Positions 1 through 64,000 of a DNA stretch of 64,000 bases are shown in pieces (within the stretch, counting starts at the first letter, position 1; every line of letters begins with the position of its first letter). The notes below the pieces were generated by a model, which searched no databases, was not told the DNA's origin, and worked only from the letters and a program-made list of their open reading frames with translations. The translations under genes were made by a program, and so were the position numbers. Origin of the DNA: Paludisphaera borealis (GTDB lineage Bacteria; Planctomycetota; Planctomycetia; Isosphaerales; Isosphaeraceae); assembly GCF_001956985.1 (NCBI RefSeq), contig NZ_CP019082.1, forward strand, positions 5,394,001-5,458,000. Reading direction: 5' to 3'.

Positions 1-475
1 GGGGACTGGCAAAGAGCACACCATCCGCATCGAATCCTCCGGCGGACTCAGCAAGGAGGAGATCGAACGGATGAACCGCGACGCCGAGTCGCACGCCGCC
101 GAAGACAAGAAGCGCCGCGAGCTGGCCGAGGCCCGCAACACCGCCGAGCAGCGCGTCTACCAGCTTGAGAAGCTGCTGGAAGAGCACAAGGACAAACTCA
201 GCGACTCCGACAAGACGGCCCTGAGCGCGGCCATCGCGAAGGTCAACGAGGCCAAGAAGGGGGACGACGCCGCCGCCCTCAACCGCGCCATCGACGACCT
301 TCAGCGGGCCAGCCAGGCGATGTCCGAGCACCTCTACGCCGCCGCGCCCGGCGGCCCCGGCGCCGCGCCGGGGGCCGGTCCCGAGGTTGGAGCTTCCGCC
401 GCGGGCGCCGCCGCCGCCGGGGCCGAGCCCAAGCCCGACGACGTCATCGACGTCGAGTTCGAGGAGAAGAAGTGA
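1..475 (+). CDS. dnaK: Chaperone DnaK (Hsp70), C-terminal part only
   Basis: Only the 3' end of the gene is present; the open frame runs in from the left edge (first full codon at base 2). The visible ~157 residues begin in the end of the substrate-binding beta domain ([17 protein letters not shown]), continue through the helical lid with the typical I-E-R-M-x-x-D-A-E segment and a long charged helix, and close with an Ala/Gly/Pro-rich linker ending in [12 protein letters not shown], the acidic DnaK tail that contacts co-chaperones. Hsp70 folds nascent and stress-denatured cytosolic proteins by ATP cycles with DnaJ and GrpE. The disaggregase gene clpB follows 247 bp downstream on the same strand, which fits their joint work in aggregate recovery. 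The Ala/Gly/Pro-rich stretch before the tail is long but not unusual for a high-GC genome. Confidence 0.95.
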
Positions 476-722
476 CCGCCGGGTCTCGACCCTGATCGAT
501 CGCTCTTTCTCAGCCGACCGCTCCACGGGACGGAGGATTCGACGCCGTCGACGCCTCCGTCCCGTTCGCGCGCCCGGACGACGCGCCGCCGCCGCTTCGT
601 TCGCAAGAGCATGTGAACTTCTCGGGGGATGAACACGTAAGATCCATTGTACGCCGACGAACGACGGCGGGCGCCGTGATCGAGCCCGTCGCGGCGTGAT
701 TCCCGAAAGGCGACGACCCATC

Positions 723-3356
<2,634 letters not shown>

Positions 3357-3385
3357 GCAACGGCTTCCGGGCTGGCCGCGACGAA

Positions 3386-3424
3386 AAAAGGAGAGTGGGG
3401 ACGCGAGTCCTCAGCTCTCCTTTT
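3386..3424. terminator. Bidirectional hairpin terminator after clpB
   Basis: Perfect 10-bp arms AAAAGGAGAG (3386-3395) and CTCTCCTTTT (3415-3424) enclose a 19-nt loop. The right arm ends in T residues and the left arm starts with A residues, so it can terminate clpB on the plus strand and the convergent small secreted-protein gene on the minus strand. Confidence 0.8.
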
Positions 3425-3470
3425 GCGTTCAGGCGGAAGATCGGCCCGCGCCGATCCGTCACAGCGCGAA

Positions 3471-3950
3471 TCAGGGCGTCGTGTTCGACGGAGCCGTTTT
3501 CGCCTTGTCCGTCTTTGACGAGACGGTTGACGATGACTTGAGGGACTTATACTTCTTGCGCTTGTAATGATTGACGGGTTCGGCGAACGGATCGTTGAAG
3601 CCGGCGGCGGCCGGCGTGTTGAGGGGCGAGCCGTTGGACTGACTGGGGGTTTTGGCCTTGGTCTTGCCCTTGCCGTTGGCCTGGTTCTTCTGCTGCTTGG
3701 CGGCCTGCTGCATCTGCTGGTACATGTACTTCTGTTGCGCGAGTTCCATCTTCTGTTCCATCAATTCCTGATAGACGAAGATATTGCCACCCGACATTCG
3801 CCACTCGGGCGATCGCGTGTCGTAAAGGGGGCCGTCGGGACCCATCACGACCCCGCCTCCGGAGCGGCCTCGTCCCCATTGGGCGTCAGCGGTCGAGGCC
3901 GTCACCAGGACGAGCCCGCAAAGGAGAGCGAGTCGAAAGGTATTCCGCAT
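3471..3950 (-). CDS. Small secreted protein, Gln/Lys-rich, unknown function
   Basis: A 159-residue protein with a clear Sec signal peptide (MRNTFRLALLCGLVLVTA, cleavage likely after A-D-A at about residue 23). The mature part has a Gln/Met-rich amphipathic stretch at about 60-92, then a low-complexity Lys/Ser/Thr/Pro tail, so it is probably largely disordered outside a short coiled-coil-like helix. GGGAG 8 bases before the ATG supports the start. A second small secreted-protein gene lies 116 bp upstream on the same strand and the two may be co-transcribed. I do not recognise a family. Nothing here indicates enzymatic activity; an envelope or surface role is only a guess from the signal peptide. 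Confidence 0.65.
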   Translation of the reverse strand: MRNTFRLALLCGLVLVTASTADAQWGRGRSGGGVVMGPDGPLYDTRSPEWRMSGGNIFVYQELMEQKMELAQQKYMYQQMQQAAKQQKNQANGKGKTKAKTPSQSNGSPLNTPAAAGFNDPFAEPVNHYKRKKYKSLKSSSTVSSKTDKAKTAPSNTTP

Positions 3951-4066
3951 GGCGGCGCTCCCAAGGCTTTGGAAAAAGATGTTCCTGGAGTAGGAAACCC
4001 CGAGAACCGCCGCGGGTATCGCGATTGACGCCGGCCGTGCGCGTTTTCACACGCGACGCCGTGGGC

Positions 4067-4471
4067 TCATCGCGATCGCCTGGGCGTTCCGACGCTCGGA
4101 AACAGCCGAGGCGCTTGCGGGCGCTTCACTCCACCTTGGCGTCCGCGCGAGTAATGCGAGGGGCTGAAGTTGTACGAGCCGTCGCGAATGGTCGGGTAGC
4201 GGGGCGCCGCCCTGCCGGAGAGATCGACGCGGCCGAACGCATCCGCCGCGCCTCGTTTATAAGAAGAAGCGTTCGCTCCCGGAACGGCCGGCCTGGCGTG
4301 GGGCTTGGTGTAGACCTGTTGCTGGCTCATCTGTTTCGATCGCTGCGACTGGATGTCTTCGTCCAGCGTTGTGCCGCCACCGAAATTCGGCATCCCGTAC
4401 TGGGCGGAAGCGGGCCGAGCGAAGGAGAGAGAGACGAGTAGAACCGCGATCAGCAGGAGGAGACGTTTCAT
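4067..4471 (-). CDS. Small secreted protein, unknown function
   Basis: A 134-residue protein starting MKRLLLLIAVLLVSLSFARPASAQ, a textbook Sec signal peptide with cleavage after A-S-A. The mature ~110 residues are basic and rich in Gln, Arg, Pro and Tyr without a recognisable fold. It is transcribed in the same direction as the 159-residue secreted protein that follows (116 bp gap) and lies downstream of the cytochrome c/monooxygenase gene (214 bp gap). Ribosome-site support for the ATG is weak. I assign no function; export to the periplasm or surface is the only property shown. Confidence 0.6.
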   Translation of the reverse strand: MKRLLLLIAVLLVSLSFARPASAQYGMPNFGGGTTLDEDIQSQRSKQMSQQQVYTKPHARPAVPGANASSYKRGAADAFGRVDLSGRAAPRYPTIRDGSYNFSPSHYSRGRQGGVKRPQAPRLFPSVGTPRRSR

Positions 4472-4685
4472 GATGATCGAGTCTCGAACAGGCGGAAAAG
4501 AAGTCGTGCGACGATTCCCATCGAACGTCTTGATTTCTCATCATGAACGCGACCGAAAAGATTTTCAACAACAAAGAAACGAAGAAATCCGCGTTGGCTG
4601 ACCTCTGGATGCGACCAAGTGATGTTGGATGAAGCGTCGGGCCGCCCAACCGTGCGTGCCAGGGGGGGCGAGCCGGTCGACGCTC

Positions 4686-6086
4686 TCAGCGGCGGGCTGA
4701 TTGCTGGCGAACGACCTTGCGAAGGTACTGCTGGGCGAGGATCTGGTAGAGGTCGTCTTTTTCGCCGGCCGTGGTCAAATCCTGGCCCTTCTTGACGATG
4801 CCGATATAGCCCACGCACATCTCGTCGGCCGCCTCGGGGCCCCAGGTGACGAGTCTGGGCGGCGAGTGTGGATTTCGAGGATGCGCCGAGTTGTCGTAGT
4901 GCGCGACGATGTTGACTGTCGAGCCCTTGGGCAGGTCGATCCGTTTCTCGAAGTAGTACGTGTTCTGCCACGAAGGATCCCACTCGGCGATATGCACCAG
5001 GTCCTGGATCTTGCCGTTGGGCAGAGTGGCGGTCATCCGGAAGTCGCGGCCGAGTTGGTGCATGTGCGGGGTGACGCCCAGCGCCTCGACGTCGACGGGG
5101 ACGTACCACGACGCCTTGACTTCGATGTTCGACTTGCCCGGCTGGAGCCGGAATTTGTCGTTGTTCGCATTGGCCCAATGCACGGTCTGCTGGACCGGCT
5201 TGCGGCAGAGGTACAACCCCAGACGCGTGCGGTCGACTTCGGCCTTGCCGGTGGGATGATAGTGGACCTGGAGGATGACGTCGGCGTCGCGGTGCACCAG
5301 ACGGCCCACGCCGTCGGGGAGGTGCGACACCTGGTTACCGGCGGCGAAGCCCCCGAGGTCGCCGTCGACTTCGACGCCCGCGCCCGAGTACGACGAATAG
5401 CCGGGGCCCGGGTCGGCCTCGTCGCGCACCCGCGCCGCCCCCTGAAGGTCGAGAAACGCCATCACGTGATGCACCGCGCGGCGGTTGCCGGGTTGGTACT
5501 CGACGGCCGAGACGTAGACGTCGTGCGGCAGCTTCGAGGGGATGACGAAGCAGCGGTAGATGTCGGGGCCGCTGGCGGGGACGACGAACTCCTCGGTCAT
5601 CTCGAGCACCAGGTCGGGCTTGCCGAGCGCCCAGGCGCCGGCCTCGGGGGCCGCGGCGGCCGCGGTCGGATGATGGTCGCCTCTAGGAGCCTCGGCGGCG
5701 GCCCAGGCGTGGAGCACGGCGATCTCGGCGTGGGTGAGCGACGGGTCATGCTTCAACTTGGGGCCGAACCCGAACTTCGGCTTCCAGGGGGGCATCGAAC
5801 GGTCGCCGACCACCGACGCGATGTCGGCGGCTCGCTTGCGGGCCTGCTCATACGTTTCGAGTGCGAACGGCCCCACCTGATCGCGCCGGTGGCAGTTCTG
5901 GCACTTCTTCTGGAGGATCGGTTGAACGTCCTTCGTGTACGTCGGCGCAATGGGTCTGGGAGCGGCTGTCGAAACCGGCTCCTCGCTCGCCGCCCGCATT
6001 GCCAGGGCGAAGAACGCCACACCGCCCCATGCGATGGGAGCGGAAGGCGCAACGCGAAAAAACCACGCTGGACGACGAATCCCCAT
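4686..6086 (-). CDS. Secreted cytochrome c fused to copper type II ascorbate-dependent monooxygenase-like domains
   Basis: A 466-residue exported protein: hydrophobic N-terminal segment (about 18-33), a small cytochrome-c-like domain carrying one heme motif CQNCH (62-66) with the downstream MPPW that usually supplies the axial Met, then two beta-sandwich domains of the copper type II ascorbate-dependent monooxygenase type (PHM-like). His-containing motifs VHHVMAF, VHYHPTG and PHMHQLG match the copper-ligand positions of that family. PHM enzymes hydroxylate C-H bonds using two coppers; the attached heme domain could feed electrons in place of ascorbate, but that is inference and the substrate is unknown. 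Heme-containing fusions of this kind are typical of planctomycete and related genomes. GAGGA 9 bases before the ATG supports the start. The gene lies upstream of two small secreted-protein genes on the same strand. Confidence 0.8.
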   Translation of the reverse strand: MGIRRPAWFFRVAPSAPIAWGGVAFFALAMRAASEEPVSTAAPRPIAPTYTKDVQPILQKKCQNCHRRDQVGPFALETYEQARKRAADIASVVGDRSMPPWKPKFGFGPKLKHDPSLTHAEIAVLHAWAAAEAPRGDHHPTAAAAAPEAGAWALGKPDLVLEMTEEFVVPASGPDIYRCFVIPSKLPHDVYVSAVEYQPGNRRAVHHVMAFLDLQGAARVRDEADPGPGYSSYSGAGVEVDGDLGGFAAGNQVSHLPDGVGRLVHRDADVILQVHYHPTGKAEVDRTRLGLYLCRKPVQQTVHWANANNDKFRLQPGKSNIEVKASWYVPVDVEALGVTPHMHQLGRDFRMTATLPNGKIQDLVHIAEWDPSWQNTYYFEKRIDLPKGSTVNIVAHYDNSAHPRNPHSPPRLVTWGPEAADEMCVGYIGIVKKGQDLTTAGEKDDLYQILAQQYLRKVVRQQSARR

Positions 6087-6696
6087 GGAGTGCGTTCCTC
6101 AATTGAAGCTTGGATTGAACCGAGCGGTCCGGGCCGCGGCGCCGATCCCACGGCCGCCTCGTCCGGCTGCGACGACTCCCTTCAAAACCCTTCCTCGCGA
6201 AGCCGACCGGCCTCGACGCACACATCCCTGCCCAAGGCGGAACCCAAGCCCAGCTCGATCAGCGCCGTCGAAAACCGACCTCTAGACGGACGGAGATCGT
6301 CGGACGTTGCGAGCAACCCGAGTCGAGAACGAGATGGAATGTTTTGAATAGTCAGAAAGAGAAGGAGACAACCTAACAGTATCATTCTCGATCGGCCTTG
6401 ACAAGGAGCTGCATTGAGATTTTGTCATCATTCCCTTTCCGATCTCACGGCGCGACAGGTCCACAACCACCAGCCCTCTAGCATGCCGCTCTGACGGGAT
6501 CGACCGACCCCGCCAATCTGCGCTGAGAAGGTTCACTCGAACGGTACTCCTGGCATGCGAAGTGCGTCAGGAAAACGTCGACTCGCGGGTTGATATTCGA
6601 CCACTCTCATGCCGGCGGATCGGTTTGGGAGGCGATGCTCCGAACCATGGCGATCCGGCTTCGCACGGGGAGCCGAGACACGAAGGAACTCAAGTT
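6087..6696. other. Intergenic region between divergent genes, no gene seen
   Basis: This 610-bp gap separates the leftward cytochrome/monooxygenase gene from the rightward BON-domain gene and must hold both promoters. A more A/T-rich stretch around 6340-6440 is the likeliest promoter area, but I could not settle on a convincing -35/-10 pair. Short reading frames here lack codon character or family resemblance and were left out. Confidence 0.4.
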
Positions 6697-7236
6697 ATGC
6701 CGAGTCGATCGATTACGAGGGCGGCCTGGATGCTCTCGTTCGCCTTATTGGCGGCCTCGCTGGCCGCCGCCACCCCAGACTGCAAGGCTCAAGGCGTGGT
6801 CGAGCGAGCGGGCGAAGCCCTCGACAACGCCGGTCGGAACATCCGCCGTGGCGTCGAAGGCGCCGTTGCTCGCGGTCAGGCGGCGGTTCGGGAGACGGAC
6901 GTTTTTGGCCGGGTCTACGCCCGGATCCACTGGGACAAGAAGCTCACCGATTCGGTCATCGAGCTCGAAGTCCAGCCCGACGGCACGACGACGCTTCGAG
7001 GCGCGGTGGCGGACGCCGCCGCCAAGAAGCGGGCCGTCATCCTTGCTCGCGACACGGTCGGCGTGACCACCGTTGTCGACGAGTTGACCATCGCCGGCGC
7101 CGCCCGCGTGATCCCCGCGTCTCCGACGAAACCAGTCCGCGTGGTACCGCCGGCCTCGACGACCACCACCACGATCGAAAAGCCGACGTCGACGACCACC
7201 ACCACGATCGAAAAGAAGACCGTCGTCAAACCCTGA
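6697..7236 (+). CDS. Exported BON-domain protein
   Basis: A 179-residue protein with a Sec signal peptide (hydrophobic residues about 8-27) followed by a Gly/Ala-rich helix and one BON domain (about 70-135: YARIHWDKKLTD, VQPDGTTTLRGAVADAAAK, then GVTTVVDELTI). BON domains bind phospholipid or other envelope ligands; OsmY is the best known example, with two domains against one here. The C-terminus holds two copies of a STTTTTIEK motif, a short Thr-rich repeat that is probably disordered. I chose the ATG at 6697 because GAAGGA lies 9 bases upstream and the signal peptide then sits at the N-terminus; an in-frame start at 6562 would bury it. A palindromic repeat follows the stop. Confidence 0.75.
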   Translation: MPSRSITRAAWMLSFALLAASLAAATPDCKAQGVVERAGEALDNAGRNIRRGVEGAVARGQAAVRETDVFGRVYARIHWDKKLTDSVIELEVQPDGTTTLRGAVADAAAKKRAVILARDTVGVTTVVDELTIAGAARVIPASPTKPVRVVPPASTTTTTIEKPTSTTTTTIEKKTVVKP

Positions 7237-7243
7237 TCGCGTC

Positions 7244-7326
7244 TGGGTGGCTGTGACGGAGCGAAGCAACGCCACAGGGCGGACGCCTTGGCCCTCGCAT
7301 CTGTGGCATTCTGCCGCAGTCACCCA
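7244..7326. repeat. Imperfect 83-bp palindrome between convergent genes
   Basis: The arms TGGGTGGCTGTG (from 7244) and GCAGTCACCCA (to 7326) pair, as do inner segments GCCACAG (7271-7277) and CTGTGGC (7301-7307), with a central loop. It lies between the 3' ends of the BON-domain gene and the Anbu gene, so it could act as a two-way terminator, but there is no T-run. Its length and position resemble the other intergenic palindromes in this window although the sequence differs. Confidence 0.6.
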
Positions 7327-7356
7327 TTGCCGTCTTCATTGCAAAAGTAAACCATG

Positions 7357-8097
7357 CTACATGGACGTTTCGGGCTCGAAATTGACGCGTGGGATCGCCT
7401 GGACGGCGAGTCGGAGCGCCTGTTCCCATTGGGTGTGGATGGCGATGAGGTCGGGATCGCGGTCGAGGAACCGCCTGCGGCGATCGAGGTGGAGTTCGTC
7501 GCGGCCGTAGACGAGGAGGTCGATCGGCGGCCCGACGGTGACGTTCGAGCGCAGGGTCGAGTCGATCGAGATCAAGGCGTACCGCGCCGCGTCTTCGAGC
7601 GAAGTGTGTTCGAACCGGACGCCCCTGTCGAGAATCGGGCGGCCGTATTTGCATTCGCCGATCTGAAGGAATGGAGACTCCTCGGTGGAGCGGAGGGGGT
7701 TTCCCTGGGGATAGATCATGTACAGGTCGTGGGGCTGGCCCCGGATCTGGCCAGCCAGGATGACGTGCACGTTGACCTTCAAGCCGTCCTGTTCGAGCGA
7801 TCTGCGGTCGAGGTCGGAGACGCGCCGGACCTGTTCGCCCACGGCGCGGGCTGCGTCGTACATGGATTCGGCGGCGGCGAGACCGGCGCCGATGCCGAAG
7901 TCTTTGCGGAGTAGGGTCACGATCGACTGGCTGCACGACAAGCTGCCGCTGGTCATGGCGACGAAGACGCGTTCGCCCGGCTGCTCGAAGAGGTGCATTT
8001 TGCGGCAGACGTTGACCTGATCGTAGCCGGCGTTCGAACGCGAATCGGAGGCGACCACGAACCCGTCCTTCGTGGTGATGCCCAGGCAATACGTCAT
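7357..8097 (-). CDS. Anbu-type proteasome-related peptidase
   Basis: A 246-residue member of the Anbu (ancestral beta subunit) family, relatives of 20S proteasome and HslV subunits that form ring or helical assemblies in the cytosol. The start MTYCLGITTKDGFVVASDSR is diagnostic: Thr2 becomes the N-terminal nucleophile after Met removal, with Asp18 and Lys33 (in CRKMH) in the expected catalytic positions. I chose the ATG at 8097 because any longer N-terminus would block the nucleophile. The native substrate of Anbu is not established. In many bacteria its gene is clustered with a transglutaminase-like gene, an alpha-E protein and an ATP-grasp protein that resemble peptide-ligation machinery; here the transglutaminase-like gene is divergently oriented 227 bp away, and the other two partners are not in the window. 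Confidence 0.9.
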   Translation of the reverse strand: MTYCLGITTKDGFVVASDSRSNAGYDQVNVCRKMHLFEQPGERVFVAMTSGSLSCSQSIVTLLRKDFGIGAGLAAAESMYDAARAVGEQVRRVSDLDRRSLEQDGLKVNVHVILAGQIRGQPHDLYMIYPQGNPLRSTEESPFLQIGECKYGRPILDRGVRFEHTSLEDAARYALISIDSTLRSNVTVGPPIDLLVYGRDELHLDRRRRFLDRDPDLIAIHTQWEQALRLAVQAIPRVNFEPETSM

Positions 8098-8324
8098 CGT
8101 CGACGGTCTCCGCGAATCTCGACACACGGTCTTCCCGGTCGGGCGGATCGCCCGACGATCGATCGAGCTTGCATACCATGACCGTCCAACCCGTTGCAAG
8201 ATCCGTTGCTCGGCTCGGCGGTTCCAACCACGACGCCGGCCGATCGACGAGGGCGGAGAACTGTGTTACGATTCTCGGACCTCTCTCCGTGGGTTCTCCA
8301 CTTGCACCCGTTCGGGGCTGCGCG

Positions 8325-9158
8325 ATGTACATCAGGATCGGCTACGACATCGTCTTCGACGTCCCCACCCCGATTCCCATGCTGATGCTCCTTCGGGTGC
8401 ATCCTTCGGTAGAGCCGTCGCTCCAGAACCCCGAGGCGCTCGTGATCGAGCCTGAAGTCGGAGCGTCGGACTATCTGGACGGCTTCGGCAATCGCGTGAG
8501 GCGGATTCTCGCCCCCCCGGGCCAATTGCGTCTCACCAACAACGCGGTGGTCGCGGTCGACGGACAGCCCGACCCCGCGCACCCCGACGCCCGCGAGCAT
8601 CCCGTGGCCGAGCTGCCGACCGAGGTGATCCAGTTCTTGCTGGCCAGCCGCTACTGCGAGGTCGACCGGCTGGGCGAGGCGGCCTGGGACCTCTTCGGCA
8701 AGACGCCCAGGGGCTGGGGCCGCGTGCAGGCCGTGGTCGACTGGGTCCACAGCCACATCGAGTTCGGCTACCAGCACGCGCGGTCGACCAAGACGGCCTA
8801 CGACGCTTTCGTCGAGGCCAAGGGGGTCTGTCGCGACTTCACCCACCTGGCCGTCACGTTCTGCCGGTGTCTGAACATCCCCGCCCGTTACGCGACCGGC
8901 TACCTCGGCGACATCGGCGTCCCGGCCGTTCCCGATCCGATGGACTTCAGCGCCTGGTTCGAGGTCTTCCTCGGCGGCCGTTGGCACACGTTCGACGCCC
9001 GCCACAACAAGCCGAGGATCGGCCGCATCGTCATGGCCCGCGGCCGCGACGCCACCGACGTCGCTCTGACCACCAGCTTCGGTCCGACCACCCTCCAGAA
9101 GTTCGTCGTCTGGACCGATGAGGTCGCCGACGCCGGCGGGTCGACGAAGGTCGCCTGA
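8325..9158 (+). CDS. Transglutaminase-like cysteine peptidase/ligase of the Anbu-associated type
   Basis: A 277-residue protein with an N-terminal beta domain (about 1-100, as in Anbu-linked bacterial transglutaminase-like proteins) and a transglutaminase core. The nucleophile motif is KGVCRDFTH (Cys169); the Asp is in WHTFDAR (Asp224). At the place where most family members have the catalytic His before A-W-x-E, this protein has Ser209 (DFSAWFEV), so either a neighbouring His (His221) substitutes or activity is changed. I chose ATG 8325 (MYIRIGYDIVFD) because it matches the usual start of this family; a longer frame from 8169 reaches back into the divergent promoter. It is divergent from the Anbu gene, consistent with shared control. 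Substrate unknown; such proteins may act as amidases, peptidases or cross-linkers. Confidence 0.85.
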   Translation: MYIRIGYDIVFDVPTPIPMLMLLRVHPSVEPSLQNPEALVIEPEVGASDYLDGFGNRVRRILAPPGQLRLTNNAVVAVDGQPDPAHPDAREHPVAELPTEVIQFLLASRYCEVDRLGEAAWDLFGKTPRGWGRVQAVVDWVHSHIEFGYQHARSTKTAYDAFVEAKGVCRDFTHLAVTFCRCLNIPARYATGYLGDIGVPAVPDPMDFSAWFEVFLGGRWHTFDARHNKPRIGRIVMARGRDATDVALTTSFGPTTLQKFVVWTDEVADAGGSTKVA

Positions 9159-9165
9159 CAACGCC

Positions 9166-10881
9166 TCAATTTCGCGGCATGAGCCAGGCGATGCAGAGGC
9201 CCAGGTCCAGCAAGCCGCAGAGCGCAACGACGGCGACGGCGAACAGCCAGAGCGCCGGTCGCGTTGTCCTGCGGAGTTGGGCGAGGGGGCGGATCGTGAA
9301 GGTGAGAAAGAGCAGTGCGGCCGATGGAAGGAGTCCCACGGTCGCCGCATGACGCACCAGGCGTTCGGCCGTCTTCGCGTAGTCGGGCGAGACGGGCGCG
9401 ATCTGGAGGGCTTCGATCAGGGCGTTCGCCGTGAACAAGACTCCGGTGAACATCATGAAGACGAGACCTCCCTTGGCGGACTGAGGCCGCGCCTCACCCT
9501 CGTGGGGAGGCGTCGGCGCGAGCCGCCGATATCGGAGGTAGTTGCGAGCCGCATCGACGATCCCCCAGACCGTGGTGGTCGCAACAGTGAGTAGAACGCC
9601 CAAGGCAGCTTTGAGAGGCCATTGAGTGCGGATGGCGAGGAAGGCGATGACAGGGGTCGCCAGCACCCCCACGGTGGCAGAGGCCGCGCTTTGAATCACG
9701 CAGGCGAGATCGGGGACGGAGGCGACGTCGGCCGTCTCGTCTTCGCGTCCTCTCGCTTTCCCGTGGCGATGGACCCGGACGCCGACGCGCACGGCCACAC
9801 TCAATTGAAAGAGCGCGGTGATGACAAAAAAGGGGCTGAGTCCCGGCATGGGAGTGGGGCCTTGCACGAGCGCCCACGCCAAGACGCTGAATATGGCTGC
9901 CCCGGCCAGCGAGCTCGCCAGCGCCCCGCGCCAGTTCTGGGGGGGGGCCGTCCATGTCCACCGCTTGAAGATGTGGTATGGGTTGTCACAGACCCCTCCT
10001 CTCGGCGAAAGGGCGATGGACTCAGCCCACGCCGGCCGCCGCCAGTCTATGTAGGCCAGCATCAGCAAAAACACCGGAAAGCCATACCACCCCCCCACGA
10101 TCAGTTGAACGAGGATTGGCACGATCGCCGCGGCGGCGAGCAGTCCCCAGGCTTTGAGCTGGCTCAGAGAGACGCCCAGCCAGGCGACGACCTTTCCGGC
10201 TGCTCCCGAACCCGCGCCGAGAAGCGCGATCTTGCCCAGGCTCGCGGCCAGGTCGGGGGCCTCCGGCCGCGCCGCGTGGGCCGCCAGGAGCACCCCCAGC
10301 GGCGTCGCCGAGAAGATCACGCCCGAGGCTTGCAGGCGGTCGTGGAGTAGCTTCAACCCTTCGCCGACGCGGCGGGAGACGGTCGACTGGTGGACTCCCA
10401 GGCGGTCGGCGACTTCACTTTGCGGGAGGCTCTTGAGGAAGTGGAGGATGATCGCGTCGCGGACCCCGTCGGGCAGGGCGTCGACCGCCTCGTCCAGCAG
10501 CGGCTCGACCTCGCGCCACGAGGTTTCGACGGGTTCGGCTTCGTGGCTTCCCTCGGCCGCCGCGCGGGCTTCGTGCGCCCGGCGTCGACCGTGAGCCCGG
10601 ACGGCGTTGAGCGCCCGATGCGTCGCGAGCTGGTGCAGCCAACCGGCGACCGACGAGCGGACGGTCGACGCTTTCCTCGCCAGTTGCAGAAAGCAGTCCT
10701 GGGTCAGTTCCTCGGCGTCGTGGCGGTCCGCCGTGATCCGCAGGCAGGTGCCGTAAACCAGGCCCGCGTGCCGCTCGGCCAGCGTCGTAAACGCCTCGGG
10801 CTCGCGGCGATCGGCGAAGCGCCGCAGGAGCGCCTCGTCGCTGAGGGGCTCGGCGACGGTCAAAGGGGCGGTGGTTGGCAT
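9166..10881 (-). CDS. ECF RNA polymerase sigma factor with large C-terminal membrane domain
   Basis: A 571-residue protein. The first ~190 residues are an ECF sigma factor: region 2 (LLRRFADRREPEAFTTLAER through the DAEELTQDCFLQLARK core-binding stretch) and region 4 with helix-turn-helix SEVADRLGVHQSTVSRRVGE. The remaining ~380 residues contain about eight hydrophobic helices separated by short loops and no recognised enzyme domain. Membrane-tethered ECF factors of this architecture are known mainly from Planctomycetes, where the tail may serve as built-in sensor or anti-sigma device; that role is inference. AGGAG 8 bases before the ATG at 10881 fixes the start (an upstream in-frame start at 10944 is less likely). 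It lies 102 bp downstream of the OPT transporter gene, same strand. Confidence 0.85.
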   Translation of the reverse strand: MPTTAPLTVAEPLSDEALLRRFADRREPEAFTTLAERHAGLVYGTCLRITADRHDAEELTQDCFLQLARKASTVRSSVAGWLHQLATHRALNAVRAHGRRRAHEARAAAEGSHEAEPVETSWREVEPLLDEAVDALPDGVRDAIILHFLKSLPQSEVADRLGVHQSTVSRRVGEGLKLLHDRLQASGVIFSATPLGVLLAAHAARPEAPDLAASLGKIALLGAGSGAAGKVVAWLGVSLSQLKAWGLLAAAAIVPILVQLIVGGWYGFPVFLLMLAYIDWRRPAWAESIALSPRGGVCDNPYHIFKRWTWTAPPQNWRGALASSLAGAAIFSVLAWALVQGPTPMPGLSPFFVITALFQLSVAVRVGVRVHRHGKARGREDETADVASVPDLACVIQSAASATVGVLATPVIAFLAIRTQWPLKAALGVLLTVATTTVWGIVDAARNYLRYRRLAPTPPHEGEARPQSAKGGLVFMMFTGVLFTANALIEALQIAPVSPDYAKTAERLVRHAATVGLLPSAALLFLTFTIRPLAQLRRTTRPALWLFAVAVVALCGLLDLGLCIAWLMPRN

Positions 10882-10983
10882 GGCTCGACTCCTGGCCGGG
10901 TCTTGATCGTGGACTCCATCCTCAAAGACACCGGCCGGAATCAAGTCATGCGGCGAACGGCTGAATCTGAGCGATCACCCGCG

Positions 10984-13197
<2,214 letters not shown>

Positions 13198-13247
13198 GTG
13201 CGGCGATTCTCCTTCGAGTGAGGCGTGGGGGATGTCTTCAGGTCCCT

Positions 13248-13335
13248 CCGAATACAAGCCCGAAGCGCCAGCGAGTGCATTTCCGGTCGGCCGCTGGAAT
13301 CCATGCACTCGCTGGCGCTTCGGGCTTGTATTCGG
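13248..13335. repeat. 88-bp intergenic palindrome, family A copy 1
   Basis: Perfect 33-bp inverted arms (13248-13280 and 13303-13335) surround a 22-nt loop (13281-13302). The arm core is AAGCCCGAAGCGCCAGCGAG. It sits between the 5' end of the OPT gene and the 3' end of the adenylate-kinase-like gene. A second copy at 14071-14160 and a decayed one at 45421-45496 share the core. Confidence 0.9.
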
Positions 13336-13372
13336 ATCTCGGCATTGCCTTGCGCTGCGTAACCTGACCCGC

Positions 13373-14014
13373 TCAGGCGATCCCGGCGTTTCGGAGTTCG
13401 GAGAGCCGGTTGACGATGTCGCGGAGGACGTGGATCATGGCCTGGCCGGCCTCGATCTTGTAGACCAGCTCGGGAGGATAGAAGCTGAGGGTCTGGAAGG
13501 TCTCTTCGTGGTACGTGTTCAGCCGCCGTTTGATGACCTCGTCGCTCATGTCGTCGAGGCGGTTCTCGCGCAAGGCCCGGGCCCGCAGCCGCTTCATGGC
13601 GAGCTTGACGTCGTCGATGTTCAGATGGAAAATCTGGACGACGTCGAGGCTGGCGTCGAGCTGCTCGGCCTGGGCGCGGTTGCGGGGCAGTCCGTCGAGA
13701 ATCAGGGTCTGCTGGTCGGGGAGGAAGAACTCCTGGAGTTCGAGGATCTTGATGTGCCGCTCGAAGATCCGGACCGTGAGGTCGTCGGGGACCATCTTGC
13801 CGACCGACGTATAGCTCTCGATCTCCGCGCCTAACTTGCCGAGTTTGGGGATTTTCCGGAACACGTCGCCCATCGAGATGTGGACGAGGTCCGGGAGTTG
13901 GCCGAGCACCGTGCCTTGCGTCCCCTTGCCGCTGCCGGGCATGCCGAACAGGAGGATCGTGCGACACTTGCCCTGGTAGTCGACGAAGTCGAAGCTGTTC
14001 CGGGTGGGGGTCAT
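13373..14014 (-). CDS. Adenylate kinase family nucleoside monophosphate kinase, short LID
   Basis: A 213-residue cytosolic P-loop kinase. After a ~17-residue N-terminal extension comes LLFGMPGSGKGTQ (P-loop), then the NMP-binding region with HISMGDVFR and a helix-rich segment, and LDGLPRNRAQAEQLD, which is the adenylate kinase signature with Arg for substrate phosphate. After the FHLNID strand the LID is only a short helix pair (RALRENRLDDMSDEVIKRRL) without the four-Cys or long beta LID of typical bacterial Adk. Overall length is normal because of the N-terminal extension and a longer C-terminal helix. It likely transfers phosphate between ATP and AMP or another NMP; specificity is not certain. 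AGGT 8 bases before the ATG supports the start. Palindromes of the same family lie on both sides of the gene. Confidence 0.85.
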   Translation of the reverse strand: MTPTRNSFDFVDYQGKCRTILLFGMPGSGKGTQGTVLGQLPDLVHISMGDVFRKIPKLGKLGAEIESYTSVGKMVPDDLTVRIFERHIKILELQEFFLPDQQTLILDGLPRNRAQAEQLDASLDVVQIFHLNIDDVKLAMKRLRARALRENRLDDMSDEVIKRRLNTYHEETFQTLSFYPPELVYKIEAGQAMIHVLRDIVNRLSELRNAGIA

Positions 14015-14070
14015 ATGGCTTTACCTGTCGCGGTTTGCATTTGAGTCGCGCACTCTGCGAATCCGAATTC

Positions 14071-14160
14071 CCCGAATACAAGCCCGAAGCGCCAGCGAGT
14101 GAATTTCCGATCGGCCGTTGGAATCAATTCACTCGCTGGCGCTTCGGGCTTGTATTCGGG
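14071..14160. repeat. 90-bp intergenic palindrome, family A copy 2
   Basis: Perfect 35-bp inverted arms (14071-14105 and 14126-14160) with a 20-nt loop (14106-14125). Arms and loop closely match copy 1 at 13248-13335; where the arms differ (the GTGCAT end against GTGAATT), both arms of each copy differ together, so pairing stays perfect. It lies between the 5' end of the kinase gene and the start of the histidine phosphatase gene. Confidence 0.9.
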
Positions 14161-14256
14161 GGCCGCCGATCGCGAGCCTGTTTTCATGAAGTCGGGCGGA
14201 CCGGCGATCGGTCGCCGCCCCTATTCTTTCTCTTTCGTCACGCCCGGAGCAAGACG

Positions 14257-14886
14257 TTGCAGGAAACTCGCCTTCTTCTGATCCGACACGCCGAGACCTC
14301 GACCCCCAACGTCTTCCACGGCGCAGAATCCGACATCGGTTTGAGCCCCTGGGGAGAGCGTCAAGCGGCCTTGCTGGGTGATCGCCTCGCGAACGTCCGG
14401 GCCGACGCCCTGTATTGCTCGGGGATGCGCCGGGCGATCGCCACCGCGGGGCCCGTCGGCGCGGCCTGCGGCTTGACGCCCGAGGTGGTCGTCGATCTCC
14501 ATGAGCGGCGGATCGGCGCCCTCAGCGGCCAGACCCGCGAAGCCGGGTGGGACGTCTACGGCGAATCGAAGCGGCGGTGGATCGCCGGGGATCTCGAATT
14601 CAGCCATCCCGGCGGCGAGTCGTTCGCGGCGATCGCCCGGCGGGTCCTGCCGATCCTTGAGGAGTTTCGCCGCCGCCACGAGGGGCGGACGACTATCGTG
14701 GTCGCTCACGGGATCGTGATCCGCGTGGCGCTTCTGAGCCTTCTACCGGATTACGTCCCCGCCGACTTCGACCGGATCGCCATCGACTTCGCCTCGATCA
14801 ACGACCTCGCCTGGGACGGATCGAAATGGAACGCCCTGGCTCTCAACGAAGTCGTCGCCCCGTCGCCGGCCCGGCCGGTGGCTTGA
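14257..14886 (+). CDS. Histidine phosphatase family protein (phosphoglycerate-mutase-like)
   Basis: A 209-residue cytosolic phosphatase of the branch-1 histidine phosphatase superfamily. LLLIRHAETSTPNVFHG is the RHG-type motif with the nucleophilic His; YCSGMRRAIATA supplies the second Arg pocket; the acid/base Glu is in LHERRIGALSG; the second His is in VVAHGIVIR. Substrate cannot be told from sequence; family members include phosphoglycerate mutases, cobalamin and sugar phosphatases. I chose TTG at 14257 (MQETRLLLIRHAE) because CGGAG lies 9 bases upstream and the protein then starts like its relatives. An ATG at 14035 would make the first 40 residues out of the palindromic repeat, which I regard as non-coding. 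A hairpin terminator follows the stop. Confidence 0.85.
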   Translation: MQETRLLLIRHAETSTPNVFHGAESDIGLSPWGERQAALLGDRLANVRADALYCSGMRRAIATAGPVGAACGLTPEVVVDLHERRIGALSGQTREAGWDVYGESKRRWIAGDLEFSHPGGESFAAIARRVLPILEEFRRRHEGRTTIVVAHGIVIRVALLSLLPDYVPADFDRIAIDFASINDLAWDGSKWNALALNEVVAPSPARPVA

Positions 14887-14903
14887 GCTTGCCATGAAAA
14901 GCG

Positions 14904-14930
14904 AACGGAGGGCCCGAGAGGCCCTCCATT
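14904..14930. terminator. Hairpin terminator between convergent genes
   Basis: Stem GGAGGGCC (14907-14914) / GGCCCTCC (14920-14927) with loop CGAGA, extended by GAA/TTC beyond one mismatch. It separates the rightward phosphatase gene from the leftward DUF1559 gene. No T-run follows. Confidence 0.6.
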
Positions 14931-14975
14931 CGCCGCGCGAAACCACGCGCTGAGTTCGGCTTGCGAGAACCATCG

Positions 14976-16010
14976 TCAATAGCTGTCGGACGAGAGCACT
15001 TCGCCGCCGTCCCGCGAACCGAGGGCCATCCAGGTCTGCTGGGCGACCGAGTCCTTAACGAACCGCACCGAGCCGTCGGCCAGCAGAACGTTGACGCCGC
15101 CAGGGTGGGCGCTACTGGGCAAGAACAGGTGGCCGAAGTCGGAGCCGCAGGTGTTGGAGCAATCCCACCGGCAGGCCGAGTAGGTGACCAGGTTCGAGTT
15201 CGGCGTCAGGATGATGTTGGTGAGCGACAGTCCCGGCGAGCCGGTCTGCCAACGTTGGCCGCGGTTGGAACCCCCTCCAGGCGCGGCCACGAAGGCCTGC
15301 TGGCAACCCTGGGCGTTCTTCATGACGCCCACGAGGTTGGTGCGCGCGTCGTAGATGTTTGTGGTCGCGTCGCTACTCATCCCTGTTCCCGAGATCACGC
15401 CGCGATGGCGGGCCGAGAGCTTGTTGAAGTCGCCGGTGAGGGCCTCGACGTAGGCGATGGTGTTGGACGTGCCGTCGGGGATGTCGGCGACGCCGTACGC
15501 CGTGTTCTCGGGGGCGAAAATGCCGTTGGTGTTAGCGTTCCAGGGCAGGGTGCCGGTGCCGAACGAGCCGTGGTAGCTGTTCAGGTGGTCGCGGCCCGCG
15601 TTGCCGTCGGACGGGCAGAGGAAGCCGTTGACCTTGACGTTCCAGACCGTGCTGTTGAGCGCCGCTCCCGTGCCGTACCAGACGGTCCAGGCGAAGTTGC
15701 ACGAGTTGTAAACGGGGGTCTGTTCGACGTAGGGGAGCATCATCGCCAGGGCGCTGAACGTACCCCAGGTCGTCTGCACGCCAGGATCACTGTAGGCGAT
15801 CGCGTTGCCCATCGGGAACGAGCCGACGCCTTGGTGATAGTTGTGCAGACCCAGACCGATCTGCTTCAAGTTGTTGATGCACTGGGCGCGGCGGGCGGCC
15901 TCGCGGGCCGACTGGACGGCCGGCAAGAGGAGAGCGATGAGGACGGCGATGATGGCGATCACCACCAGCAGCTCGATCAGCGTGAATCCTCGAGAATTTT
16001 TCTGAGACAT
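14976..16010 (-). CDS. DUF1559 prepilin-like protein
   Basis: A 344-residue planctomycete DUF1559 protein. The N-terminus [25 protein letters not shown] is a type IV prepilin/pseudopilin methylation and helix signal (cleavage at G-F), followed by the conserved [20 protein letters not shown]. The C-terminal domain ends with the family motif [21 protein letters not shown]. Such proteins are exported, present in dozens of paralogues per planctomycete genome, and their exact job (pseudopilus or surface fibre component) is not established. ATG 16010 has GGAG 7-8 bases upstream. A small lipoprotein gene precedes it on the same strand (238 bp gap); another DUF1559/lipoprotein pair lies at 33.5-35 kb. 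Confidence 0.9.
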
Positions 16011-16248
16011 GCACAATCTCCACGAATAACGGAGGATGAGATACGAAGAGAGAACAGAGTGCGGAAATCTCAGCCTCGCAAGTCACCTTCAGAATCGAAG
16101 CGACGCAGCGAGGCTCCTTGCGGAACAAGGCTCGATGTCGAGGGCAGCGAGTCGACGCCCCGGGCGGAAGGACCTCGCCGCCCGAAGATGACGATTACCA
16201 GGAAATGGGATCGGGTGCCGACGCGCTTGCTGGTCGAGGGGAGGAACG

Positions 16249-16452
16249 TCAGGGCTTCGCTGCGGGCTTTGCCTTCGCCGCGCCTTTGGTCTGCATGAGC
16301 TCCATCATGCCGTTCTGGGCCCCGGCGTCGGCCTTCTTGGCTTCCGGAGAACTCGTGACGGTCGCCCGGTCCTCGTCGCCCCCGCAGCCGCTCAAGAAAG
16401 CGAGAGAACACACCACAACCGGTGCCAGAGCGGCGACAATAAGTCGTTGCAT
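16249..16452 (-). CDS. Small lipoprotein linked to DUF1559 gene
   Basis: A 67-residue protein: signal peptide with lipobox L-S-G-C-G-G (Cys near residue 22), then a short hydrophilic Ala/Lys-rich chain ending AKAKPAAKP. Maturation would leave a lipid-anchored peptide of about 45 residues on the inner or outer membrane. AGGAG lies 11 bases before the ATG (and 5 before an in-frame TTG two codons earlier, which could be used instead). It lies upstream of a DUF1559 gene in the same direction. The lipoprotein at 33467-33664 has a similar build (lipobox S-G-C-G-G-N, central M-M-x-x-M, A/K-rich end) and is also beside a DUF1559 gene. Function unknown. Confidence 0.7.
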   Translation of the reverse strand: MQRLIVAALAPVVVCSLAFLSGCGGDEDRATVTSSPEAKKADAGAQNGMMELMQTKGAAKAKPAAKP

Positions 16453-16842
16453 TGTCAAATCATCTCCTGTCGCGGCACCAATCTTGTTTGATTAGTGCAG
16501 ATTGGATTCGTCTGGGCCAAGGCTACTCATGGCGGTGCGGCGACCCGAGGCCGAATAAGCCCAGGCTCTTCGCCGCACGGGATTCCCGCGCGTCGGGTGA
16601 TCGATGAATACTTACTAGTCAACGACGCCGAAGCACGACCCGCCGTTCGATGATCCCGTAAGCAAGATTCCAGTCAGGCGCTCCGCATATTCTCTTGTTC
16701 GCCCTCGGTCCCAAGCGAATGACGACGGGCGCAAAAAAACACGCGAGTCGAGGACTGGATGCGCCTCGGACGCCGTCAGTCGTGTCGGTGTTGTGGTCGA
16801 ATGAAAGAACCCTGCGGAGTGATCAAAGCAATCTATGTTTTC
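16453..16842. other. Intergenic region, no gene seen
   Basis: This 390-bp stretch lies between the ftsK 3' end and the small lipoprotein start (both leftward). It is less G+C-rich than the genes around it and should contain the promoter of the lipoprotein/DUF1559 pair near 16470-16560. I saw no repeat or hairpin of note. Confidence 0.4.
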
Positions 16843-19398
16843 CTAGGCGGCGGTGTCAAGAAGTTTCGTCGAACCCAGATGGAAATCGGAGAAACAACGG
16901 CCGAACTCAAGAATTAAGACGCAATGTCCATGTAATGATGTTGCGAACGAAACAATTAAGACTCGGCGGAAGGGCGATGGGGTCTCAGGCTCGACACAAT
17001 TGAGACTTGGTGCTAGGGAAGGGCCTGCCGCGCGGCTTCGCACCAGCGGAGTTCCGCGGCGATCAGGCCGCCGCTTCGCTCCGGCCGCCGTCTCCGCCGT
17101 CTCCCCCCCCTTGAGAGCTTCCCATTCGTCCCAGGTGTAGAGGACTTCGCGGGCGGAGCCGCTCTTGAATTCGCCGACGACGCCGTCCTCGGCCATGAAG
17201 TCGATCAGCCGCGAGGCCCGGCCGTAGCCGATGCCCAGGGCGCGCTGGAGCAGCGAGCACGAGCCTCGGCCTTCGCGGATGACGATCTCGATGGCGGGCT
17301 CGTACAGGTCGTCGCGTTCCTTGAGCGCCGCGCCGCGCTCCTTGCCCGAGGGGCCGCCGCCGACCTTGAGCTGCATCATCTCGCGGCTGTATTCAGCCGG
17401 GTACTGGCTGAGGTATTCGGTGACGCGGTTCAGCTCGGCGTCGGAGACGTAGGTCCCCTGGGCGCGGACGATCTGCGACGTGCCGGGGACCAGGAACAGC
17501 ATGTCGCCGTTGCCCAGCAGCTTGTCGGCGCCCATCTCGTCGAGCACGACGCGCGAGTCGCTCCGGCTGGCGACCTGGAAGGCGATCCGCGCGGGCATGT
17601 TGCCCTTGATCAGGCCGGTCACGACGTCGACCGTCGGTTTCTGAGTGGCGAGGATCAGGTGCATGCCGACGGCCCGCGACTTCTGCGCCAGGCGGACGAT
17701 GTGCTGCTCGACCTCCTTGCCGGCGGTCATCATCAGCTCGGCGATCTCGTCGGCGACGATCACGATGCAGGGCATGTAGGTCGGAATCCGCTTCGCTTCC
17801 TCGTCGTCCTCGGGCTGGGTGCGGGCCATGATCTCGTCGGCCCCCAGCGCGTTGTACGACTGGATGTTCCGCACCCCCGCGCGGGCGAGGAAGCCGTACC
17901 GCTCGTCCATCTTGTCGCAGGCCCAGGCCAGGATCGACTCGGCCTTCTTCATGTCGGTGACGACCGGGTGCATCAGGTGGGGGATCTTCTTGAACTGCGA
18001 CAGCTCGACCACCTTGGGGTCGATCATGATCATCTTGACCTCGTCGGGCCGACGGGTCATGAGAATCGACAGGATCATCGCGTTCAGGCAGACCGATTTG
18101 CCCGTCCCGGTGCGGCCGGCGATCAGCAGGTGGGGCATGTCGGCCATGTCGAAGACCATGGGGACGCCCTTGACGTCCTTGCCCAGGAACAGCGGAATCC
18201 GGCACTTCTGGCTCTCGCCGTCGACCCCGGCGATCACGTCGCTGAGCCGGACCATCGATCGCCGGTCGTTGGGGACCTCGATGCCGACGGTCGTCTTGCC
18301 GGGGATCGGCGCCACGATCCGGACCGTCTGCACGGCCAGCGCGATCGCCAGGTCGTCGGCCAGGCTGGCGATCCGCGAGACCCGCAGACCGGCCTCGAGC
18401 TCGATCTCGAACTGGGTGATGACCGGCCCGGTGTCGATCTGGACGACCCGGACCTGGTAGCCGAAATCGAGCAGCGTGCGCTCCAGCAGCATCGCGCGAG
18501 CGTGGATCTGGGCCTCGTGGTCCTGGATCGGCACCGGCGCGGCGGGTTCGAGCAACTCGAACGGCGGGAGCTGGAACGGCGAGCTGGGATCGATCGGGGG
18601 AATCGAGGCCGGCGTCCGCGCGAGCGTCCGCCCGGCTTCGGGCCGAGGCTGCGGCAGGGCGGGGCCGCGCTGGACGACCGGGCCGGGCTTGGTGGCCATC
18701 TCGGTGATGACGGCCGATCGACCGAGCGCCTGCCGAGGCGGCTGCGCGTGGTCGACGAGGGCTGGGGCGGACTGCCATTCGCTCGCCCCGAGGTAGCCGC
18801 CGTGCGGTCCCTGAGCGGAGGGCGCGGAGCCGGCCCGTCGACGACGGCCCAGCCCCTGGAACCGGCCCGCAAGCTCCTGCGCCGGCATCGAGATCAGCAC
18901 GTCGTGGCAAAGCGCGACGCCGAACAGGCCGATCGCGAACAGGATCAAGAGCATCCCGGCGGTCCCGAATTGGCCTTCGAGCAGGCAGACCGCCATCGCC
19001 CCGACGTATCCCCCCGTGCCGACCGGGGGGCTGGGCCTGATCCCCGGGCCGAACTTGTCGATCAGGGCCGCGACGACGGCGACGACCAGGACGAAGCCGA
19101 CGGCCGGTCCCACGCGGTCGGTGACCTTGCGACGGCGGGCGACCAGCAGGTTCAGAGCCGCCATCGCCAGCAGGACGAGCCACGACGCCCAGCCGAAAAG
19201 CTGATACGAGACGTGGGCCAGGCTGGCGCCGACGGGGCCGCAGGGGTTGGCGAGGGCGGTCGATGCGCCGCCTTCCGCCGTTTGCCAGCGGATCGCGTCG
19301 GCCGGGTCGTAACCGTGGAGGCTGAGCGCCACGAAGATGTTGAGGATCAGGAACGCAAGCGCGGGGGCCGATTGGAAGAGTCGCTGGCGAAGAAGCAT
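16843..19398 (-). CDS. ftsK: DNA translocase FtsK/SpoIIIE
   Basis: An 851-residue division-site DNA pump. About four N-terminal membrane helices (residues about 10-190) anchor it, followed by a Pro/Gln-rich linker, the alpha/beta motor domain with Walker A GRTGTGKSV at about 427-435 and Walker B IVIVADEIAELMM, and the gamma winged-helix domain (about 690-760: SCSLLQRALGIGYGRASRLIDFMAEDG) that reads KOPS-type sequences. Family members end just after this domain; here the frame runs on for ~85 residues of basic, then hydrophobic, low-complexity sequence into A/T-richer DNA, which looks like non-coding DNA read through for lack of a stop. ATG 19398 (MLLRQRLFQ) fits the membrane domain start. It closes the aroF-to-ftsK leftward run, 160 bp after rpoZ. 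Confidence 0.93.
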   Translation of the reverse strand: MLLRQRLFQSAPALAFLILNIFVALSLHGYDPADAIRWQTAEGGASTALANPCGPVGASLAHVSYQLFGWASWLVLLAMAALNLLVARRRKVTDRVGPAVGFVLVVAVVAALIDKFGPGIRPSPPVGTGGYVGAMAVCLLEGQFGTAGMLLILFAIGLFGVALCHDVLISMPAQELAGRFQGLGRRRRAGSAPSAQGPHGGYLGASEWQSAPALVDHAQPPRQALGRSAVITEMATKPGPVVQRGPALPQPRPEAGRTLARTPASIPPIDPSSPFQLPPFELLEPAAPVPIQDHEAQIHARAMLLERTLLDFGYQVRVVQIDTGPVITQFEIELEAGLRVSRIASLADDLAIALAVQTVRIVAPIPGKTTVGIEVPNDRRSMVRLSDVIAGVDGESQKCRIPLFLGKDVKGVPMVFDMADMPHLLIAGRTGTGKSVCLNAMILSILMTRRPDEVKMIMIDPKVVELSQFKKIPHLMHPVVTDMKKAESILAWACDKMDERYGFLARAGVRNIQSYNALGADEIMARTQPEDDEEAKRIPTYMPCIVIVADEIAELMMTAGKEVEQHIVRLAQKSRAVGMHLILATQKPTVDVVTGLIKGNMPARIAFQVASRSDSRVVLDEMGADKLLGNGDMLFLVPGTSQIVRAQGTYVSDAELNRVTEYLSQYPAEYSREMMQLKVGGGPSGKERGAALKERDDLYEPAIEIVIREGRGSCSLLQRALGIGYGRASRLIDFMAEDGVVGEFKSGSAREVLYTWDEWEALKGGETAETAAGAKRRPDRRGTPLVRSRAAGPSLAPSLNCVEPETPSPFRRVLIVSFATSLHGHCVLILEFGRCFSDFHLGSTKLLDTAA

Positions 19399-19558
19399 GG
19401 GGTCCCCCGGGCGCGCAGCCGGGCTGGCCGCGCGGCATCCAGCCGGCGCATCGAGTCGCCGTGTCAAGAACAGCGTCGGTACACCTAGTGATCGGCCGGG
19501 GTTTGGACGGCCTTGCACGGAGAATGAACCCGTCCGTGGGTTCAGGCTCCGCGTCTGC

Positions 19559-19831
19559 TTATTCTGCCGACTGGGTAAGATCCACGGTGCCGCCTTCGAC
19601 CTCGATCTCCTCGGTGGGCTCGTTGGTGTGGAGCTTGCCGGACATGTCGAGGTAGATCTTGTCCTGCATGATCTCCTGGATCACCATCGCGATCTTGTCG
19701 AGCCCGCGCGCGTCGACCAGGGGGCGAGCCCCTTGGTTAAGCGCGATCATCCGCTTTTGAATCAAGGTGGAGAGCTTGAAGCGTCCGCCGACCTTGTTGA
19801 CGATGAATTCTTCCTTCAGTTCTTCAATCAT
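19559..19831 (-). CDS. rpoZ: RNA polymerase omega subunit
   Basis: A 90-residue protein with the omega core: [26 protein letters not shown], matching the region that clamps the beta-prime C-terminus, followed by an acidic tail (EEIEVEGG). Omega helps assemble and stabilise the RNA polymerase core. ATG 19831 has GGAGGTGGG about 10 bases upstream; this site lies within the end of gmk, whose stop codon overlaps the rpoZ start by 8 bp, so the two are translationally coupled. The gmk-rpoZ order after yicC is widely conserved in bacteria and supports the call. Confidence 0.88.
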
Positions 19832-20423
19832 GAGCGTTCCCACCTCCACAACGGTTTTGCGAGAGCGTCGCGGCCAGTTCGTCGACGCACGTTTCCAGGT
19901 CGTCGTTCACCAGATGGATCTCGTAGCGCTGCGCCGTCTCGATCTCGCGGCGCGCGTTGGTCAGCCGCCGCGTGATGGTCGCCTCGTCGTCGGTCCCGCG
20001 CGCCCGCAGCCGGCGTTCGAGCACCTCGGGCGACGGCGTCTGGACGAAGATCAGCAGGGCGTTGGGCACCTTCTCGCGGATCTGCAACCCCCCTTGAACG
20101 TCGATCACCAGGACGATGCAGATCCCCCGCGCGAGCGCCTGGCGGACGGGCTCGGCGGGCGTTCCATAATGCGAGCCGTGGACGAGGGCCGACTCCAGCA
20201 GGTCGCCCCGCAACCGCTCGAACTCCTCCGGGCTGACGAAGAAATAATCTCGACCGTGAACCTCGCCGGGGCGAGGTGGGCGGGTCGTCGCCGAGATCGA
20301 TCTCTGAACGGCGGGCCCGACTTTCTCCAGCAGCCGCTCCACGAGCGTGCTCTTGCCCGAGCCCGACGCCCCCGAGAGAACGACCAGGCGGCCCGGCAAC
20401 GCGGTCCAATCGACTTCGGCCAC
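19824..20423 (-). CDS. gmk: Guanylate kinase
   Basis: A 199-residue cytosolic enzyme phosphorylating GMP to GDP with ATP. It has the P-loop [11 protein letters not shown], the GMP-binding [18 protein letters not shown] with the conserved Arg and Tyr residues, and [12 protein letters not shown], then a short LID with the Arg pair in [18 protein letters not shown]. Length is typical. The start is GTG at 20423, fixed by AAGGAG 10 bases upstream and by the family N-terminus. It overlaps rpoZ by 8 bp and follows yicC by 113 bp. Confidence 0.95.
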
Positions 20424-20536
20424 CCGTTTGGTTCTCCTTCCGTCTCAACCAACGACCATCGTCCAACTGGGACATCCAAGGGGATCAACTACGCGGGACG
20501 CGGAGGAAGTAAGGAAGTAAGGTAAAAAGGGGGGGG

Positions 20537-21409
20537 TCATTCCACGTTCTGCACGAGTTCGCGGATCTTTTCCAGCGCCCCCTTGATTTCGACGACCTGC
20601 CGGCTGATCTCGACGTCGTTCGACTTCGACCCGACGGTGTTGATCTCGCGGCCCATCTCCTGGACGACGAACTCGAGCTTGCGGCCGCCGCTCTCGTCGT
20701 CGGCGATGATCTCGTCGTACTGGTCGAGGTGGGCCCGGAGCCGGACGATCTCTTCCGAGGTGTCGCCGCGGTCGGCGAGGATGGCGACCTCGCGGATCAG
20801 GTCCTTGGGATCGATCGTCACCCCGTGCTGCTGGACGAGCGTCTGAATCCGCTCGGTCAGCCGCTTCTGGTACGCCTGAACGAGGAACGGCGCGCGGTCG
20901 GCGACCTGGTCGATGCCGGCGCGAATGACCTTGCCGAGAGAGAGCAGTTCGGCCGCCATGACGGCCCCTTCGCGGGCCCGGGCGGCTTGGAGGCTTTCGA
21001 GGGCCTGGGCGACGATCCGGGCGATCGCCGGCCATTCGTCCGCGACGTTCGGCGCGGCGGCTCGCTGCTCCTCGATCACGCCGGGGAGGCTCAAAAGCGC
21101 CCCCAGGTCGACCCCCTCGCCCCCCGCCATCAGCCGGAGCTGGTCGCGGTAGCTGGCGAGGGCGATGGTGTTCAGCCGGTAATCCTCGGCGCGTCGAGGA
21201 CGCTCGATCCGGACGCCGATCTGCACGGTCCCCCGCCGCACGCGCTCGCGGGCGAGCTGCTCGATCTCGGGCTCGAGCGCGCCGTAGGGGTCGGAGATCT
21301 TCGTGGAGACCTTCAGGTGGCGGTTGTTCACCGTGCGGACTTCCGCCGCGACGGTCCAGTTCGCATCCTGGTGACGCGCTTCCCCAAATCCAGTCATGCT
21401 CAGCAGCAA
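20537..21409 (-). CDS. yicC: YicC-family endoribonuclease
   Basis: A 290-residue YicC/YloC protein. The N-terminus MLLSMTGFGEA matches the family start, and the C-terminus has the conserved block DESGGRKLEFVVQEMGREINTVGSKS-like motif (positions about 235-260) followed by VEIKGALEKIRELVQNVE. E. coli YicC is an oligomeric endoribonuclease acting on small RNAs; activity here is by homology. The start is a TTG at 21409 with GAGG 5 bases upstream; an ATG four codons later is the alternative. yicC-gmk-rpoZ is a widespread gene order, and this run is preceded by secG. Confidence 0.92.
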   Translation of the reverse strand: MLLSMTGFGEARHQDANWTVAAEVRTVNNRHLKVSTKISDPYGALEPEIEQLARERVRRGTVQIGVRIERPRRAEDYRLNTIALASYRDQLRLMAGGEGVDLGALLSLPGVIEEQRAAAPNVADEWPAIARIVAQALESLQAARAREGAVMAAELLSLGKVIRAGIDQVADRAPFLVQAYQKRLTERIQTLVQQHGVTIDPKDLIREVAILADRGDTSEEIVRLRAHLDQYDEIIADDESGGRKLEFVVQEMGREINTVGSKSNDVEISRQVVEIKGALEKIRELVQNVE

Positions 21410-21481
21410 GGCAACCTCATGGAAGAGCGAAGGGACGGCGGAACCAACCCTACGGCGTACGTCGGCCCGATCAGATCCGGA

Positions 21482-21955
21482 TCACTTGGGCGCCGGAGCC
21501 GTCGGGGGGGCGTTGCCGGGCGTCAGCGGGAACGTGCTGGTGTTCGGCAGCGCCGGGGCCTTGTCGTCGGCCGGCGCAGCGGACTTGGGCGCGGTTTCGA
21601 TGACCGGCGCCTTGGCGTCGGCGGCACCGGGAATGGCGGCGTCGGCGGCCTTGCTCTTGGACGATCCCAGATCCTTGGTCAGCGAGGTCGGCGGCTCCGC
21701 GTCGAAGACTGACGAGGTCTGCTGGCTGGTCAGGATGACCAGGAGCATGGACAGAAGGATCCAGATCGAGGCGGTGACGACGGTGATCCGGGTGAAGGTG
21801 TCGCCGGCCTTGGTGCCGAACGCGCTCGAGCCCCCCGCGCCGCCGAAGGCGCCGGCCAGGCCGCCCCCCTTGCCGCGCTGGATCAGAACCAGGCAGATCA
21901 TGAACAGCGACAAGAGCACGAGCAGCGTGTTGAGGAGGGCGGTCAGTACAACCAC
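21482..21955 (-). CDS. secG: Protein-export membrane protein SecG
   Basis: A 157-residue SecG. Two membrane helices (about 4-25 and 57-78) flank the conserved cytoplasmic loop [19 protein letters not shown] followed by SAFGTKAGD, the SecG signature. The ~80-residue Ala/Pro-rich tail after the second helix is an extension common in high-GC SecG proteins. SecG assists the SecYE channel during SecA-driven export. The start is GTG at 21955. It lies 67 bp after tpiA, a common neighbour of secG in many bacteria, and 72 bp before yicC. Confidence 0.92.
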
Positions 21956-22022
21956 GGAAGAAGTCCTTTGGTCTCGGGCGGGGTCAAGGTTCGCGTTCGC
22001 TGGCGCTGGCGGTGGCGTGGGT

Positions 22023-22805
22023 TTACGACTTGCCCCGGGCCGTAACCTCTTGGCCGGCCTTGATGATCGCCAGGAAGTCGGCGGCTTTGAGGGCGGCTCC
22101 GCCGACCAGGGCGCCGTCGATGTCGGGGCAGCTCAGCAACTCGATGGCGTTGTCCGGCTTGACGCTTCCCCCATACTGGACGACGACCCGGGCGGCCGTC
22201 GCTTCGCCGAAGACCTGCGTCAGCCAGCCTCGGATGTAGGCGTGGGCGGCCTGGGCCTGCTCGGGGCTGGCGGTCAGGCCGGTGCCGATCGCCCAGACCG
22301 GCTCGTAGGCGAGCACGACCCCGGCCATCTCCTCGGGGCTGAGCCCCGCCAGCGAGCCGCTGAGCTGCTCGAGCAAGACCGCTTCGGTCTGCTCGGCCAG
22401 GCGTTCGTCCTTGGTCTCACCGATGCAGACGATCGGGATCAGCTTGACGCCGAGCGCGGCCTTGAGCTTGGCGTTGACCTGGGCGTTGGTCTCCCCCTGG
22501 CCGTGCCGGCGCTCGCTGTGGCCGAGGATCACGTGCGTGCAGCCGACGTCGACGAGCATCGGGCCGGAGATCTCGCCGGTGAACGCGCCCGAGTTCTCCC
22601 AGTACATGTCCTGACCGCTCAGGCCGATCGGCGAGCCCGACAGGACGCCGTCGATCTGGGTGAGGAACACGAACGGCGGCGCAATGGCGACATGGACGTC
22701 GGTCGCGGCGCCGAGCCCATTTTTGACCCCTTCGGCCAGCGCCGAGGCGGCCTCGACGGTGGTGGGGTTCAGCTTCCAGTTGCCCGCGATCAGCAAGGTG
22801 CGCAT
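22023..22805 (-). CDS. tpiA: Triosephosphate isomerase
   Basis: A 260-residue TIM-barrel enzyme interconverting dihydroxyacetone phosphate and glyceraldehyde 3-phosphate in glycolysis. Seen: NWKLN (Asn and Lys of the active site), GHSERR with catalytic His, [11 protein letters not shown] with catalytic Glu and the mobile loop, and [10 protein letters not shown] for phosphate binding. Length is usual. ATG 22805 has AAGGAG 10 bases upstream and lies inside the end of aroF, overlapping it by 16 bp, so translation is probably coupled. secG follows. Confidence 0.97.
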
Positions 22806-23842
22806 GAAACCGGCTCTCCTTCGCAGACGTCGATGGTCTTGCCCATGACTTCGGCGAGCCGTCGCAGCTCGTCCATCAGTCGGGCGTATTGGTCGGGGAC
22901 GAGCGCCTGGGGCCCGTCGGAAAGCGCCTTCTCGGGGCACGAATGCACTTCGATGTGCACGCCGTCGCAGCCGCTGGCCACCGCCGCCATGGCCATCGCC
23001 GGGATCAGGTCCGGTCGGCCGGTCGCGTGGCTGGGGTCGACGATGATCGGCAAGTGGCTGAGCCCCTTGACGTTGGGAACGATCGACAGGTCGAGGGTGT
23101 TGCGCGTCGAATCCTCGAACGTCCGAATCCCGCGCTCGCAGAGGATGACCTCGCGGTTGCCCTGGGAGAGGATGTACTCGACCGACATCAGCAGGTCCTT
23201 GACCGTCGCGCTCATGCCCCGTTTGATCAGGACCGGAATCCGGGTCTTGCCGATCTCCTTGAGCAGATCGAAGTTCTGCATGTTGCGGGCGCCGATCTGG
23301 AACATGTCGGTGTACCGCGACACCAGCTCGATCTGGCGGGGGTCCATGACCTCGGTCACGACCGGCATGTGGAGCTGGTCGCCGACGTTCCGGAGGATCT
23401 TGAGCCCGTCCTCGCCGAGCCCCTGAAAGCTGTAGGGGCTGGTGCGCGGCTTGAACGCGCCGCCGCGAAGGATGTTGGCCCCGGCGTCGCGGACGCGGAC
23501 GGCCACCTCGTACAAGAGGGCCTCGCCCTCGATCGCGCACGGACCGGCGATCATGGCCAGATGGCCGCCGCCGATCTTGATCCCCTTGACCTCGAAGACC
23601 GAGTCCTCGGGATGGAACTCGCGGCTGGCGAGCTTGTACGGCTTGAGGATCGGCACCACCTGCTCGACCCCGGCGATGGCCTGGAGCGGCTCGACCTGGA
23701 GCTTCTGCTCGTCGCCGATGACGCCGATGATGGTCCGCGAAACCCCCTGGCTGAGGTGCGGCGTCAGCCCGAGCGCCTCGATCCGCTCCAGCACGTGCGC
23801 CACCACCTCGGGCGAGGAGTGCGGCTTCAGGACGATGATCAT
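22790..23842 (-). CDS. aroF: 3-deoxy-7-phosphoheptulonate synthase (DAHP synthase, type I beta)
   Basis: A 350-residue enzyme condensing phosphoenolpyruvate and erythrose 4-phosphate, first step of the shikimate pathway. An N-terminal ferredoxin-like regulatory domain (about 1-70, [20 protein letters not shown]) precedes the catalytic barrel with [44 protein letters not shown], and the metal-binding [10 protein letters not shown] and GVHIEVH motifs. This domain order is that of the Thermotoga-type enzyme, whose regulatory domain mediates feedback inhibition by Tyr or Phe; that control is inferred. The C-terminus EPVSCAPC overlaps the tpiA start. It is the first gene of the leftward housekeeping run. 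Confidence 0.95.
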
Positions 23843-24514
23843 TACGCGAATCTCGTTCTAGCTAGATCCCCGGAGCCTCGGCCTGGCGCAACACCACGAT
23901 TTTCGCGCGCAAACGAGCACCGACCCTCAAAATGCGGGAACATGACATCGTAGCGAATCCTTCCCCCCGCGCGAAGGCGTCGGCAAGGAAATTGCGGGTG
24001 TGGAGCGACTGATCGCGGCGGTAGAGCGGCTGTGGGTTGACTCGGCGTTCGAGGCTTCGCGTCAGGCGCGGTCCTTGGCCGAGGCCGTGTAGTGACGCCA
24101 GACCTCTTTGGCAGATCGGCCGCGAGGGGCGACACTTATTTTGCGAAATCGGCAAATTCTGCTCTCGGCCGGGCGCTCCGCCCGGCGATCGGAGAATTGA
24201 CACTATGGGGGGACTAAAGAAGGTCGATGCGACGGTTTGCGGAGACTCGGACCCTGGGGGAGACTGGAGGAAGTTCTCCTGACAGCCCCAACCGCCCCGC
24301 GTGGGGCAGGAGTTTCGACATGAGCTACGTCGGCGTCGACTGTGTAAGTTGCTCGGTAAGAGGCACGGCTTCCTGGCCGGTAAATGGCACCGTGTCCGGT
24401 CCTATGACCGGCTGTTAATTGGGAGGTAACGCGCTCGCGACGTCCTTCCCTCAGGTGAGATCGAGAGAAATGGACGGCTCCGGAGCCCCGAACGAGGTAA
24501 GCCAATGGCTCGGG
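23843..24514. other. Intergenic region with hairpins, no gene accepted
   Basis: This 672-bp stretch lies upstream of aroF and downstream of the HEAT-repeat gene. It holds an 8-bp hairpin GCCGGGCG/CGCCCGGC (24168-24186) and an imperfect hairpin pairing CTCCTG..GCCCC with GGGGCAGGAG (24276-24312). At 24376-24390 lies GCCGGTAAATGGCAC, found inverted at 26483-26497 on the other side of the HEAT gene. A 63-codon rightward frame (24227-24418) has no family resemblance. The aroF promoter should lie in the first ~200 bp; I could not pin it down. Confidence 0.4.
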
Positions 24515-26242
24515 CTATTGAGAAGGGGCTCCCACCTGGACGTCGCCCGACTCCCGGGTTGAGGCCGGATTGAACCGATCCAGGGCCCATTCGGCGTTGG
24601 GACGCCTCCAGGGATGCCCGGGCTGACGCAGGATCTCCGCCAGGGACGCCCAAGCCGTGTCGGCCATCCCCGTCCCCGGGGCGATCGCTCCCAAAGCCCA
24701 GGTCGCCGCGACCGCCGGATCGGCCCATTCGGGGTGCTGTCGTTCGTACGATGTCATGGGTTCGAAGGTCTCCTTCAGGAGCGGGAGGACCGCCGGGACG
24801 GCCTCGCTCGCCTGCGGACCGATCCGGCTGAGCAGGTCCGCGGCCCGGAATCGCACCGGCCGTTCGGGGCTGCGCAGGGCCTCCATCAGGATCGGGATGG
24901 AGGCCGGCGAGGGACGGACGCCCACCAGCATCATCGAGCACACCGCTCGGACCCCCGGATCCGGATCGCACTCGAGGATCCGCAGGAGCGCGGGGAGGGC
25001 CGAGTCGATGCCCAGCGGGAACTCGACGACGGTTTCGACGGCCTCCCGGCGTATCGCGGCGTCCGTCGCGTCGAGGGCCTTCAGGAGCCGGGCGGGGGCG
25101 GCGCCCTCCAGTCGCGGCGCAATGGCGCGGAGGACATGGAAGGCCCACGATCGGACTTTGGGGCTCGGGTCCTCGATAGCCTGACCCAGCAGATCGACGA
25201 AGCGCTCGGTATCGACCGGAAGCAGCGGGGGGGGGCCTCCGGAGACGGATGTGAGGACGTAGATGTTCACAAGGGCCAGCGCGGTGTGGTATCTCACGTC
25301 GTGCGCCGTGTCCCGCAATCCCTCCGCCAGGCCGGCGGCCACGGCCTGGACTTGCGGCACGGGAGCCGATCGTTGGGTGGCCTGAACGGCAATCATGAAG
25401 AGAGAGAGAGCAGCGGCCTCGCGCACGCCGGGATTCTGGTCGCGCTGCGCGACGAGCAAGTCGGGGATTATGGCATCGACCTGCTTGGGCGTAAGGGAGT
25501 TTCCGGTCAAGAGGTACTTGAGATCGTTCGCAGCACTCAGTCGTGCGCTCGGGCCCCCCGACTGGAGCAGGCGGATCGCCCGCGCCGTTTCGTTCCCTGG
25601 CCGGCGATCCCACAGCTCCCGGCCCATCAAGAACAGGGGGGCGCAGCAGGCGACCAGGATGAGCAACCCTCTGAGGCTGAACTGAAATCGGCGCCGGTCG
25701 CGTTCGAAGCGGCCTGCGGGGCTCGCGGCTTCCATACGCTCGGGCAGCGCCCCCGCGTCGGGGGCCGTCCTGCTCCGCCTGAGATAGAGGCGAGCCCCGG
25801 GCATCGCGAAGGTCATCATCAGGTCGACCGCCTTCACGCCGACAGCGAGGCCCTGGATCGCCATCGCCTCCAAATTGAGCCCGAGCTTCGACAGGAGCAA
25901 CCCTGCCCCGATCGCCGCGAGGAACGCGATGGGCAGCAGGGCGGGCAGCCATCGGTGAAAGCCGCACTCAAGCGAGATCCGTTCCCCGGGCGCAAGCGTC
26001 AGGACCAGGGTGCGAGACCGCAGAAAGCTCGCCCTGGCGGCCACCTGATGGACGCCCGCCCCCACTGACAAGGACCGCGCACGCGGGTCCCTCAGGACGC
26101 CGACGGGCTGGCCGTCGATGAGGACTTGGACCGTACGGCTGGCGTCCCAGGTCCAACCGACGAGCTGGACCGCGATGGCGGGCTCACTGCACGGTACAGC
26201 TTCCACGGTCGATCTCCCCGGAATCGGATCCCCCCATCTCAT
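24515..26242 (-). CDS. HEAT-repeat membrane protein
   Basis: A 575-residue protein in three parts. Residues about 1-100 form a beta-rich domain (VQVLIDGQPVGVLRD) resembling PEGA-like modules. Then come membrane segments: LLPIAFLAAIGAGLLLSKLG, a weaker one near 130-150, and LLILVACCAPLFLMG near 200. The C-terminal ~360 residues are HEAT/PBS-lyase-like repeats, such as DQNPGVREAAALSLFMIA, DPSPKVRSWAFHVLRAIA and RPVRFRAADLLSRIG, typical of protein-binding solenoids. The FSLRGLL motif before the second membrane block is frequent in planctomycete membrane proteins. No catalytic site is visible; scaffolding at the membrane is inference. No good ribosome site precedes ATG 26242, so the start is uncertain. 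Homologous inverted ~50-bp segments flank the gene. Confidence 0.75.
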   Translation of the reverse strand: MRWGDPIPGRSTVEAVPCSEPAIAVQLVGWTWDASRTVQVLIDGQPVGVLRDPRARSLSVGAGVHQVAARASFLRSRTLVLTLAPGERISLECGFHRWLPALLPIAFLAAIGAGLLLSKLGLNLEAMAIQGLAVGVKAVDLMMTFAMPGARLYLRRSRTAPDAGALPERMEAASPAGRFERDRRRFQFSLRGLLILVACCAPLFLMGRELWDRRPGNETARAIRLLQSGGPSARLSAANDLKYLLTGNSLTPKQVDAIIPDLLVAQRDQNPGVREAAALSLFMIAVQATQRSAPVPQVQAVAAGLAEGLRDTAHDVRYHTALALVNIYVLTSVSGGPPPLLPVDTERFVDLLGQAIEDPSPKVRSWAFHVLRAIAPRLEGAAPARLLKALDATDAAIRREAVETVVEFPLGIDSALPALLRILECDPDPGVRAVCSMMLVGVRPSPASIPILMEALRSPERPVRFRAADLLSRIGPQASEAVPAVLPLLKETFEPMTSYERQHPEWADPAVAATWALGAIAPGTGMADTAWASLAEILRQPGHPWRRPNAEWALDRFNPASTRESGDVQVGAPSQ

Positions 26243-26994
26243 GGGGCGCCGCGGCGATTATCTGAGGGTGAGTCGGCTCGGTTCGTCCTGGATGGATGAT
26301 GGCCTCCATACTCATTAGACCGACGAGTATCGATCGTACAACGAGAATCCAAACGGTTTTGAATGCCTGCTGTTGCTTCTCCGTCCGGCTCCGATGGGGC
26401 GGATTCCAGGAGGTCTGACATTCAATTTTATGTCGTGCAGATTTCAAATGTGCCGTCTGCGTCGATCGTAGGGTCGGTCGATGTGCCATTTACCGGCAAA
26501 GAGAACGTGCCAGATAGCGGACAATTTAACACTTTGGGGCATCCGAAGGGCCTTACGCCTCGTCGGGTCGGAGTTGGTTGTTTGGCGTCTTCCGGTGACG
26601 ACCCCGGGACGGAGAAGCGAGTCGAGCCCTTAATTTCTCTGGTCTCCGATGTTTTTCCAGTTTCCCCAGAACCCGCAGGCTGCGTCCAGTTTTAGGAGTG
26701 ACCCCTTCAGTTTCTCCAGTTTTAGGAGTGACCCCTTCAGTTTCTCCCATGAAGAAGTTCCCGCTGATGCAAGAGCCCCGCGGCCTGCTTCGCAACCGCC
26801 TGCTAAGAAACGGCCTTACGGCTTAAGTTCATGCCATTCAGGAGTGACCCCTTCAGTTTCCGGCGACCGTCGCTCATTTCGCCTGGAAATCGGTTATTCT
26901 TGTAGTCATGCGACGGGGTCGGTAATCTGCTGAAGATGCGGCCGCGCATCGTCCCGGCCGGTCGAAAATCCATCCGAAGGGAAGGCGGTGGAAC
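26243..26994. other. A/T-richer intergenic region with short repeats
   Basis: This 752-bp stretch separates divergent genes. It is noticeably less G+C-rich than the genes. It contains the inverted counterpart (26483-26497) of a segment beyond the HEAT gene, a tandem 30-bp repeat at 26686-26745 with a partial third copy at 26837-26860, and no reading frame with coding character. The signs point to decayed insertions. Confidence 0.5.
26686..26745. repeat. Tandem 30-bp direct repeat (2 units) plus distant partial copy
   Basis: Two identical, directly adjacent 30-bp units (26686-26715 and 26716-26745) share the core TAGGAGTGACCCCTTCAGTT. A partial third copy of about 24 bp (core GGAGTGACCCCTTCAGTTTC) lies at 26837-26860. 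There is no spacer between the two full units, so this is not a CRISPR array. Confidence 0.85.
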
Positions 26995-27831
26995 ATGAGC
27001 CATCGATTGCTGAAGCATGCCCTGATGGTCCTCTCGCTCCTGCTGGGCTCGGCCGAATTCGCGCGGGCCGAGGCGCAGAGGGACGAGAAGGCCATGGTCG
27101 AGGAGTTTCGGGCGTTAGCGAAGGAGGAGGCCGCGAGCTACACCTTCCGACTCGAAGGCAGCGATCGACCGCTGCGGCTTCATCCGGAGTCGGTCCTGTC
27201 TTATGTGGACCCCGTGGTCGGGGGAGTCTGCGGCGACGTCTTCATAGGGACGGCCGAAGGGAGGCCGGAGGTTGTGGCCGCGATCTACCGGTTCTACGCA
27301 AGGGATCCCCACCGCGGTGCCGCGTTCGACTCGCTGTCACTCGGCAAGCTGACCGCCGAACGGGACGGCGTCGTCGTCTGGTCCCCCGCCAAGCCGGGGG
27401 TGGAGTTGCAGCCGATCCCCGGAGCCCCCGCTCCGGCCGATTCGGCCGCCGGCCGGCTCCGCCAGATGCGCGCCCTGGCGAGGGAGTTCACCAGCCGCCA
27501 GACGAATCGAGCTGGGGTGGACAGCGCGATGCGTGTGCTCTCCCAGCCCCTCTATCGCTACGAGGGCACCAAGGGCGACCTGATCGATGGCGGCCTGTTC
27601 GTCTTCGTGCACGGGGGCGCCCCCGAGATCTTCATGCTGATCGAGGCCCGACGGATGGGGGATGGCACCCCCGAGTGGCGTTTTGGCGCAAACCGGCCGC
27701 ACGGCATCGATCTGAGGCTGTATCACCGGGGGGATTTGATCTGGAGGGCTCCCGAGATCCCCTGGTCGCAAATCATCGACCCACGGGAACCGTATTGGGG
27801 CTTCCGTGTCGACATGCCCGGGTTGCCGTGA
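26995..27831 (+). CDS. Exported protein of unknown function
   Basis: A 278-residue protein with a Sec signal peptide (MSHRLLKHALMVLSLLLGSAEFARA, cleavage after A-R-A near 25). The mature part is a mixed alpha/beta chain: a helical start, a beta-rich section with SYTFRLEGSDRPLRLHPESVLSY, and a compact C-terminal half with GDLIDGGLFVFVHGGAPEIFMLIEAR and WRFGANRPHGIDLRLYHRGDLIWRAPEIPW. The latter resembles a small beta-sandwich seen in planctomycete proteins of unknown role. No catalytic motif is evident. Codon use is as in the neighbours. The ATG has a weak AAGG site 11 bases upstream. It stands alone between an A/T-richer gap and the IS element. Confidence 0.65.
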   Translation: MSHRLLKHALMVLSLLLGSAEFARAEAQRDEKAMVEEFRALAKEEAASYTFRLEGSDRPLRLHPESVLSYVDPVVGGVCGDVFIGTAEGRPEVVAAIYRFYARDPHRGAAFDSLSLGKLTAERDGVVVWSPAKPGVELQPIPGAPAPADSAAGRLRQMRALAREFTSRQTNRAGVDSAMRVLSQPLYRYEGTKGDLIDGGLFVFVHGGAPEIFMLIEARRMGDGTPEWRFGANRPHGIDLRLYHRGDLIWRAPEIPWSQIIDPREPYWGFRVDMPGLP

Positions 27832-28195
27832 CCTGCGACGGCACGGTCGAGGAAAGAAGAAAGGGGCATGAGGCTTATACGCCTACGGTTCACGGTGCCG
27901 CGAATACTTCTTGCGCTCGTAGCAGAAACAGGGGCACTCCTGGAGCGGTTCACCTTTGAGTTGCGCACAGCCGGGGCATCCGGAAGACCGCATTACTGTA
28001 GGGGCGTCCCTCGTGGGCGCCCGAATTGCGGGGATCGCCGGAGTCGCCGACGCCGATCGGGCGCCCACAAGGGACGCCCCTACGTGTTCAACCCAAACGG
28101 AAACCGCTCTAAATCATGGGGAAGTTTTGGGGGGGAGCCGGTGTCGACGAGTCGGCTACCGAATCGAGGTGCGCGAGAACGGTGAAGTCCTGTTA
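27832..28195. other. Intergenic region with palindrome, left flank of IS element
   Basis: This 364-bp stretch holds the palindrome at 27998-28083. A leftward frame over 27883-27990 reads CPGCAQL then CPCFCYERKKYSRHREP, a zinc-ribbon-like Cys pattern that may be a gene remnant; it lacks its own start outside the palindrome. The target-site copy TTA (28193-28195) of the IS element closes the region. Confidence 0.4.
27998..28083. repeat. 86-bp intergenic palindrome, separate family
   Basis: 27-bp arms (27998-28024 and 28057-28083) pair with one mismatch; arm core GGGGCGTCCCTCGTGGGCGC. The loop is 32 nt. It has the same size and layout as the family A palindromes but unrelated sequence, and lies 113 bp left of the IS element. 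Confidence 0.85.
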
Positions 28196-29130
28196 GAGGC
28201 TATCCCGTAATTCTAGAAGATCGTAAACTCTTGTCCTCCCAGGAGGTTCGCAGGATTCATCGCCGCAGGAGCACCGTTCGATGCGTAAGCCCTACCCGTC
28301 CGACCTGACCGACGAACAGTGGGCGATCGTCGAGCCCTTGATCCCCATTCCCCAGGTCGGACGGCCCCGGACCAACGACATGCGGGAGGTGCTCAATGCC
28401 ATCCTCTACCTCAACCGCTCGGGGTGCCAGTGGGATATGCTGCCGCACGACCTGCCGGCCAAGAGCACCGTCTACAACCACTTCGCCCAGTGGCGGGACG
28501 ACGGCACATGGCAACTCATCCTGGACGCCCTGCGCCGCCAGGTCCGCACGACGGCCGGGCGGGAGCCGTCCCCAAGCGCCGGGAGCATCGACAGCCAGAC
28601 GGTCAAGGGGACCGAGACAGGGGGCGAACGGGGCTACGACGGCGGCAAGAAGCTGACCGGCGTGAAACGACATATCATCGTGGATACGCTGGGGTTGCTG
28701 CTGGTCGTGGCGGTCTCGGCGGCGTCCGCCGACGACGGGACGCACGCCCCCCAGGTGCTGGGGCGGCTGACGGCCGAGCATCGAAGCCGGTTGGCGTTGG
28801 TCTGGGGCGACGGCAAGTATCGCAACCACCACCTCGACGGATGGCTGGCGGAGGCCTCGGCCGGGTACAGGATCGAGGTCGTGGAGCGGCCGCCGGGAAG
28901 CCAAGGGTTTGTGAAGCTGCCGAGGCGCTGGGTGGTGGAGCGGACGTTCGCCTGGCTGGGGCGGCATCGGCGACACAGTCGGAATTACGAGCACCACGCC
29001 GAGAGCAGCGAGTCGATGATCCGCATCAGCTCTATTCATCGCATGCTCAAGTTCTTGAAGCCCGATCGCTCAAGGCCGGCGATCCCGTTCAAGTACCATA
29101 AAAACCAGGACATCATTACGGGATAGCCTC
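28196..29130 (+). mobile_element. Complete IS5-family insertion sequence (935 bp)
   Basis: Perfect 16-bp terminal inverted repeats GAGGCTATCCCGTAAT (28196-28211 and, inverted, 29115-29130) bound a single transposase gene. The trinucleotide TTA flanks both ends (28193-28195 and 29131-29133), fitting the TNA duplication of the IS1031-type subgroup. Intact repeats, duplication and open transposase suggest recent, possibly active insertion. Confidence 0.93.
28281..29126 (+). CDS. IS5-family DDE transposase
   Basis: A 281-residue transposase in one uninterrupted frame, the normal length for the IS1031/IS427-type IS5 subgroups. The N-terminal DUF4096-type domain ([20 protein letters not shown], then RYNRSGCQW-like [16 protein letters not shown]) is followed by the DDE core: first Asp in [10 protein letters not shown], second in [10 protein letters not shown], Glu in [15 protein letters not shown] with the usual downstream NYE. 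AGGAG lies 9 bases before the ATG at 28281. The stop codon is 4 bp inside the right inverted repeat boundary. It moves the element by cut-and-paste or copy-out at short TNA targets. Confidence 0.95.
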
Positions 29131-30023
29131 TTAGCCCAGCCATTTCATCCGTGCAGTCCCTCCATGTAGGTGGATCGTTCCGATCCTGCACTCTCGCGAC
29201 CGAATTTCGGGCAACGATTGGGAATCGACGATCAAGTTTGCCGTTCGGTCGTATGCTCAAACTGGGGGGTTCTATGAATCGTCCGGCTCTTTCGCAATTT
29301 GGTGGTCGGGTGACAGAGGGAGCCGAGCTGGCGATCGACGAGGGCGACGAGAAAACGAGTGAACGGAGCCAATTCGCTTCGGCCGAAGCGTCGGAGCCGA
29401 GTTGAGGGAAAAACGCGCGTTCGAAGCCAATCGGGTCGGGCGATGGCGCGAAGAACTCATGTTGAAAAGCGCGCGATCGAACCCAATCCGCCGGGAGCAG
29501 CGGTTGCGGATCGAGAGGTCGACGAGTCAGGCCGAAGCAGGGACGATCAAGGTCGAAAAGCGAGCGGTTTCCGCGCGATCGAACCCAAGACTCAAGCCAT
29601 CTGCAAAGGCTTGCCGGAATGGGTGTTAGGGACGATTGGAGGCGGATTTCGGCCGACGAACAAAGCCAAACCGGAAACCGCCATGCACGGCCGCCAGCAG
29701 CGTGCGAAGGCGTCGCCTGGAGGGACGATCCGGGGCGGTCTGGCACGGCGGAACGGGGCGTTTTCTGAGCGATCGAACCCAATTCTCCGATCGGCGGGCG
29801 GGGCGTCGGACCGAGGGCGAACAGGGGGGGACGAGGCGTTCGAAACGTCGCTCACTCGAAGGGATGGAAAGTGTCGCGTGATCCGTGTGCTGGATCAGGT
29901 CCGGCGTGGGAGCCGGAAGGTGTTGGCGTATCAAACTGTTCGTGGGCGCAGAGCCAGGGCCGGAAGCCCTCCGCGGAGGGGCATCCGGCCCAGCTTTGAT
30001 CCTCGTTCAATCGATCGCGATGT
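29131..30023. repeat. Decayed interspersed repeat field, family B
   Basis: No gene is accepted in these 893 bp. At least five degenerate copies of a unit with core GCGCGATCGAACCCAAT occur: near 29364-29373 (weak), 29415-29431, 29471-29487, 29573-29588 and 29768-29783. A 21-bp segment at 29641-29661 (begins GGCGGATTTCGGCCG) recurs exactly, inverted, at 53671-53691. Long leftward frames here translate to repeated W-V-R-S motifs and are artefacts of the repeats. The right end holds a terminator-like hairpin (29957-29991). Confidence 0.6.
29957..29991. terminator. Terminator-like hairpin after the thioredoxin-fold gene
   Basis: GGGCCGGA (29957-29964) pairs with TCCGGCCC (29984-29991); inner segments GCCCTCC and GGAGGGGC extend the stem over a mismatch and a bulge. 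It lies 33 bp beyond the stop of the leftward gene at 30024. No T-run follows, so activity is uncertain. Confidence 0.5.
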
Positions 30024-31988
30024 TTACTTCTCGCCCCCGAGGGCGACGCCGGCGGGGGATTTCTGGCCGAGGGTCTTCTCGATCTGGCGGTCGGCCTCGG
30101 ACGCCGTCCGGAGGTTGCGGTTGACCACCTTGCCCTGGGCGTCGATCAGGAACATGGTCGGCAGCGAGCCGACGCCGTACTCGACGGCAAGGCGGCCGTC
30201 GATGCCCCCCGGCTCGAAGATCTCGGGCCAGTCGAGCTTCTGTTCCTTCTGGAAGGCTTCGAGATCGGCCTTCTCGGTGTCGAGGCTGACGCCGACGATC
30301 TGCAGCCCCTTGGCCCGGTACTTTTCGGCGACCTTGAGCAGGTCGGGGATCTCGCGGCGGACCGACTGGCCCCCCCACGAGGCCCAGAAGACGACCAGGA
30401 CCGTCTTGCCCTGAAGCTGGGACGTGTCGACGGCCTCTCCCTGGGCGCCGGTCCCCTTGATCGAGACCGACTTGCCGACCAGGTCCAGCCGCCGCAGCGC
30501 GCCGGCGGCCTTCTTACCCGCGAGGCTTTCGGGGAAGGCCTCGACGAGCTTGGCGTAGTCTTCGCGGGCCTTGTCTTCCTCGGCGTTGAACTCGTTGGCG
30601 CTGCCGAGCTGGAGCCAGGCTTCCGGCGCCTCGTCGGACTTGGCGAAATCCTTGAGGAACACTTCCAGCTCGCTCATCCACTTCTTCTGGCTGGTGACGT
30701 AGTTGCCGCCGGGCTCCTCGCTCCGCATGACGAACTCGGCGCCGATGGCGCGGAACGCGGCGTACGAGGCGAGCGGGCCTTTCTTCTCGATGATGCCGTC
30801 GAGCACCTTGCGGCCTTGCGGGTAGGCCCCGGTCTGGTAGGCGGCGACCAGGCTGTCGACGATCTGCTTGTTGTAGCTGAGCTGGTCGTCGGCGTCCTTG
30901 GACGCCTTGACCACGCCGCGGAGCAGGGGGATGCGATCGACGTGGAACCGCGCCGCCTCTTTCTTGTCGGCGCCGGCGGCCAGGGCGCTGTTGGCCTTGT
31001 CGTAGTCGGCCAGCGTCTTGAGGGCGGCTTCCATCTCCGCGTCATGCTGGGGGGCGTCGCCGACGCCGGCGATCTCGTAGATCGCCGAGCGGAGGCCCGA
31101 CGAGGTGGCGACGACCGGCTTCTCGGGGTCGACGGCCCTGGGCAGCTCGACGAACTTCCAGGCGTCGTCGATCTTGATCATCTCCGGGACCTGGAGGAAC
31201 GAGAGCTTGGCCTGTTGGCCCCCGGCGGCCTGCGCGGCGGGGGCGCCGGCGAAGATCACGGCGTTCTCGTAGAGCACCAGGTCCTTGGCGACGCCGGTGG
31301 CGGGGTCGGCGGGGATGACGTGGGGCAGGGTGCCGTCGAACCGGTTCCAGACGGTCTTCTCGGTCCAGCCGACGAGTGTCTTCAAGAGCGCCTGGACCGC
31401 CTCGGCCCGCTTCGGGGCGTCGGCCGTGACCTTGGCGATCACCGAGTCGGGGACGCCGGCGGCCTTCAGCTCCTCGGGGGTCGCCATCAACGAGTCGAGC
31501 AGGGCCGCGTCGTTGGTGACGAGCGCCTGGACGGCCATTTTCGAGGCTTCCTCGGCCGAGATCCGCTTCCAGGCGGCGATCTTGCCGTCCTGAATGGCCG
31601 CGATCCGGGTGCCGCCCGAGTTCATCCAGCGGCACTCGTCGAGGCTGCGGTCGCCGTTGACGTCGCTCTCGCGGTAGACCTCGAAGCCGTCCTGGAAGTA
31701 GCTCCACTGGTTGAGGGCCTTGCCGCCGTTGGTGATGATGAACCGGCGCAAGAGCTTGCCCTGGCCGTCGCGGAGGGCGTAGCCGATCGTCCGCTTCTGG
31801 GCGTCGGTCACCAGCTCGACCTTGCAGGCGTCGATCGCGGCCTGATCGGCGGGGGTGTCGTACTCGACGCCGCCGCGCGTCGGCCTCAGATTCAGCATGG
31901 CCTTCGGCGTGGTGTCGGCCGCCGGGGCCGAGGCGGCGCCCGCGCTCAGGCAGCCCAGCAGGGCCGCGGTGTATCCTAGCTTCCGCAT
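30024..31988 (-). CDS. Exported TlpA/thioredoxin-fold protein lacking the CxxC cysteines
   Basis: A 654-residue exported protein: signal peptide (about 1-24, cleavage near A-A-P-A-A-D), a ~480-residue helical/beta region of unknown type, and a C-terminal TlpA/AhpC-TSA thioredoxin fold (about 505-640). In the thioredoxin domain, LVVFWASWGGQSVRREIPDLL aligns with the usual F-W-A-x-W-C-G-P-C, but both catalytic Cys are replaced (G-G-Q-S), while the cis-Pro loop (YGVGSLPTMFLID) remains. It is therefore unlikely to be a thiol-disulfide oxidoreductase and may act in binding or scaffolding. Many planctomycete TlpA-like proteins are long like this. AAGGAG 7 bases before ATG 31988 fixes the start; longer in-frame extensions are upstream DNA. 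Confidence 0.82.
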   Translation of the reverse strand: MRKLGYTAALLGCLSAGAASAPAADTTPKAMLNLRPTRGGVEYDTPADQAAIDACKVELVTDAQKRTIGYALRDGQGKLLRRFIITNGGKALNQWSYFQDGFEVYRESDVNGDRSLDECRWMNSGGTRIAAIQDGKIAAWKRISAEEASKMAVQALVTNDAALLDSLMATPEELKAAGVPDSVIAKVTADAPKRAEAVQALLKTLVGWTEKTVWNRFDGTLPHVIPADPATGVAKDLVLYENAVIFAGAPAAQAAGGQQAKLSFLQVPEMIKIDDAWKFVELPRAVDPEKPVVATSSGLRSAIYEIAGVGDAPQHDAEMEAALKTLADYDKANSALAAGADKKEAARFHVDRIPLLRGVVKASKDADDQLSYNKQIVDSLVAAYQTGAYPQGRKVLDGIIEKKGPLASYAAFRAIGAEFVMRSEEPGGNYVTSQKKWMSELEVFLKDFAKSDEAPEAWLQLGSANEFNAEEDKAREDYAKLVEAFPESLAGKKAAGALRRLDLVGKSVSIKGTGAQGEAVDTSQLQGKTVLVVFWASWGGQSVRREIPDLLKVAEKYRAKGLQIVGVSLDTEKADLEAFQKEQKLDWPEIFEPGGIDGRLAVEYGVGSLPTMFLIDAQGKVVNRNLRTASEADRQIEKTLGQKSPAGVALGGEK

Positions 31989-32227
31989 GAGTCTCTCCTT
32001 ATTCCCAGCGGTTGAGGACCGTCTCGGCAACCCTCGTCTCCGCGCTTCGCCGTTTGACTGCGAACCGTCTCGGGGCGTACCGGTCCCTCGCGCCCTCGAT
32101 CCGCAAGAGTTGACCCCAGGTCGCCCACAAAGTCCAGATCGACTTCGGTTAAACTCCGTTACGCAAGCTCGCAATCCCAGAAACCAGGCGCCGAACCCGA
32201 TCGCCGCCGATTTTCCACGAGGTCCCC

Positions 32228-33352
32228 ATGACGCCCATTCGACGCAGCCGGCGAAATCCCGCGAGCCTGGCGCTCGGTTTGTTCCTCATCCTGACGGCGA
32301 TCGTCCCCAGGTCGCCCGGCCAAGAGCCCCAGGCCGGCGAAGAGCTCCCGGCTTACCCGGACCACGTCCGTTTGCTGGTCGTCCGCGACGCCTCGGGCGC
32401 GGAGCGGCCGGTCGAGAGCGTCGCCGATTGGGCCGTGCGCCGCGGCCATGTCCTCGGACATCTTCAGGAAGTGATGGGACCGTTCCCCGGTCCGGAGCGT
32501 CGCGTGGATCTCGACTGGAAGATCCGATCGTCCCACAAGGAGAAGGGGTACACACGGCACAAGATCGACTTCCAGAGCGAGCCCGGCGACCGCGTGCCGG
32601 CCTGGCTGCTGATCCCCGACTCTCGGGCGGGAGAGGGGGCCGTCAAGCGACCGGCGATGCTCTGCCTGCACCAGACGGTGGCGATCGGCAAGGACGAGCC
32701 CGCCGGCCTGGGGCAGAACCCTAATCTCGATTACGGGCGCGAGCTGGCCGAGCGGGGCTATGTGACGATCGCCCCCGATTACCCGAACTTCGGCGAGTAC
32801 CAGCGCGACGTCTACGCGATGGGCTACGCCAGCGCCTCGATGAAGGCGATCTGGAACAACACGAGGGCCGTCGACCTGCTGGTCTCGCTGCCGGAGGTCG
32901 ACCCCGGGCGGATCGGCGTGATCGGCCACTCGCTCGGGGGGCACAACGCGATCTTCACCGCCCTCTTCGAGCCCCGCATCAAGGCCGTGGTCTCGTCGAG
33001 CAGCTTCAACGCCTTTCCCTACTACTACAAGGGCGACATCGCCGGCTGGTCGCACAAGGGGTACATGCCCCGGCTCCGCGACCGCTATCATCTCGATCTC
33101 AAGCAGGTCCCGTTCGACTTCCCCGAGCTGATCGCCGCGCTGGCCCCGCGCCCGTTCTTCACGAACTCGCCGCTCCACGACGACAACTTCGAGGTCGAAG
33201 GCGTCCGCGTCTGCCTCACCGCCGCCCGGCCGGTGTATCGACTCTTCCACGCCGAAGACGACCTTCAGGCCGTCCACCCCGACGCCGAACACTCGTTCCC
33301 GCCGACCGCCCGGAAAGCCGCCTACGAGTTCCTCGACCGGCGGCTGAAATGA
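32228..33352 (+). CDS. Exported alpha/beta hydrolase (dienelactone hydrolase/acetyl esterase-like)
   Basis: A 374-residue exported hydrolase. A signal peptide (LALGLFLILTAIVPRSPG) is followed by an alpha/beta-hydrolase core. The nucleophile elbow is GVIGHSLGGHNA (Ser), the likely acid lies in the SPLHDDNFE or HAEDD region, and the His in PDAEHSFPP near the C-terminus. The strand LLIPDSRAGEGAVKRPAMLCLHQT contributes the oxyanion region. The layout resembles secreted planctomycete esterases of the dienelactone hydrolase/acetyl xylan esterase type; the substrate is probably an ester or carbohydrate ester but is not determined. The ATG has GAGG 6 bases upstream. It is divergent from the thioredoxin-fold gene (239 bp gap), and a palindrome follows 4 bp after its stop. 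Confidence 0.82.
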   Translation: MTPIRRSRRNPASLALGLFLILTAIVPRSPGQEPQAGEELPAYPDHVRLLVVRDASGAERPVESVADWAVRRGHVLGHLQEVMGPFPGPERRVDLDWKIRSSHKEKGYTRHKIDFQSEPGDRVPAWLLIPDSRAGEGAVKRPAMLCLHQTVAIGKDEPAGLGQNPNLDYGRELAERGYVTIAPDYPNFGEYQRDVYAMGYASASMKAIWNNTRAVDLLVSLPEVDPGRIGVIGHSLGGHNAIFTALFEPRIKAVVSSSSFNAFPYYYKGDIAGWSHKGYMPRLRDRYHLDLKQVPFDFPELIAALAPRPFFTNSPLHDDNFEVEGVRVCLTAARPVYRLFHAEDDLQAVHPDAEHSFPPTARKAAYEFLDRRLK

Positions 33353-33356
33353 GGAA

Positions 33357-33438
33357 CGGCTCACGCCGGCGCTGTGTGGCCGACGCCTGTCCCGCAAAGG
33401 ACGAAGGCTGCTCGGCCGCAGCAACACGACGTGAGCCG
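33357..33438. repeat. Imperfect 82-bp palindrome between convergent genes
   Basis: Outer arms CGGCTCACG (33357-33365) and CGTGAGCCG (33430-33438) pair perfectly; inner segments GTG-TGGCCGA and TCGGCCGCAGCAACAC pair with bulges. It lies between the 3' ends of the hydrolase gene and the lipoprotein gene. It may serve as a two-way terminator, though no T-run is present. Confidence 0.6.
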
Positions 33439-33466
33439 GTCTAAGCTTCCTCTCCGCTCCGACTGA

Positions 33467-33664
33467 TTACTTTTTCGCGGCGCCGGTGGGCGGCTTGAGT
33501 TTCATTGTCTTCATCATGTTGGCTTTCATCTCGTCAATCTGGGCCGGGGTCTGCGCGTAAGGGGATTTCTCGATCGGCGCATCGACGTCGTTGCCGCCGC
33601 AGCCTGACACGAAGATCGCCAACACGAGGCCCATCAGGGCCGCCCGCACTCGATACGATGGCAT
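33467..33664 (-). CDS. Small lipoprotein linked to second DUF1559 gene
   Basis: A 65-residue protein: signal peptide MPSYRVRAALMGLVLAIFVSGCGGN with lipobox V-S-G-C (Cys near residue 22), then a hydrophilic tail with M-M-K-T-M-K and A/K-rich end. GGAGAG about 9 bases before ATG 33664 supports the start. It lies 223 bp downstream of the DUF1559 gene, same strand. It resembles the lipoprotein at 16249-16452 in length, lipobox and tail, but there the lipoprotein gene is upstream of the DUF1559 gene. Function unknown; pairing suggests a role with the DUF1559 protein at the envelope. Confidence 0.72.
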   Translation of the reverse strand: MPSYRVRAALMGLVLAIFVSGCGGNDVDAPIEKSPYAQTPAQIDEMKANMMKTMKLKPPTGAAKK

Positions 33665-33887
33665 GGAATCGGCTCTCCAAAGGATCATGAATTTATATGA
33701 GATGAGAGGGAGGAAGGGGACCGGATCGCTTCGAAATGAGAGAACGGAGCCGACTCTCGATCCGCCGAACCTCGCCAAAGTGGTGAACTTGATCGCCCAA
33801 GGGGCGATGGCGTTCAGGCGCCGAGGAGTCAACGACGATTCGCCGCGAACTCCTCGGCGTGGTGATGTCGGGATTGATGACGCTCGA

Positions 33888-35006
33888 TCAGAGCGCATCG
33901 CTGCTGATGACTTCACCGCCGTTGCGGGTGCCGAGCCCCCACCAGGCCTGGAGACTGACGGAGTCCTTGATGAAGCGAACCGAGCCGTCACCCATGGACA
34001 TATTCACGCCGCCCGGATGGTTGCTGCTGGGGGGCATGGCGTCGTTTGGGTTGCCCCAGCCGCTGCTGTTGCCGTCGGCCGCGTTGTAGCAGCCGATCCC
34101 GTTGGGGGGCATCCAGTGGTTGTAGGAATCCCAGGTCAAGCACGAGTTAGCGTTGCCGCCGAGCCAGGCGTTGCCGGTCACCGGTGAGCTGGGACCGAAG
34201 CCGGTCGTGGTTCCCGGGAGCGCCTTGCACGTGGCGACGAAATTCTGCGCCGCCTGAGGCTGAGACGCTCCCTGGTCCATGGGGAGGTTCATTCCACTGA
34301 TGAACAGGATGGTCGATTTCCTTTGAGCTGTGGCGATCGTGACCGCGTTCATCGGGGGACCCGTACCTACTAGGGTCTCGCTGAAGAGCGCGGTGTTGGA
34401 GGTGCCGTCGGTGACGGATTCGACCCCGAAGCTGCCGCAATTGAAATTGACCGGGCCGATGGGCTGACCGGGATTGTTGTTCGGATCGCCCCGCATGATC
34501 ACCAAAAGCCCCGACCAGCCGCTGTTGACGGCGGGGCCGCCGATGTTGGCGACGTAGTTCTTCCAGCCCTGTCCAACCGTCGGCATCTTCGAGCTCTCGG
34601 ACGGGCACATCATCATCGAGACCCGCGAATTGATCACCGTGCTGTTTTGGGGCGTCAAGTTCCACGCCGCATTCGAGTGGAGCGTGAAGTTGGCGGCGTT
34701 GTAGAGCGGTTGTTGCTCCATGTTCGGCAGGATCGAAGCAGTCCAGTCGAACGGGAAGGGATCGCCGGTCGCGTTGTACGCCGCGTTCGACAAGTTCCCC
34801 ATCAGCGGGGGGAACACGTTCTGCTGCGAGTGGTAGTTGTGAACCGCCAAGCCCAGTTGCTTGAGGTTGTTGATGCACTGGGCGCGACGGGCGGCCTCGC
34901 GGGCCGACTGCACGGCCGGCAAGAGGAGAGCGATGAGGACGGCGATGATCGCGATCACGACCAGCAATTCAATCAGCGTGAAGCCACGACGTTTCGATGA
35001 ATGCAT
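33888..35006 (-). CDS. DUF1559 prepilin-like protein (second copy)
   Basis: A 372-residue DUF1559 protein. The N-terminus [19 protein letters not shown] carries the prepilin peptidase site (G-F), followed by an N-terminal helix segment ([20 protein letters not shown]) identical to that of the first DUF1559 protein at 14976-16010. The middle is divergent and rich in Asn, Pro and Gly; the C-terminus has the family motif [23 protein letters not shown]. Exported, probably assembled or anchored through its N-terminal helix; function not established. ATG 35006 has an AAGGAAAG site 13 bases upstream, rather distant. The near-identity of the first ~150 bp with the other copy makes this a candidate for gene conversion. 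Confidence 0.9.
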
Positions 35007-35932
35007 GTGCTTTGGTCTTTCCTTGAACTGAGGTGGAGAGGAATGGGCAGGAAAGAAACCGGGCTGCCGCGGGTGCCGAGAACGAATCGACCCCCATGGA
35101 AAACCGGCGAACCGACATCCACATCCCATTCATGAAGCCAGCCGCAAGCAGCCTCGAACCGATCGCCTCGCTCGGCGGTCGTCGAATGCGTGACGGGGCC
35201 TTACGCCGCGTCATGCTCGGCGACGAGCTTGAAAAGGCGATGCGATATGACGAACGAATAGTTGCAAGAGTGGGGCGGCCAGGTGGCGTCGACGAATCGA
35301 CGACGAACAGCGCGACCCAACGATTGAGAACAAGCCAGGCTGAGCGGGGAGCGACGAACGCATCACCCGATCCCAGCTTCCGACCTGAAGGCTGCCTGCA
35401 CAACGAGTGTCGTAAGACTAGGTGATTCGGTTTTGAAAATCAAGCCGACATCGATATTTGGATGGGCCTGCGGGTTCTCGCGGTTTGGCCGGCGGACCTC
35501 GACCTGATCGCCGAGGAGGAACCACGCCGGGGATCATTCAGGTGCGCTCATGTAATAGAGTCATCGGAGCGACTCATCCCATCGCGAGGAGGAAAGCCGG
35601 GCGGCTGGGCGTCACGACGAGAAGAGGTTCCATGCGTGAGTCGGGAGCCGCAATCGAGCTGGAATAGGCGGCGCCAATCTCCTTTTCCTCCGCGAGCTGA
35701 AGCGGCGCGAGGGCTTCAAGGGGACGTGTCGACGTCGAAGCGGCGCGGTTTCGGCGGATGGTCGGTGAGGTTGCGTTCGCCGGATTTTTCGGGTTGACAG
35801 GGTTGGGTGAGTCGCTAGAGTAATCGTTGAGTCGACAGAGCCGGACTGCGCCTCGTGCTCTTTCGCATCATGGTGGCTCGGGCCTCGGCTCGACAACAGG
35901 ATTTGACTACGCCTCAACTGGATGAGGGCGCC
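35007..35932. other. Intergenic region between divergent genes
   Basis: This 926-bp stretch lies between the leftward DUF1559 gene and the rightward sigma-54 regulator. No reading frame here has family resemblance or a convincing start. An A/T-richer segment lies around 35420-35465 and a good promoter candidate at 35794-35821. I see no long repeat. Confidence 0.4.
35794..35821 (+). promoter_or_regulatory. Candidate sigma-70 promoter of the response regulator gene
   Basis: A perfect -35 hexamer TTGACA (35794-35799), 16-bp spacer and -10-like TAGAGT (35816-35821, four of six) precede the regulator gene, giving a leader of roughly 100 nt. Planctomycete housekeeping promoters are not well characterised, so this rests on the general bacterial consensus. 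Confidence 0.4.
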
Positions 35933-37381
<1,449 letters not shown>

Positions 37382-37418
37382 AGCGAAGGGTCCGATCGGC
37401 GGAGGTCCTCGCGGATTC

Positions 37419-38876
37419 CTAACGCTCCTCGATGAGCGGAACGAGGGCCGCGCGAACCTCCATGACCGAGCCGTAGCGATCCCGCGGCCGCTTCGCGAGG
37501 CACTTCCGGCAGACGTCGACCACCGTCGTGGGGAGGTCGGGGCGAATGAGCCCCGGCGAGACGACGGGCTCGTCGCCGACGACCTTGGCGAGCACTTCAG
37601 GCAGACTTCCGCCGATCCAGGGGGGACGGCCGGTAAGCAAGGCGAACAGGACCGCGCCCAGCCCATAGACGTCGGTGCGCGCGTCGATCGGCCCCCAGCT
37701 TCGCGACGCCTGTTCCGGCGCCATGTATGGGGCGGTCCCTTCGATATGGACGGTCCGGGGCGTGGGATCGGAAAGGTGCCGCGCGAGTCCGAAATCCGTG
37801 ACCCGAACGCCGCCGTTCTCGTCGATCAGGAGATTCGCCGGTTTGAGGTCGCAGTGGACGATGCCTCGCGCATGAGCGTGCTCAAGGGCCTGACACGTCT
37901 CGACGACCCAGACCACGGCTTGACGCCACGAGACGTCGGAACGCCGAGTGTGGAGGTCGAGGTTCGAGCCCGCCACGTATTCCATGACGAGGAAGTACGA
38001 ACCGCCGGGAGTCCGGCCGAGCCCATGGGTTCCGACGATCTTCGGATGCCGCAGTTCGGCGATGGTCTGCGCCTCGGCCAGGAAACGCCGCACCGCTCCC
38101 GGGTGGTGGATCAGCGATTTGCGGAGAAACTTGACGGCGACTGGTCGGTCCTCGCCGCGCTGCCAGGCTTTGAAAACCTTCCCCATCCTCCCCGAGCCGA
38201 TCATCCGTTGCAGCAAGAAATCGCCGTGGTCGAGCAGGGCGCTGGGAAGCGTCTCCACGTCGGGCGCGAGTCCGTTCTGGTCAGAGGAAAGACGGTCGAG
38301 GAAGCTCGAACGGAGACGGCTGAGCGACCGTCTGACGCTTCGCTCGGAGCACCCGACCTCTCGGGCGATCTCCGGAATCTGCATCTCCCGCATCCGGAGT
38401 TCCAGAACGTGCCCGTCGAGCGGGCTCAGGCCTGAAGTGAAGTCGTTCAGCAGATCGGCCAGGTCGACTGCGTCCTCCGGCGTGGGTTCCAGCAGACGGA
38501 CGAGCCGCGTTTCGTCGATCTGTTCGAGCGGCGCGTCGAGATCGATCGACCTTCGATCGGCCCGGTGAAACCGCGTTTGCCGCATGAGCTTGTGCTTCGT
38601 GATGGCGGCCAGCAGACGCCACAGGTCGCCCTTGCGGCCGAGGACGTACCGGCCGTCCCGCGCATCGACGAAGAAGCTGCGAAAGACCGACATCACGACG
38701 TCTTCGGGATCGATCCGACTGGCGATTTGCGAAGGCAGGCGGCTCTTCGCGAGCGAGGTCAGCCGGGCGAAGTAACGCGCGAACAACGCCGCGGCGGCTG
38801 CGTCGCCGCCGCCTCGCGACCGCTCCAGCAGGTCGAAGGAACTCCAGGAGTGCGGAGGTTGGTCCGTCGCCGACAC
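37419..38876 (-). CDS. ECF-type sigma factor fused to Ser/Thr protein kinase
   Basis: A 485-residue two-part protein. Residues about 20-195 are ECF-sigma-like: region 2 (YFARLTSLAKSRLPSQIASRIDPEDVVMSVFRSFF) and region 4 helix-turn-helix (MQIPEIAREVGCSERSVRRSLSRL). Residues about 215-485 are a Hanks-type kinase: Gly loop GSGRMGKV (227-234), Lys249 in VAVKF, catalytic loop HCDLKPANLL (Asp343; Cys replaces the common Arg, a non-RD kinase), DFG at 361-363 and MAPEQ. There is no membrane segment, so the kinase is cytosolic. ECF factors tied to Ser/Thr kinases are known from Planctomycetes; the natural reading is a transcription factor whose activity is set by its own kinase domain, which is inference. 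The start is GTG with CAGGAG 6-7 bases upstream. Confidence 0.88.
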   Translation of the reverse strand: MSATDQPPHSWSSFDLLERSRGGGDAAAAALFARYFARLTSLAKSRLPSQIASRIDPEDVVMSVFRSFFVDARDGRYVLGRKGDLWRLLAAITKHKLMRQTRFHRADRRSIDLDAPLEQIDETRLVRLLEPTPEDAVDLADLLNDFTSGLSPLDGHVLELRMREMQIPEIAREVGCSERSVRRSLSRLRSSFLDRLSSDQNGLAPDVETLPSALLDHGDFLLQRMIGSGRMGKVFKAWQRGEDRPVAVKFLRKSLIHHPGAVRRFLAEAQTIAELRHPKIVGTHGLGRTPGGSYFLVMEYVAGSNLDLHTRRSDVSWRQAVVWVVETCQALEHAHARGIVHCDLKPANLLIDENGGVRVTDFGLARHLSDPTPRTVHIEGTAPYMAPEQASRSWGPIDARTDVYGLGAVLFALLTGRPPWIGGSLPEVLAKVVGDEPVVSPGLIRPDLPTTVVDVCRKCLAKRPRDRYGSVMEVRAALVPLIEER

Positions 38877-39006
38877 GAATCACTCCTGATCCCGCGAGCC
38901 GCCGATCAGGTCGTTTTCAGCATTTTCAAGATCGCCCTGGCCGCCGGGATGAAGCGGAGGGCATTACCTGATCGTTCGAGAAACTATTCTTGTCGAGGAG
39001 GAAGCC

Positions 39007-39291
39007 ATGGCCTTCGTCGTGACCGAACCGTGCTTCGATTGCAAGTATACCGACTGCGTCGTCGTCTGCCCGTGTGATTGCTTCCACGAGGGCGAACGGA
39101 TGCTCTTCATCGACCCCGCGCATTGCATCGATTGCGAAGCCTGCGTGCCCGAATGCCCCGTCGAGGCGATCTTTCACGAGTCGAACGTGCCCGAGGAATG
39201 GAAAGAGTTCGTGGCGTTGAATGAAGAGATGGCCTCGGTGAGTCCTTCGATCACGGAGCGCAAGCAACCATTGGCGACCCCCAACCGATGA
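39007..39291 (+). CDS. fdxA: 7Fe ferredoxin (FdxA type)
   Basis: A 94-residue cytosolic electron carrier with one [3Fe-4S] and one [4Fe-4S] cluster. AFVVTEPCFDCKYTDCVVVC followed by PCDCF matches the Azotobacter ferredoxin I type: Cys9, Cys17 and Cys (in CIDCEACVPECP) ligands in the expected order, with Cys12 and Cys25 at conserved sites; Cys23 is an extra, unusual residue where most have Val. The C-terminus carries the ~35-residue FdxA extension. GAGGAGGAA lies just before the ATG, a strong ribosome site. It is expressed alone; the neighbour upstream is the divergent ECF-kinase gene. Redox partners are not evident nearby. Confidence 0.95.
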   Translation: MAFVVTEPCFDCKYTDCVVVCPCDCFHEGERMLFIDPAHCIDCEACVPECPVEAIFHESNVPEEWKEFVALNEEMASVSPSITERKQPLATPNR

Positions 39292-39433
39292 CCCTCGTCG
39301 CAACCATCGGTTAGACTCTCGAAGCGAGTCGCGCGACGTCCGTGGCGGAATTCCCATCATCGTGACGTCTCACGCGAGCCGTTTTCCGATCGATCGATTC
39401 GTTTGAAGTTCCAGAGGTTGCAGGGGGTTGGGA

Positions 39434-40381
39434 ATGTTCGGCGGATGGAGTTCGTCGGCGCGGGCGGTCTGGTTGCTGATCGGCGGGACGGGGATCGGTG
39501 TAGGGCTCGGCCTCGAGGTCGCGCCCCTGACGGTCATGCTCTTGTTGGCGACGGCGTTCGCACCGTGGGCCGCGGCGTGGCGGGACGCGGAAGGGACGGC
39601 GCTGCGGGGGGCGCTCGTCTGGGGGGCGATCGTGCTCGGGCTGGGGATCGCCGCGCAGGTCGTGGCGCTTACCGAATCGCCGGCGTCCGGACGTCCGATG
39701 TCGGGGCGGATCACTTATGTGATGACGACGGCGGTCCTCGCGGGGCTGACCTCGGTCCTCAACGCGCGACGGCCAGGGGATCGGGTCTGGGCGCTCCTGA
39801 TGGCGCTGTTGCTGGTGGTCTTCCTGATTCCCTGGCTGGAAGGATCGGGACGGATGCGCAAGGCCGACGGCCTGGCTGTTCTCCGGCTCGACTCGCCTTG
39901 GACGATCTTTTATGGGTTTCTGGCTCTGGCGGGAACGGCCAACTATCTCTCCACGCACTTCCGCGCCGCAGTGGTTCTGGGGCTCGGCCTGATCGTGGAG
40001 TATCTGGGCCTGCGATCGACCGAGTGGCCGCCGGCCTGGCGCGCGTACTGCTGGACGGCCGCCGCCTGGCTGTTCGGGGCGAGCTTCTGGACGGCCCGGC
40101 TCGGCTGCAAGCGATCGAGTGAGCCGGGGCGCAACGAGATCGACCGCATCTGGGTCTGGTTCCGCGACCGCTGGGGGACGGTCTGGGCGTTGCGGATCGC
40201 CGAGCAGTTCAACCGCTCGGCGGCGATCGGCGGCTGGCCGTACCGGCTGTCGTGGACCGGGCTGGTTCCCGTCGATCCGGAGTCCGACGCGCCGGTGGTC
40301 GCCGGCGATCGCGCTTCGGCCACGCTTCGCGGCTTGCTGCGACGGTTCGTCAGGCCGGGCCGCCTCGACCGGGTGGAGTGA
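39434..40381 (+). CDS. Polytopic membrane protein of unknown function
   Basis: A 315-residue protein. The first ~220 residues contain about seven hydrophobic helices (for example AVWLLIGGTGIGVGLGLEV, VMLLLATAFAPWAA and VWALLMALLLVVFLIPWL); the last ~90 residues are a soluble cytoplasmic-type domain rich in Arg and Trp (NEIDRIWVWFRDRWGTVWALRIAEQFNRSA). That C-terminal block with an N-R-S-A motif is seen in planctomycete membrane proteins of unknown role. I recognise no transporter or enzyme motif. AGGGGG 6 bases before ATG 39434 supports the start over the TTG two codons earlier. It follows fdxA by 142 bp on the same strand and converges with the efflux adaptor gene (19-bp gap). Confidence 0.7.
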   Translation: MFGGWSSSARAVWLLIGGTGIGVGLGLEVAPLTVMLLLATAFAPWAAAWRDAEGTALRGALVWGAIVLGLGIAAQVVALTESPASGRPMSGRITYVMTTAVLAGLTSVLNARRPGDRVWALLMALLLVVFLIPWLEGSGRMRKADGLAVLRLDSPWTIFYGFLALAGTANYLSTHFRAAVVLGLGLIVEYLGLRSTEWPPAWRAYCWTAAAWLFGASFWTARLGCKRSSEPGRNEIDRIWVWFRDRWGTVWALRIAEQFNRSAAIGGWPYRLSWTGLVPVDPESDAPVVAGDRASATLRGLLRRFVRPGRLDRVE

Positions 40382-40400
40382 AGCGCCCAGTCGACGGCGG

Positions 40401-41822
40401 TCAGTTGGGCGGCATCCCCGTATTGACCATCTGGAGGTCTTCATAGAGCTGAGCGAGGATCAGGCTGCCGTTGGTGACGACTTCCTCGCCGGCCTCAAGG
40501 CCGTTGTGGATGATGACGAAGTCGCTGCTCTCCTGGGCCACGACCACTTTTCGGCGCTCGAACCGCTTCTCCGGGCCGCTTTCCGATCGCTTGCGGACGA
40601 ACACGTAGTCGTCGCCGTTGATGACGACCATCGACAGCCTGGGGACGACAGTCTGGCCCGGGATGGGAGGCACGTCGAGCACCGCCCGGACGAGCATGTC
40701 GGCTTTCAGCGAGCCGTCGGGGTTGGGGATCGAGGCCCGGGCCTGGACGGCGCGGGAATCCTTCGAGACTTCGCTCGCGACGTATTCCACGACCCCGGCG
40801 GCGGTCTTCTGGAGGAACGGGAACTGGATGGTCATGCGCTGGCCCAGGGCGACCTTGGACTGGTCGCGCTCGTAGACGTTTACCATGACCCAGAGCTTGT
40901 CGACGGGGGCGATGACCATGAGGACGTTCGAGTTGTCGTAGAGGTTTCCGGGGGCGACGTCGCGCTGGACGACGATGCCGTCGACGGGCGAGCGAAGGGT
41001 CATCTTGGCCTTGTCGGCGATGTTCAGCAGGTGTTCGGCGGTGGGCGCCTCGCCGAGGTTGGCGATCAGGGGTTCGATCTCGGAGTCGGGGACGCCGAGC
41101 ACCCGGAGGTTCTCCCACGACGTGTAGTAGCCGAGCCGGCTCTTGCTCTCGTCGTTCTTGGTGTCGACGAACGTCTGCTCGGAGATGGCGCCGGTCTTGA
41201 CGAGCTTTTCACGGAGCTTGAGGAGCCGGAGGTCGTGCTGCCACTGGACGTAGTTGGTCTGGTACGCGTTCTTGGCCGTGGCCAGCTCGGTGCTGAAGAG
41301 GGCGACGAGCGGGTCGCCTTTCTTGACGCGCCGGCCTTTTTCGGCGAGCACCCCCTCGACCAGGGTGTCGAAGCGGGGGCGGATCTTGGTCAGCGAGTTC
41401 TCGTTGTACGCCGTCCGTCCCGTGAGTTCGAGCTTGATGGGGTCGGTCTGCGCCCGGACCGCGACCACCTTGAGGGAGAGCGCCTCGATCTGGTCGTCGT
41501 CGACTTCGACGAGGCCGTGCCAGGTGGTCTTCGAGGGTGCCCGCGCGTCGCGGGGATCGGGCGGGGGGGAATGTTCCGCCGTGTGCAGGACGAGCCCCTT
41601 GGCCTGCTCGTACGCGTCTTGCACGGGCTTCGGCAGCTTTCCGGTCCGCTCCAGGTAGGCGAAGCCTCCCACGCAGGCGACGACGATCAGAAGCTTCAGG
41701 ATCCAGCCGAGGCGACTCCCCTTCGAGGGATCGCCGCCATGACCCGCGCGCGCGGAGTCGGGTCGGGGATGGGTCGCGGACGGGTCGCCGATGGTCGTCA
41801 TGGTCTGGTCGTTCCTCTTCAT
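40401..41822 (-). CDS. RND efflux periplasmic adaptor (CusB/CzcB-like)
   Basis: A 473-residue membrane fusion protein. One N-terminal anchor helix (LGWILKLLIVVACVGGFAYL, about 38-57) leads to the beta-barrel/lipoyl halves with an intervening alpha-hairpin: RFDTLVEGVLAEKGRRVKKGDPLVALFS (first lipoyl half), the hairpin through KNAYQTNYVQWQHDLRLL, and LRSPVDGIVVQRDVAPGNLYD (second half), then the barrel and membrane-proximal domains. It links the inner-membrane RND pump to an outer-membrane channel, which is not in the window. It is divergent from the CusA/CzcA-type pump gene across a 306-bp control region, so a heavy-metal role is likely. Ribosome-site support for the start is weak; ATG 41801 (MTTIGDPS) is an alternative. 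Confidence 0.9.
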   Translation of the reverse strand: MKRNDQTMTTIGDPSATHPRPDSARAGHGGDPSKGSRLGWILKLLIVVACVGGFAYLERTGKLPKPVQDAYEQAKGLVLHTAEHSPPPDPRDARAPSKTTWHGLVEVDDDQIEALSLKVVAVRAQTDPIKLELTGRTAYNENSLTKIRPRFDTLVEGVLAEKGRRVKKGDPLVALFSTELATAKNAYQTNYVQWQHDLRLLKLREKLVKTGAISEQTFVDTKNDESKSRLGYYTSWENLRVLGVPDSEIEPLIANLGEAPTAEHLLNIADKAKMTLRSPVDGIVVQRDVAPGNLYDNSNVLMVIAPVDKLWVMVNVYERDQSKVALGQRMTIQFPFLQKTAAGVVEYVASEVSKDSRAVQARASIPNPDGSLKADMLVRAVLDVPPIPGQTVVPRLSMVVINGDDYVFVRKRSESGPEKRFERRKVVVAQESSDFVIIHNGLEAGEEVVTNGSLILAQLYEDLQMVNTGMPPN

Positions 41823-41878
41823 CGCGATCGAGCCCGTCGGAAGGAGGCCGTCGAGGTGGGAGCGGTCACCAATCAGGT

Positions 41879-41910
41879 GATACGAACCGGAAGCCTCGCG
41901 GGTTCGTATC
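41879..41910. promoter_or_regulatory. Operator-like inverted repeat in the divergent efflux region
   Basis: Perfect arms GATACGAACC (41879-41888) and GGTTCGTATC (41901-41910) are separated by 12 nt. Its centre is 57-88 bases upstream of the adaptor start, suiting either a repressor/activator site for a dimeric regulator or a leader hairpin of the adaptor mRNA. Confidence 0.5.
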
Positions 41911-42025
41911 GACTTTCTCGGTTCCAGGTTAGCATGTCTCGAGGATTCTGCGAACAGGGATCAGCCGCCGACCGGATCTGCGACGTACTAAGAACCGGCG
42001 TAGCGTGCGCGGCGCGAGCCTTTGG

Positions 42026-42054
42026 TTTACGGTCCCGTCGATAGGCGTTATGAT
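42026..42054 (+). promoter_or_regulatory. Candidate promoter of the RND pump gene
   Basis: TTTACG (42026-42031), a 17-bp spacer and TATGAT (42049-42054) give a reasonable sigma-70 match, four and five of six positions. Transcription would start near 42061, leaving a leader of about 68 nt before the ATG at 42129. Confidence 0.4.
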
Positions 42055-42128
42055 CGGCGGTTGATTCGGGGTTGCGCGAGCTCCTCCTGAGCCGGCGCGG
42101 CGGTTTTCTTCGTTCGGGAAGGCGTTTC

Positions 42129-45100
42129 ATGGTACGAGCGATCATTTCGTGGAGCCTTCACAACCGCCTGATCGTGCTGCTGGGCGTCGCCGCGCTGATC
42201 GCCGCCGGCATCCACTCGGCGATGTATCTCGACGTCGAGGCCTACCCCGACCCGACGCCCCCCCTGGTCGAGGTGATCACCCAGAACCCCGGCGCGAGCC
42301 CCGAGGAGATGGAGCGGCTGGTCGGCATCCCGCTCGAAACCGCGCTGAACGGCATGCATGGGCTCAAGTACCTGCGGAGCACGTCGCTGGCCGGGCTCAA
42401 CGACATCAAGTGCATCTTCGAGTACGGCACCGACTACTGGGAGGCGCGCCAGGAGGTCATCAACCGGATCACATTCGTCAACAACCTTCCGGCCGGCGTG
42501 ACGCCGTCGCTCTCGCCCTGGAGCCCGACCGGCGAGATCGTCCGCTACGTGCTCGACGGCGACCGCTACACGCTCAACCAGCTCAAGGCCGTCCAGGACT
42601 GGGTGCTCGAACGGGCGCTCAAGACCGTTCCCGGCGTCATCGACGTCACCGGGTTCGGCGGGACTGTGAAGCAGTACCAGATCCTGGTCGACCCGCGTCT
42701 TCTTCGCCAGTACGAAGTCACGATGCAGCAGGTCGAGGACGCGATCAACCGCTCGAACGCCAACGTCGGCGGCGACGTCCTGATGCTGGGCAGCCAGGCG
42801 CACAACGTCCGGGCGATCGGCCTGCTGGGCAAGGGGGTCGACCCGCTCGAGCCTGGGAACGCGTCGCGAGCCTTCGAGATCGAGGTCGAGAAGCTCGAAG
42901 ACCTCAACCGGGTGGTGATCACCTCGCGGAACGGCGAGCCCGTCTATCTCAAGCAGATCGCCACGACCGTGATCGGCTCGCGGCCCCGGCTCGGGATCGT
43001 CGGCCGAGGCCACGACGACGACGTGGTCGAGGGCATCGTCCTGATGCGGAAGGGGGAGAAGTCGCTCCCCACGGCCAAGGAGGTCCGCAAGAAGTTCCAG
43101 GAAATCGAGCAGGAGAAGCTCTTGCCCGAGGGGATGAGCATCAAGGTCTTCAACCAGCGAACCGACCTGGTGGACGTCACCACGCACAACGTCTTGCACA
43201 ACCTGGTCGTCGGCATGGCGCTGGTCGTCGCCGTGCTGTTCATCTTCCTGGGCGACATCGCCAGCGCGGGGATCGTCGCGATCATGATCCCCCTGGCCCT
43301 CCTGTTCTCGATCACGATCCTCTACATCCGCGGCGAGTCCGCCAACCTGCTGTCGATCGGCGCGGTCGACTTCGGGATCATCGTCGACAGCTCGGTGATC
43401 ATCGTTGAGAACATCTACCGCCACCTGACGGCCCACGACGCCGACCGCTCGCGACCGCTCATCGATCGGATCATCGAAGCTTCCAACGAGATCGAGCGCG
43501 CACTCTTCTTCTCGACGACCATCATCATCTGCGCTTTCATTCCACTGTTCTCGATGTCAGGGCCCGAAGGCGCGCTGTTCGGCCCGATGGCCAACACCTA
43601 CGCGTTCGCGATCCTCGGCGCCTTGCTGCTGGCCCTGACGCTCGCGCCGGTGCTTTGCTCGTTCTTCTTCCAGAACAAGGACCACGAGGTCGACACGTTC
43701 GTCGACCGGATCATGAAGCGGCGTTACCTGCGGGCGCTCAACCGCGTGCTCAACGCGCGGTACGCGACGATGGCCGTGATGCTGGCGCTGCTGGCGGGGA
43801 CGGCGGTCTTGATCCCGACCCTGGGGGGCGAGTTCATGCCCCAGCTCGAAGAGGGCAACCTCTGGATTCGCGCGGTGATGCCGCGCACCGTCTCGCTTGA
43901 AACGTCGGCCCAGATCGCGCCCAAGATCCGCGCGGCGATCGCCGAGTCGCCCGAGGTCCGCGGCGTGATGTCGCAGCTCGGCCGGCCCGACGACGGCACC
44001 GACGTCACCACCTATTTCAACATCGAGTTCAACGTCCCCCTGAAGCCGATGGAAGAATGGCGCCCCGGGATGACCCGGGAGAAGCTCCAGGCCGAGATGG
44101 CCGAACGGTTCAAGAATTTCGCAGGCGTCAACTTCAACTTCTCGCAGCTCATCCGCGACAACGTCGAGGAGGCCCTCTCGGGCGTCAAGGGAGCGAACTC
44201 GGTCAAGCTGTTCGGCAACGACATGCACACCCTTGAGGAAGCGGGCCAGCGCGTCGTCAACGTGCTGCGGAACGTGCCGGGGATCGAGAACGTCGGTCTC
44301 TTCCACATCGTGGGCCAGCCGAACCTCGAGATCGAGATCGACCGCGCCGCCTGCGCCCGCCACGGCATCAACGTGGCCGACGTCGAGAAGGCCGTGCAGG
44401 TCGCCGTCGGCGGCCAGGCGTTCTCGCAGATGGTCGAGGGCGAGAAGCTCTACGACATCGTCCTGCGGCTCCCCCACCAGTTGCGCGACGACCCCGAGAT
44501 CATCAGCCGGTTGACGGTCGAGGTTCCGGAGCAGGGGGACAATGCGGGTTACCGGGTCCCCCTGGCCCAGCTCGCGAAGATCTCGCCGCACAAGCCCGGC
44601 GCCTCGTACATCTACCGCGAGAACAACCGACGTTACATTCCGATCAAGTTCAGCGTCCACGGCCGCGACCTGGCGTCGGCGATCGCCGACGCCCAGCAAC
44701 AAGTCGACGACCCGACCTCCGGGGCGAAGCTCCCGCGCGGCTACTCGATCGTCTGGTCGGGCGAGTTCGCCCAGATGCAGCAGGCCAACGCCAAGCTGCT
44801 CTGGATCGTCCCCCTCTCCATCGGGCTGATCGTGATCCTGCTGTACATGGCCTTCGGCTCGATGAAGGATGCGATGCTCGTGATGGCCAACGTGGTCGCG
44901 GCCACGATGGGAGGCGTCTGGGCCTTGAAATTGACTGGCACGCCGTTCTCGATCTCGGCGGCCGTCGGCTTCATCTCGATCTTCGGCGTCGCCGTTCAGG
45001 ACGGCGTGCTCTTGATCTCGTATTTCAACCAGATGCGCGCCAGCGGCATGCCGGTCCGCGAATCGATCATGCACGGGGCCGAGCTGCGGGTGCGGCCGGT

Positions 45101-45401
45101 CGTCATGACGTCGCTCACTGCGGCGCTCGGCCTCTTGCCCGCCGCCCTGGCGGAATCGATCGGCTCGCAAGCCCAGAAGCCGCTGGCGATCGTGGTCGTC
45201 GGCGGCATGCTCGTGACCCTGTTCCTCACCCGCTATCTGATGCCGGTGCTTTACAGCTTCTTCCCAGCCCCGGCGTCGCACCACCACAACCACGAGGCGG
45301 AGCAGCTCATCGAGGGGTCTCACTTCTCCGAGGAGATCCTTCAGACCGAGGACAGTCCGCCGATCCCCGAGCCGCTCGACGACGAAAGCGAAGGCGCGTA
45401 G
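42129..45401 (+). CDS. RND efflux permease, heavy-metal type (CusA/CzcA family)
   Basis: A 1090-residue inner-membrane proton-driven pump. Twelve membrane helices in two halves with two large periplasmic loops are apparent. The proton-relay motif in TM4 is of the heavy-metal subfamily: GAVDFGIIVDSSVIIVENIYRH supplies the D..D..E triad of CzcA/CusA. Other family signs are the N-terminal VEAYPDPTPPLVEVITQNPG, porter-domain GGQAFSQMVEGEKLYDIVLR, and the second-half FISIFGVAVQDGVLLISYFNQMR and RVRPVVMTSLTAALGLLPAA. Metal specificity cannot be read; copper/silver or zinc/cobalt/cadmium are the options. ATG 42129 (MVRAIISWSLHNRLIV) matches family starts. The C-terminus is a His/Glu-rich ~40-residue tail (HHHNHEAEQL) that could bind metal. 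Divergent from its adaptor. Confidence 0.93.
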   Translation: MVRAIISWSLHNRLIVLLGVAALIAAGIHSAMYLDVEAYPDPTPPLVEVITQNPGASPEEMERLVGIPLETALNGMHGLKYLRSTSLAGLNDIKCIFEYGTDYWEARQEVINRITFVNNLPAGVTPSLSPWSPTGEIVRYVLDGDRYTLNQLKAVQDWVLERALKTVPGVIDVTGFGGTVKQYQILVDPRLLRQYEVTMQQVEDAINRSNANVGGDVLMLGSQAHNVRAIGLLGKGVDPLEPGNASRAFEIEVEKLEDLNRVVITSRNGEPVYLKQIATTVIGSRPRLGIVGRGHDDDVVEGIVLMRKGEKSLPTAKEVRKKFQEIEQEKLLPEGMSIKVFNQRTDLVDVTTHNVLHNLVVGMALVVAVLFIFLGDIASAGIVAIMIPLALLFSITILYIRGESANLLSIGAVDFGIIVDSSVIIVENIYRHLTAHDADRSRPLIDRIIEASNEIERALFFSTTIIICAFIPLFSMSGPEGALFGPMANTYAFAILGALLLALTLAPVLCSFFFQNKDHEVDTFVDRIMKRRYLRALNRVLNARYATMAVMLALLAGTAVLIPTLGGEFMPQLEEGNLWIRAVMPRTVSLETSAQIAPKIRAAIAESPEVRGVMSQLGRPDDGTDVTTYFNIEFNVPLKPMEEWRPGMTREKLQAEMAERFKNFAGVNFNFSQLIRDNVEEALSGVKGANSVKLFGNDMHTLEEAGQRVVNVLRNVPGIENVGLFHIVGQPNLEIEIDRAACARHGINVADVEKAVQVAVGGQAFSQMVEGEKLYDIVLRLPHQLRDDPEIISRLTVEVPEQGDNAGYRVPLAQLAKISPHKPGASYIYRENNRRYIPIKFSVHGRDLASAIADAQQQVDDPTSGAKLPRGYSIVWSGEFAQMQQANAKLLWIVPLSIGLIVILLYMAFGSMKDAMLVMANVVAATMGGVWALKLTGTPFSISAAVGFISIFGVAVQDGVLLISYFNQMRASGMPVRESIMHGAELRVRPVVMTSLTAALGLLPAALAESIGSQAQKPLAIVVVGGMLVTLFLTRYLMPVLYSFFPAPASHHHNHEAEQLIEGSHFSEEILQTEDSPPIPEPLDDESEGA

Positions 45402-45420
45402 CGCGGGCAGTCGTAAGGAT

Positions 45421-45496
45421 CGGAATCCAAGCCCGAAGCGCAAGCGAGTGAATTCCCTCGAATCACTCGCTTGTGCGTTTCGGGCCTTGAATCCGG
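45421..45496. repeat. Decayed intergenic palindrome, family A copy 3
   Basis: The left part contains AAGCCCGAAGCGCAAGCGAG, one base different from the family A core, and the right part its inverse with single-base insertions (CACTCGCTTG then TTTCGGGCC). The loop is shorter than in copies 1 and 2. It lies between the convergent pump and oligopeptidase genes. Confidence 0.8.
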
Positions 45497-45512
45497 GGGC
45501 TTCAACCCGGGC

Positions 45513-47231
45513 TCACGGCGCCAGGCGGCCCAGTTCGTCGCCGATCGCGGCCATCAGGGGGGCGATCAGCTCTTCGTCGAAGCCGAACCGGGCGCCGGCG
45601 GCCTCGAACAACTGGGGCAGGGGCTTCGAGCCTCCCAGGGCCAGGGCGCTGCGGTACGAGGCCACCGCGCCCGGGCGGTCGGTCAGGCTCCGCTTCCAGA
45701 TCTGGAGCGCGCCGAGCTGGGCGATGCCGTACTCGATGTAATAGAACGGGTAGAGGAAGATGTGGAGCTGGCGATGCCACGAGTGGTCGCGCGCGTCTTC
45801 ATAGCCCGACCAGTCGACCTCGCCGCCGAACCGTTCGATCAGCCCGCGCCAGGCCTTTCGGCGGTCGTCGCGGGTATGGTCCGGATGGTTGTAGAGCCAG
45901 TGCTGGAAGGCGTCGACCGTGGCGATCCAGGGGAGGATGGTGACGATCCCCTCGAGCAGCTTGCGGTACGAGCGTTCGGCCTGGGGCTGGTCGTAGAACG
46001 GGTCGGGCCCCTTGGCGCCGAGCAGCTCCATGCTCATCGAGGCGACCTCGCAGAACTCGAGCGGGCTTTCGCGGTAGGCGGCCAGGGGTTCTCCCCGCGA
46101 CGCCAGGGTGTGGAAGGCGTGGCCCCCCTCGTGCAGCAGCGTGCGGACGTCGGAGTCGACGCCAACGGCGTTCATGAAGATGAACGGCAGCCGGTCGGCC
46201 TCGTAGGTCGTCTGGTAGCCGCCGGGCGCCTTCCCCTTGCGATTGGCCAGGTCGAGCAGGCTGTGCTCGCGGAGGTAGCCGAACTGCGCGCCCAGCTCGG
46301 GGTCGACCTCGCGGAAGATCGCCTCGGCCCCCTCGGCGAGCCGGGCGACGTCGTCGAACGGCTTGAGCGGCGGCCGGCCCAGCGAATCGACGGAGAGGTC
46401 CCAGGGCCGCAGCGACGGCACGCCGAGGTTCTTGCGTTGTTCCTTCTGGATCGCCCGGGCCAGCGGCACCACGGTCTTCTCGACGGCCTCGTGGAACCGG
46501 ATCGAGTCGGCGGGCGTGTAGTCGAACCGCTCGCGGTTGCGGAAGGCGTAAGCGACGTAGTCGTCGAACCCCGCCTCGCGGGCGATCTCGACGCGCAGGG
46601 CCTTCATCTTGTCGAACAGCTCGTCGAGCGCGTCGCGGTCGGCGAGCCGCCGTCGCGCGGCCAGCTCCCACGCCTCTTGCCGGACCGCGCGGTCGGTCTG
46701 CTCGAGGAACGGCGAGAGCTGCGCCAGCGTCCGCTCCTGACCCTGGAATTCAACGGTCATCGCCCCGACCGTCTTCTGGTACTGCTGCTCCAGCTCGGCC
46801 AGCTCGGTCTCGCGGGGAATGTTGGCCTCGCGGTACAGGGCGCGGCGGTTTTCGAGCGAGCGATTGAACACATGGTACCGCGATTCCGAGAGTCCAGCGC
46901 GGGCCGGCGCGTCGAGATAGCGGTTGCGGACCTCGTTCAGGTAGGGCTTGAGCTTCGGTTCGACGTCGCGGACGAAGCTCAGGTAGGCGGCCTCGCGGTC
47001 GGGGTCGTCGGTCTGGCAGGTCATCGCCACATACCGCGCGACGCCTTCCTGGCCGACGGCCGCGGACAGCTCGCCCGCGGCCGTGAGCCACGCTTCGAGC
47101 TGTTCGGCCGTGTCGATTGGAATCGCCAGAAGCTTCTTGTACCAGGGCTCGATCTGCTCCCAGGTCTTCAGCTCGACCTTCTCCGGCAGCCATCGGGGCG
47201 GGAATTTTTCGGGGACGTAAGTCGATGTCAT
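45513..47231 (-). CDS. pepF: M3-family oligoendopeptidase F
   Basis: A 572-residue cytosolic zinc metallopeptidase that trims short peptides. The zinc motif LLHEGGHAFH (about 367-376) gives HExxH, with the third ligand Glu in EFCEVASMSMELL about 30 residues later. The N-terminal helical half (ELEQQYQKTVGAMTVEFQGQE) and C-terminal YYIEYGIAQLGALQIW are characteristic of the M3 PepF type. Length matches the family. I chose ATG 47231 (MTSTYVPEKFPPRWLPE); an in-frame GTG six codons upstream is possible. The small membrane-protein gene lies 76 bp upstream, same strand. Confidence 0.92.
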   Translation of the reverse strand: MTSTYVPEKFPPRWLPEKVELKTWEQIEPWYKKLLAIPIDTAEQLEAWLTAAGELSAAVGQEGVARYVAMTCQTDDPDREAAYLSFVRDVEPKLKPYLNEVRNRYLDAPARAGLSESRYHVFNRSLENRRALYREANIPRETELAELEQQYQKTVGAMTVEFQGQERTLAQLSPFLEQTDRAVRQEAWELAARRRLADRDALDELFDKMKALRVEIAREAGFDDYVAYAFRNRERFDYTPADSIRFHEAVEKTVVPLARAIQKEQRKNLGVPSLRPWDLSVDSLGRPPLKPFDDVARLAEGAEAIFREVDPELGAQFGYLREHSLLDLANRKGKAPGGYQTTYEADRLPFIFMNAVGVDSDVRTLLHEGGHAFHTLASRGEPLAAYRESPLEFCEVASMSMELLGAKGPDPFYDQPQAERSYRKLLEGIVTILPWIATVDAFQHWLYNHPDHTRDDRRKAWRGLIERFGGEVDWSGYEDARDHSWHRQLHIFLYPFYYIEYGIAQLGALQIWKRSLTDRPGAVASYRSALALGGSKPLPQLFEAAGARFGFDEELIAPLMAAIGDELGRLAP

Positions 47232-47307
47232 TGAGCTTCGCCTGTTCACTTCGAGGAGGGATCGTCGGAGGGCCGGGCGGGCCGGCGTCGCGTCGCATCG
47301 GCTCAGG

Positions 47308-47607
47308 TCAGGGCACGGTCGCCTGGATCAGCCAGGCGCCCATGAACAGCCAGAACGACATGATCGCCGTGGCGGCGACCAGGACCAGCGTCGTCGCCGC
47401 GACGGCCTCGGCGTGGTCGAGCAGGCCGCGCGCCATGCCGATCGCGCCGATCGTCTGGAAGAGCGCCATGACCGCCGTGAGGCCCAGGGCCGCCTCGCCG
47501 AACGCCGTGACGAACACGATCAGGGCCACCCGGCCGACGGGGTCGCGAACGACGCTCAGGACGATTCCCAGCACCAGGATTGCGACGGTGAGATGCCAGA
47601 GCCTCAT
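47308..47607 (-). CDS. Small membrane protein of unknown function
   Basis: A 99-residue protein made almost wholly of three membrane helices: LWHLTVAILVLGIVLSVV, VALIVFVTAFGEAALGLTAVMALF and TTLVLVAATAIMSFWLFMGAWLI. A GGAGGGG stretch 10 bases before ATG 47607 supports translation from there. No family is recognised. It lies directly upstream of pepF in the same direction and may be co-transcribed; nothing else points to function. Confidence 0.6.
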   Translation of the reverse strand: MRLWHLTVAILVLGIVLSVVRDPVGRVALIVFVTAFGEAALGLTAVMALFQTIGAIGMARGLLDHAEAVAATTLVLVAATAIMSFWLFMGAWLIQATVP

Positions 47608-47947
47608 CCGGGTCGTCCCCTCCGCCTGGAAATCCGCGGCCGACTCGGGCCGCGCCACGATACCTTGGATCATCCCCGCTGGCCGAGAGCCGTGTCAACG
47701 CGGCTCTCCCCCGATCGCCGGGCTCGGGCGCGGCCGACGATCGAGGGTCGTCGGTCACAGGACCATTGAGCCTTTCGCGAGCTTCGGGTAAGAGTGGAGT
47801 GACGATCGGGTGCGAAACGGCGGCGGCTCGCCCGCGACCATGCGGAGCCCCGCCGGGCCCGCGCGCTCTTCTCGACTCGTTGCAACGCCTACCCGCAAGT
47901 GGGGCCGCGACAGCCCGCGGCCGACAGACAGTGGAGTTTCTAGACGC
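47608..47947. other. Intergenic region between divergent genes, no gene seen
   Basis: This 340-bp stretch holds the promoters of the leftward membrane-protein/pepF genes and the rightward xylose-isomerase-like gene. Long frames crossing it are continuations of shadow frames. No hairpin or repeat stood out. Confidence 0.4.
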
Positions 47948-48988
47948 ATGAGTTCGCCCACGACCTACCGTTTCTCGTTCGGCCCCTGGAACATCAGCAC
48001 CGGTGCCGACCCGTTCGGACCGACCGTGCGCAACGAGATGGAATACGCGCGCAAACTGAAAGCCTATAAAGAGCTCGGCTTCGACGCGGTGCAGTTCCAC
48101 GACGACGACATCGTCCCCGCCGACCTGGATTGGCAGGCCACCCTCCGCGGCACCGCCGAAGTCAAGAAGATCCTCGACGGCGAAGGGCTGTTCGTCGAGA
48201 TCATCGCCCCCCGGCTCTGGGAAGACCCCCGCACGGTCGACGGCGCGTTCACCTCGAACAACCCGGCCGACCGCAAGTACGCCATCGATCGGGCCAAGCG
48301 GTGCGCCGACCTCGCCCGCGAAGTCGGCTGCAAGAACTACGTCCTCTGGCTGGCCCGCGAAGGCACCTACATCCGCGAGGCCAAGTGCGCCAAGACGGCG
48401 CACGCCCGGATCGTCGACGCCTGGAACGCGCTTCTGGAGCACGACAAGGAAATCCGCATCATGGGCGAAGCCAAGCCCAACGAGCCGGTCGACCACGCCT
48501 ACCTGCCGACCGTCGGCCACATGATGGCGATCGGCTACAAGACCATCGATCCCAGCCGCTCGGGCGTCCTGATCGAGACCGCCCACTCGCTGCTGGCGGG
48601 CCTCGACCCGGCCGACGACATGGCCTTCGCCCTCTTTCACGACAAGCTCTGGAGCGTCCACCTCAACGACCAGAACGGCCTCAAGTACGACCAGGACAAG
48701 GTCTTCGGCTCGGTCGACCTGCGCCGGGCGTTCAACCAGGTCTGGGTCCTGGAAAAGGCCGGATACGGCAAGAACGGCGAATGCGTCGGCCTCGACGTCA
48801 AGGCCATGCGGACGACCACGTTCGAGGATTCGACCCTCCATCTCGCCAACTCCCGGACCATGTTCCTCCGCCTTCTCGACATCGTCCGCTCGGTCGATGA
48901 GAAGCAGGTCGAGGAGCTTCGCGCCGCCCGCAAGTACGAGCAGCTCGAAATGCTGATTCTGAATACCTTGATGGGTAAGAAGAACTGA
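47948..48988 (+). CDS. xylA: Xylose isomerase-family sugar isomerase
   Basis: A 346-residue TIM-barrel enzyme of the short, Streptomyces-type xylose isomerase class. Seen: catalytic His in AVQFHDDDIVPAD, metal-ligand Glu in MGEAKPNEP with conserved Lys, second metal site with LIETAHSLLAG, and Asp/His ligands in VHLNDQNGLKYDQD. In actinobacterial XylA the His after ExG is HEQM; here it is ETAHSLLAG, so the motif is conserved in pattern. It interconverts aldose and ketose, xylose to xylulose being typical; a different sugar is possible since no pentose kinase is nearby. ATG 47948 has GGAG about 11 bases upstream. It converges on the sulfatase gene. Confidence 0.85.
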   Translation: MSSPTTYRFSFGPWNISTGADPFGPTVRNEMEYARKLKAYKELGFDAVQFHDDDIVPADLDWQATLRGTAEVKKILDGEGLFVEIIAPRLWEDPRTVDGAFTSNNPADRKYAIDRAKRCADLAREVGCKNYVLWLAREGTYIREAKCAKTAHARIVDAWNALLEHDKEIRIMGEAKPNEPVDHAYLPTVGHMMAIGYKTIDPSRSGVLIETAHSLLAGLDPADDMAFALFHDKLWSVHLNDQNGLKYDQDKVFGSVDLRRAFNQVWVLEKAGYGKNGECVGLDVKAMRTTTFEDSTLHLANSRTMFLRLLDIVRSVDEKQVEELRAARKYEQLEMLILNTLMGKKN

Positions 48989-49060
48989 GCATCGCGGAAG
49001 ACAGAGGCAAGGAGCCCTTTTGGGGAAGGATCCCCATCTGTATCTGTCCGCTGCAAGCCC

Positions 49061-50647
49061 CTACAGATGCCCTGGAAAACCGGGGTTGGGCTTGTCGCGG
49101 GGGATGAGGCACCAGTGGATCGTCTCGCGCTGGGAGAGGCCCTGAGGAATCGCCTCGGGCCCCTTCCACGTCGAGATGAACCGCTGCGAGAGGCTGTCGA
49201 GCAGCTCCTGCTTGACCCCGGCCAGTCGAGGATCGGCGGCCACGTCGTGCGTCTCGTCGGGGTCGACTTGCTCGTCGTAGAGCCGCTCGTAGGGGCCGGG
49301 CAGCGGCGTTTCGGTGGCGTAGCCGTCCTTGCGGACGCGGCGGCCCGAGCCCACGATCAGCTTGTAACGATCGGAACGCGCCATCGCCTCCTCGTTCTCG
49401 GGGTATTCGCTGAACACCACCTCCCGCCCCCGCGCGCCTGGAGCGCCCGCCGCGAGCCCCGAGAGGTCGATTCCGTGCAGTCCGGGGGGGACCGGGACGT
49501 CCAGCAAGCCGAGGACCGTCGGCAGGACGTCGACCAGCTCGACCAGGTCGTGGACGCGACGTCCGGCCGGGAGACGGCCGGGCCACCGCATGATCAGGGG
49601 CACGCGGACCGAAGGCTCGTAGAAGCAGTGCTTCTCAACCCGTCCGTGCTGGCCCAGCATGTAGCCGTTGTCGCTCAGGAAGACGATCAGCGTGTTGTCG
49701 CCGAACCCCTCGTCGTCGACCGCCCGGACCAGCCGCCCGATCTGCTCGTCGACGTACGCGACCGACGTATAGTAGGCGGCCTGGATTCCTCGATAGTCGG
49801 CGTCGCCGAGGTCCTGGAAGATCTTCGGCAGCTCGGCCCGCTCCCGCTCCGAGATCCTCGGCCCGGTGAACTGTTCGGGCCGGTAACGGCCCCGCCACTC
49901 GCGGGGGAAATGGAACGGCGCGTGAGGCTCGTAGAAGCTCGCCACCAGCGCGAACGGCTTGTCGGGCTGCTCCTTCATGAACCGGATCGACCGGTTGACG
50001 AAATAGTTCGCGTCCATCGCCTCGGCCGGCAGACCGGCGTCCTCGACCCGCGCGTTGAGCCACACCGGCGCGGGGTCTATCAGCGGCTTCCAGGGCTTGC
50101 GGAGGTCGCCGCCGGACGGCGGGTGGCGGTCGAGATGCTTCAGCCAGTGGGGATAGTCGCGCCGCAGCTCGAAGCCGTGGGACGAGGGGCCGTTGAAGTG
50201 CATCTTGCCGATCGCCGCCGTCCGATACCCGCGCTCGCCCAGCGAGTGGCCGAGCGTCCTCACGTCGTCGGGCAGCCGGGTGAGCAGTCGAGTAACTCCG
50301 GTGGCGTGGGGCAGCTTGCCGCTGATGAACGACTGCCGGCTCGGCGTGCACAACGGCGAGTTGCAGTACGCCCGATCGAAGTGGACCCCTTGCCGGGCCA
50401 GGGCGTCCAGATGCGGCGTCGCCCCGTGCGAGTCTCCCTCCGTCCCCAGGGTGAGCGCCGACTGGTCGTCGGTCACGATCAACAGCAGGTTGGGTGGACG
50501 CCTCGTCGCCGCTCGACCCTCGTTCACGTTCACCGCCATGGCAGGTGAATGCAAACATACTGAAATCAGAACTACGATCGTCGTCGTGAGGCGAGCAGTA
50601 CGGAGGCCAGCCGATCGGGGCTTCGCCGGGGGATCGTCGCAGTTCAT
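49061..50647 (-). CDS. Exported sulfatase (formylglycine-dependent)
   Basis: A 528-residue type I sulfatase. A signal peptide (TTTIVVLISVCLHSPAMA) precedes NLLLIVTDDQSALTLG with the metal-binding Asp pair, then CTPSRQSFISGKLPHATGV (C-x-P-S-R, residues about 100-104), whose Cys must be converted to formylglycine by a maturase not in the window. Further sites are GKMHFNG, DNTLIVFLSDNGYMLGQHG with the third-metal D-N-G and His, and a C-terminal subdomain. It cleaves sulfate esters, most probably of sulfated polysaccharides; planctomycetes encode many. ATG 50647 (MNCDDPPAKP) has GGTGGAG 5 bases upstream, preferred to 50692. Converges with xylA. Confidence 0.92.
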   Translation of the reverse strand: MNCDDPPAKPRSAGLRTARLTTTIVVLISVCLHSPAMAVNVNEGRAATRRPPNLLLIVTDDQSALTLGTEGDSHGATPHLDALARQGVHFDRAYCNSPLCTPSRQSFISGKLPHATGVTRLLTRLPDDVRTLGHSLGERGYRTAAIGKMHFNGPSSHGFELRRDYPHWLKHLDRHPPSGGDLRKPWKPLIDPAPVWLNARVEDAGLPAEAMDANYFVNRSIRFMKEQPDKPFALVASFYEPHAPFHFPREWRGRYRPEQFTGPRISERERAELPKIFQDLGDADYRGIQAAYYTSVAYVDEQIGRLVRAVDDEGFGDNTLIVFLSDNGYMLGQHGRVEKHCFYEPSVRVPLIMRWPGRLPAGRRVHDLVELVDVLPTVLGLLDVPVPPGLHGIDLSGLAAGAPGARGREVVFSEYPENEEAMARSDRYKLIVGSGRRVRKDGYATETPLPGPYERLYDEQVDPDETHDVAADPRLAGVKQELLDSLSQRFISTWKGPEAIPQGLSQRETIHWCLIPRDKPNPGFPGHL

Positions 50648-50761
50648 GGGATCTCCACCTCGCATGGATCCAGCCATCGGATCGCATCGCATCTTTACCC
50701 TTGATCAGTCGGCTCAACAAGAGGGAACGCGACAGGATGTCTTTCAGTGACCCCCGTGTGC

Positions 50762-53305
50762 TTACTTAGGCGGTCGATCGTTGAGGTACCTTCCGGTCAG
50801 GCTTTCGGGGGATTTCGCGATCGCGTCGGGCGGTCCCATGGCGACGATCCGGCCACCGTTGCCGCCGGCGTCGGGTCCGAGGTCGATCACCCAGTCGGCG
50901 GTGGCGATGACGTCGAGGTTGTGCTCGATGACGACGAGGGTTTCGCCCTGGTCGGCCAGGCGGTGGAGGATGGCGAGCAGCCGGTCGATGTCGGCGAAAT
51001 GGAGGCCCGTCGTCGGCTCGTCGAGGATGTACAGGTTCTTGCCGAATGTCGGCCGGCCGAGCTGGGCGGCCAGCTTCACGCGCTGGGCTTCGCCTCCCGA
51101 GAGGGTCGTGCTCGACTGGCCGAGCGTCAGGTAGCCAAGGCCGACGTCGTGGAGGGCGATCAGCCCGGGGAGCACGCGCGGCTGGGCGTCGAAGAACGCC
51201 CGGGCCTCGTCGACTCGGAGGTTCAGAACGTCGCCGATCGACTTGTCCTTGAACAGGACCTCCAGCGTCTGGCGGTTGAACCGCTTGCCCTGGCACTCCT
51301 CGCAGACGACGAACAGGTCGGGCAGGAACTGCATGGGGATGCGGCGACGCCCCTGGCCCTCGCAAGTCTCACAGTGGCCACCTTTTACGTTGAAGCTGAA
51401 CCGGGGGGCGCCGTAGCCTCGCATCCGGGCCTCGCGGGTGGTCGCGAAGACGCGGCGGATCTGGTCGAACACCCCGGTGAACGTCGCGGGGGTCGACCGG
51501 GGAGTTCGGCCGATGGGGGACTGGTCGACCTCGATCAAGGCCGTCAGCGGCTCCCAGCCTTCGATTTGGCCCAGCCCCGGCAGCTCGCGGGCCGAGGGCC
51601 GGTCGCGGCGGCGGAAGCCCCGGGCCAGCACGTCGTGGACCAGGGTGCTCTTGCCCGACCCGCTCACGCCCGTCACGCAGGTCAGCGTCCCCAGGGGGAT
51701 GCGGGCCTCGTCCCCCTTCAGGTTATGGACGCTCGCCCCCCGGATCGTGATCCACCCGGGCGTCTGGCCGAGCCGCTCGGTCTGGCGTCGGGTCGTCGGG
51801 ACGTCTCCACGGAGATAGCGGCCGGTGATCGAAACGCTTGAACTCGCTATGTGATCAGGAGTTCCGGAGTCGACGATCGTCCCGCCGTCGGGGCCGGCGC
51901 CGGGGCCGATGTCGACGATCCAGTCGGCGGCCCGGATCACGGCCTCGTCGTGCTCGACGACCAGCACGCTGTTGCCTTGGGCCTCCAGGTCACGGAGGCC
52001 GGCGAGCAACCGGCCGGTGTCGCGCGGGTGCAGGCCGGTGGTCGGTTCGTCGAGCACGTAGCAGACCCCCACGAGGCCCGAGCCGAGCTGGGTCGCCAGC
52101 CGGACTCGCTGAAGCTCGCCGCCGGAAAGAGTCCGCGAGCCCCGGCCGAGCGCCAGGTAACCGAGCCCGACGTTGGACATAAAGCTTATCCGGCCCTGGA
52201 TTTCCCGCAGCAAAGGCGTGGCGACGGCCTGGTCGGCCTCGGCGAACCTGAGGCGCTCGAAGAACCCGCTCGCCTCGTCGATCGCCATGTCGAAGACCTG
52301 GTCGATCGATCGGCCGTCGATCCGCACCGAGCGGGTTTCGGGCCGCAGTCGCGAGCCCTGGCAGTCGGGGCAGGGGATCTCATCGTCGTCCCCTTCGCCC
52401 TCGATCGATCCGTCCGGGACGATCCCCAGGCCCTCGCACGTCGGGCAGGCCCCCTGGGGGCTGTTGAAGCTGAACGCCCGCGGTTCGAGCGTCGGCAGGC
52501 TGGTCCCGCAGCCGGGGCAGGCGAGGTGGATGCTCAGCAAGTGGTCTTGCCATGCGCCGTCGACCTCGGCGGTGATCGTCACGAGCCCCTCGGAGAGCTT
52601 GAGCGCCATGTTGAGGCTCTCGGCGAGCCGGGGGCCGATCCCCTCGCGGATCACCAGCCGGTCGACCACGGCGTCGATCGAATGGTTCTTGGTCTTGGCC
52701 AGCTTGGGAGGCTCGTCGGCGACCTCGACCACCTCCCCGTCCACCCGCGCCCGGATCAGCCCCGCCCGGCGGATCGCCTGGAAGACCTCGGCATGCGCCC
52801 CTTTTTTCGCCCGGACCAGTGGGGCCAGGACCATCAGCCGGCGGCCCGGCGGGAAGGCCATCACGGTCGCCGCCATCTGCTCGGGCGTCTGGCTGTGGAT
52901 CGGCAGGCCGCAGTTGGGACAGTGCGGGGCCCCGAGCCGAGAATACATCAGGCGGAGGTAGTCGTTGATCTCGGTCAGGGTCCCGACCGTGCTCCTGGGA
53001 CTGGACTGACCGGCCCGCTGGTCGATCGCGACCGTCGGCGGCAGGCCGTCGATCTGGTCGACGTCGGGGCGTTCGAGCTGGTCGAGGAACTGCCGGGCGT
53101 AGCTCGAAAGGCACTCGATGTACCGCCGCTGGCCCTCGGCGAAGATCGTGTCGAAGGCCAAGGAACTCTTCCCCGACCCGCTCACCCCGGTCAGCACGAC
53201 CAGCCGATGGCGGGGGACGTCGAGGTCGACGTTGCGGAGGTTATGCACCCGCGCCCCTCGAATCGCGATCGCCGCCGAAGGCTCCGCGTCAGCCGCGCTC
53301 GACAT
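50762..53305 (-). CDS. uvrA: Excinuclease ABC subunit A, insertion domain missing
   Basis: An 847-residue UvrA, about 100 shorter than E. coli UvrA (940). Two ABC ATPase modules are complete: Walker [11 protein letters not shown] (about 39-48) and [11 protein letters not shown], signatures LSGGELQRV and LSGGEAQRV, and Walker [11 protein letters not shown] and [10 protein letters not shown]. The UvrB-interaction region after [16 protein letters not shown] is present. The zinc sites CPGCG...CPTCEG, CPDCQG and CETCEG are present. The stretch between the zinc segments, where E. coli has ~115 residues of DNA-binding insertion domain, is reduced to about a dozen ([15 protein letters not shown]). 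It recognises bulky DNA lesions with UvrB; the reduced form may work differently. ATG 53305 is supported by an AAGGA 11 bases upstream. Confidence 0.93.
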
Positions 53306-54219
53306 AACGACGTCATTCCTTGCATCACGAGGACAACCCGGAGAACCGGCTTTATTGTCGGCGATCGCCGCTTCGCGGATAAGACAAGTTTTCCGGCGAT
53401 TCCCTGTTATCTCGATCTGCTTACTCTGGCGGGCTGTCCTGGTTGCGAATTCCGCAAAGTCGGTGAAGTCATCGAAATCTTCCTGGTCGCTGTATTTGCC
53501 CTATTCACCCTGTTCGCCCTCGGTTGGACCGTTCACCAGCCGATCGGGAAATTGGCTTCGCTCGCTCAAAAAACGACCCGTTCCGCCGCCCTGTTCCCCC
53601 CGGTTCGGCCCTCCAACCCACGCCCCGCCCGCCCGCGACACCCTTGTCGGGGGAGCCCCGAATTGGGTTCGTTCGTCGGCCGAAATCCGCCGTTCGATCG
53701 AGTCTAAAACGTGTTTCGGAATGACTTTGCGACGGAGAAGATGATTGGCTTCGATCGCGCGGAAAACACGCGCTTTCCGGCCTTGATCGTCCCCCGTCAC
53801 CTCCGCCTCACCGGCCGTCTCGCCCCGGGCCTACGTCTCTGGCGGATTGGCTTCGATCGCGCGGTTTTCACGGTCGACGTCGTCCGCCCAGCCTCAACGG
53901 CGGTCGGCTTCCGCGAACGCGAAACCTCGGTCACACCACCCTCGAATTGGAAAAGAGCCGAGGGGCGTTGCAGATTGCCCCATCATGAATGTACTCCGTA
54001 TTTCCGTTTCTGATCGTCGGCTTTCATTGACGTTGTGGCCGCCTGCGGTCGGTCTGGGGGGCCGGGTTAGTTCCTGTCCATGTTAGACCTCAGACTCAGA
54101 AGCAAAGCCTTACCCCAGTGGGCATGAATAACCCAGGCTAATTCGGTGAGTGGCGACCTCCGGCCGGCTACAATCCTCATGAGACGGCGACAGCATCCAA
54201 CCTTTCATGAGTCGATATC
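53306..54219. repeat. Decayed interspersed repeat field, family B (second locus)
   Basis: These 914 bp between the divergent uvrA and DUF262 genes hold no accepted gene. Two identical 19-mers ATTGGCTTCGATCGCGCGG lie at 53744-53762 and 53846-53864, with weaker forms at 53551-53567 (ATTGGCTTCGCTCGCTC) and 53662-53676. The segment 53671-53691 equals, inverted, 29641-29661. A possible -10 TACAAT lies at 54167-54172. The unit is the reverse complement of that at 29.1-29.8 kb. Confidence 0.6.
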
Positions 54220-56196
54220 ATGCAGGCTACCGAGACGAAGCTACGCAAGTTGGTCGAGGGAACTCAGCAATACGTCGTTCCACTCTTCCAACGTCCATAC
54301 AGTTGGTCCGAGAAGCAGTGGAAAACGCTCTGGACGGACATTCTCGAGAAGTCGCGGCACGAGGACGGCCGTCCCCACTTCTTCGGTTCGATCGTGACCA
54401 CGCCGGCGAAGTCGGTGCCCCAGGGCGTTGGTAAATACCTCTTGATCGATGGGCAACAACGGATCACGACCATTCAAGTTCTGCTTGCGGCCGTTCGTGA
54501 TCTGGCGGGGCGATCGGGGAACACGACGCTACACGACCGGATCGACGGCCAGTATCTGACGAACCAGTATGAGCAGGGGGAGGAACGCTTGAAGGTTCTT
54601 CCCACGCAGGCCGATCGTGCGGCCTTCGGTGCGATCATCCGGCAAGAAGAAGGTCCGAAAACCGCCCTGTTCGCTTGCTACCAATTCTTCGTTTCACGGC
54701 TCGATCGCCTGGATCGCGATCAACTCGAAGCCATCCATAAGGCGGTCGTGGACGGCTTCTCGCTCGTCAGCATCGTCTGCGACGAGCATGACAATCCGCA
54801 CCTCATCTTCGAGAGCCTCAACGCCAAGGGAGAGAAGCTGACTCCCGCCGACCTGATACGCAACTTCCTGCTGATGCGGGTTCACGTCGGCGAGCAGGAA
54901 CGCCTCTTCAAGACGTACTGGCTGCCGATTCAGGAGGCGCTCGACGGCGATCTGACGGAATTCGTGCGCCACTATCTCATGAAGGAGGGGAAGATCCTCA
55001 AGGAGGCGGACGTCTACTTCGAGCTCAAGGATCGGTTGGCGCATTCGTCCCCCGTCCAGGCCGAATCGTTCTTGAAGGACTTGCATCGCCACGGGCTGTA
55101 CTACGCGAGCTTCCTCAATGCAAAGCGAGAAGCCGACGACGACCTGGCGCGGAAGCTCGATCGTATCCGCCGGTTGAAGGTCACGGTGGCCTACCCGTTC
55201 CTGCTCCGCGTTTTCGACGCCTACAACGCCGAGTCGCTCAGTCGAGACCAGCTCTTCCAGACTCTCGATCTCCTTGAAGCATTCGTTGTTCGTCGCGCGA
55301 TCTGCAATCTGCCCACTAACCAATTGCGGCGGATGCTGCCCCCTGTCTTCGATGCGGCGGGCGGTGCCGGCCCGGCGTTCATCGACGGGCTCCGACGAGA
55401 ACTCAGCGGGAAGCGCTGTCCCGACGATGAAGCTTTCGCCGCGTCGCTCGCGTCGGAACCGCTCTATTCGAGCGCGGATAAGATCGTGCGACTTCGGCTC
55501 ATCCTGGAGCGGTTGGAACAGTCTTTCGATCACAAGGAGCCGGTCCGGATGGCGGGAGCGACGATCGAACACGTCTTGCCGCAGGAGATGACCTCAGAGT
55601 GGAAACTTGAGCTCGGCGACGACGCGGCGAGCCAATCGAATCAACTATTGCACACGCTCGGGAACCTCACACTGACGGGTTACAACGCCGAGTTGTCGAA
55701 CAAGCCGTACAGCGTCAAGCGGGGCGAGCTTCTCAAGAGTCACTTCGACCTGAATCTCTACTTCGCCGAGATCGAGCGATGGACCCCTGACGCCATCCGC
55801 GCCCGGGGGCGTTCGCTCGCAGCCCGTGCGCTCCGGATCTGGGAAGACGTCGGCCGATCAACGGCTCCTGGCGATCTCAAGCCGCCGGCGAACCGTCGAC
55901 CCGTGAAGGTTCGGTTTCGAGGCGTCGAGCAACCCGTCACCAACTGGAAGGACGCCTTCGTCAAGCTGTTGACCCAGTTCGAGGCGGCAAGCCCGGGCCT
56001 CCTGAACCGGCTTGCCACGGAGGAGACACTGAACTCCGTGCTCGCGGTTGACGAAGCTGAGTTCCAACGATCGAAGGCACGGATCGGGCTGATCTACGTC
56101 AATACGCATGCCAGCGCGTCGCAGTTGCAGAAATGGTGTCGAAAAATCGCGGAGAAAGGGCGGTTCGACCCCACGGAATTCGAGTTCGTCATGTAG
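54220..56196 (+). CDS. DUF262-DUF1524 GmrSD-like restriction protein
   Basis: A 658-residue single-chain relative of GmrSD type IV restriction endonucleases, which cut DNA with modified cytosines. The DUF262 (ParB-like NTPase) part has FQRPYSW (23-29) and LLIDGQQRITTIQVL (DGQQR at 77-81), with FESLNAKGEKLTPADLIRN later (about 197-215). A helical middle leads to the DUF1524 HNH nuclease: TIEHVLPQEM (His451) and GNLTLTGYNAELSN (481-494). The last ~100 residues (from about 560: VKVRFRGVEQPVTNWKDAFVKLL) form an extra domain I do not recognise; it resembles winged-helix-like add-ons of some DUF262 proteins. No methyltransferase or second defence gene is adjacent, and a decayed repeat field precedes it, suggesting acquisition. 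ATG at 54220; phage defence is inferred. Confidence 0.85.
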   Translation: MQATETKLRKLVEGTQQYVVPLFQRPYSWSEKQWKTLWTDILEKSRHEDGRPHFFGSIVTTPAKSVPQGVGKYLLIDGQQRITTIQVLLAAVRDLAGRSGNTTLHDRIDGQYLTNQYEQGEERLKVLPTQADRAAFGAIIRQEEGPKTALFACYQFFVSRLDRLDRDQLEAIHKAVVDGFSLVSIVCDEHDNPHLIFESLNAKGEKLTPADLIRNFLLMRVHVGEQERLFKTYWLPIQEALDGDLTEFVRHYLMKEGKILKEADVYFELKDRLAHSSPVQAESFLKDLHRHGLYYASFLNAKREADDDLARKLDRIRRLKVTVAYPFLLRVFDAYNAESLSRDQLFQTLDLLEAFVVRRAICNLPTNQLRRMLPPVFDAAGGAGPAFIDGLRRELSGKRCPDDEAFAASLASEPLYSSADKIVRLRLILERLEQSFDHKEPVRMAGATIEHVLPQEMTSEWKLELGDDAASQSNQLLHTLGNLTLTGYNAELSNKPYSVKRGELLKSHFDLNLYFAEIERWTPDAIRARGRSLAARALRIWEDVGRSTAPGDLKPPANRRPVKVRFRGVEQPVTNWKDAFVKLLTQFEAASPGLLNRLATEETLNSVLAVDEAEFQRSKARIGLIYVNTHASASQLQKWCRKIAEKGRFDPTEFEFVM

Positions 56197-56460
56197 GAGC
56201 ACGCGTCGAAGTCAATCGAGTGGCGACGACGTCGACCTGAGGTTGGTCCGGTCTGCCCGTTGTGGTCCACCGCCCATAACGCTCCGGCCGGCACGAGTCT
56301 CGCGTGTGTAACCGCCGCATCAAGGTCTATCCTCTCGTGTCATGAAGAACCCCGAACTGGTTTGGAGAAAGACCTTGCTTGCGAGTGACTTCGGCCCTGA
56401 GTGAAAGCCATCCGATTCTGATCCCGGTTGATTGAAGCGCGGGGCCTGTTGGAACGCCGC

Positions 56461-57813
56461 TCATCTTCGCTTGCCGCGCGCGTTTCGGACGGTCCGATCG
56501 ACGGGTCGTCCTGGATCCGGCGGGGCGACTTGAGAGTGGAGGAAGGCGAGAACGGCCTGGCGGTCGACGAACGAGAGCGAGGTGTAGCGCTTCGAACTCG
56601 GCTCGGCTTCGCCGCCGTGGAGGACGACGGCTTCGTCGAGGGTCGAGGCGCGGCCGTCGTGGAGGTAAGGGGCGGAATCGGCGACGCCCCACAACGGGGT
56701 CGTCCGCCATTCGGTGGGGCCGGCTTCGCCCGAGGGCGTCGGGGCGTCCTTGGTTTTGGAAGAGTTGTCGACGATCTCCGATGATGGGCCGCCGTAACCT
56801 CCGGAGGCGCGGAAGCGGTCGCCGAGGTCGTGGAGCAAGAGGTCGCTGTACAGCCCGTGGACGCTTCCCATGTTCGGGGCGTGACAGGTCGCGCAGCCGA
56901 TGGCCTCGAAGACCGCGAGACCCTGGCTCGCGTCGCCGACGGGGCGGACGACGGGGGCGGATAGATTCGCAACGAAGCGGCTCATCAGCGCGCACTCGTC
57001 GTCGCTCAGGTCGAGGGAGATTTTCTTCGGGTCGAAATCCTTGGCCGGCAGCAGGCTCGGCTGATGGCGGCCACGGACCTCCAGGCCGAGTTCGTTCGCA
57101 CAGGCGGCCATGACGAAGTCTTCGAGGCTCGCCGTCTGGCCTTTCCAGCCGAACTTGCCGATCCGCCCGTCGCGAAGTCGACTGACGCGCCCCTTGATCT
57201 CGGGGAAGGCGGGGAACTTACGGGCCTCGGCCGCGAGCAACTCCTTGTCCCGGATCGCGTCGATCCTCCCCGCGCCGAAGAGAGCCGGCGTGTTGCGCCG
57301 CGACTGGACGAGTGCGAACAGGTCGTCGCGCGTCTGAACGAACGCGTAATCGCGGATCTCGGCGAGACGTTTTTCCTCGGTCTCCGAGGTGGAATGCAGG
57401 TGCAGGACGATACTGGTCCGGTTTCGGAAGCTGGGGTGGAGCTCTTCGAGTTCGCCCTGGAAGATCGAGCGGTGGTTCCCCACGACCGAAGCGCCGGGGA
57501 TCGCCGTGAGGATGGTGACGTTTTTCGACTGATCACCCGCGCCCCCCGTCCCTCCCATGTTGTGGCAGCCGACGCACGACTGCTCGTTGAAGAGCGGCCC
57601 GACGCCGTCGCCGCCGCTTGGGGACGCCTCTCCGGGCCTCCAGAACTTCACGAACAGCCCCCGTGCCTCGAAATACTCTCGGGAGATCGTTGGCCGGCGA
57701 CTTCGACCCGCCCCGGCGGCGGCTGCTCCAGTCACGAGGAGAATAAGGCAAGACCCAAGGATGAAAGCCCGACGCGTCCGAAAGCTCCTCATTTGCACTT
57801 CACCAAGGCGCAT
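56461..57813 (-). CDS. Exported di-heme oxidoreductase (DUF1111/DHOR family)
   Basis: A 450-residue exported cytochrome-c-like protein. A signal peptide (FILGSCLILLVTGAAAAGAG) is followed by two c-type heme sites: SCVGCHNMGG (about 80-84) and GCATCHAPN near residue 310. The flanking blocks NEQSCVGCHNMGG, GRIGKFGWKGQ and RTTPLWGVADSAPYLHDGRA are typical of DUF1111 di-heme oxidoreductase proteins, related to MauG/CcpA peroxidases. Substrate unknown; electron transfer or peroxidase-like chemistry in the periplasm is likely. I chose ATG 57813 (MRLGEVQMRSF) because GGGAGGG lies 7 bases upstream; ATG 57792 is the alternative. It stands alone, with the NIPSNAP gene 337 bp upstream on the same strand. 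Confidence 0.85.
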   Translation of the reverse strand: MRLGEVQMRSFRTRRAFILGSCLILLVTGAAAAGAGRSRRPTISREYFEARGLFVKFWRPGEASPSGGDGVGPLFNEQSCVGCHNMGGTGGAGDQSKNVTILTAIPGASVVGNHRSIFQGELEELHPSFRNRTSIVLHLHSTSETEEKRLAEIRDYAFVQTRDDLFALVQSRRNTPALFGAGRIDAIRDKELLAAEARKFPAFPEIKGRVSRLRDGRIGKFGWKGQTASLEDFVMAACANELGLEVRGRHQPSLLPAKDFDPKKISLDLSDDECALMSRFVANLSAPVVRPVGDASQGLAVFEAIGCATCHAPNMGSVHGLYSDLLLHDLGDRFRASGGYGGPSSEIVDNSSKTKDAPTPSGEAGPTEWRTTPLWGVADSAPYLHDGRASTLDEAVVLHGGEAEPSSKRYTSLSFVDRQAVLAFLHSQVAPPDPGRPVDRTVRNARGKRR

Positions 57814-58150
57814 GGCTGGACCCTCCCGATTGAAGGCGTGGACGGGCCTCGGCGACTTCAGTCGTCGACGGCGATTCATCGAGGCGCAACGCGCAGGGGC
57901 CGCCGCATCGTGTGGAGGGATCGACCGAAGCGCTCGAGGACGGCTCGTCGACCGACGCGAGTCGCGCCGGCGGGGCGGGGTCGGATAGGAGCCGTCGAAT
58001 GCAAAGTGAACAACTCGAAAGACGAAGACCGGGGTCTGATTATTCGAGATGATCCGGTCGCTGGGAGCAGGCCTCGACCAACAGGCGTAAAAAAGCCCCG
58101 CCGAGTTTCCCCGGCGAGGCGTCGGATTTCGGCGTCCTAGATGATCCCGA
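57814..58150. other. Intergenic region with terminator
   Basis: This 337-bp gap between the leftward NIPSNAP gene and the leftward DUF1111 gene contains the terminator of the former (58089-58120) and presumably the promoter of the latter. No gene is seen. Confidence 0.45.
58089..58120 (-). terminator. Rho-independent terminator of the NIPSNAP gene
   Basis: On the minus strand a 9-bp stem GCCTCGCCG / CGGCGGGGC (one G-T pair; bases 58112-58120 and 58095-58103) with an 8-nt loop is followed directly by six T residues (58089-58094). Confidence 0.88.
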
Positions 58151-58585
58151 TTATTTGATCGCGCTGTAGTCGGTCGGATCGAGGAAGACCGAGTCGACTT
58201 TCTGGACGATCGGCCCGTTCTTCTCGCTTTCGGCCTTCGCTTTCTGCCATGCCGGATCTTGTCCGAATTCCTTCCAGGTCTTCACGGCGGCTTCCCGGCT
58301 TGGGAACGAGACGAGATAGATCAGCTTCGAGGTCTTGCCCTCTTTCTCATCCTGCGGGGTCCAGAAGCCGATCAACTTCGCGCCGTGCTTTTCAAGCAAG
58401 GCGCACGTGTGATCCCGGAACCGCTTATGCAGGTCGACGAGCTTCCCGTCGTGCGTGTAGTAGGTGCGCAGCTCGAAGACGTGCTGCGACCCCTTCTCGT
58501 CGGTCGTCGCTCGACCCTGGACGCCAGCGATCGCGAGCAGGCCCAAGGCGAACAGGAACAGGACGGCGGTCGGTGATCGAAGCAT
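58151..58585 (-). CDS. Exported NIPSNAP-family protein
   Basis: A 144-residue protein: signal peptide (SPTAVLFLFALGLLAIAGVQG) and one NIPSNAP ferredoxin-like domain (HVFELRTYYTHDGKLVDLHKRFRDHTCALLEKHGAKLIGFW...KLIYLVSFPSREAAVKTWKEF). NIPSNAP proteins are dimeric alpha-beta barrels; the bacterial exported forms have no established function, and a small-molecule-binding or accessory role is only inferred. Planctomycete genomes carry many. A strong terminator follows the stop. The 757 bp upstream are without genes. Confidence 0.9.
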   Translation of the reverse strand: MLRSPTAVLFLFALGLLAIAGVQGRATTDEKGSQHVFELRTYYTHDGKLVDLHKRFRDHTCALLEKHGAKLIGFWTPQDEKEGKTSKLIYLVSFPSREAAVKTWKEFGQDPAWQKAKAESEKNGPIVQKVDSVFLDPTDYSAIK

Positions 58586-59342
58586 CGCGGTCGTCTCCAG
58601 GTGGAATCACGAATCGTAGGTGAGGACGGAGGGCGATCTCAATTCGTAGCACGGTCGTCGCGACCACTCAAGTGGCCGCCGCCTCAGTCTAAACGCCCGT
58701 CGAGAAGCGCCGCCGGTGGTCGGCGTTCTGGACATGGCCACGCGCCGTCGATGGCTTTCGGCGTGCCTCAGTTGGCTTGGGTCGTACCGCGCGGTCGCCG
58801 AGCCGCTCAGGAAACCGCCGGCGGCCAACATACCGATGCCAACTAGACTGCTCGCATGAGGATGGGCTTCTTGTTGCAAGTGACTGACGGGGGGCGCTTC
58901 TCAACCTTCGCGCGGAAGACTTCCGGAAGGGTCCGGCGGCGTCCGCCGAGGGTCGCGATCGTAAGAGCGTCAAATGCCCAGGAGTCTATCTCATGCGATT
59001 TTCCTGAGAAGCTCAAGAAGAACCTCGGAGCGTGTTGAAGACGATCTTGATTCGGCTTCAGGTGAAGGCGCGATGGACGAAGAGAAGTTTCAAGACGTGG
59101 TGACTTGGGCGCGAGGCTCGGCTCCCCAGCGTTTCCGCGACCGTCTATCGGGGGTGATTTTCTACCGTGGCGGTCGAGGGGCTTTGCGCGGCGGTCGGTT
59201 TCTATTACAGTTGTCGTCGGACTGGAGTCGGGCGGCGCTTCCGGCGCGGTTCGGGGGGTGATAGACTCGGGGGACGAGTTCCTTCGAGCGGCCCGTTCGC
59301 TTACCACGTCGTCGGGGCTTCGAACATCGGGAAGGCGCGTTG
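58586..59342. other. Intergenic region between divergent genes, no gene seen
   Basis: This 757-bp region lies between the leftward NIPSNAP gene and the rightward ABC-operon leader gene. Short frames on both strands lack family resemblance, and no palindrome of the kinds seen elsewhere was found. It must hold promoters for both sides. Confidence 0.4.
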
Positions 59343-61979
59343 ATGGCGAAGCGACCGTTGCGGGTGGTTCAACATCTCTTCTCGGCACTCGTGGCCTGGG
59401 TCTTGGTCTGCGGCGGACCCGCACGCGGGCAGACCGTGGACGTGGGGGCGGAGCTGACGGAGAGCGAGGGCAAGTTGTCGACGGCCGACGAAGCGCGGCT
59501 CCAGCTTCTCAGCGATCCCGACGCGGTCAAGAAGGGGACCGGGAAAGACCGGTCGCGGCCGCCGTTCGAGATTTATCGGTCGCAGATCGCGCCCAACGAC
59601 GTGATTCCCTGGCTCAAGCCGAACCAGTGGTGCAGTCTGTCGCTGGATCTTCAGGCCAACGACGACGATTACGAGGGAAGCCTTCAGTCGCTGCCCGTCC
59701 CGCTGGTCGGCATGCCGCACGAGATGATTTATGCGCGCGAGGCTCGGCTGGTGAAGGCGCAGCGGAGCCGGCTGGGGATGCCGATCCTGCTCCCCCGGAT
59801 ACCGAAGGAGAAGGAGCTGCTGGTCGAGCTGGTGCGGCCGAACGCGATCCGGGCCGATCAGCTTTATTCGGTCCCCCTCTACTCCCTGCCGGCGCACCAG
59901 ATGCTGGTCATGGTCTTGACCAAGGAATCGAACGCCGCCTACGCCGCGTGGTCGAAGTACTCGGCGATGATCCCCGCCACGTTCGACCGCGGCGACGGCC
60001 GCATCCTGGACCAGATGCGCTATTACCGGCTGCTCCTGCCGCTGGAGCCCGACAAGCCGCTGTTGCCGTCGCACCCGCTGACCTGGACGGCGATCAGCCA
60101 CATCTTCTGGGAAGGCATGGAGCCCGACGTGCTGTCGGCCTCGCAGCAGACGGCCTTGCTCGACTGGTTGCACTGGGGAGGGCAACTGATCGTGATCGGC
60201 GGCGCGGGGCCGACGTACTCGATCTTCCGCGAGAGCTTCCTCGAACCCTATCTGCCGGCCGATCCCACGGGCGAGAGCCGGCTGTTGGTCGAGGCGGATC
60301 TTAAACCGCTGTCGGATTCGTACCCGCCGCCGTTTCGACTCCCCACGGGGGAAGAGCCGACGCGGCCCGCGCGGTCGATCACACCGCAGATTTACGAGCA
60401 GTTCGGCCTGGGGTACACGGCCCCGGAACCGATCAAACCGGCCGCCGGTCGACCGCTGTACGTCGCCGGGCTGCGGCCGCGCGAAGGGGCGGTGACGATC
60501 CCGCTGGGCGAAGGGAGCCCCGATCTGCTGGCGGTCGAGTCGCGGGTGGGACGGGGGCGGATCACGATGCTGACGGTCAATCCGACCGACCCCGCGCTGG
60601 CCGCCTGGGGAGGTATGGACACGTTGGTTCGGCGGGTGGTCTTTCGGCGGCCCGAAGAGATGATGGTGCCAATGGCGAAGTCCGGCGAGTCGTTCGACCC
60701 GCAATACCAAGACATGGCGATGGGAGGCCCGGATCTGAGTTGGTATCGGATCGCCGCCCGCGACGTCGGCCCCAGGGTCTACAGGGCTCCGTCGGAAAGC
60801 CGGGGGCTGCCGCGACGCGGGTCGCCGCCGGTCGGTGCGGCGCTCGCTCGCCAGCAGCCCGCGAGCATGAGCGTCGATTTCGCGACGACCGACGGCAACG
60901 AGGGGCCCAACCTGCCGGGGGTCGCCGAGTGGGTCGATTCAACGCACGTGCCGCTCATCTGCCGCACGCTTCTCGAACGGGCGTCGGGGATCACGGTCCC
61001 CAGTTCGCAGTTCGTGCTCAAGGTGCTCCTGGCCTACGTCCTGGCCGTGGCGCCGCTGAACTGGCTGCTCTGCCGCTACGTGTTGAGGCGTCGGGAAGCG
61101 GCGTGGATCATCGTGCCGCTGTTGGCCTTCGGCTTCGCCGTGGGGGTTGAGCGGATTGCGGCGTACGACATGGGCTACGACTCGGCCTGCGACGAACTCG
61201 ACCTGCTGGAGATTCAGGGGACGTTCCCGCGCGGGCATCTCAGTCGGTTCGCGTCGATCTACACCACAGGGCGCGGTCAGTACACGATCAAGTTCCCCAA
61301 CAACCCGACCGCGTTGGCCTTGCCGCTCGACATCGGCCGGTCGATCGCCGGCGAGGACCTGACGACCTCGGTCTGGCGGTCGTATCCGGTGCCGGCGCTC
61401 GAAGAGTTCACGGTCCAGCCGCGCAGCCTGTCAATGTTCCGGTCCGAGGAGATGGTGTCGCTGCCGGGCTCGATCACGGTGGAGGCCGACGGCCCCCGGC
61501 GCGTGCTCCGGAACGATGGCGGCCTGGAGCTTCGCGACGCGACGCTCGTCGATTTTTCCGATCCCGCGGAGCCCCTGGAGACCTACCTCGGGACGATTGC
61601 GGCGGGGGCGACGGTCGATCTCGACCCTGCGGAAGCCCCTCCCGCTCCGGATCATATTGCAGGGTTCGACGGCCCGGATCCGACCGAGCTTCTGACCAAG
61701 TTTCTCGAGTACGTGGAGAAGCGGCCCGAGGCCGTCGGCGAGCTGCGGCTGGTGGCGTGGTCCCCCGGGCCGGCGCCGGGGCCGAGCTTCGAGCCCGTGC
61801 TCGACCGCCATCGCGGGGCGACGGTCGTCGTGGTTCATTTGCGGTATAATCCGCCGCCGTCGCCGGCGAGCCGGCATTACAATTCGATGGCGCCGAAGAC
61901 GGCTGAGGCCGCCGGCCGTTCGCCGATCCCCGCGAAGGCGGCGGCTCGACGAGGACGCGAGGAGATGGGGGCGTCATGA
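59343..61979 (+). CDS. Large membrane protein leading an ABC-transporter operon, unknown function
   Basis: An 878-residue protein: N-terminal signal segment (VVQHLFSALVAWVLVCGG), about 500 residues of predicted periplasmic alpha/beta domain including SQQTALLDWLHWGGQLIVIGGAG and VGRGRITMLTVNPTDP (class I glutamine-amidotransferase-like or Rossmann-type sequence seen in such planctomycete proteins and in GldG-like ABC partners), two membrane helices near 560-610 (FVLKVLLAYVLAVAPLNWLLC and WIIVPLLAFGFAVGV), and a beta-rich C-terminal domain. ATG 59343 has GGAAGG 8 bases upstream. The stop overlaps the ABC ATPase start by 4 bp (ATGA), so the three genes are one operon. A role as substrate-handling or sensory partner of the exporter is inference. 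Confidence 0.78.
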   Translation: MAKRPLRVVQHLFSALVAWVLVCGGPARGQTVDVGAELTESEGKLSTADEARLQLLSDPDAVKKGTGKDRSRPPFEIYRSQIAPNDVIPWLKPNQWCSLSLDLQANDDDYEGSLQSLPVPLVGMPHEMIYAREARLVKAQRSRLGMPILLPRIPKEKELLVELVRPNAIRADQLYSVPLYSLPAHQMLVMVLTKESNAAYAAWSKYSAMIPATFDRGDGRILDQMRYYRLLLPLEPDKPLLPSHPLTWTAISHIFWEGMEPDVLSASQQTALLDWLHWGGQLIVIGGAGPTYSIFRESFLEPYLPADPTGESRLLVEADLKPLSDSYPPPFRLPTGEEPTRPARSITPQIYEQFGLGYTAPEPIKPAAGRPLYVAGLRPREGAVTIPLGEGSPDLLAVESRVGRGRITMLTVNPTDPALAAWGGMDTLVRRVVFRRPEEMMVPMAKSGESFDPQYQDMAMGGPDLSWYRIAARDVGPRVYRAPSESRGLPRRGSPPVGAALARQQPASMSVDFATTDGNEGPNLPGVAEWVDSTHVPLICRTLLERASGITVPSSQFVLKVLLAYVLAVAPLNWLLCRYVLRRREAAWIIVPLLAFGFAVGVERIAAYDMGYDSACDELDLLEIQGTFPRGHLSRFASIYTTGRGQYTIKFPNNPTALALPLDIGRSIAGEDLTTSVWRSYPVPALEEFTVQPRSLSMFRSEEMVSLPGSITVEADGPRRVLRNDGGLELRDATLVDFSDPAEPLETYLGTIAAGATVDLDPAEAPPAPDHIAGFDGPDPTELLTKFLEYVEKRPEAVGELRLVAWSPGPAPGPSFEPVLDRHRGATVVVVHLRYNPPPSPASRHYNSMAPKTAEAAGRSPIPAKAAARRGREEMGAS

Positions 61980-62905
61980 TCGAGGTGGTCGGCTTCACCA
62001 AGCGGTACGGCGAGTTCACGGCCGTCGACGATCTGAGTTTCTCCATCGGCAAGGGGGAGACGTTCGGGTTCATCGGACCCAACGGCGCGGGCAAAAGCAC
62101 GACCATCCGGTTCCTCGCCACCCTGCTGCGGCCGACGACGGGCGAGGGGCGGGTCGCCGGCCACTCGGTCACGGGCGATCCGATGGCCGTCCGCCGTGTG
62201 ATCGGGTTCATGCCCGACGACTTCGGCGTCTACGACGGCATGAAGGTGTGGGAATTCCTCGATTTCTTCGCCGTCGCCTACGAGATCCCGCGCACGGCGC
62301 GGAAGAAGATCATCGGCGAGGTCCTTGAGCTGCTCGACCTGGCCCACAAGCGCGACGACTACGTCAACGGGCTGTCCAAGGGGATGAAGCAGCGGCTCTG
62401 CCTGGCCAAGACGCTCGTCCACGACCCGCCGGTCCTGATCCTCGACGAGCCCGCGTCGGGCCTCGACCCCCGCGCCCGGCTGGAGATGAAGGCGCTCTTG
62501 AACGAGCTGCGACGGATGGGCAAGACGATCCTGGTGTCGAGCCACATCCTCTCGGAGCTGGCCGACTTCTGCACGTCGATCGGCGTCATCGAGCGCGGGC
62601 GGCTGCTGGCGGCGGGGAGCATCCGCGACATCCAGAAACAGCTTCGCGCCCATCGCGTGCTCAAGGTCCAGTTGCTTGACGGCGAGGCTGGCAGGGCGGC
62701 CGAGATCCTCCGCGACGACCCGTCGATCCGCCTGGTCGAGACGTTCGACCACACGGTGACCGCCGAGTTCGAAGGGGTCGACGAGGACATGGCGCGGCTG
62801 CTGGAGCGGTTGATCGGGGCGGGCCTTCCGGTCCACTCGTTCGCCGAGGAGCCGCTGAGCCTTGAAGAGGTGTTCATGATGATCACCAAGGGGATCGTGA
62901 GTTGA
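61976..62905 (+). CDS. ABC transporter ATP-binding protein
   Basis: A 309-residue cytosolic ABC ATPase of the exporter class. Walker A GPNGAGKST (about 34-42), signature LSKGMKQRL, Walker B VLILDEPASGLD, and switch His in SSHILSEL are all present. A ~90-residue C-terminal extension (VLKVQLLDGEAGRAAEILRDDPSIRLVETFDH) is typical of the CcmA/NatA-like subfamily that works with ABC-2 permeases. The start overlaps the upstream gene by 4 bp and the permease gene follows after 34 bp. Substrate unknown; similar sets serve gliding or envelope export in other phyla. Confidence 0.95.
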   Translation: MIEVVGFTKRYGEFTAVDDLSFSIGKGETFGFIGPNGAGKSTTIRFLATLLRPTTGEGRVAGHSVTGDPMAVRRVIGFMPDDFGVYDGMKVWEFLDFFAVAYEIPRTARKKIIGEVLELLDLAHKRDDYVNGLSKGMKQRLCLAKTLVHDPPVLILDEPASGLDPRARLEMKALLNELRRMGKTILVSSHILSELADFCTSIGVIERGRLLAAGSIRDIQKQLRAHRVLKVQLLDGEAGRAAEILRDDPSIRLVETFDHTVTAEFEGVDEDMARLLERLIGAGLPVHSFAEEPLSLEEVFMMITKGIVS

Positions 62906-62939
62906 CCTCGGGCCTCCGACGAGCGAGAGCGACGCCGCC

Positions 62940-64000
62940 ATGTTGATCCGCGAGAATCCGGTCCTGAATCGCGAGCTTCTGGTCACGCTGCGATCGCCGC
63001 GGTCGTTCGTGCTCCAGTTCTTCTACGTGCTGGCGCTCGGCTCGCTCGTGTATTTCTACTGGCCGGCCGGCGAGGACGGCGCGCGGCAGGTGAGCCCGGG
63101 CGTCGCGCGGCGGCTGTTCGACATCTTCTTCCTCGGCCAGTTCTGCCTGGTCGCGCTGATGGCGCCGACGTTCGCGGCCGGAAGCATCACCGGCGAGAAG
63201 GAGCGGAAGACGTACGAGATGCTCCTGGCCAGTCCGCTGCGGCCCCGGACGATCCTCGTCGGCAAGCTGCTCAGCTCGCTCACCTATCTGGTGGTTCTGA
63301 TCCTTTCGAGTCTGCCGCTGATGATCCTCTGCTACCTGCTGGGCGGGCTTTTGCTCTCGGAGATCACGCGGAGCTACCTCGTCTTGATCCTCGCCGCCGG
63401 CACGTTCGGGCTCTTGAGCATCGCGTGTTCGAGCTGCTTCAGCCGCACGAGTTCGGCGCTCGTGGTCAGCTACCTGGTGATCCTGCCGCTGGCGGTCCTC
63501 TGCATCATGCTGACGCGGACCGAGAACACGACCACGCGCGACTTCATGTCGATCGCGGTGCTGCCTCCTTGGTGCCTGGCCATCTGGACGGCGCTCGAGA
63601 TCGTCGTCAACCGTCGGTTGCTGCATCCTCCCGACGTCGGCGGTCAGGGCAAGGACGTCATCGACGAGGAAGAGGAGATGAAGTACGCGATCGGCGTGGT
63701 GATCGACCGCGACCTGTTCCCCGACAAGCTGTTCGCCCCCGCCAAGCGGCTGGACCTCATGCCCGACGGCGCCAACCCGGTGCTCGACAAGGAGCTGCGG
63801 AGCGAGATCTTCAGCCAGGGGACGCTGATGCTCCGGGTGGTGATCCAGTTGAGCATGTTCCTGTCGATCCCGCTGATGGCCGGGCTGTTGTTCCTGCGAT
63901 CGGACCAGGCGGCGTACTACGTGGCTTACGTGCTGACTTTCAACATGCTGGTCGGCCCGGTCTTCTCGTCGGGGAGCGTAACCCAGGAGCGCGAGCGGCA
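62940..64000 (+). CDS. ABC-2 type permease, N-terminal part (runs off window)
   Basis: The open frame runs to the right edge without a stop; 353 residues are visible. It starts MLIRENPVLNRELLVTLRSPR, the common N-terminus of ABC-2 permeases associated with NatA-like ATPases, and has hydrophobic helices near 24-42, 75-95, 130-155 (TYLVVLILSSLPLMILCYLLGGLL), 165-185, 195-215 and 305-350. The loop GEKERKTYEMLLASPLRPRTILVGKL is a family motif. A long hydrophilic loop (about 235-300) between helices is notable and may mark a duplicated permease with a second half beyond the window. It completes the operon begun at 59343. Confidence 0.88.
   Translation, partial: MLIRENPVLNRELLVTLRSPRSFVLQFFYVLALGSLVYFYWPAGEDGARQVSPGVARRLFDIFFLGQFCLVALMAPTFAAGSITGEKERKTYEMLLASPLRPRTILVGKLLSSLTYLVVLILSSLPLMILCYLLGGLLLSEITRSYLVLILAAGTFGLLSIACSSCFSRTSSALVVSYLVILPLAVLCIMLTRTENTTTRDFMSIAVLPPWCLAIWTALEIVVNRRLLHPPDVGGQGKDVIDEEEEMKYAIGVVIDRDLFPDKLFAPAKRLDLMPDGANPVLDKELRSEIFSQGTLMLRVVIQLSMFLSIPLMAGLLFLRSDQAAYYVAYVLTFNMLVGPVFSSGSVTQERER

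Follow-up and report, generated by a model that had tools for sequence, protein, structure and literature searches.

The two perfect palindromes that stand on either side of an adenylate kinase gene in the window, the 64,000-nucleotide stretch of Paludisphaera borealis DNA analysed here, are probably both copies of a non-autonomous, REPIN-like element, in which two REPs of about 25 nt, each a recognition site of a Y1/HUH transposase, lie face to face. With both REP arms intact, such an element is a perfect 33-36-bp palindrome. We infer that the repeat family was mobile and probably owes its spread to a single-strand transposase that matches it. The palindromes thus mark past insertions beside a gene and delimit no special gene cassette. 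The REPIN-like identity was assigned because the arms form inverted pairs, lie at intergenic sites and cluster around REP-associated transposase (RAYT) genes, and because the type of repeat follows the transposase tree. The palindromes of the window are thus REPIN-like dimers of class-3-type REPs.

Palindromes of the window

The initial annotation had placed perfect palindromes near 13248-13335 and 14071-14160. An inverted-repeat search of the window showed that they are real, with 100% complementarity in both and arms of 34 nt (dimer 1) and 36 nt (dimer 2), each arm being one base longer than annotated.

13247..13336, strand., dimer 1: convergent REP-like arms 13247-13280 and 13303-13336, loop of 22 nt
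14070..14161, strand., dimer 2: convergent REP-like arms 14070-14105 and 14126-14161, loop of 20 nt
45429..45488, strand., third, decayed dimer: arm 45429-45448 with 1 mismatch, partner 45464-45488 degenerate and longer

Folded as single-stranded DNA, dimer 1 reaches -51.3 kcal/mol and dimer 2 -47.3 kcal/mol (z of -13.6 and -14.2 relative to shuffles, with 0 of 200 shuffles equalling either). Dimer 1 belongs to the TGC/TGC subtype, the same as that around RAYT1 elsewhere in the genome, and dimer 2 to the TGA/TGA subtype. The 20-mer core of the arms was matched five times in the window at no more than 3 mismatches (0.03 expected), and extra bases are present in one arm of the third dimer. At gathering scores, no Rfam match was obtained within the window. 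A different 27-nt inverted repeat, starting with GTAGGGGCG, is located at 27998-28083.

The two copies had also been described as nearly identical, with their differences paired across the arms. The near-identity holds, as the 88-bp copies differ at 5 positions. Positions 31 and 58 form one compensated pair, in which C-G is exchanged for A-T, and the differences at 39, 47 and 55 lie within the loop. A compensated loop change at 39/47 was considered and rejected, since these columns are without covariation over 37 same-length copies (G,T in 16, A,T in 7, A,G in 6, G,C in 3 and other combinations in 5). The outermost bases, at position -9, match within each window copy (T-A vs C-G); at this position there was no genome-wide excess of arm agreement (24/103 vs 32.9 expected). 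The compensatory changes thus come down to one interior pair, and the other matches look like chance.

Neighbouring genes

The gene between the two dimers was assigned as follows.

13373..14014, strand -, adenylate kinase (Pfam ADK): lies between the two dimers and is a bystander, with neighbours conserved in congeners

An OPT transporter gene lies on one side of it and a histidine phosphatase gene (His_Phos) on the other. The palindromes had been proposed to bracket the adenylate kinase gene as a cassette, and there is indeed exactly one gene between them. However, the cassette reading fails because OPT, ADK and His_Phos have the same order and orientation in 5/5 congeners, all of them without the core. 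The palindromes arrived at a pre-existing gene order. As the repeat family is also present at many other loci, we give a mobile adenylate kinase cassette delimited by the palindromes practically no chance.

The gap between ADK and His_Phos is 242 nt here vs 112-168 nt in the congeners, which is compatible with the insertion of an element of about 92 nt. Between OPT and ADK, the gap of 175 nt includes the dimer and compares with 137-177 nt in the congeners, so that no simple insertion is visible there against these five genomes. A clean insertion or target site could not be recovered, the intergenic sequence of the congeners being too diverged. Mechanically called ORFs at 10984-13308, 13196-13834 and 14035-14886 cross the palindromes and thereby obtain false N-termini. 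The start of the OPT ORF falls inside dimer 1, and the arms translate as a YKPEAPAS-like peptide; the true OPT start more likely lies near 13197.

Repeat family in the genome

The genome holding the window comprises 7,651,896 bases in three contigs, with a chromosome of 7,497,544 bases; the genome statistics in PMC5352709 list for P. borealis PX4T a genome of 7.652 Mb, a chromosome of 7.498 Mb and plasmids of 111,833 and 42,519 bases. The genome-wide core search proposed in the initial annotation gave 166 exact copies of the 20-mer (90 forward, 76 reverse; none for a reversed-pattern control), so the repeat is not confined to the window, and a relaxed core was matched 361 times. The exact core is absent from 5/5 congeners, and among 58 relatives it was found in two others, with 1 and 5 copies. 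The arm sample consisted of 161 of the 166 exact arms and of 256 arms at no more than 4 mismatches. Convergent inverted dimers hold 132 of the 161 exact arms, and arm spacing peaks at 50-53 and 66-68 nt, matching two loop classes. These numbers, and the presence of a class-3-like RAYT gene within each of two arm clusters, support the RAYT/MITE-like process that had been named as one possible origin.

Two sets of dimers were compiled. The anchored set contains 105 dimers around exact cores and is biased against symmetric changes because its loci were picked by an exact core in one arm. Therefore, every dimer in a contiguous 1.26 Mb (3,300,001-4,560,000) was taken instead; 56 of these 59 unselected dimers were kept, the three dropped pairs being chance matches with 5-6 mismatches in both arms. 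In the same 1.26 Mb, the 12-mer GTAGGGGCGCCC, noted in connection with the different inverted repeat at 27998-28083, was matched 44 times at no more than 1 mismatch vs 22 times for the reversed control.

When genes were called by a codon-usage script, 46 of the 56 contiguous-set dimers were located wholly outside called genes, 4 partly inside and 6 mostly inside, as compared with 12.8% of random 100-mers outside. Mapping the copies relative to genes and transposase, another check put forward at the outset, thus placed most of them between genes and two RAYT genes inside arm clusters. The 50 dimers not mostly inside genes were found between convergent (18), codirectional (20) and divergent genes (12), and the corresponding shares for random non-coding 100-mers were 18%, 53% and 29%, which amounts to an excess between convergent genes (p 0.0025).

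A flank motif, CGGCCTCATGAAAATG, was scored at no more than 4 mismatches as tail 1 in the 125 dimers of the pooled anchored and contiguous sets. It was present on exactly one side in 38 of these and on both sides in none, where simple arithmetic gives about 3 if the sides were independent. A second flank motif, tail 2, was found in 20/125. Altogether, tail 1 stood opposite tail 2 in 10 dimers, 28 had tail 1 only, 10 had tail 2 only and 77 had neither. Of the two window dimers, only the second is accompanied by tail 1, which lies to its right.

14162..14200 (limits approximate), strand -, tail 1 of dimer 2: CGGCCTCATGAAAATG at 14179-14194 with 4 mismatches

With about a third of the dimers carrying one-sided tails, the moving unit may be longer than the dimer, perhaps about 200 nt, and asymmetric.

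Transposase genes

Five Y1_Tnp genes were found in the genome, and two Y1/HUH genes lie inside clusters of arms.

Genome 47,854-48,354, RAYT1: Y1/HUH gene among nine arms within 1.2 kb
Genome 5,892,266-5,892,745, RAYT2: Y1/HUH gene among nine arms

Around RAYT1, seven forward arms on the left and two reverse arms on the right are of the type [A/C]AGCCC..TGC, with one CGC, and the AAGCTC..TGA variant is present in 9/9 arms around RAYT2. The two proteins are 75% identical, and both reading frames are open. The NHVH, W[TA] and Y----Q motifs of class 3 TnpA-Y1 are present in both, as TNHVHVVV, FWTEGAS and YVIVAQ (RAYT1) or YVIEAQ (RAYT2). Compared with the consensus YV[VI][AENY]EQ, the fifth letter is A in both and the fourth fits in RAYT2 only. 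In 74 aligned sequences, including these two, His99 and Tyr156 are invariant, and His97 and Gln161 are conserved in at least 90%. The scores for Pfam Y1_Tnp (PF01797), 23.6 and 23.2 bits, are above the gathering cut-off of 23, and those for NCBIfam REP_Tyr_transpos, 24.2 and 21.1 bits, are far under the curated cut-off of 80 bits.

An AF2 model of the RAYT (pLDDT 87.4) had its top PDB hit in 4er8, the structure of a RAYT in complex with a REP hairpin (E 2.6e-5, TM 0.55, rmsd 6.8), followed by IS200, ISDra2 and IS608 transposases; no match was obtained when the RAYT profile was searched against PDB sequences. A tnpB-like Pfam match is absent from the three long ORFs beside RAYT1 and the one beside RAYT2. 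An inverted GTAG pair was seen near another Y1_Tnp gene (L038:2766-2838).

Arm covariation within the genome

Covariation had been read in the initial annotation as a sign that the hairpin is selected or that some process rewrites both arms, with pair-breaking changes across the genome as the test. Among the non-consensus cells at positions 1-25 of the 56 unselected dimers, pairing was broken 94 times and kept 28 times, so within the genome this reading does not hold; arms do co-change between lineages. Rare alleles (below 5%) occurred in both arms in 2 cases, in one arm in 40, and facing another variant in 5. The variants found in two arms were concentrated at four sites (both arms/one arm): A>G at site 1 (6/5), C>T at site 5 (7/5), C>A at site 14 (3/4) and A>C at site 23 (10/8). 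Three other common alleles were never seen in both arms: A>C at site 1 (10 one-arm cases), A>G at site 23 (6) and A>G at site 24 (8). Over 25 positions, arms differed on average by 1.68 within a dimer vs 2.39 for random arms, and without sites 1, 5, 14, 21 and 23, which were chosen after the tables were seen, by 0.82 in both. Only 14/56 dimers were free of mismatches over 25 nt.

In the anchored set, arms agreed within dimers at site 23, which separates TGA from TGC, in 78/103 (45.6 expected) and at site 5 in 94/103 (82.5 expected). Agreement at site 23 was likewise found in 16/20 neighbouring direct repeats, which are unable to pair and include tandem duplicates, compared with 79/105 for dimer arms and 11/28 for adjacent arms of different dimers. 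Because non-pairing direct neighbours agree as often and the other sites match random arms, arm agreement marks the subfamily, and the symmetry of resident copies is not maintained.

Fold of the single arm

For covariation inside one arm, 67 distinct arms from 71 planctomycete loci were aligned and analyzed by a column-pair shuffle test that ignores the relatedness of the arms. Columns 5-21 were Watson-Crick in 51/67 (42 C-G, 9 A-T) vs 36.2 expected from shuffles, and columns 6-20 in 56/67 (50 C-G, 4 G-C, 2 T-A) vs 46.4 expected (p 0.0005 for each). There is little signal in the two adjacent registers, where 8-20 scores best (p 0.009). On the RAYT tree, the joint state changed 16 times for 5-21 and 9 times for 6-20. 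From these sequences, the arm appears to outline a weak hairpin with a stem at 4-6/20-22 (CCC/GGG), a GAA/GA internal loop, GC/GC and a GCNA tetraloop. A few lineages have instead a perfect hairpin in a neighbouring register (-9.3 and -11.1 kcal/mol). In the P. borealis arm, 5-21 is a C.T mismatch, and a single such arm folds at only about -1 (-1.3) kcal/mol.

CnGA was present at -8 to -5 in 36/112 P. borealis arms (1.75 expected) and within 12 nt upstream of the arm in 8/56 other loci. We do not claim a CnGA foot because the motif is enriched in P. borealis and not in other lineages. In the same 112 arms with flanks (-14 to 29), GTAG was found 0 times and CGTC once.

Repeats and RAYTs across Planctomycetota

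Altogether 392 genomes of the phylum were surveyed, with E<=1e-12 as the threshold for a RAYT match. A relaxed core was found in 19/392 and a RAYT in 52/392, P. borealis being included in both. Among the other genomes with the repeat, 16/18 have a RAYT, compared with 35/373 of those without it (Fisher 9e-14), as tallied by hand from two tables; the 16 are not independent because 9 of them belong to one family. One genome of the phylum (G120) outnumbers the cores of the window's genome, with 531 relaxed-core matches and four RAYT matches.

Out of 372 named RAYT loci the 80 best were examined: a core-like arm was located within 600 bp of the RAYT in 56, and a reversed core in 2. A strong inverted pair was near the RAYT gene in 35/54 comparable loci vs 2/54 further off. 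Other RAYT clades have a different palindrome, AGCGG..CCGGT. Mapped on the RAYT tree, repeat type changes 7 times, compared with a shuffled mean of 21.4 and a minimum of 17 in 200 shuffles, and arm distance tracks RAYT distance (Mantel r 0.42, 0/2000 permutations, n=51). The dimers that flank the RAYT genes at seven loci (L214-L216, L279, L299, L317 and L318) consist of a second palindrome, AGCGGcACGGCGCtAGCCGCCGGT.

A search of 89 loci gave 54 distinct convergent pairs, which still include 7 with 10-12 arm mismatches that are probably chance pairs. At positions 1-20, the same variant was present in both arms in 119 cells, a variant in one arm in 97 and different variants in 20; the mean mismatch over 25 positions was 3.7 within a dimer vs 7.9 for random arms. 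Between lineages, the arms of a dimer do evolve in step, which is what a need for both to fit one RAYT would lead one to expect.

Proposed mechanism and alternative explanations

By analogy with TnpA-REP and IS608 TnpA, the RAYT would bind each REP in single-stranded DNA and would cut and join at or near the dimer ends, and new copies would land between genes. The symmetry of the arms would be fixed at the time an element forms, since one and the same RAYT has to recognise its two ends, and thereafter the arms would mutate independently. For the dimers, neither an excision or insertion event nor an empty site was observed. On a wider scale, class-3-type RAYTs and palindromic dimers could form a co-diversifying pair throughout the phylum, with an asymmetric moving unit of about 200 nt (tail 1-REP-loop-REP-tail 2), arm symmetry imposed solely when a copy arises, and matched RAYT/REP pairs, two in one genome and dozens in the phylum, from whose sequences the code of transposase-hairpin recognition could be read; we put this forward tentatively and consider it rather doubtful.

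Hairpin-templated repair or gene conversion, by which one arm is rewritten from the other so that resident arms stay identical, would account for the two perfect palindromes of the window, for the agreement at sites 23 and 5, for the variants shared by two arms at sites 23, 5, 1 and 14, and for the smaller difference within unselected dimers than between random arms. However, rare alleles are mostly confined to one arm, the difference from random arms disappears when the five post hoc sites are removed, direct neighbours agree at site 23 as dimer arms do, and three-quarters of the dimers contain mismatches. Rewriting is thus largely refuted and very improbable. Equally improbable is that the long hairpin is maintained by selection for a signalling role in RNA or DNA, such as a terminator, an mRNA stabiliser or a cruciform. 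The very stable fold and the enrichment between convergent genes would suit such a role, but pair-breaking changes outnumber pair-keeping ones, a T run is missing after both window hairpins, dimer 2 sits between divergently transcribed genes, and the core is missing in the five congeners with the same gene order. Single dimer copies may still have acquired effects.

In the third alternative, the gene of class-3 type and the arms around it would together make up an autonomous insertion sequence like IS200/IS605, and the dimers would be MITEs of that element; there would be no domesticated RAYT and no REPINs. This is unlikely but deserves more credit than the other two. As it shares a trans-acting transposase with the REPIN-like reading, the probabilities of the two overlap and need not sum to one. 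In its favour, arms and tail 1 are present on both outer sides of RAYT1, two paralogues have different repeat variants, RAYTs are patchily distributed (no congener has one), and class 3 is discussed in sections of PMC6006769 as a possible intermediate between IS and REPtron. On the other hand, the genome has just two clearly diverged gene copies vs 361 arms, and the type of repeat goes with the gene tree, which is the pattern of RAYT-REP pairs that have long stayed together. The REPIN-like reading has points against it as well: dimer arms are no better conserved than unpaired ones (exact arms in 47/111 dimer vs 12/29 lone arms, p = 1.0, in a small sample), the lone P. borealis arm barely folds, the RAYTs score far under the NCBIfam cut-off, their profile matches no PDB sequence, and the co-distribution counts related genomes.

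Relation to known elements

According to the parts of PMC6006769 that deal with class 3 TnpA-Y1, these proteins occur mainly in Planctomycetes, Acidobacteria and Proteobacteria. The P. borealis RAYTs resemble them in the HUH motif NHVH, the WT motif, the Y----Q spacing and the host phylum, and the repeats resemble the class 3 REPtron-like ones described there in that several weak structures flank the gene, the GT[AG]G tag is lacking and copy number is high in some genomes. They differ in a Y motif that agrees only in part with the consensus and in a CnGA foot that is not confidently placed in P. borealis arms. The inverted dimers, the tails and the match between repeat type and RAYT tree were worked out here.

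With REPINs, as portrayed in portions of PMC3116915, the family shares inverted REP doublets with short loops, extragenic location, a specific RAYT nearby, tandem clusters and several groups per genome; in contrast, P. borealis doublets are no more conserved than singlets, tails of about 60 nt are one-sided, and the RAYT is of class 3 type. The GTAG/CGTC-tagged REP superfamilies, in the sections of PMC3733652 that describe them, are likewise short palindromic extragenic repeats, often with two opposed units close by, but these tags are practically absent from P. borealis arms. The lack of extra conservation of arms in dimers and of a GTAG/CGTC tag argues against full REPIN membership. With IS200/IS605 elements and their MITEs the family shares the transposase fold and, as noted in parts of PMC6006769, recognition of subterminal hairpins; it differs in having two diverged genes beside hundreds of short dimers and no tnpB-like Pfam match in the four long ORFs beside the RAYTs.

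Among the papers listed in a literature search, with supplements and most subscription papers outside it, no account of this P. borealis repeat family was found, and queries with an 18-mer of the core and for Rhodopirellula baltica REPs gave no match; under the terms looked up, the P. borealis genome paper (PMC5352709) mentions only CRISPR repeats. The element is of a known kind, and the analysis adds useful detail on its planctomycete class-3 branch, for which experiments are called for in a passage of PMC6006769 that raises possible IS-REPtron intermediates. Two diverged RAYT-repeat pairs in one genome, with a repeat fold backed by covariation, are concrete test substrates, to which dozens of matched pairs in other planctomycetes can be added. 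What looks like compensatory change between palindrome arms can be a product of shared subfamily ancestry, with no selection for pairing behind it. Whole dimers were also seen in tandem arrays with 99-nt and 94-nt steps, beside RAYT2 and near 5,671,600 (L040, L094).
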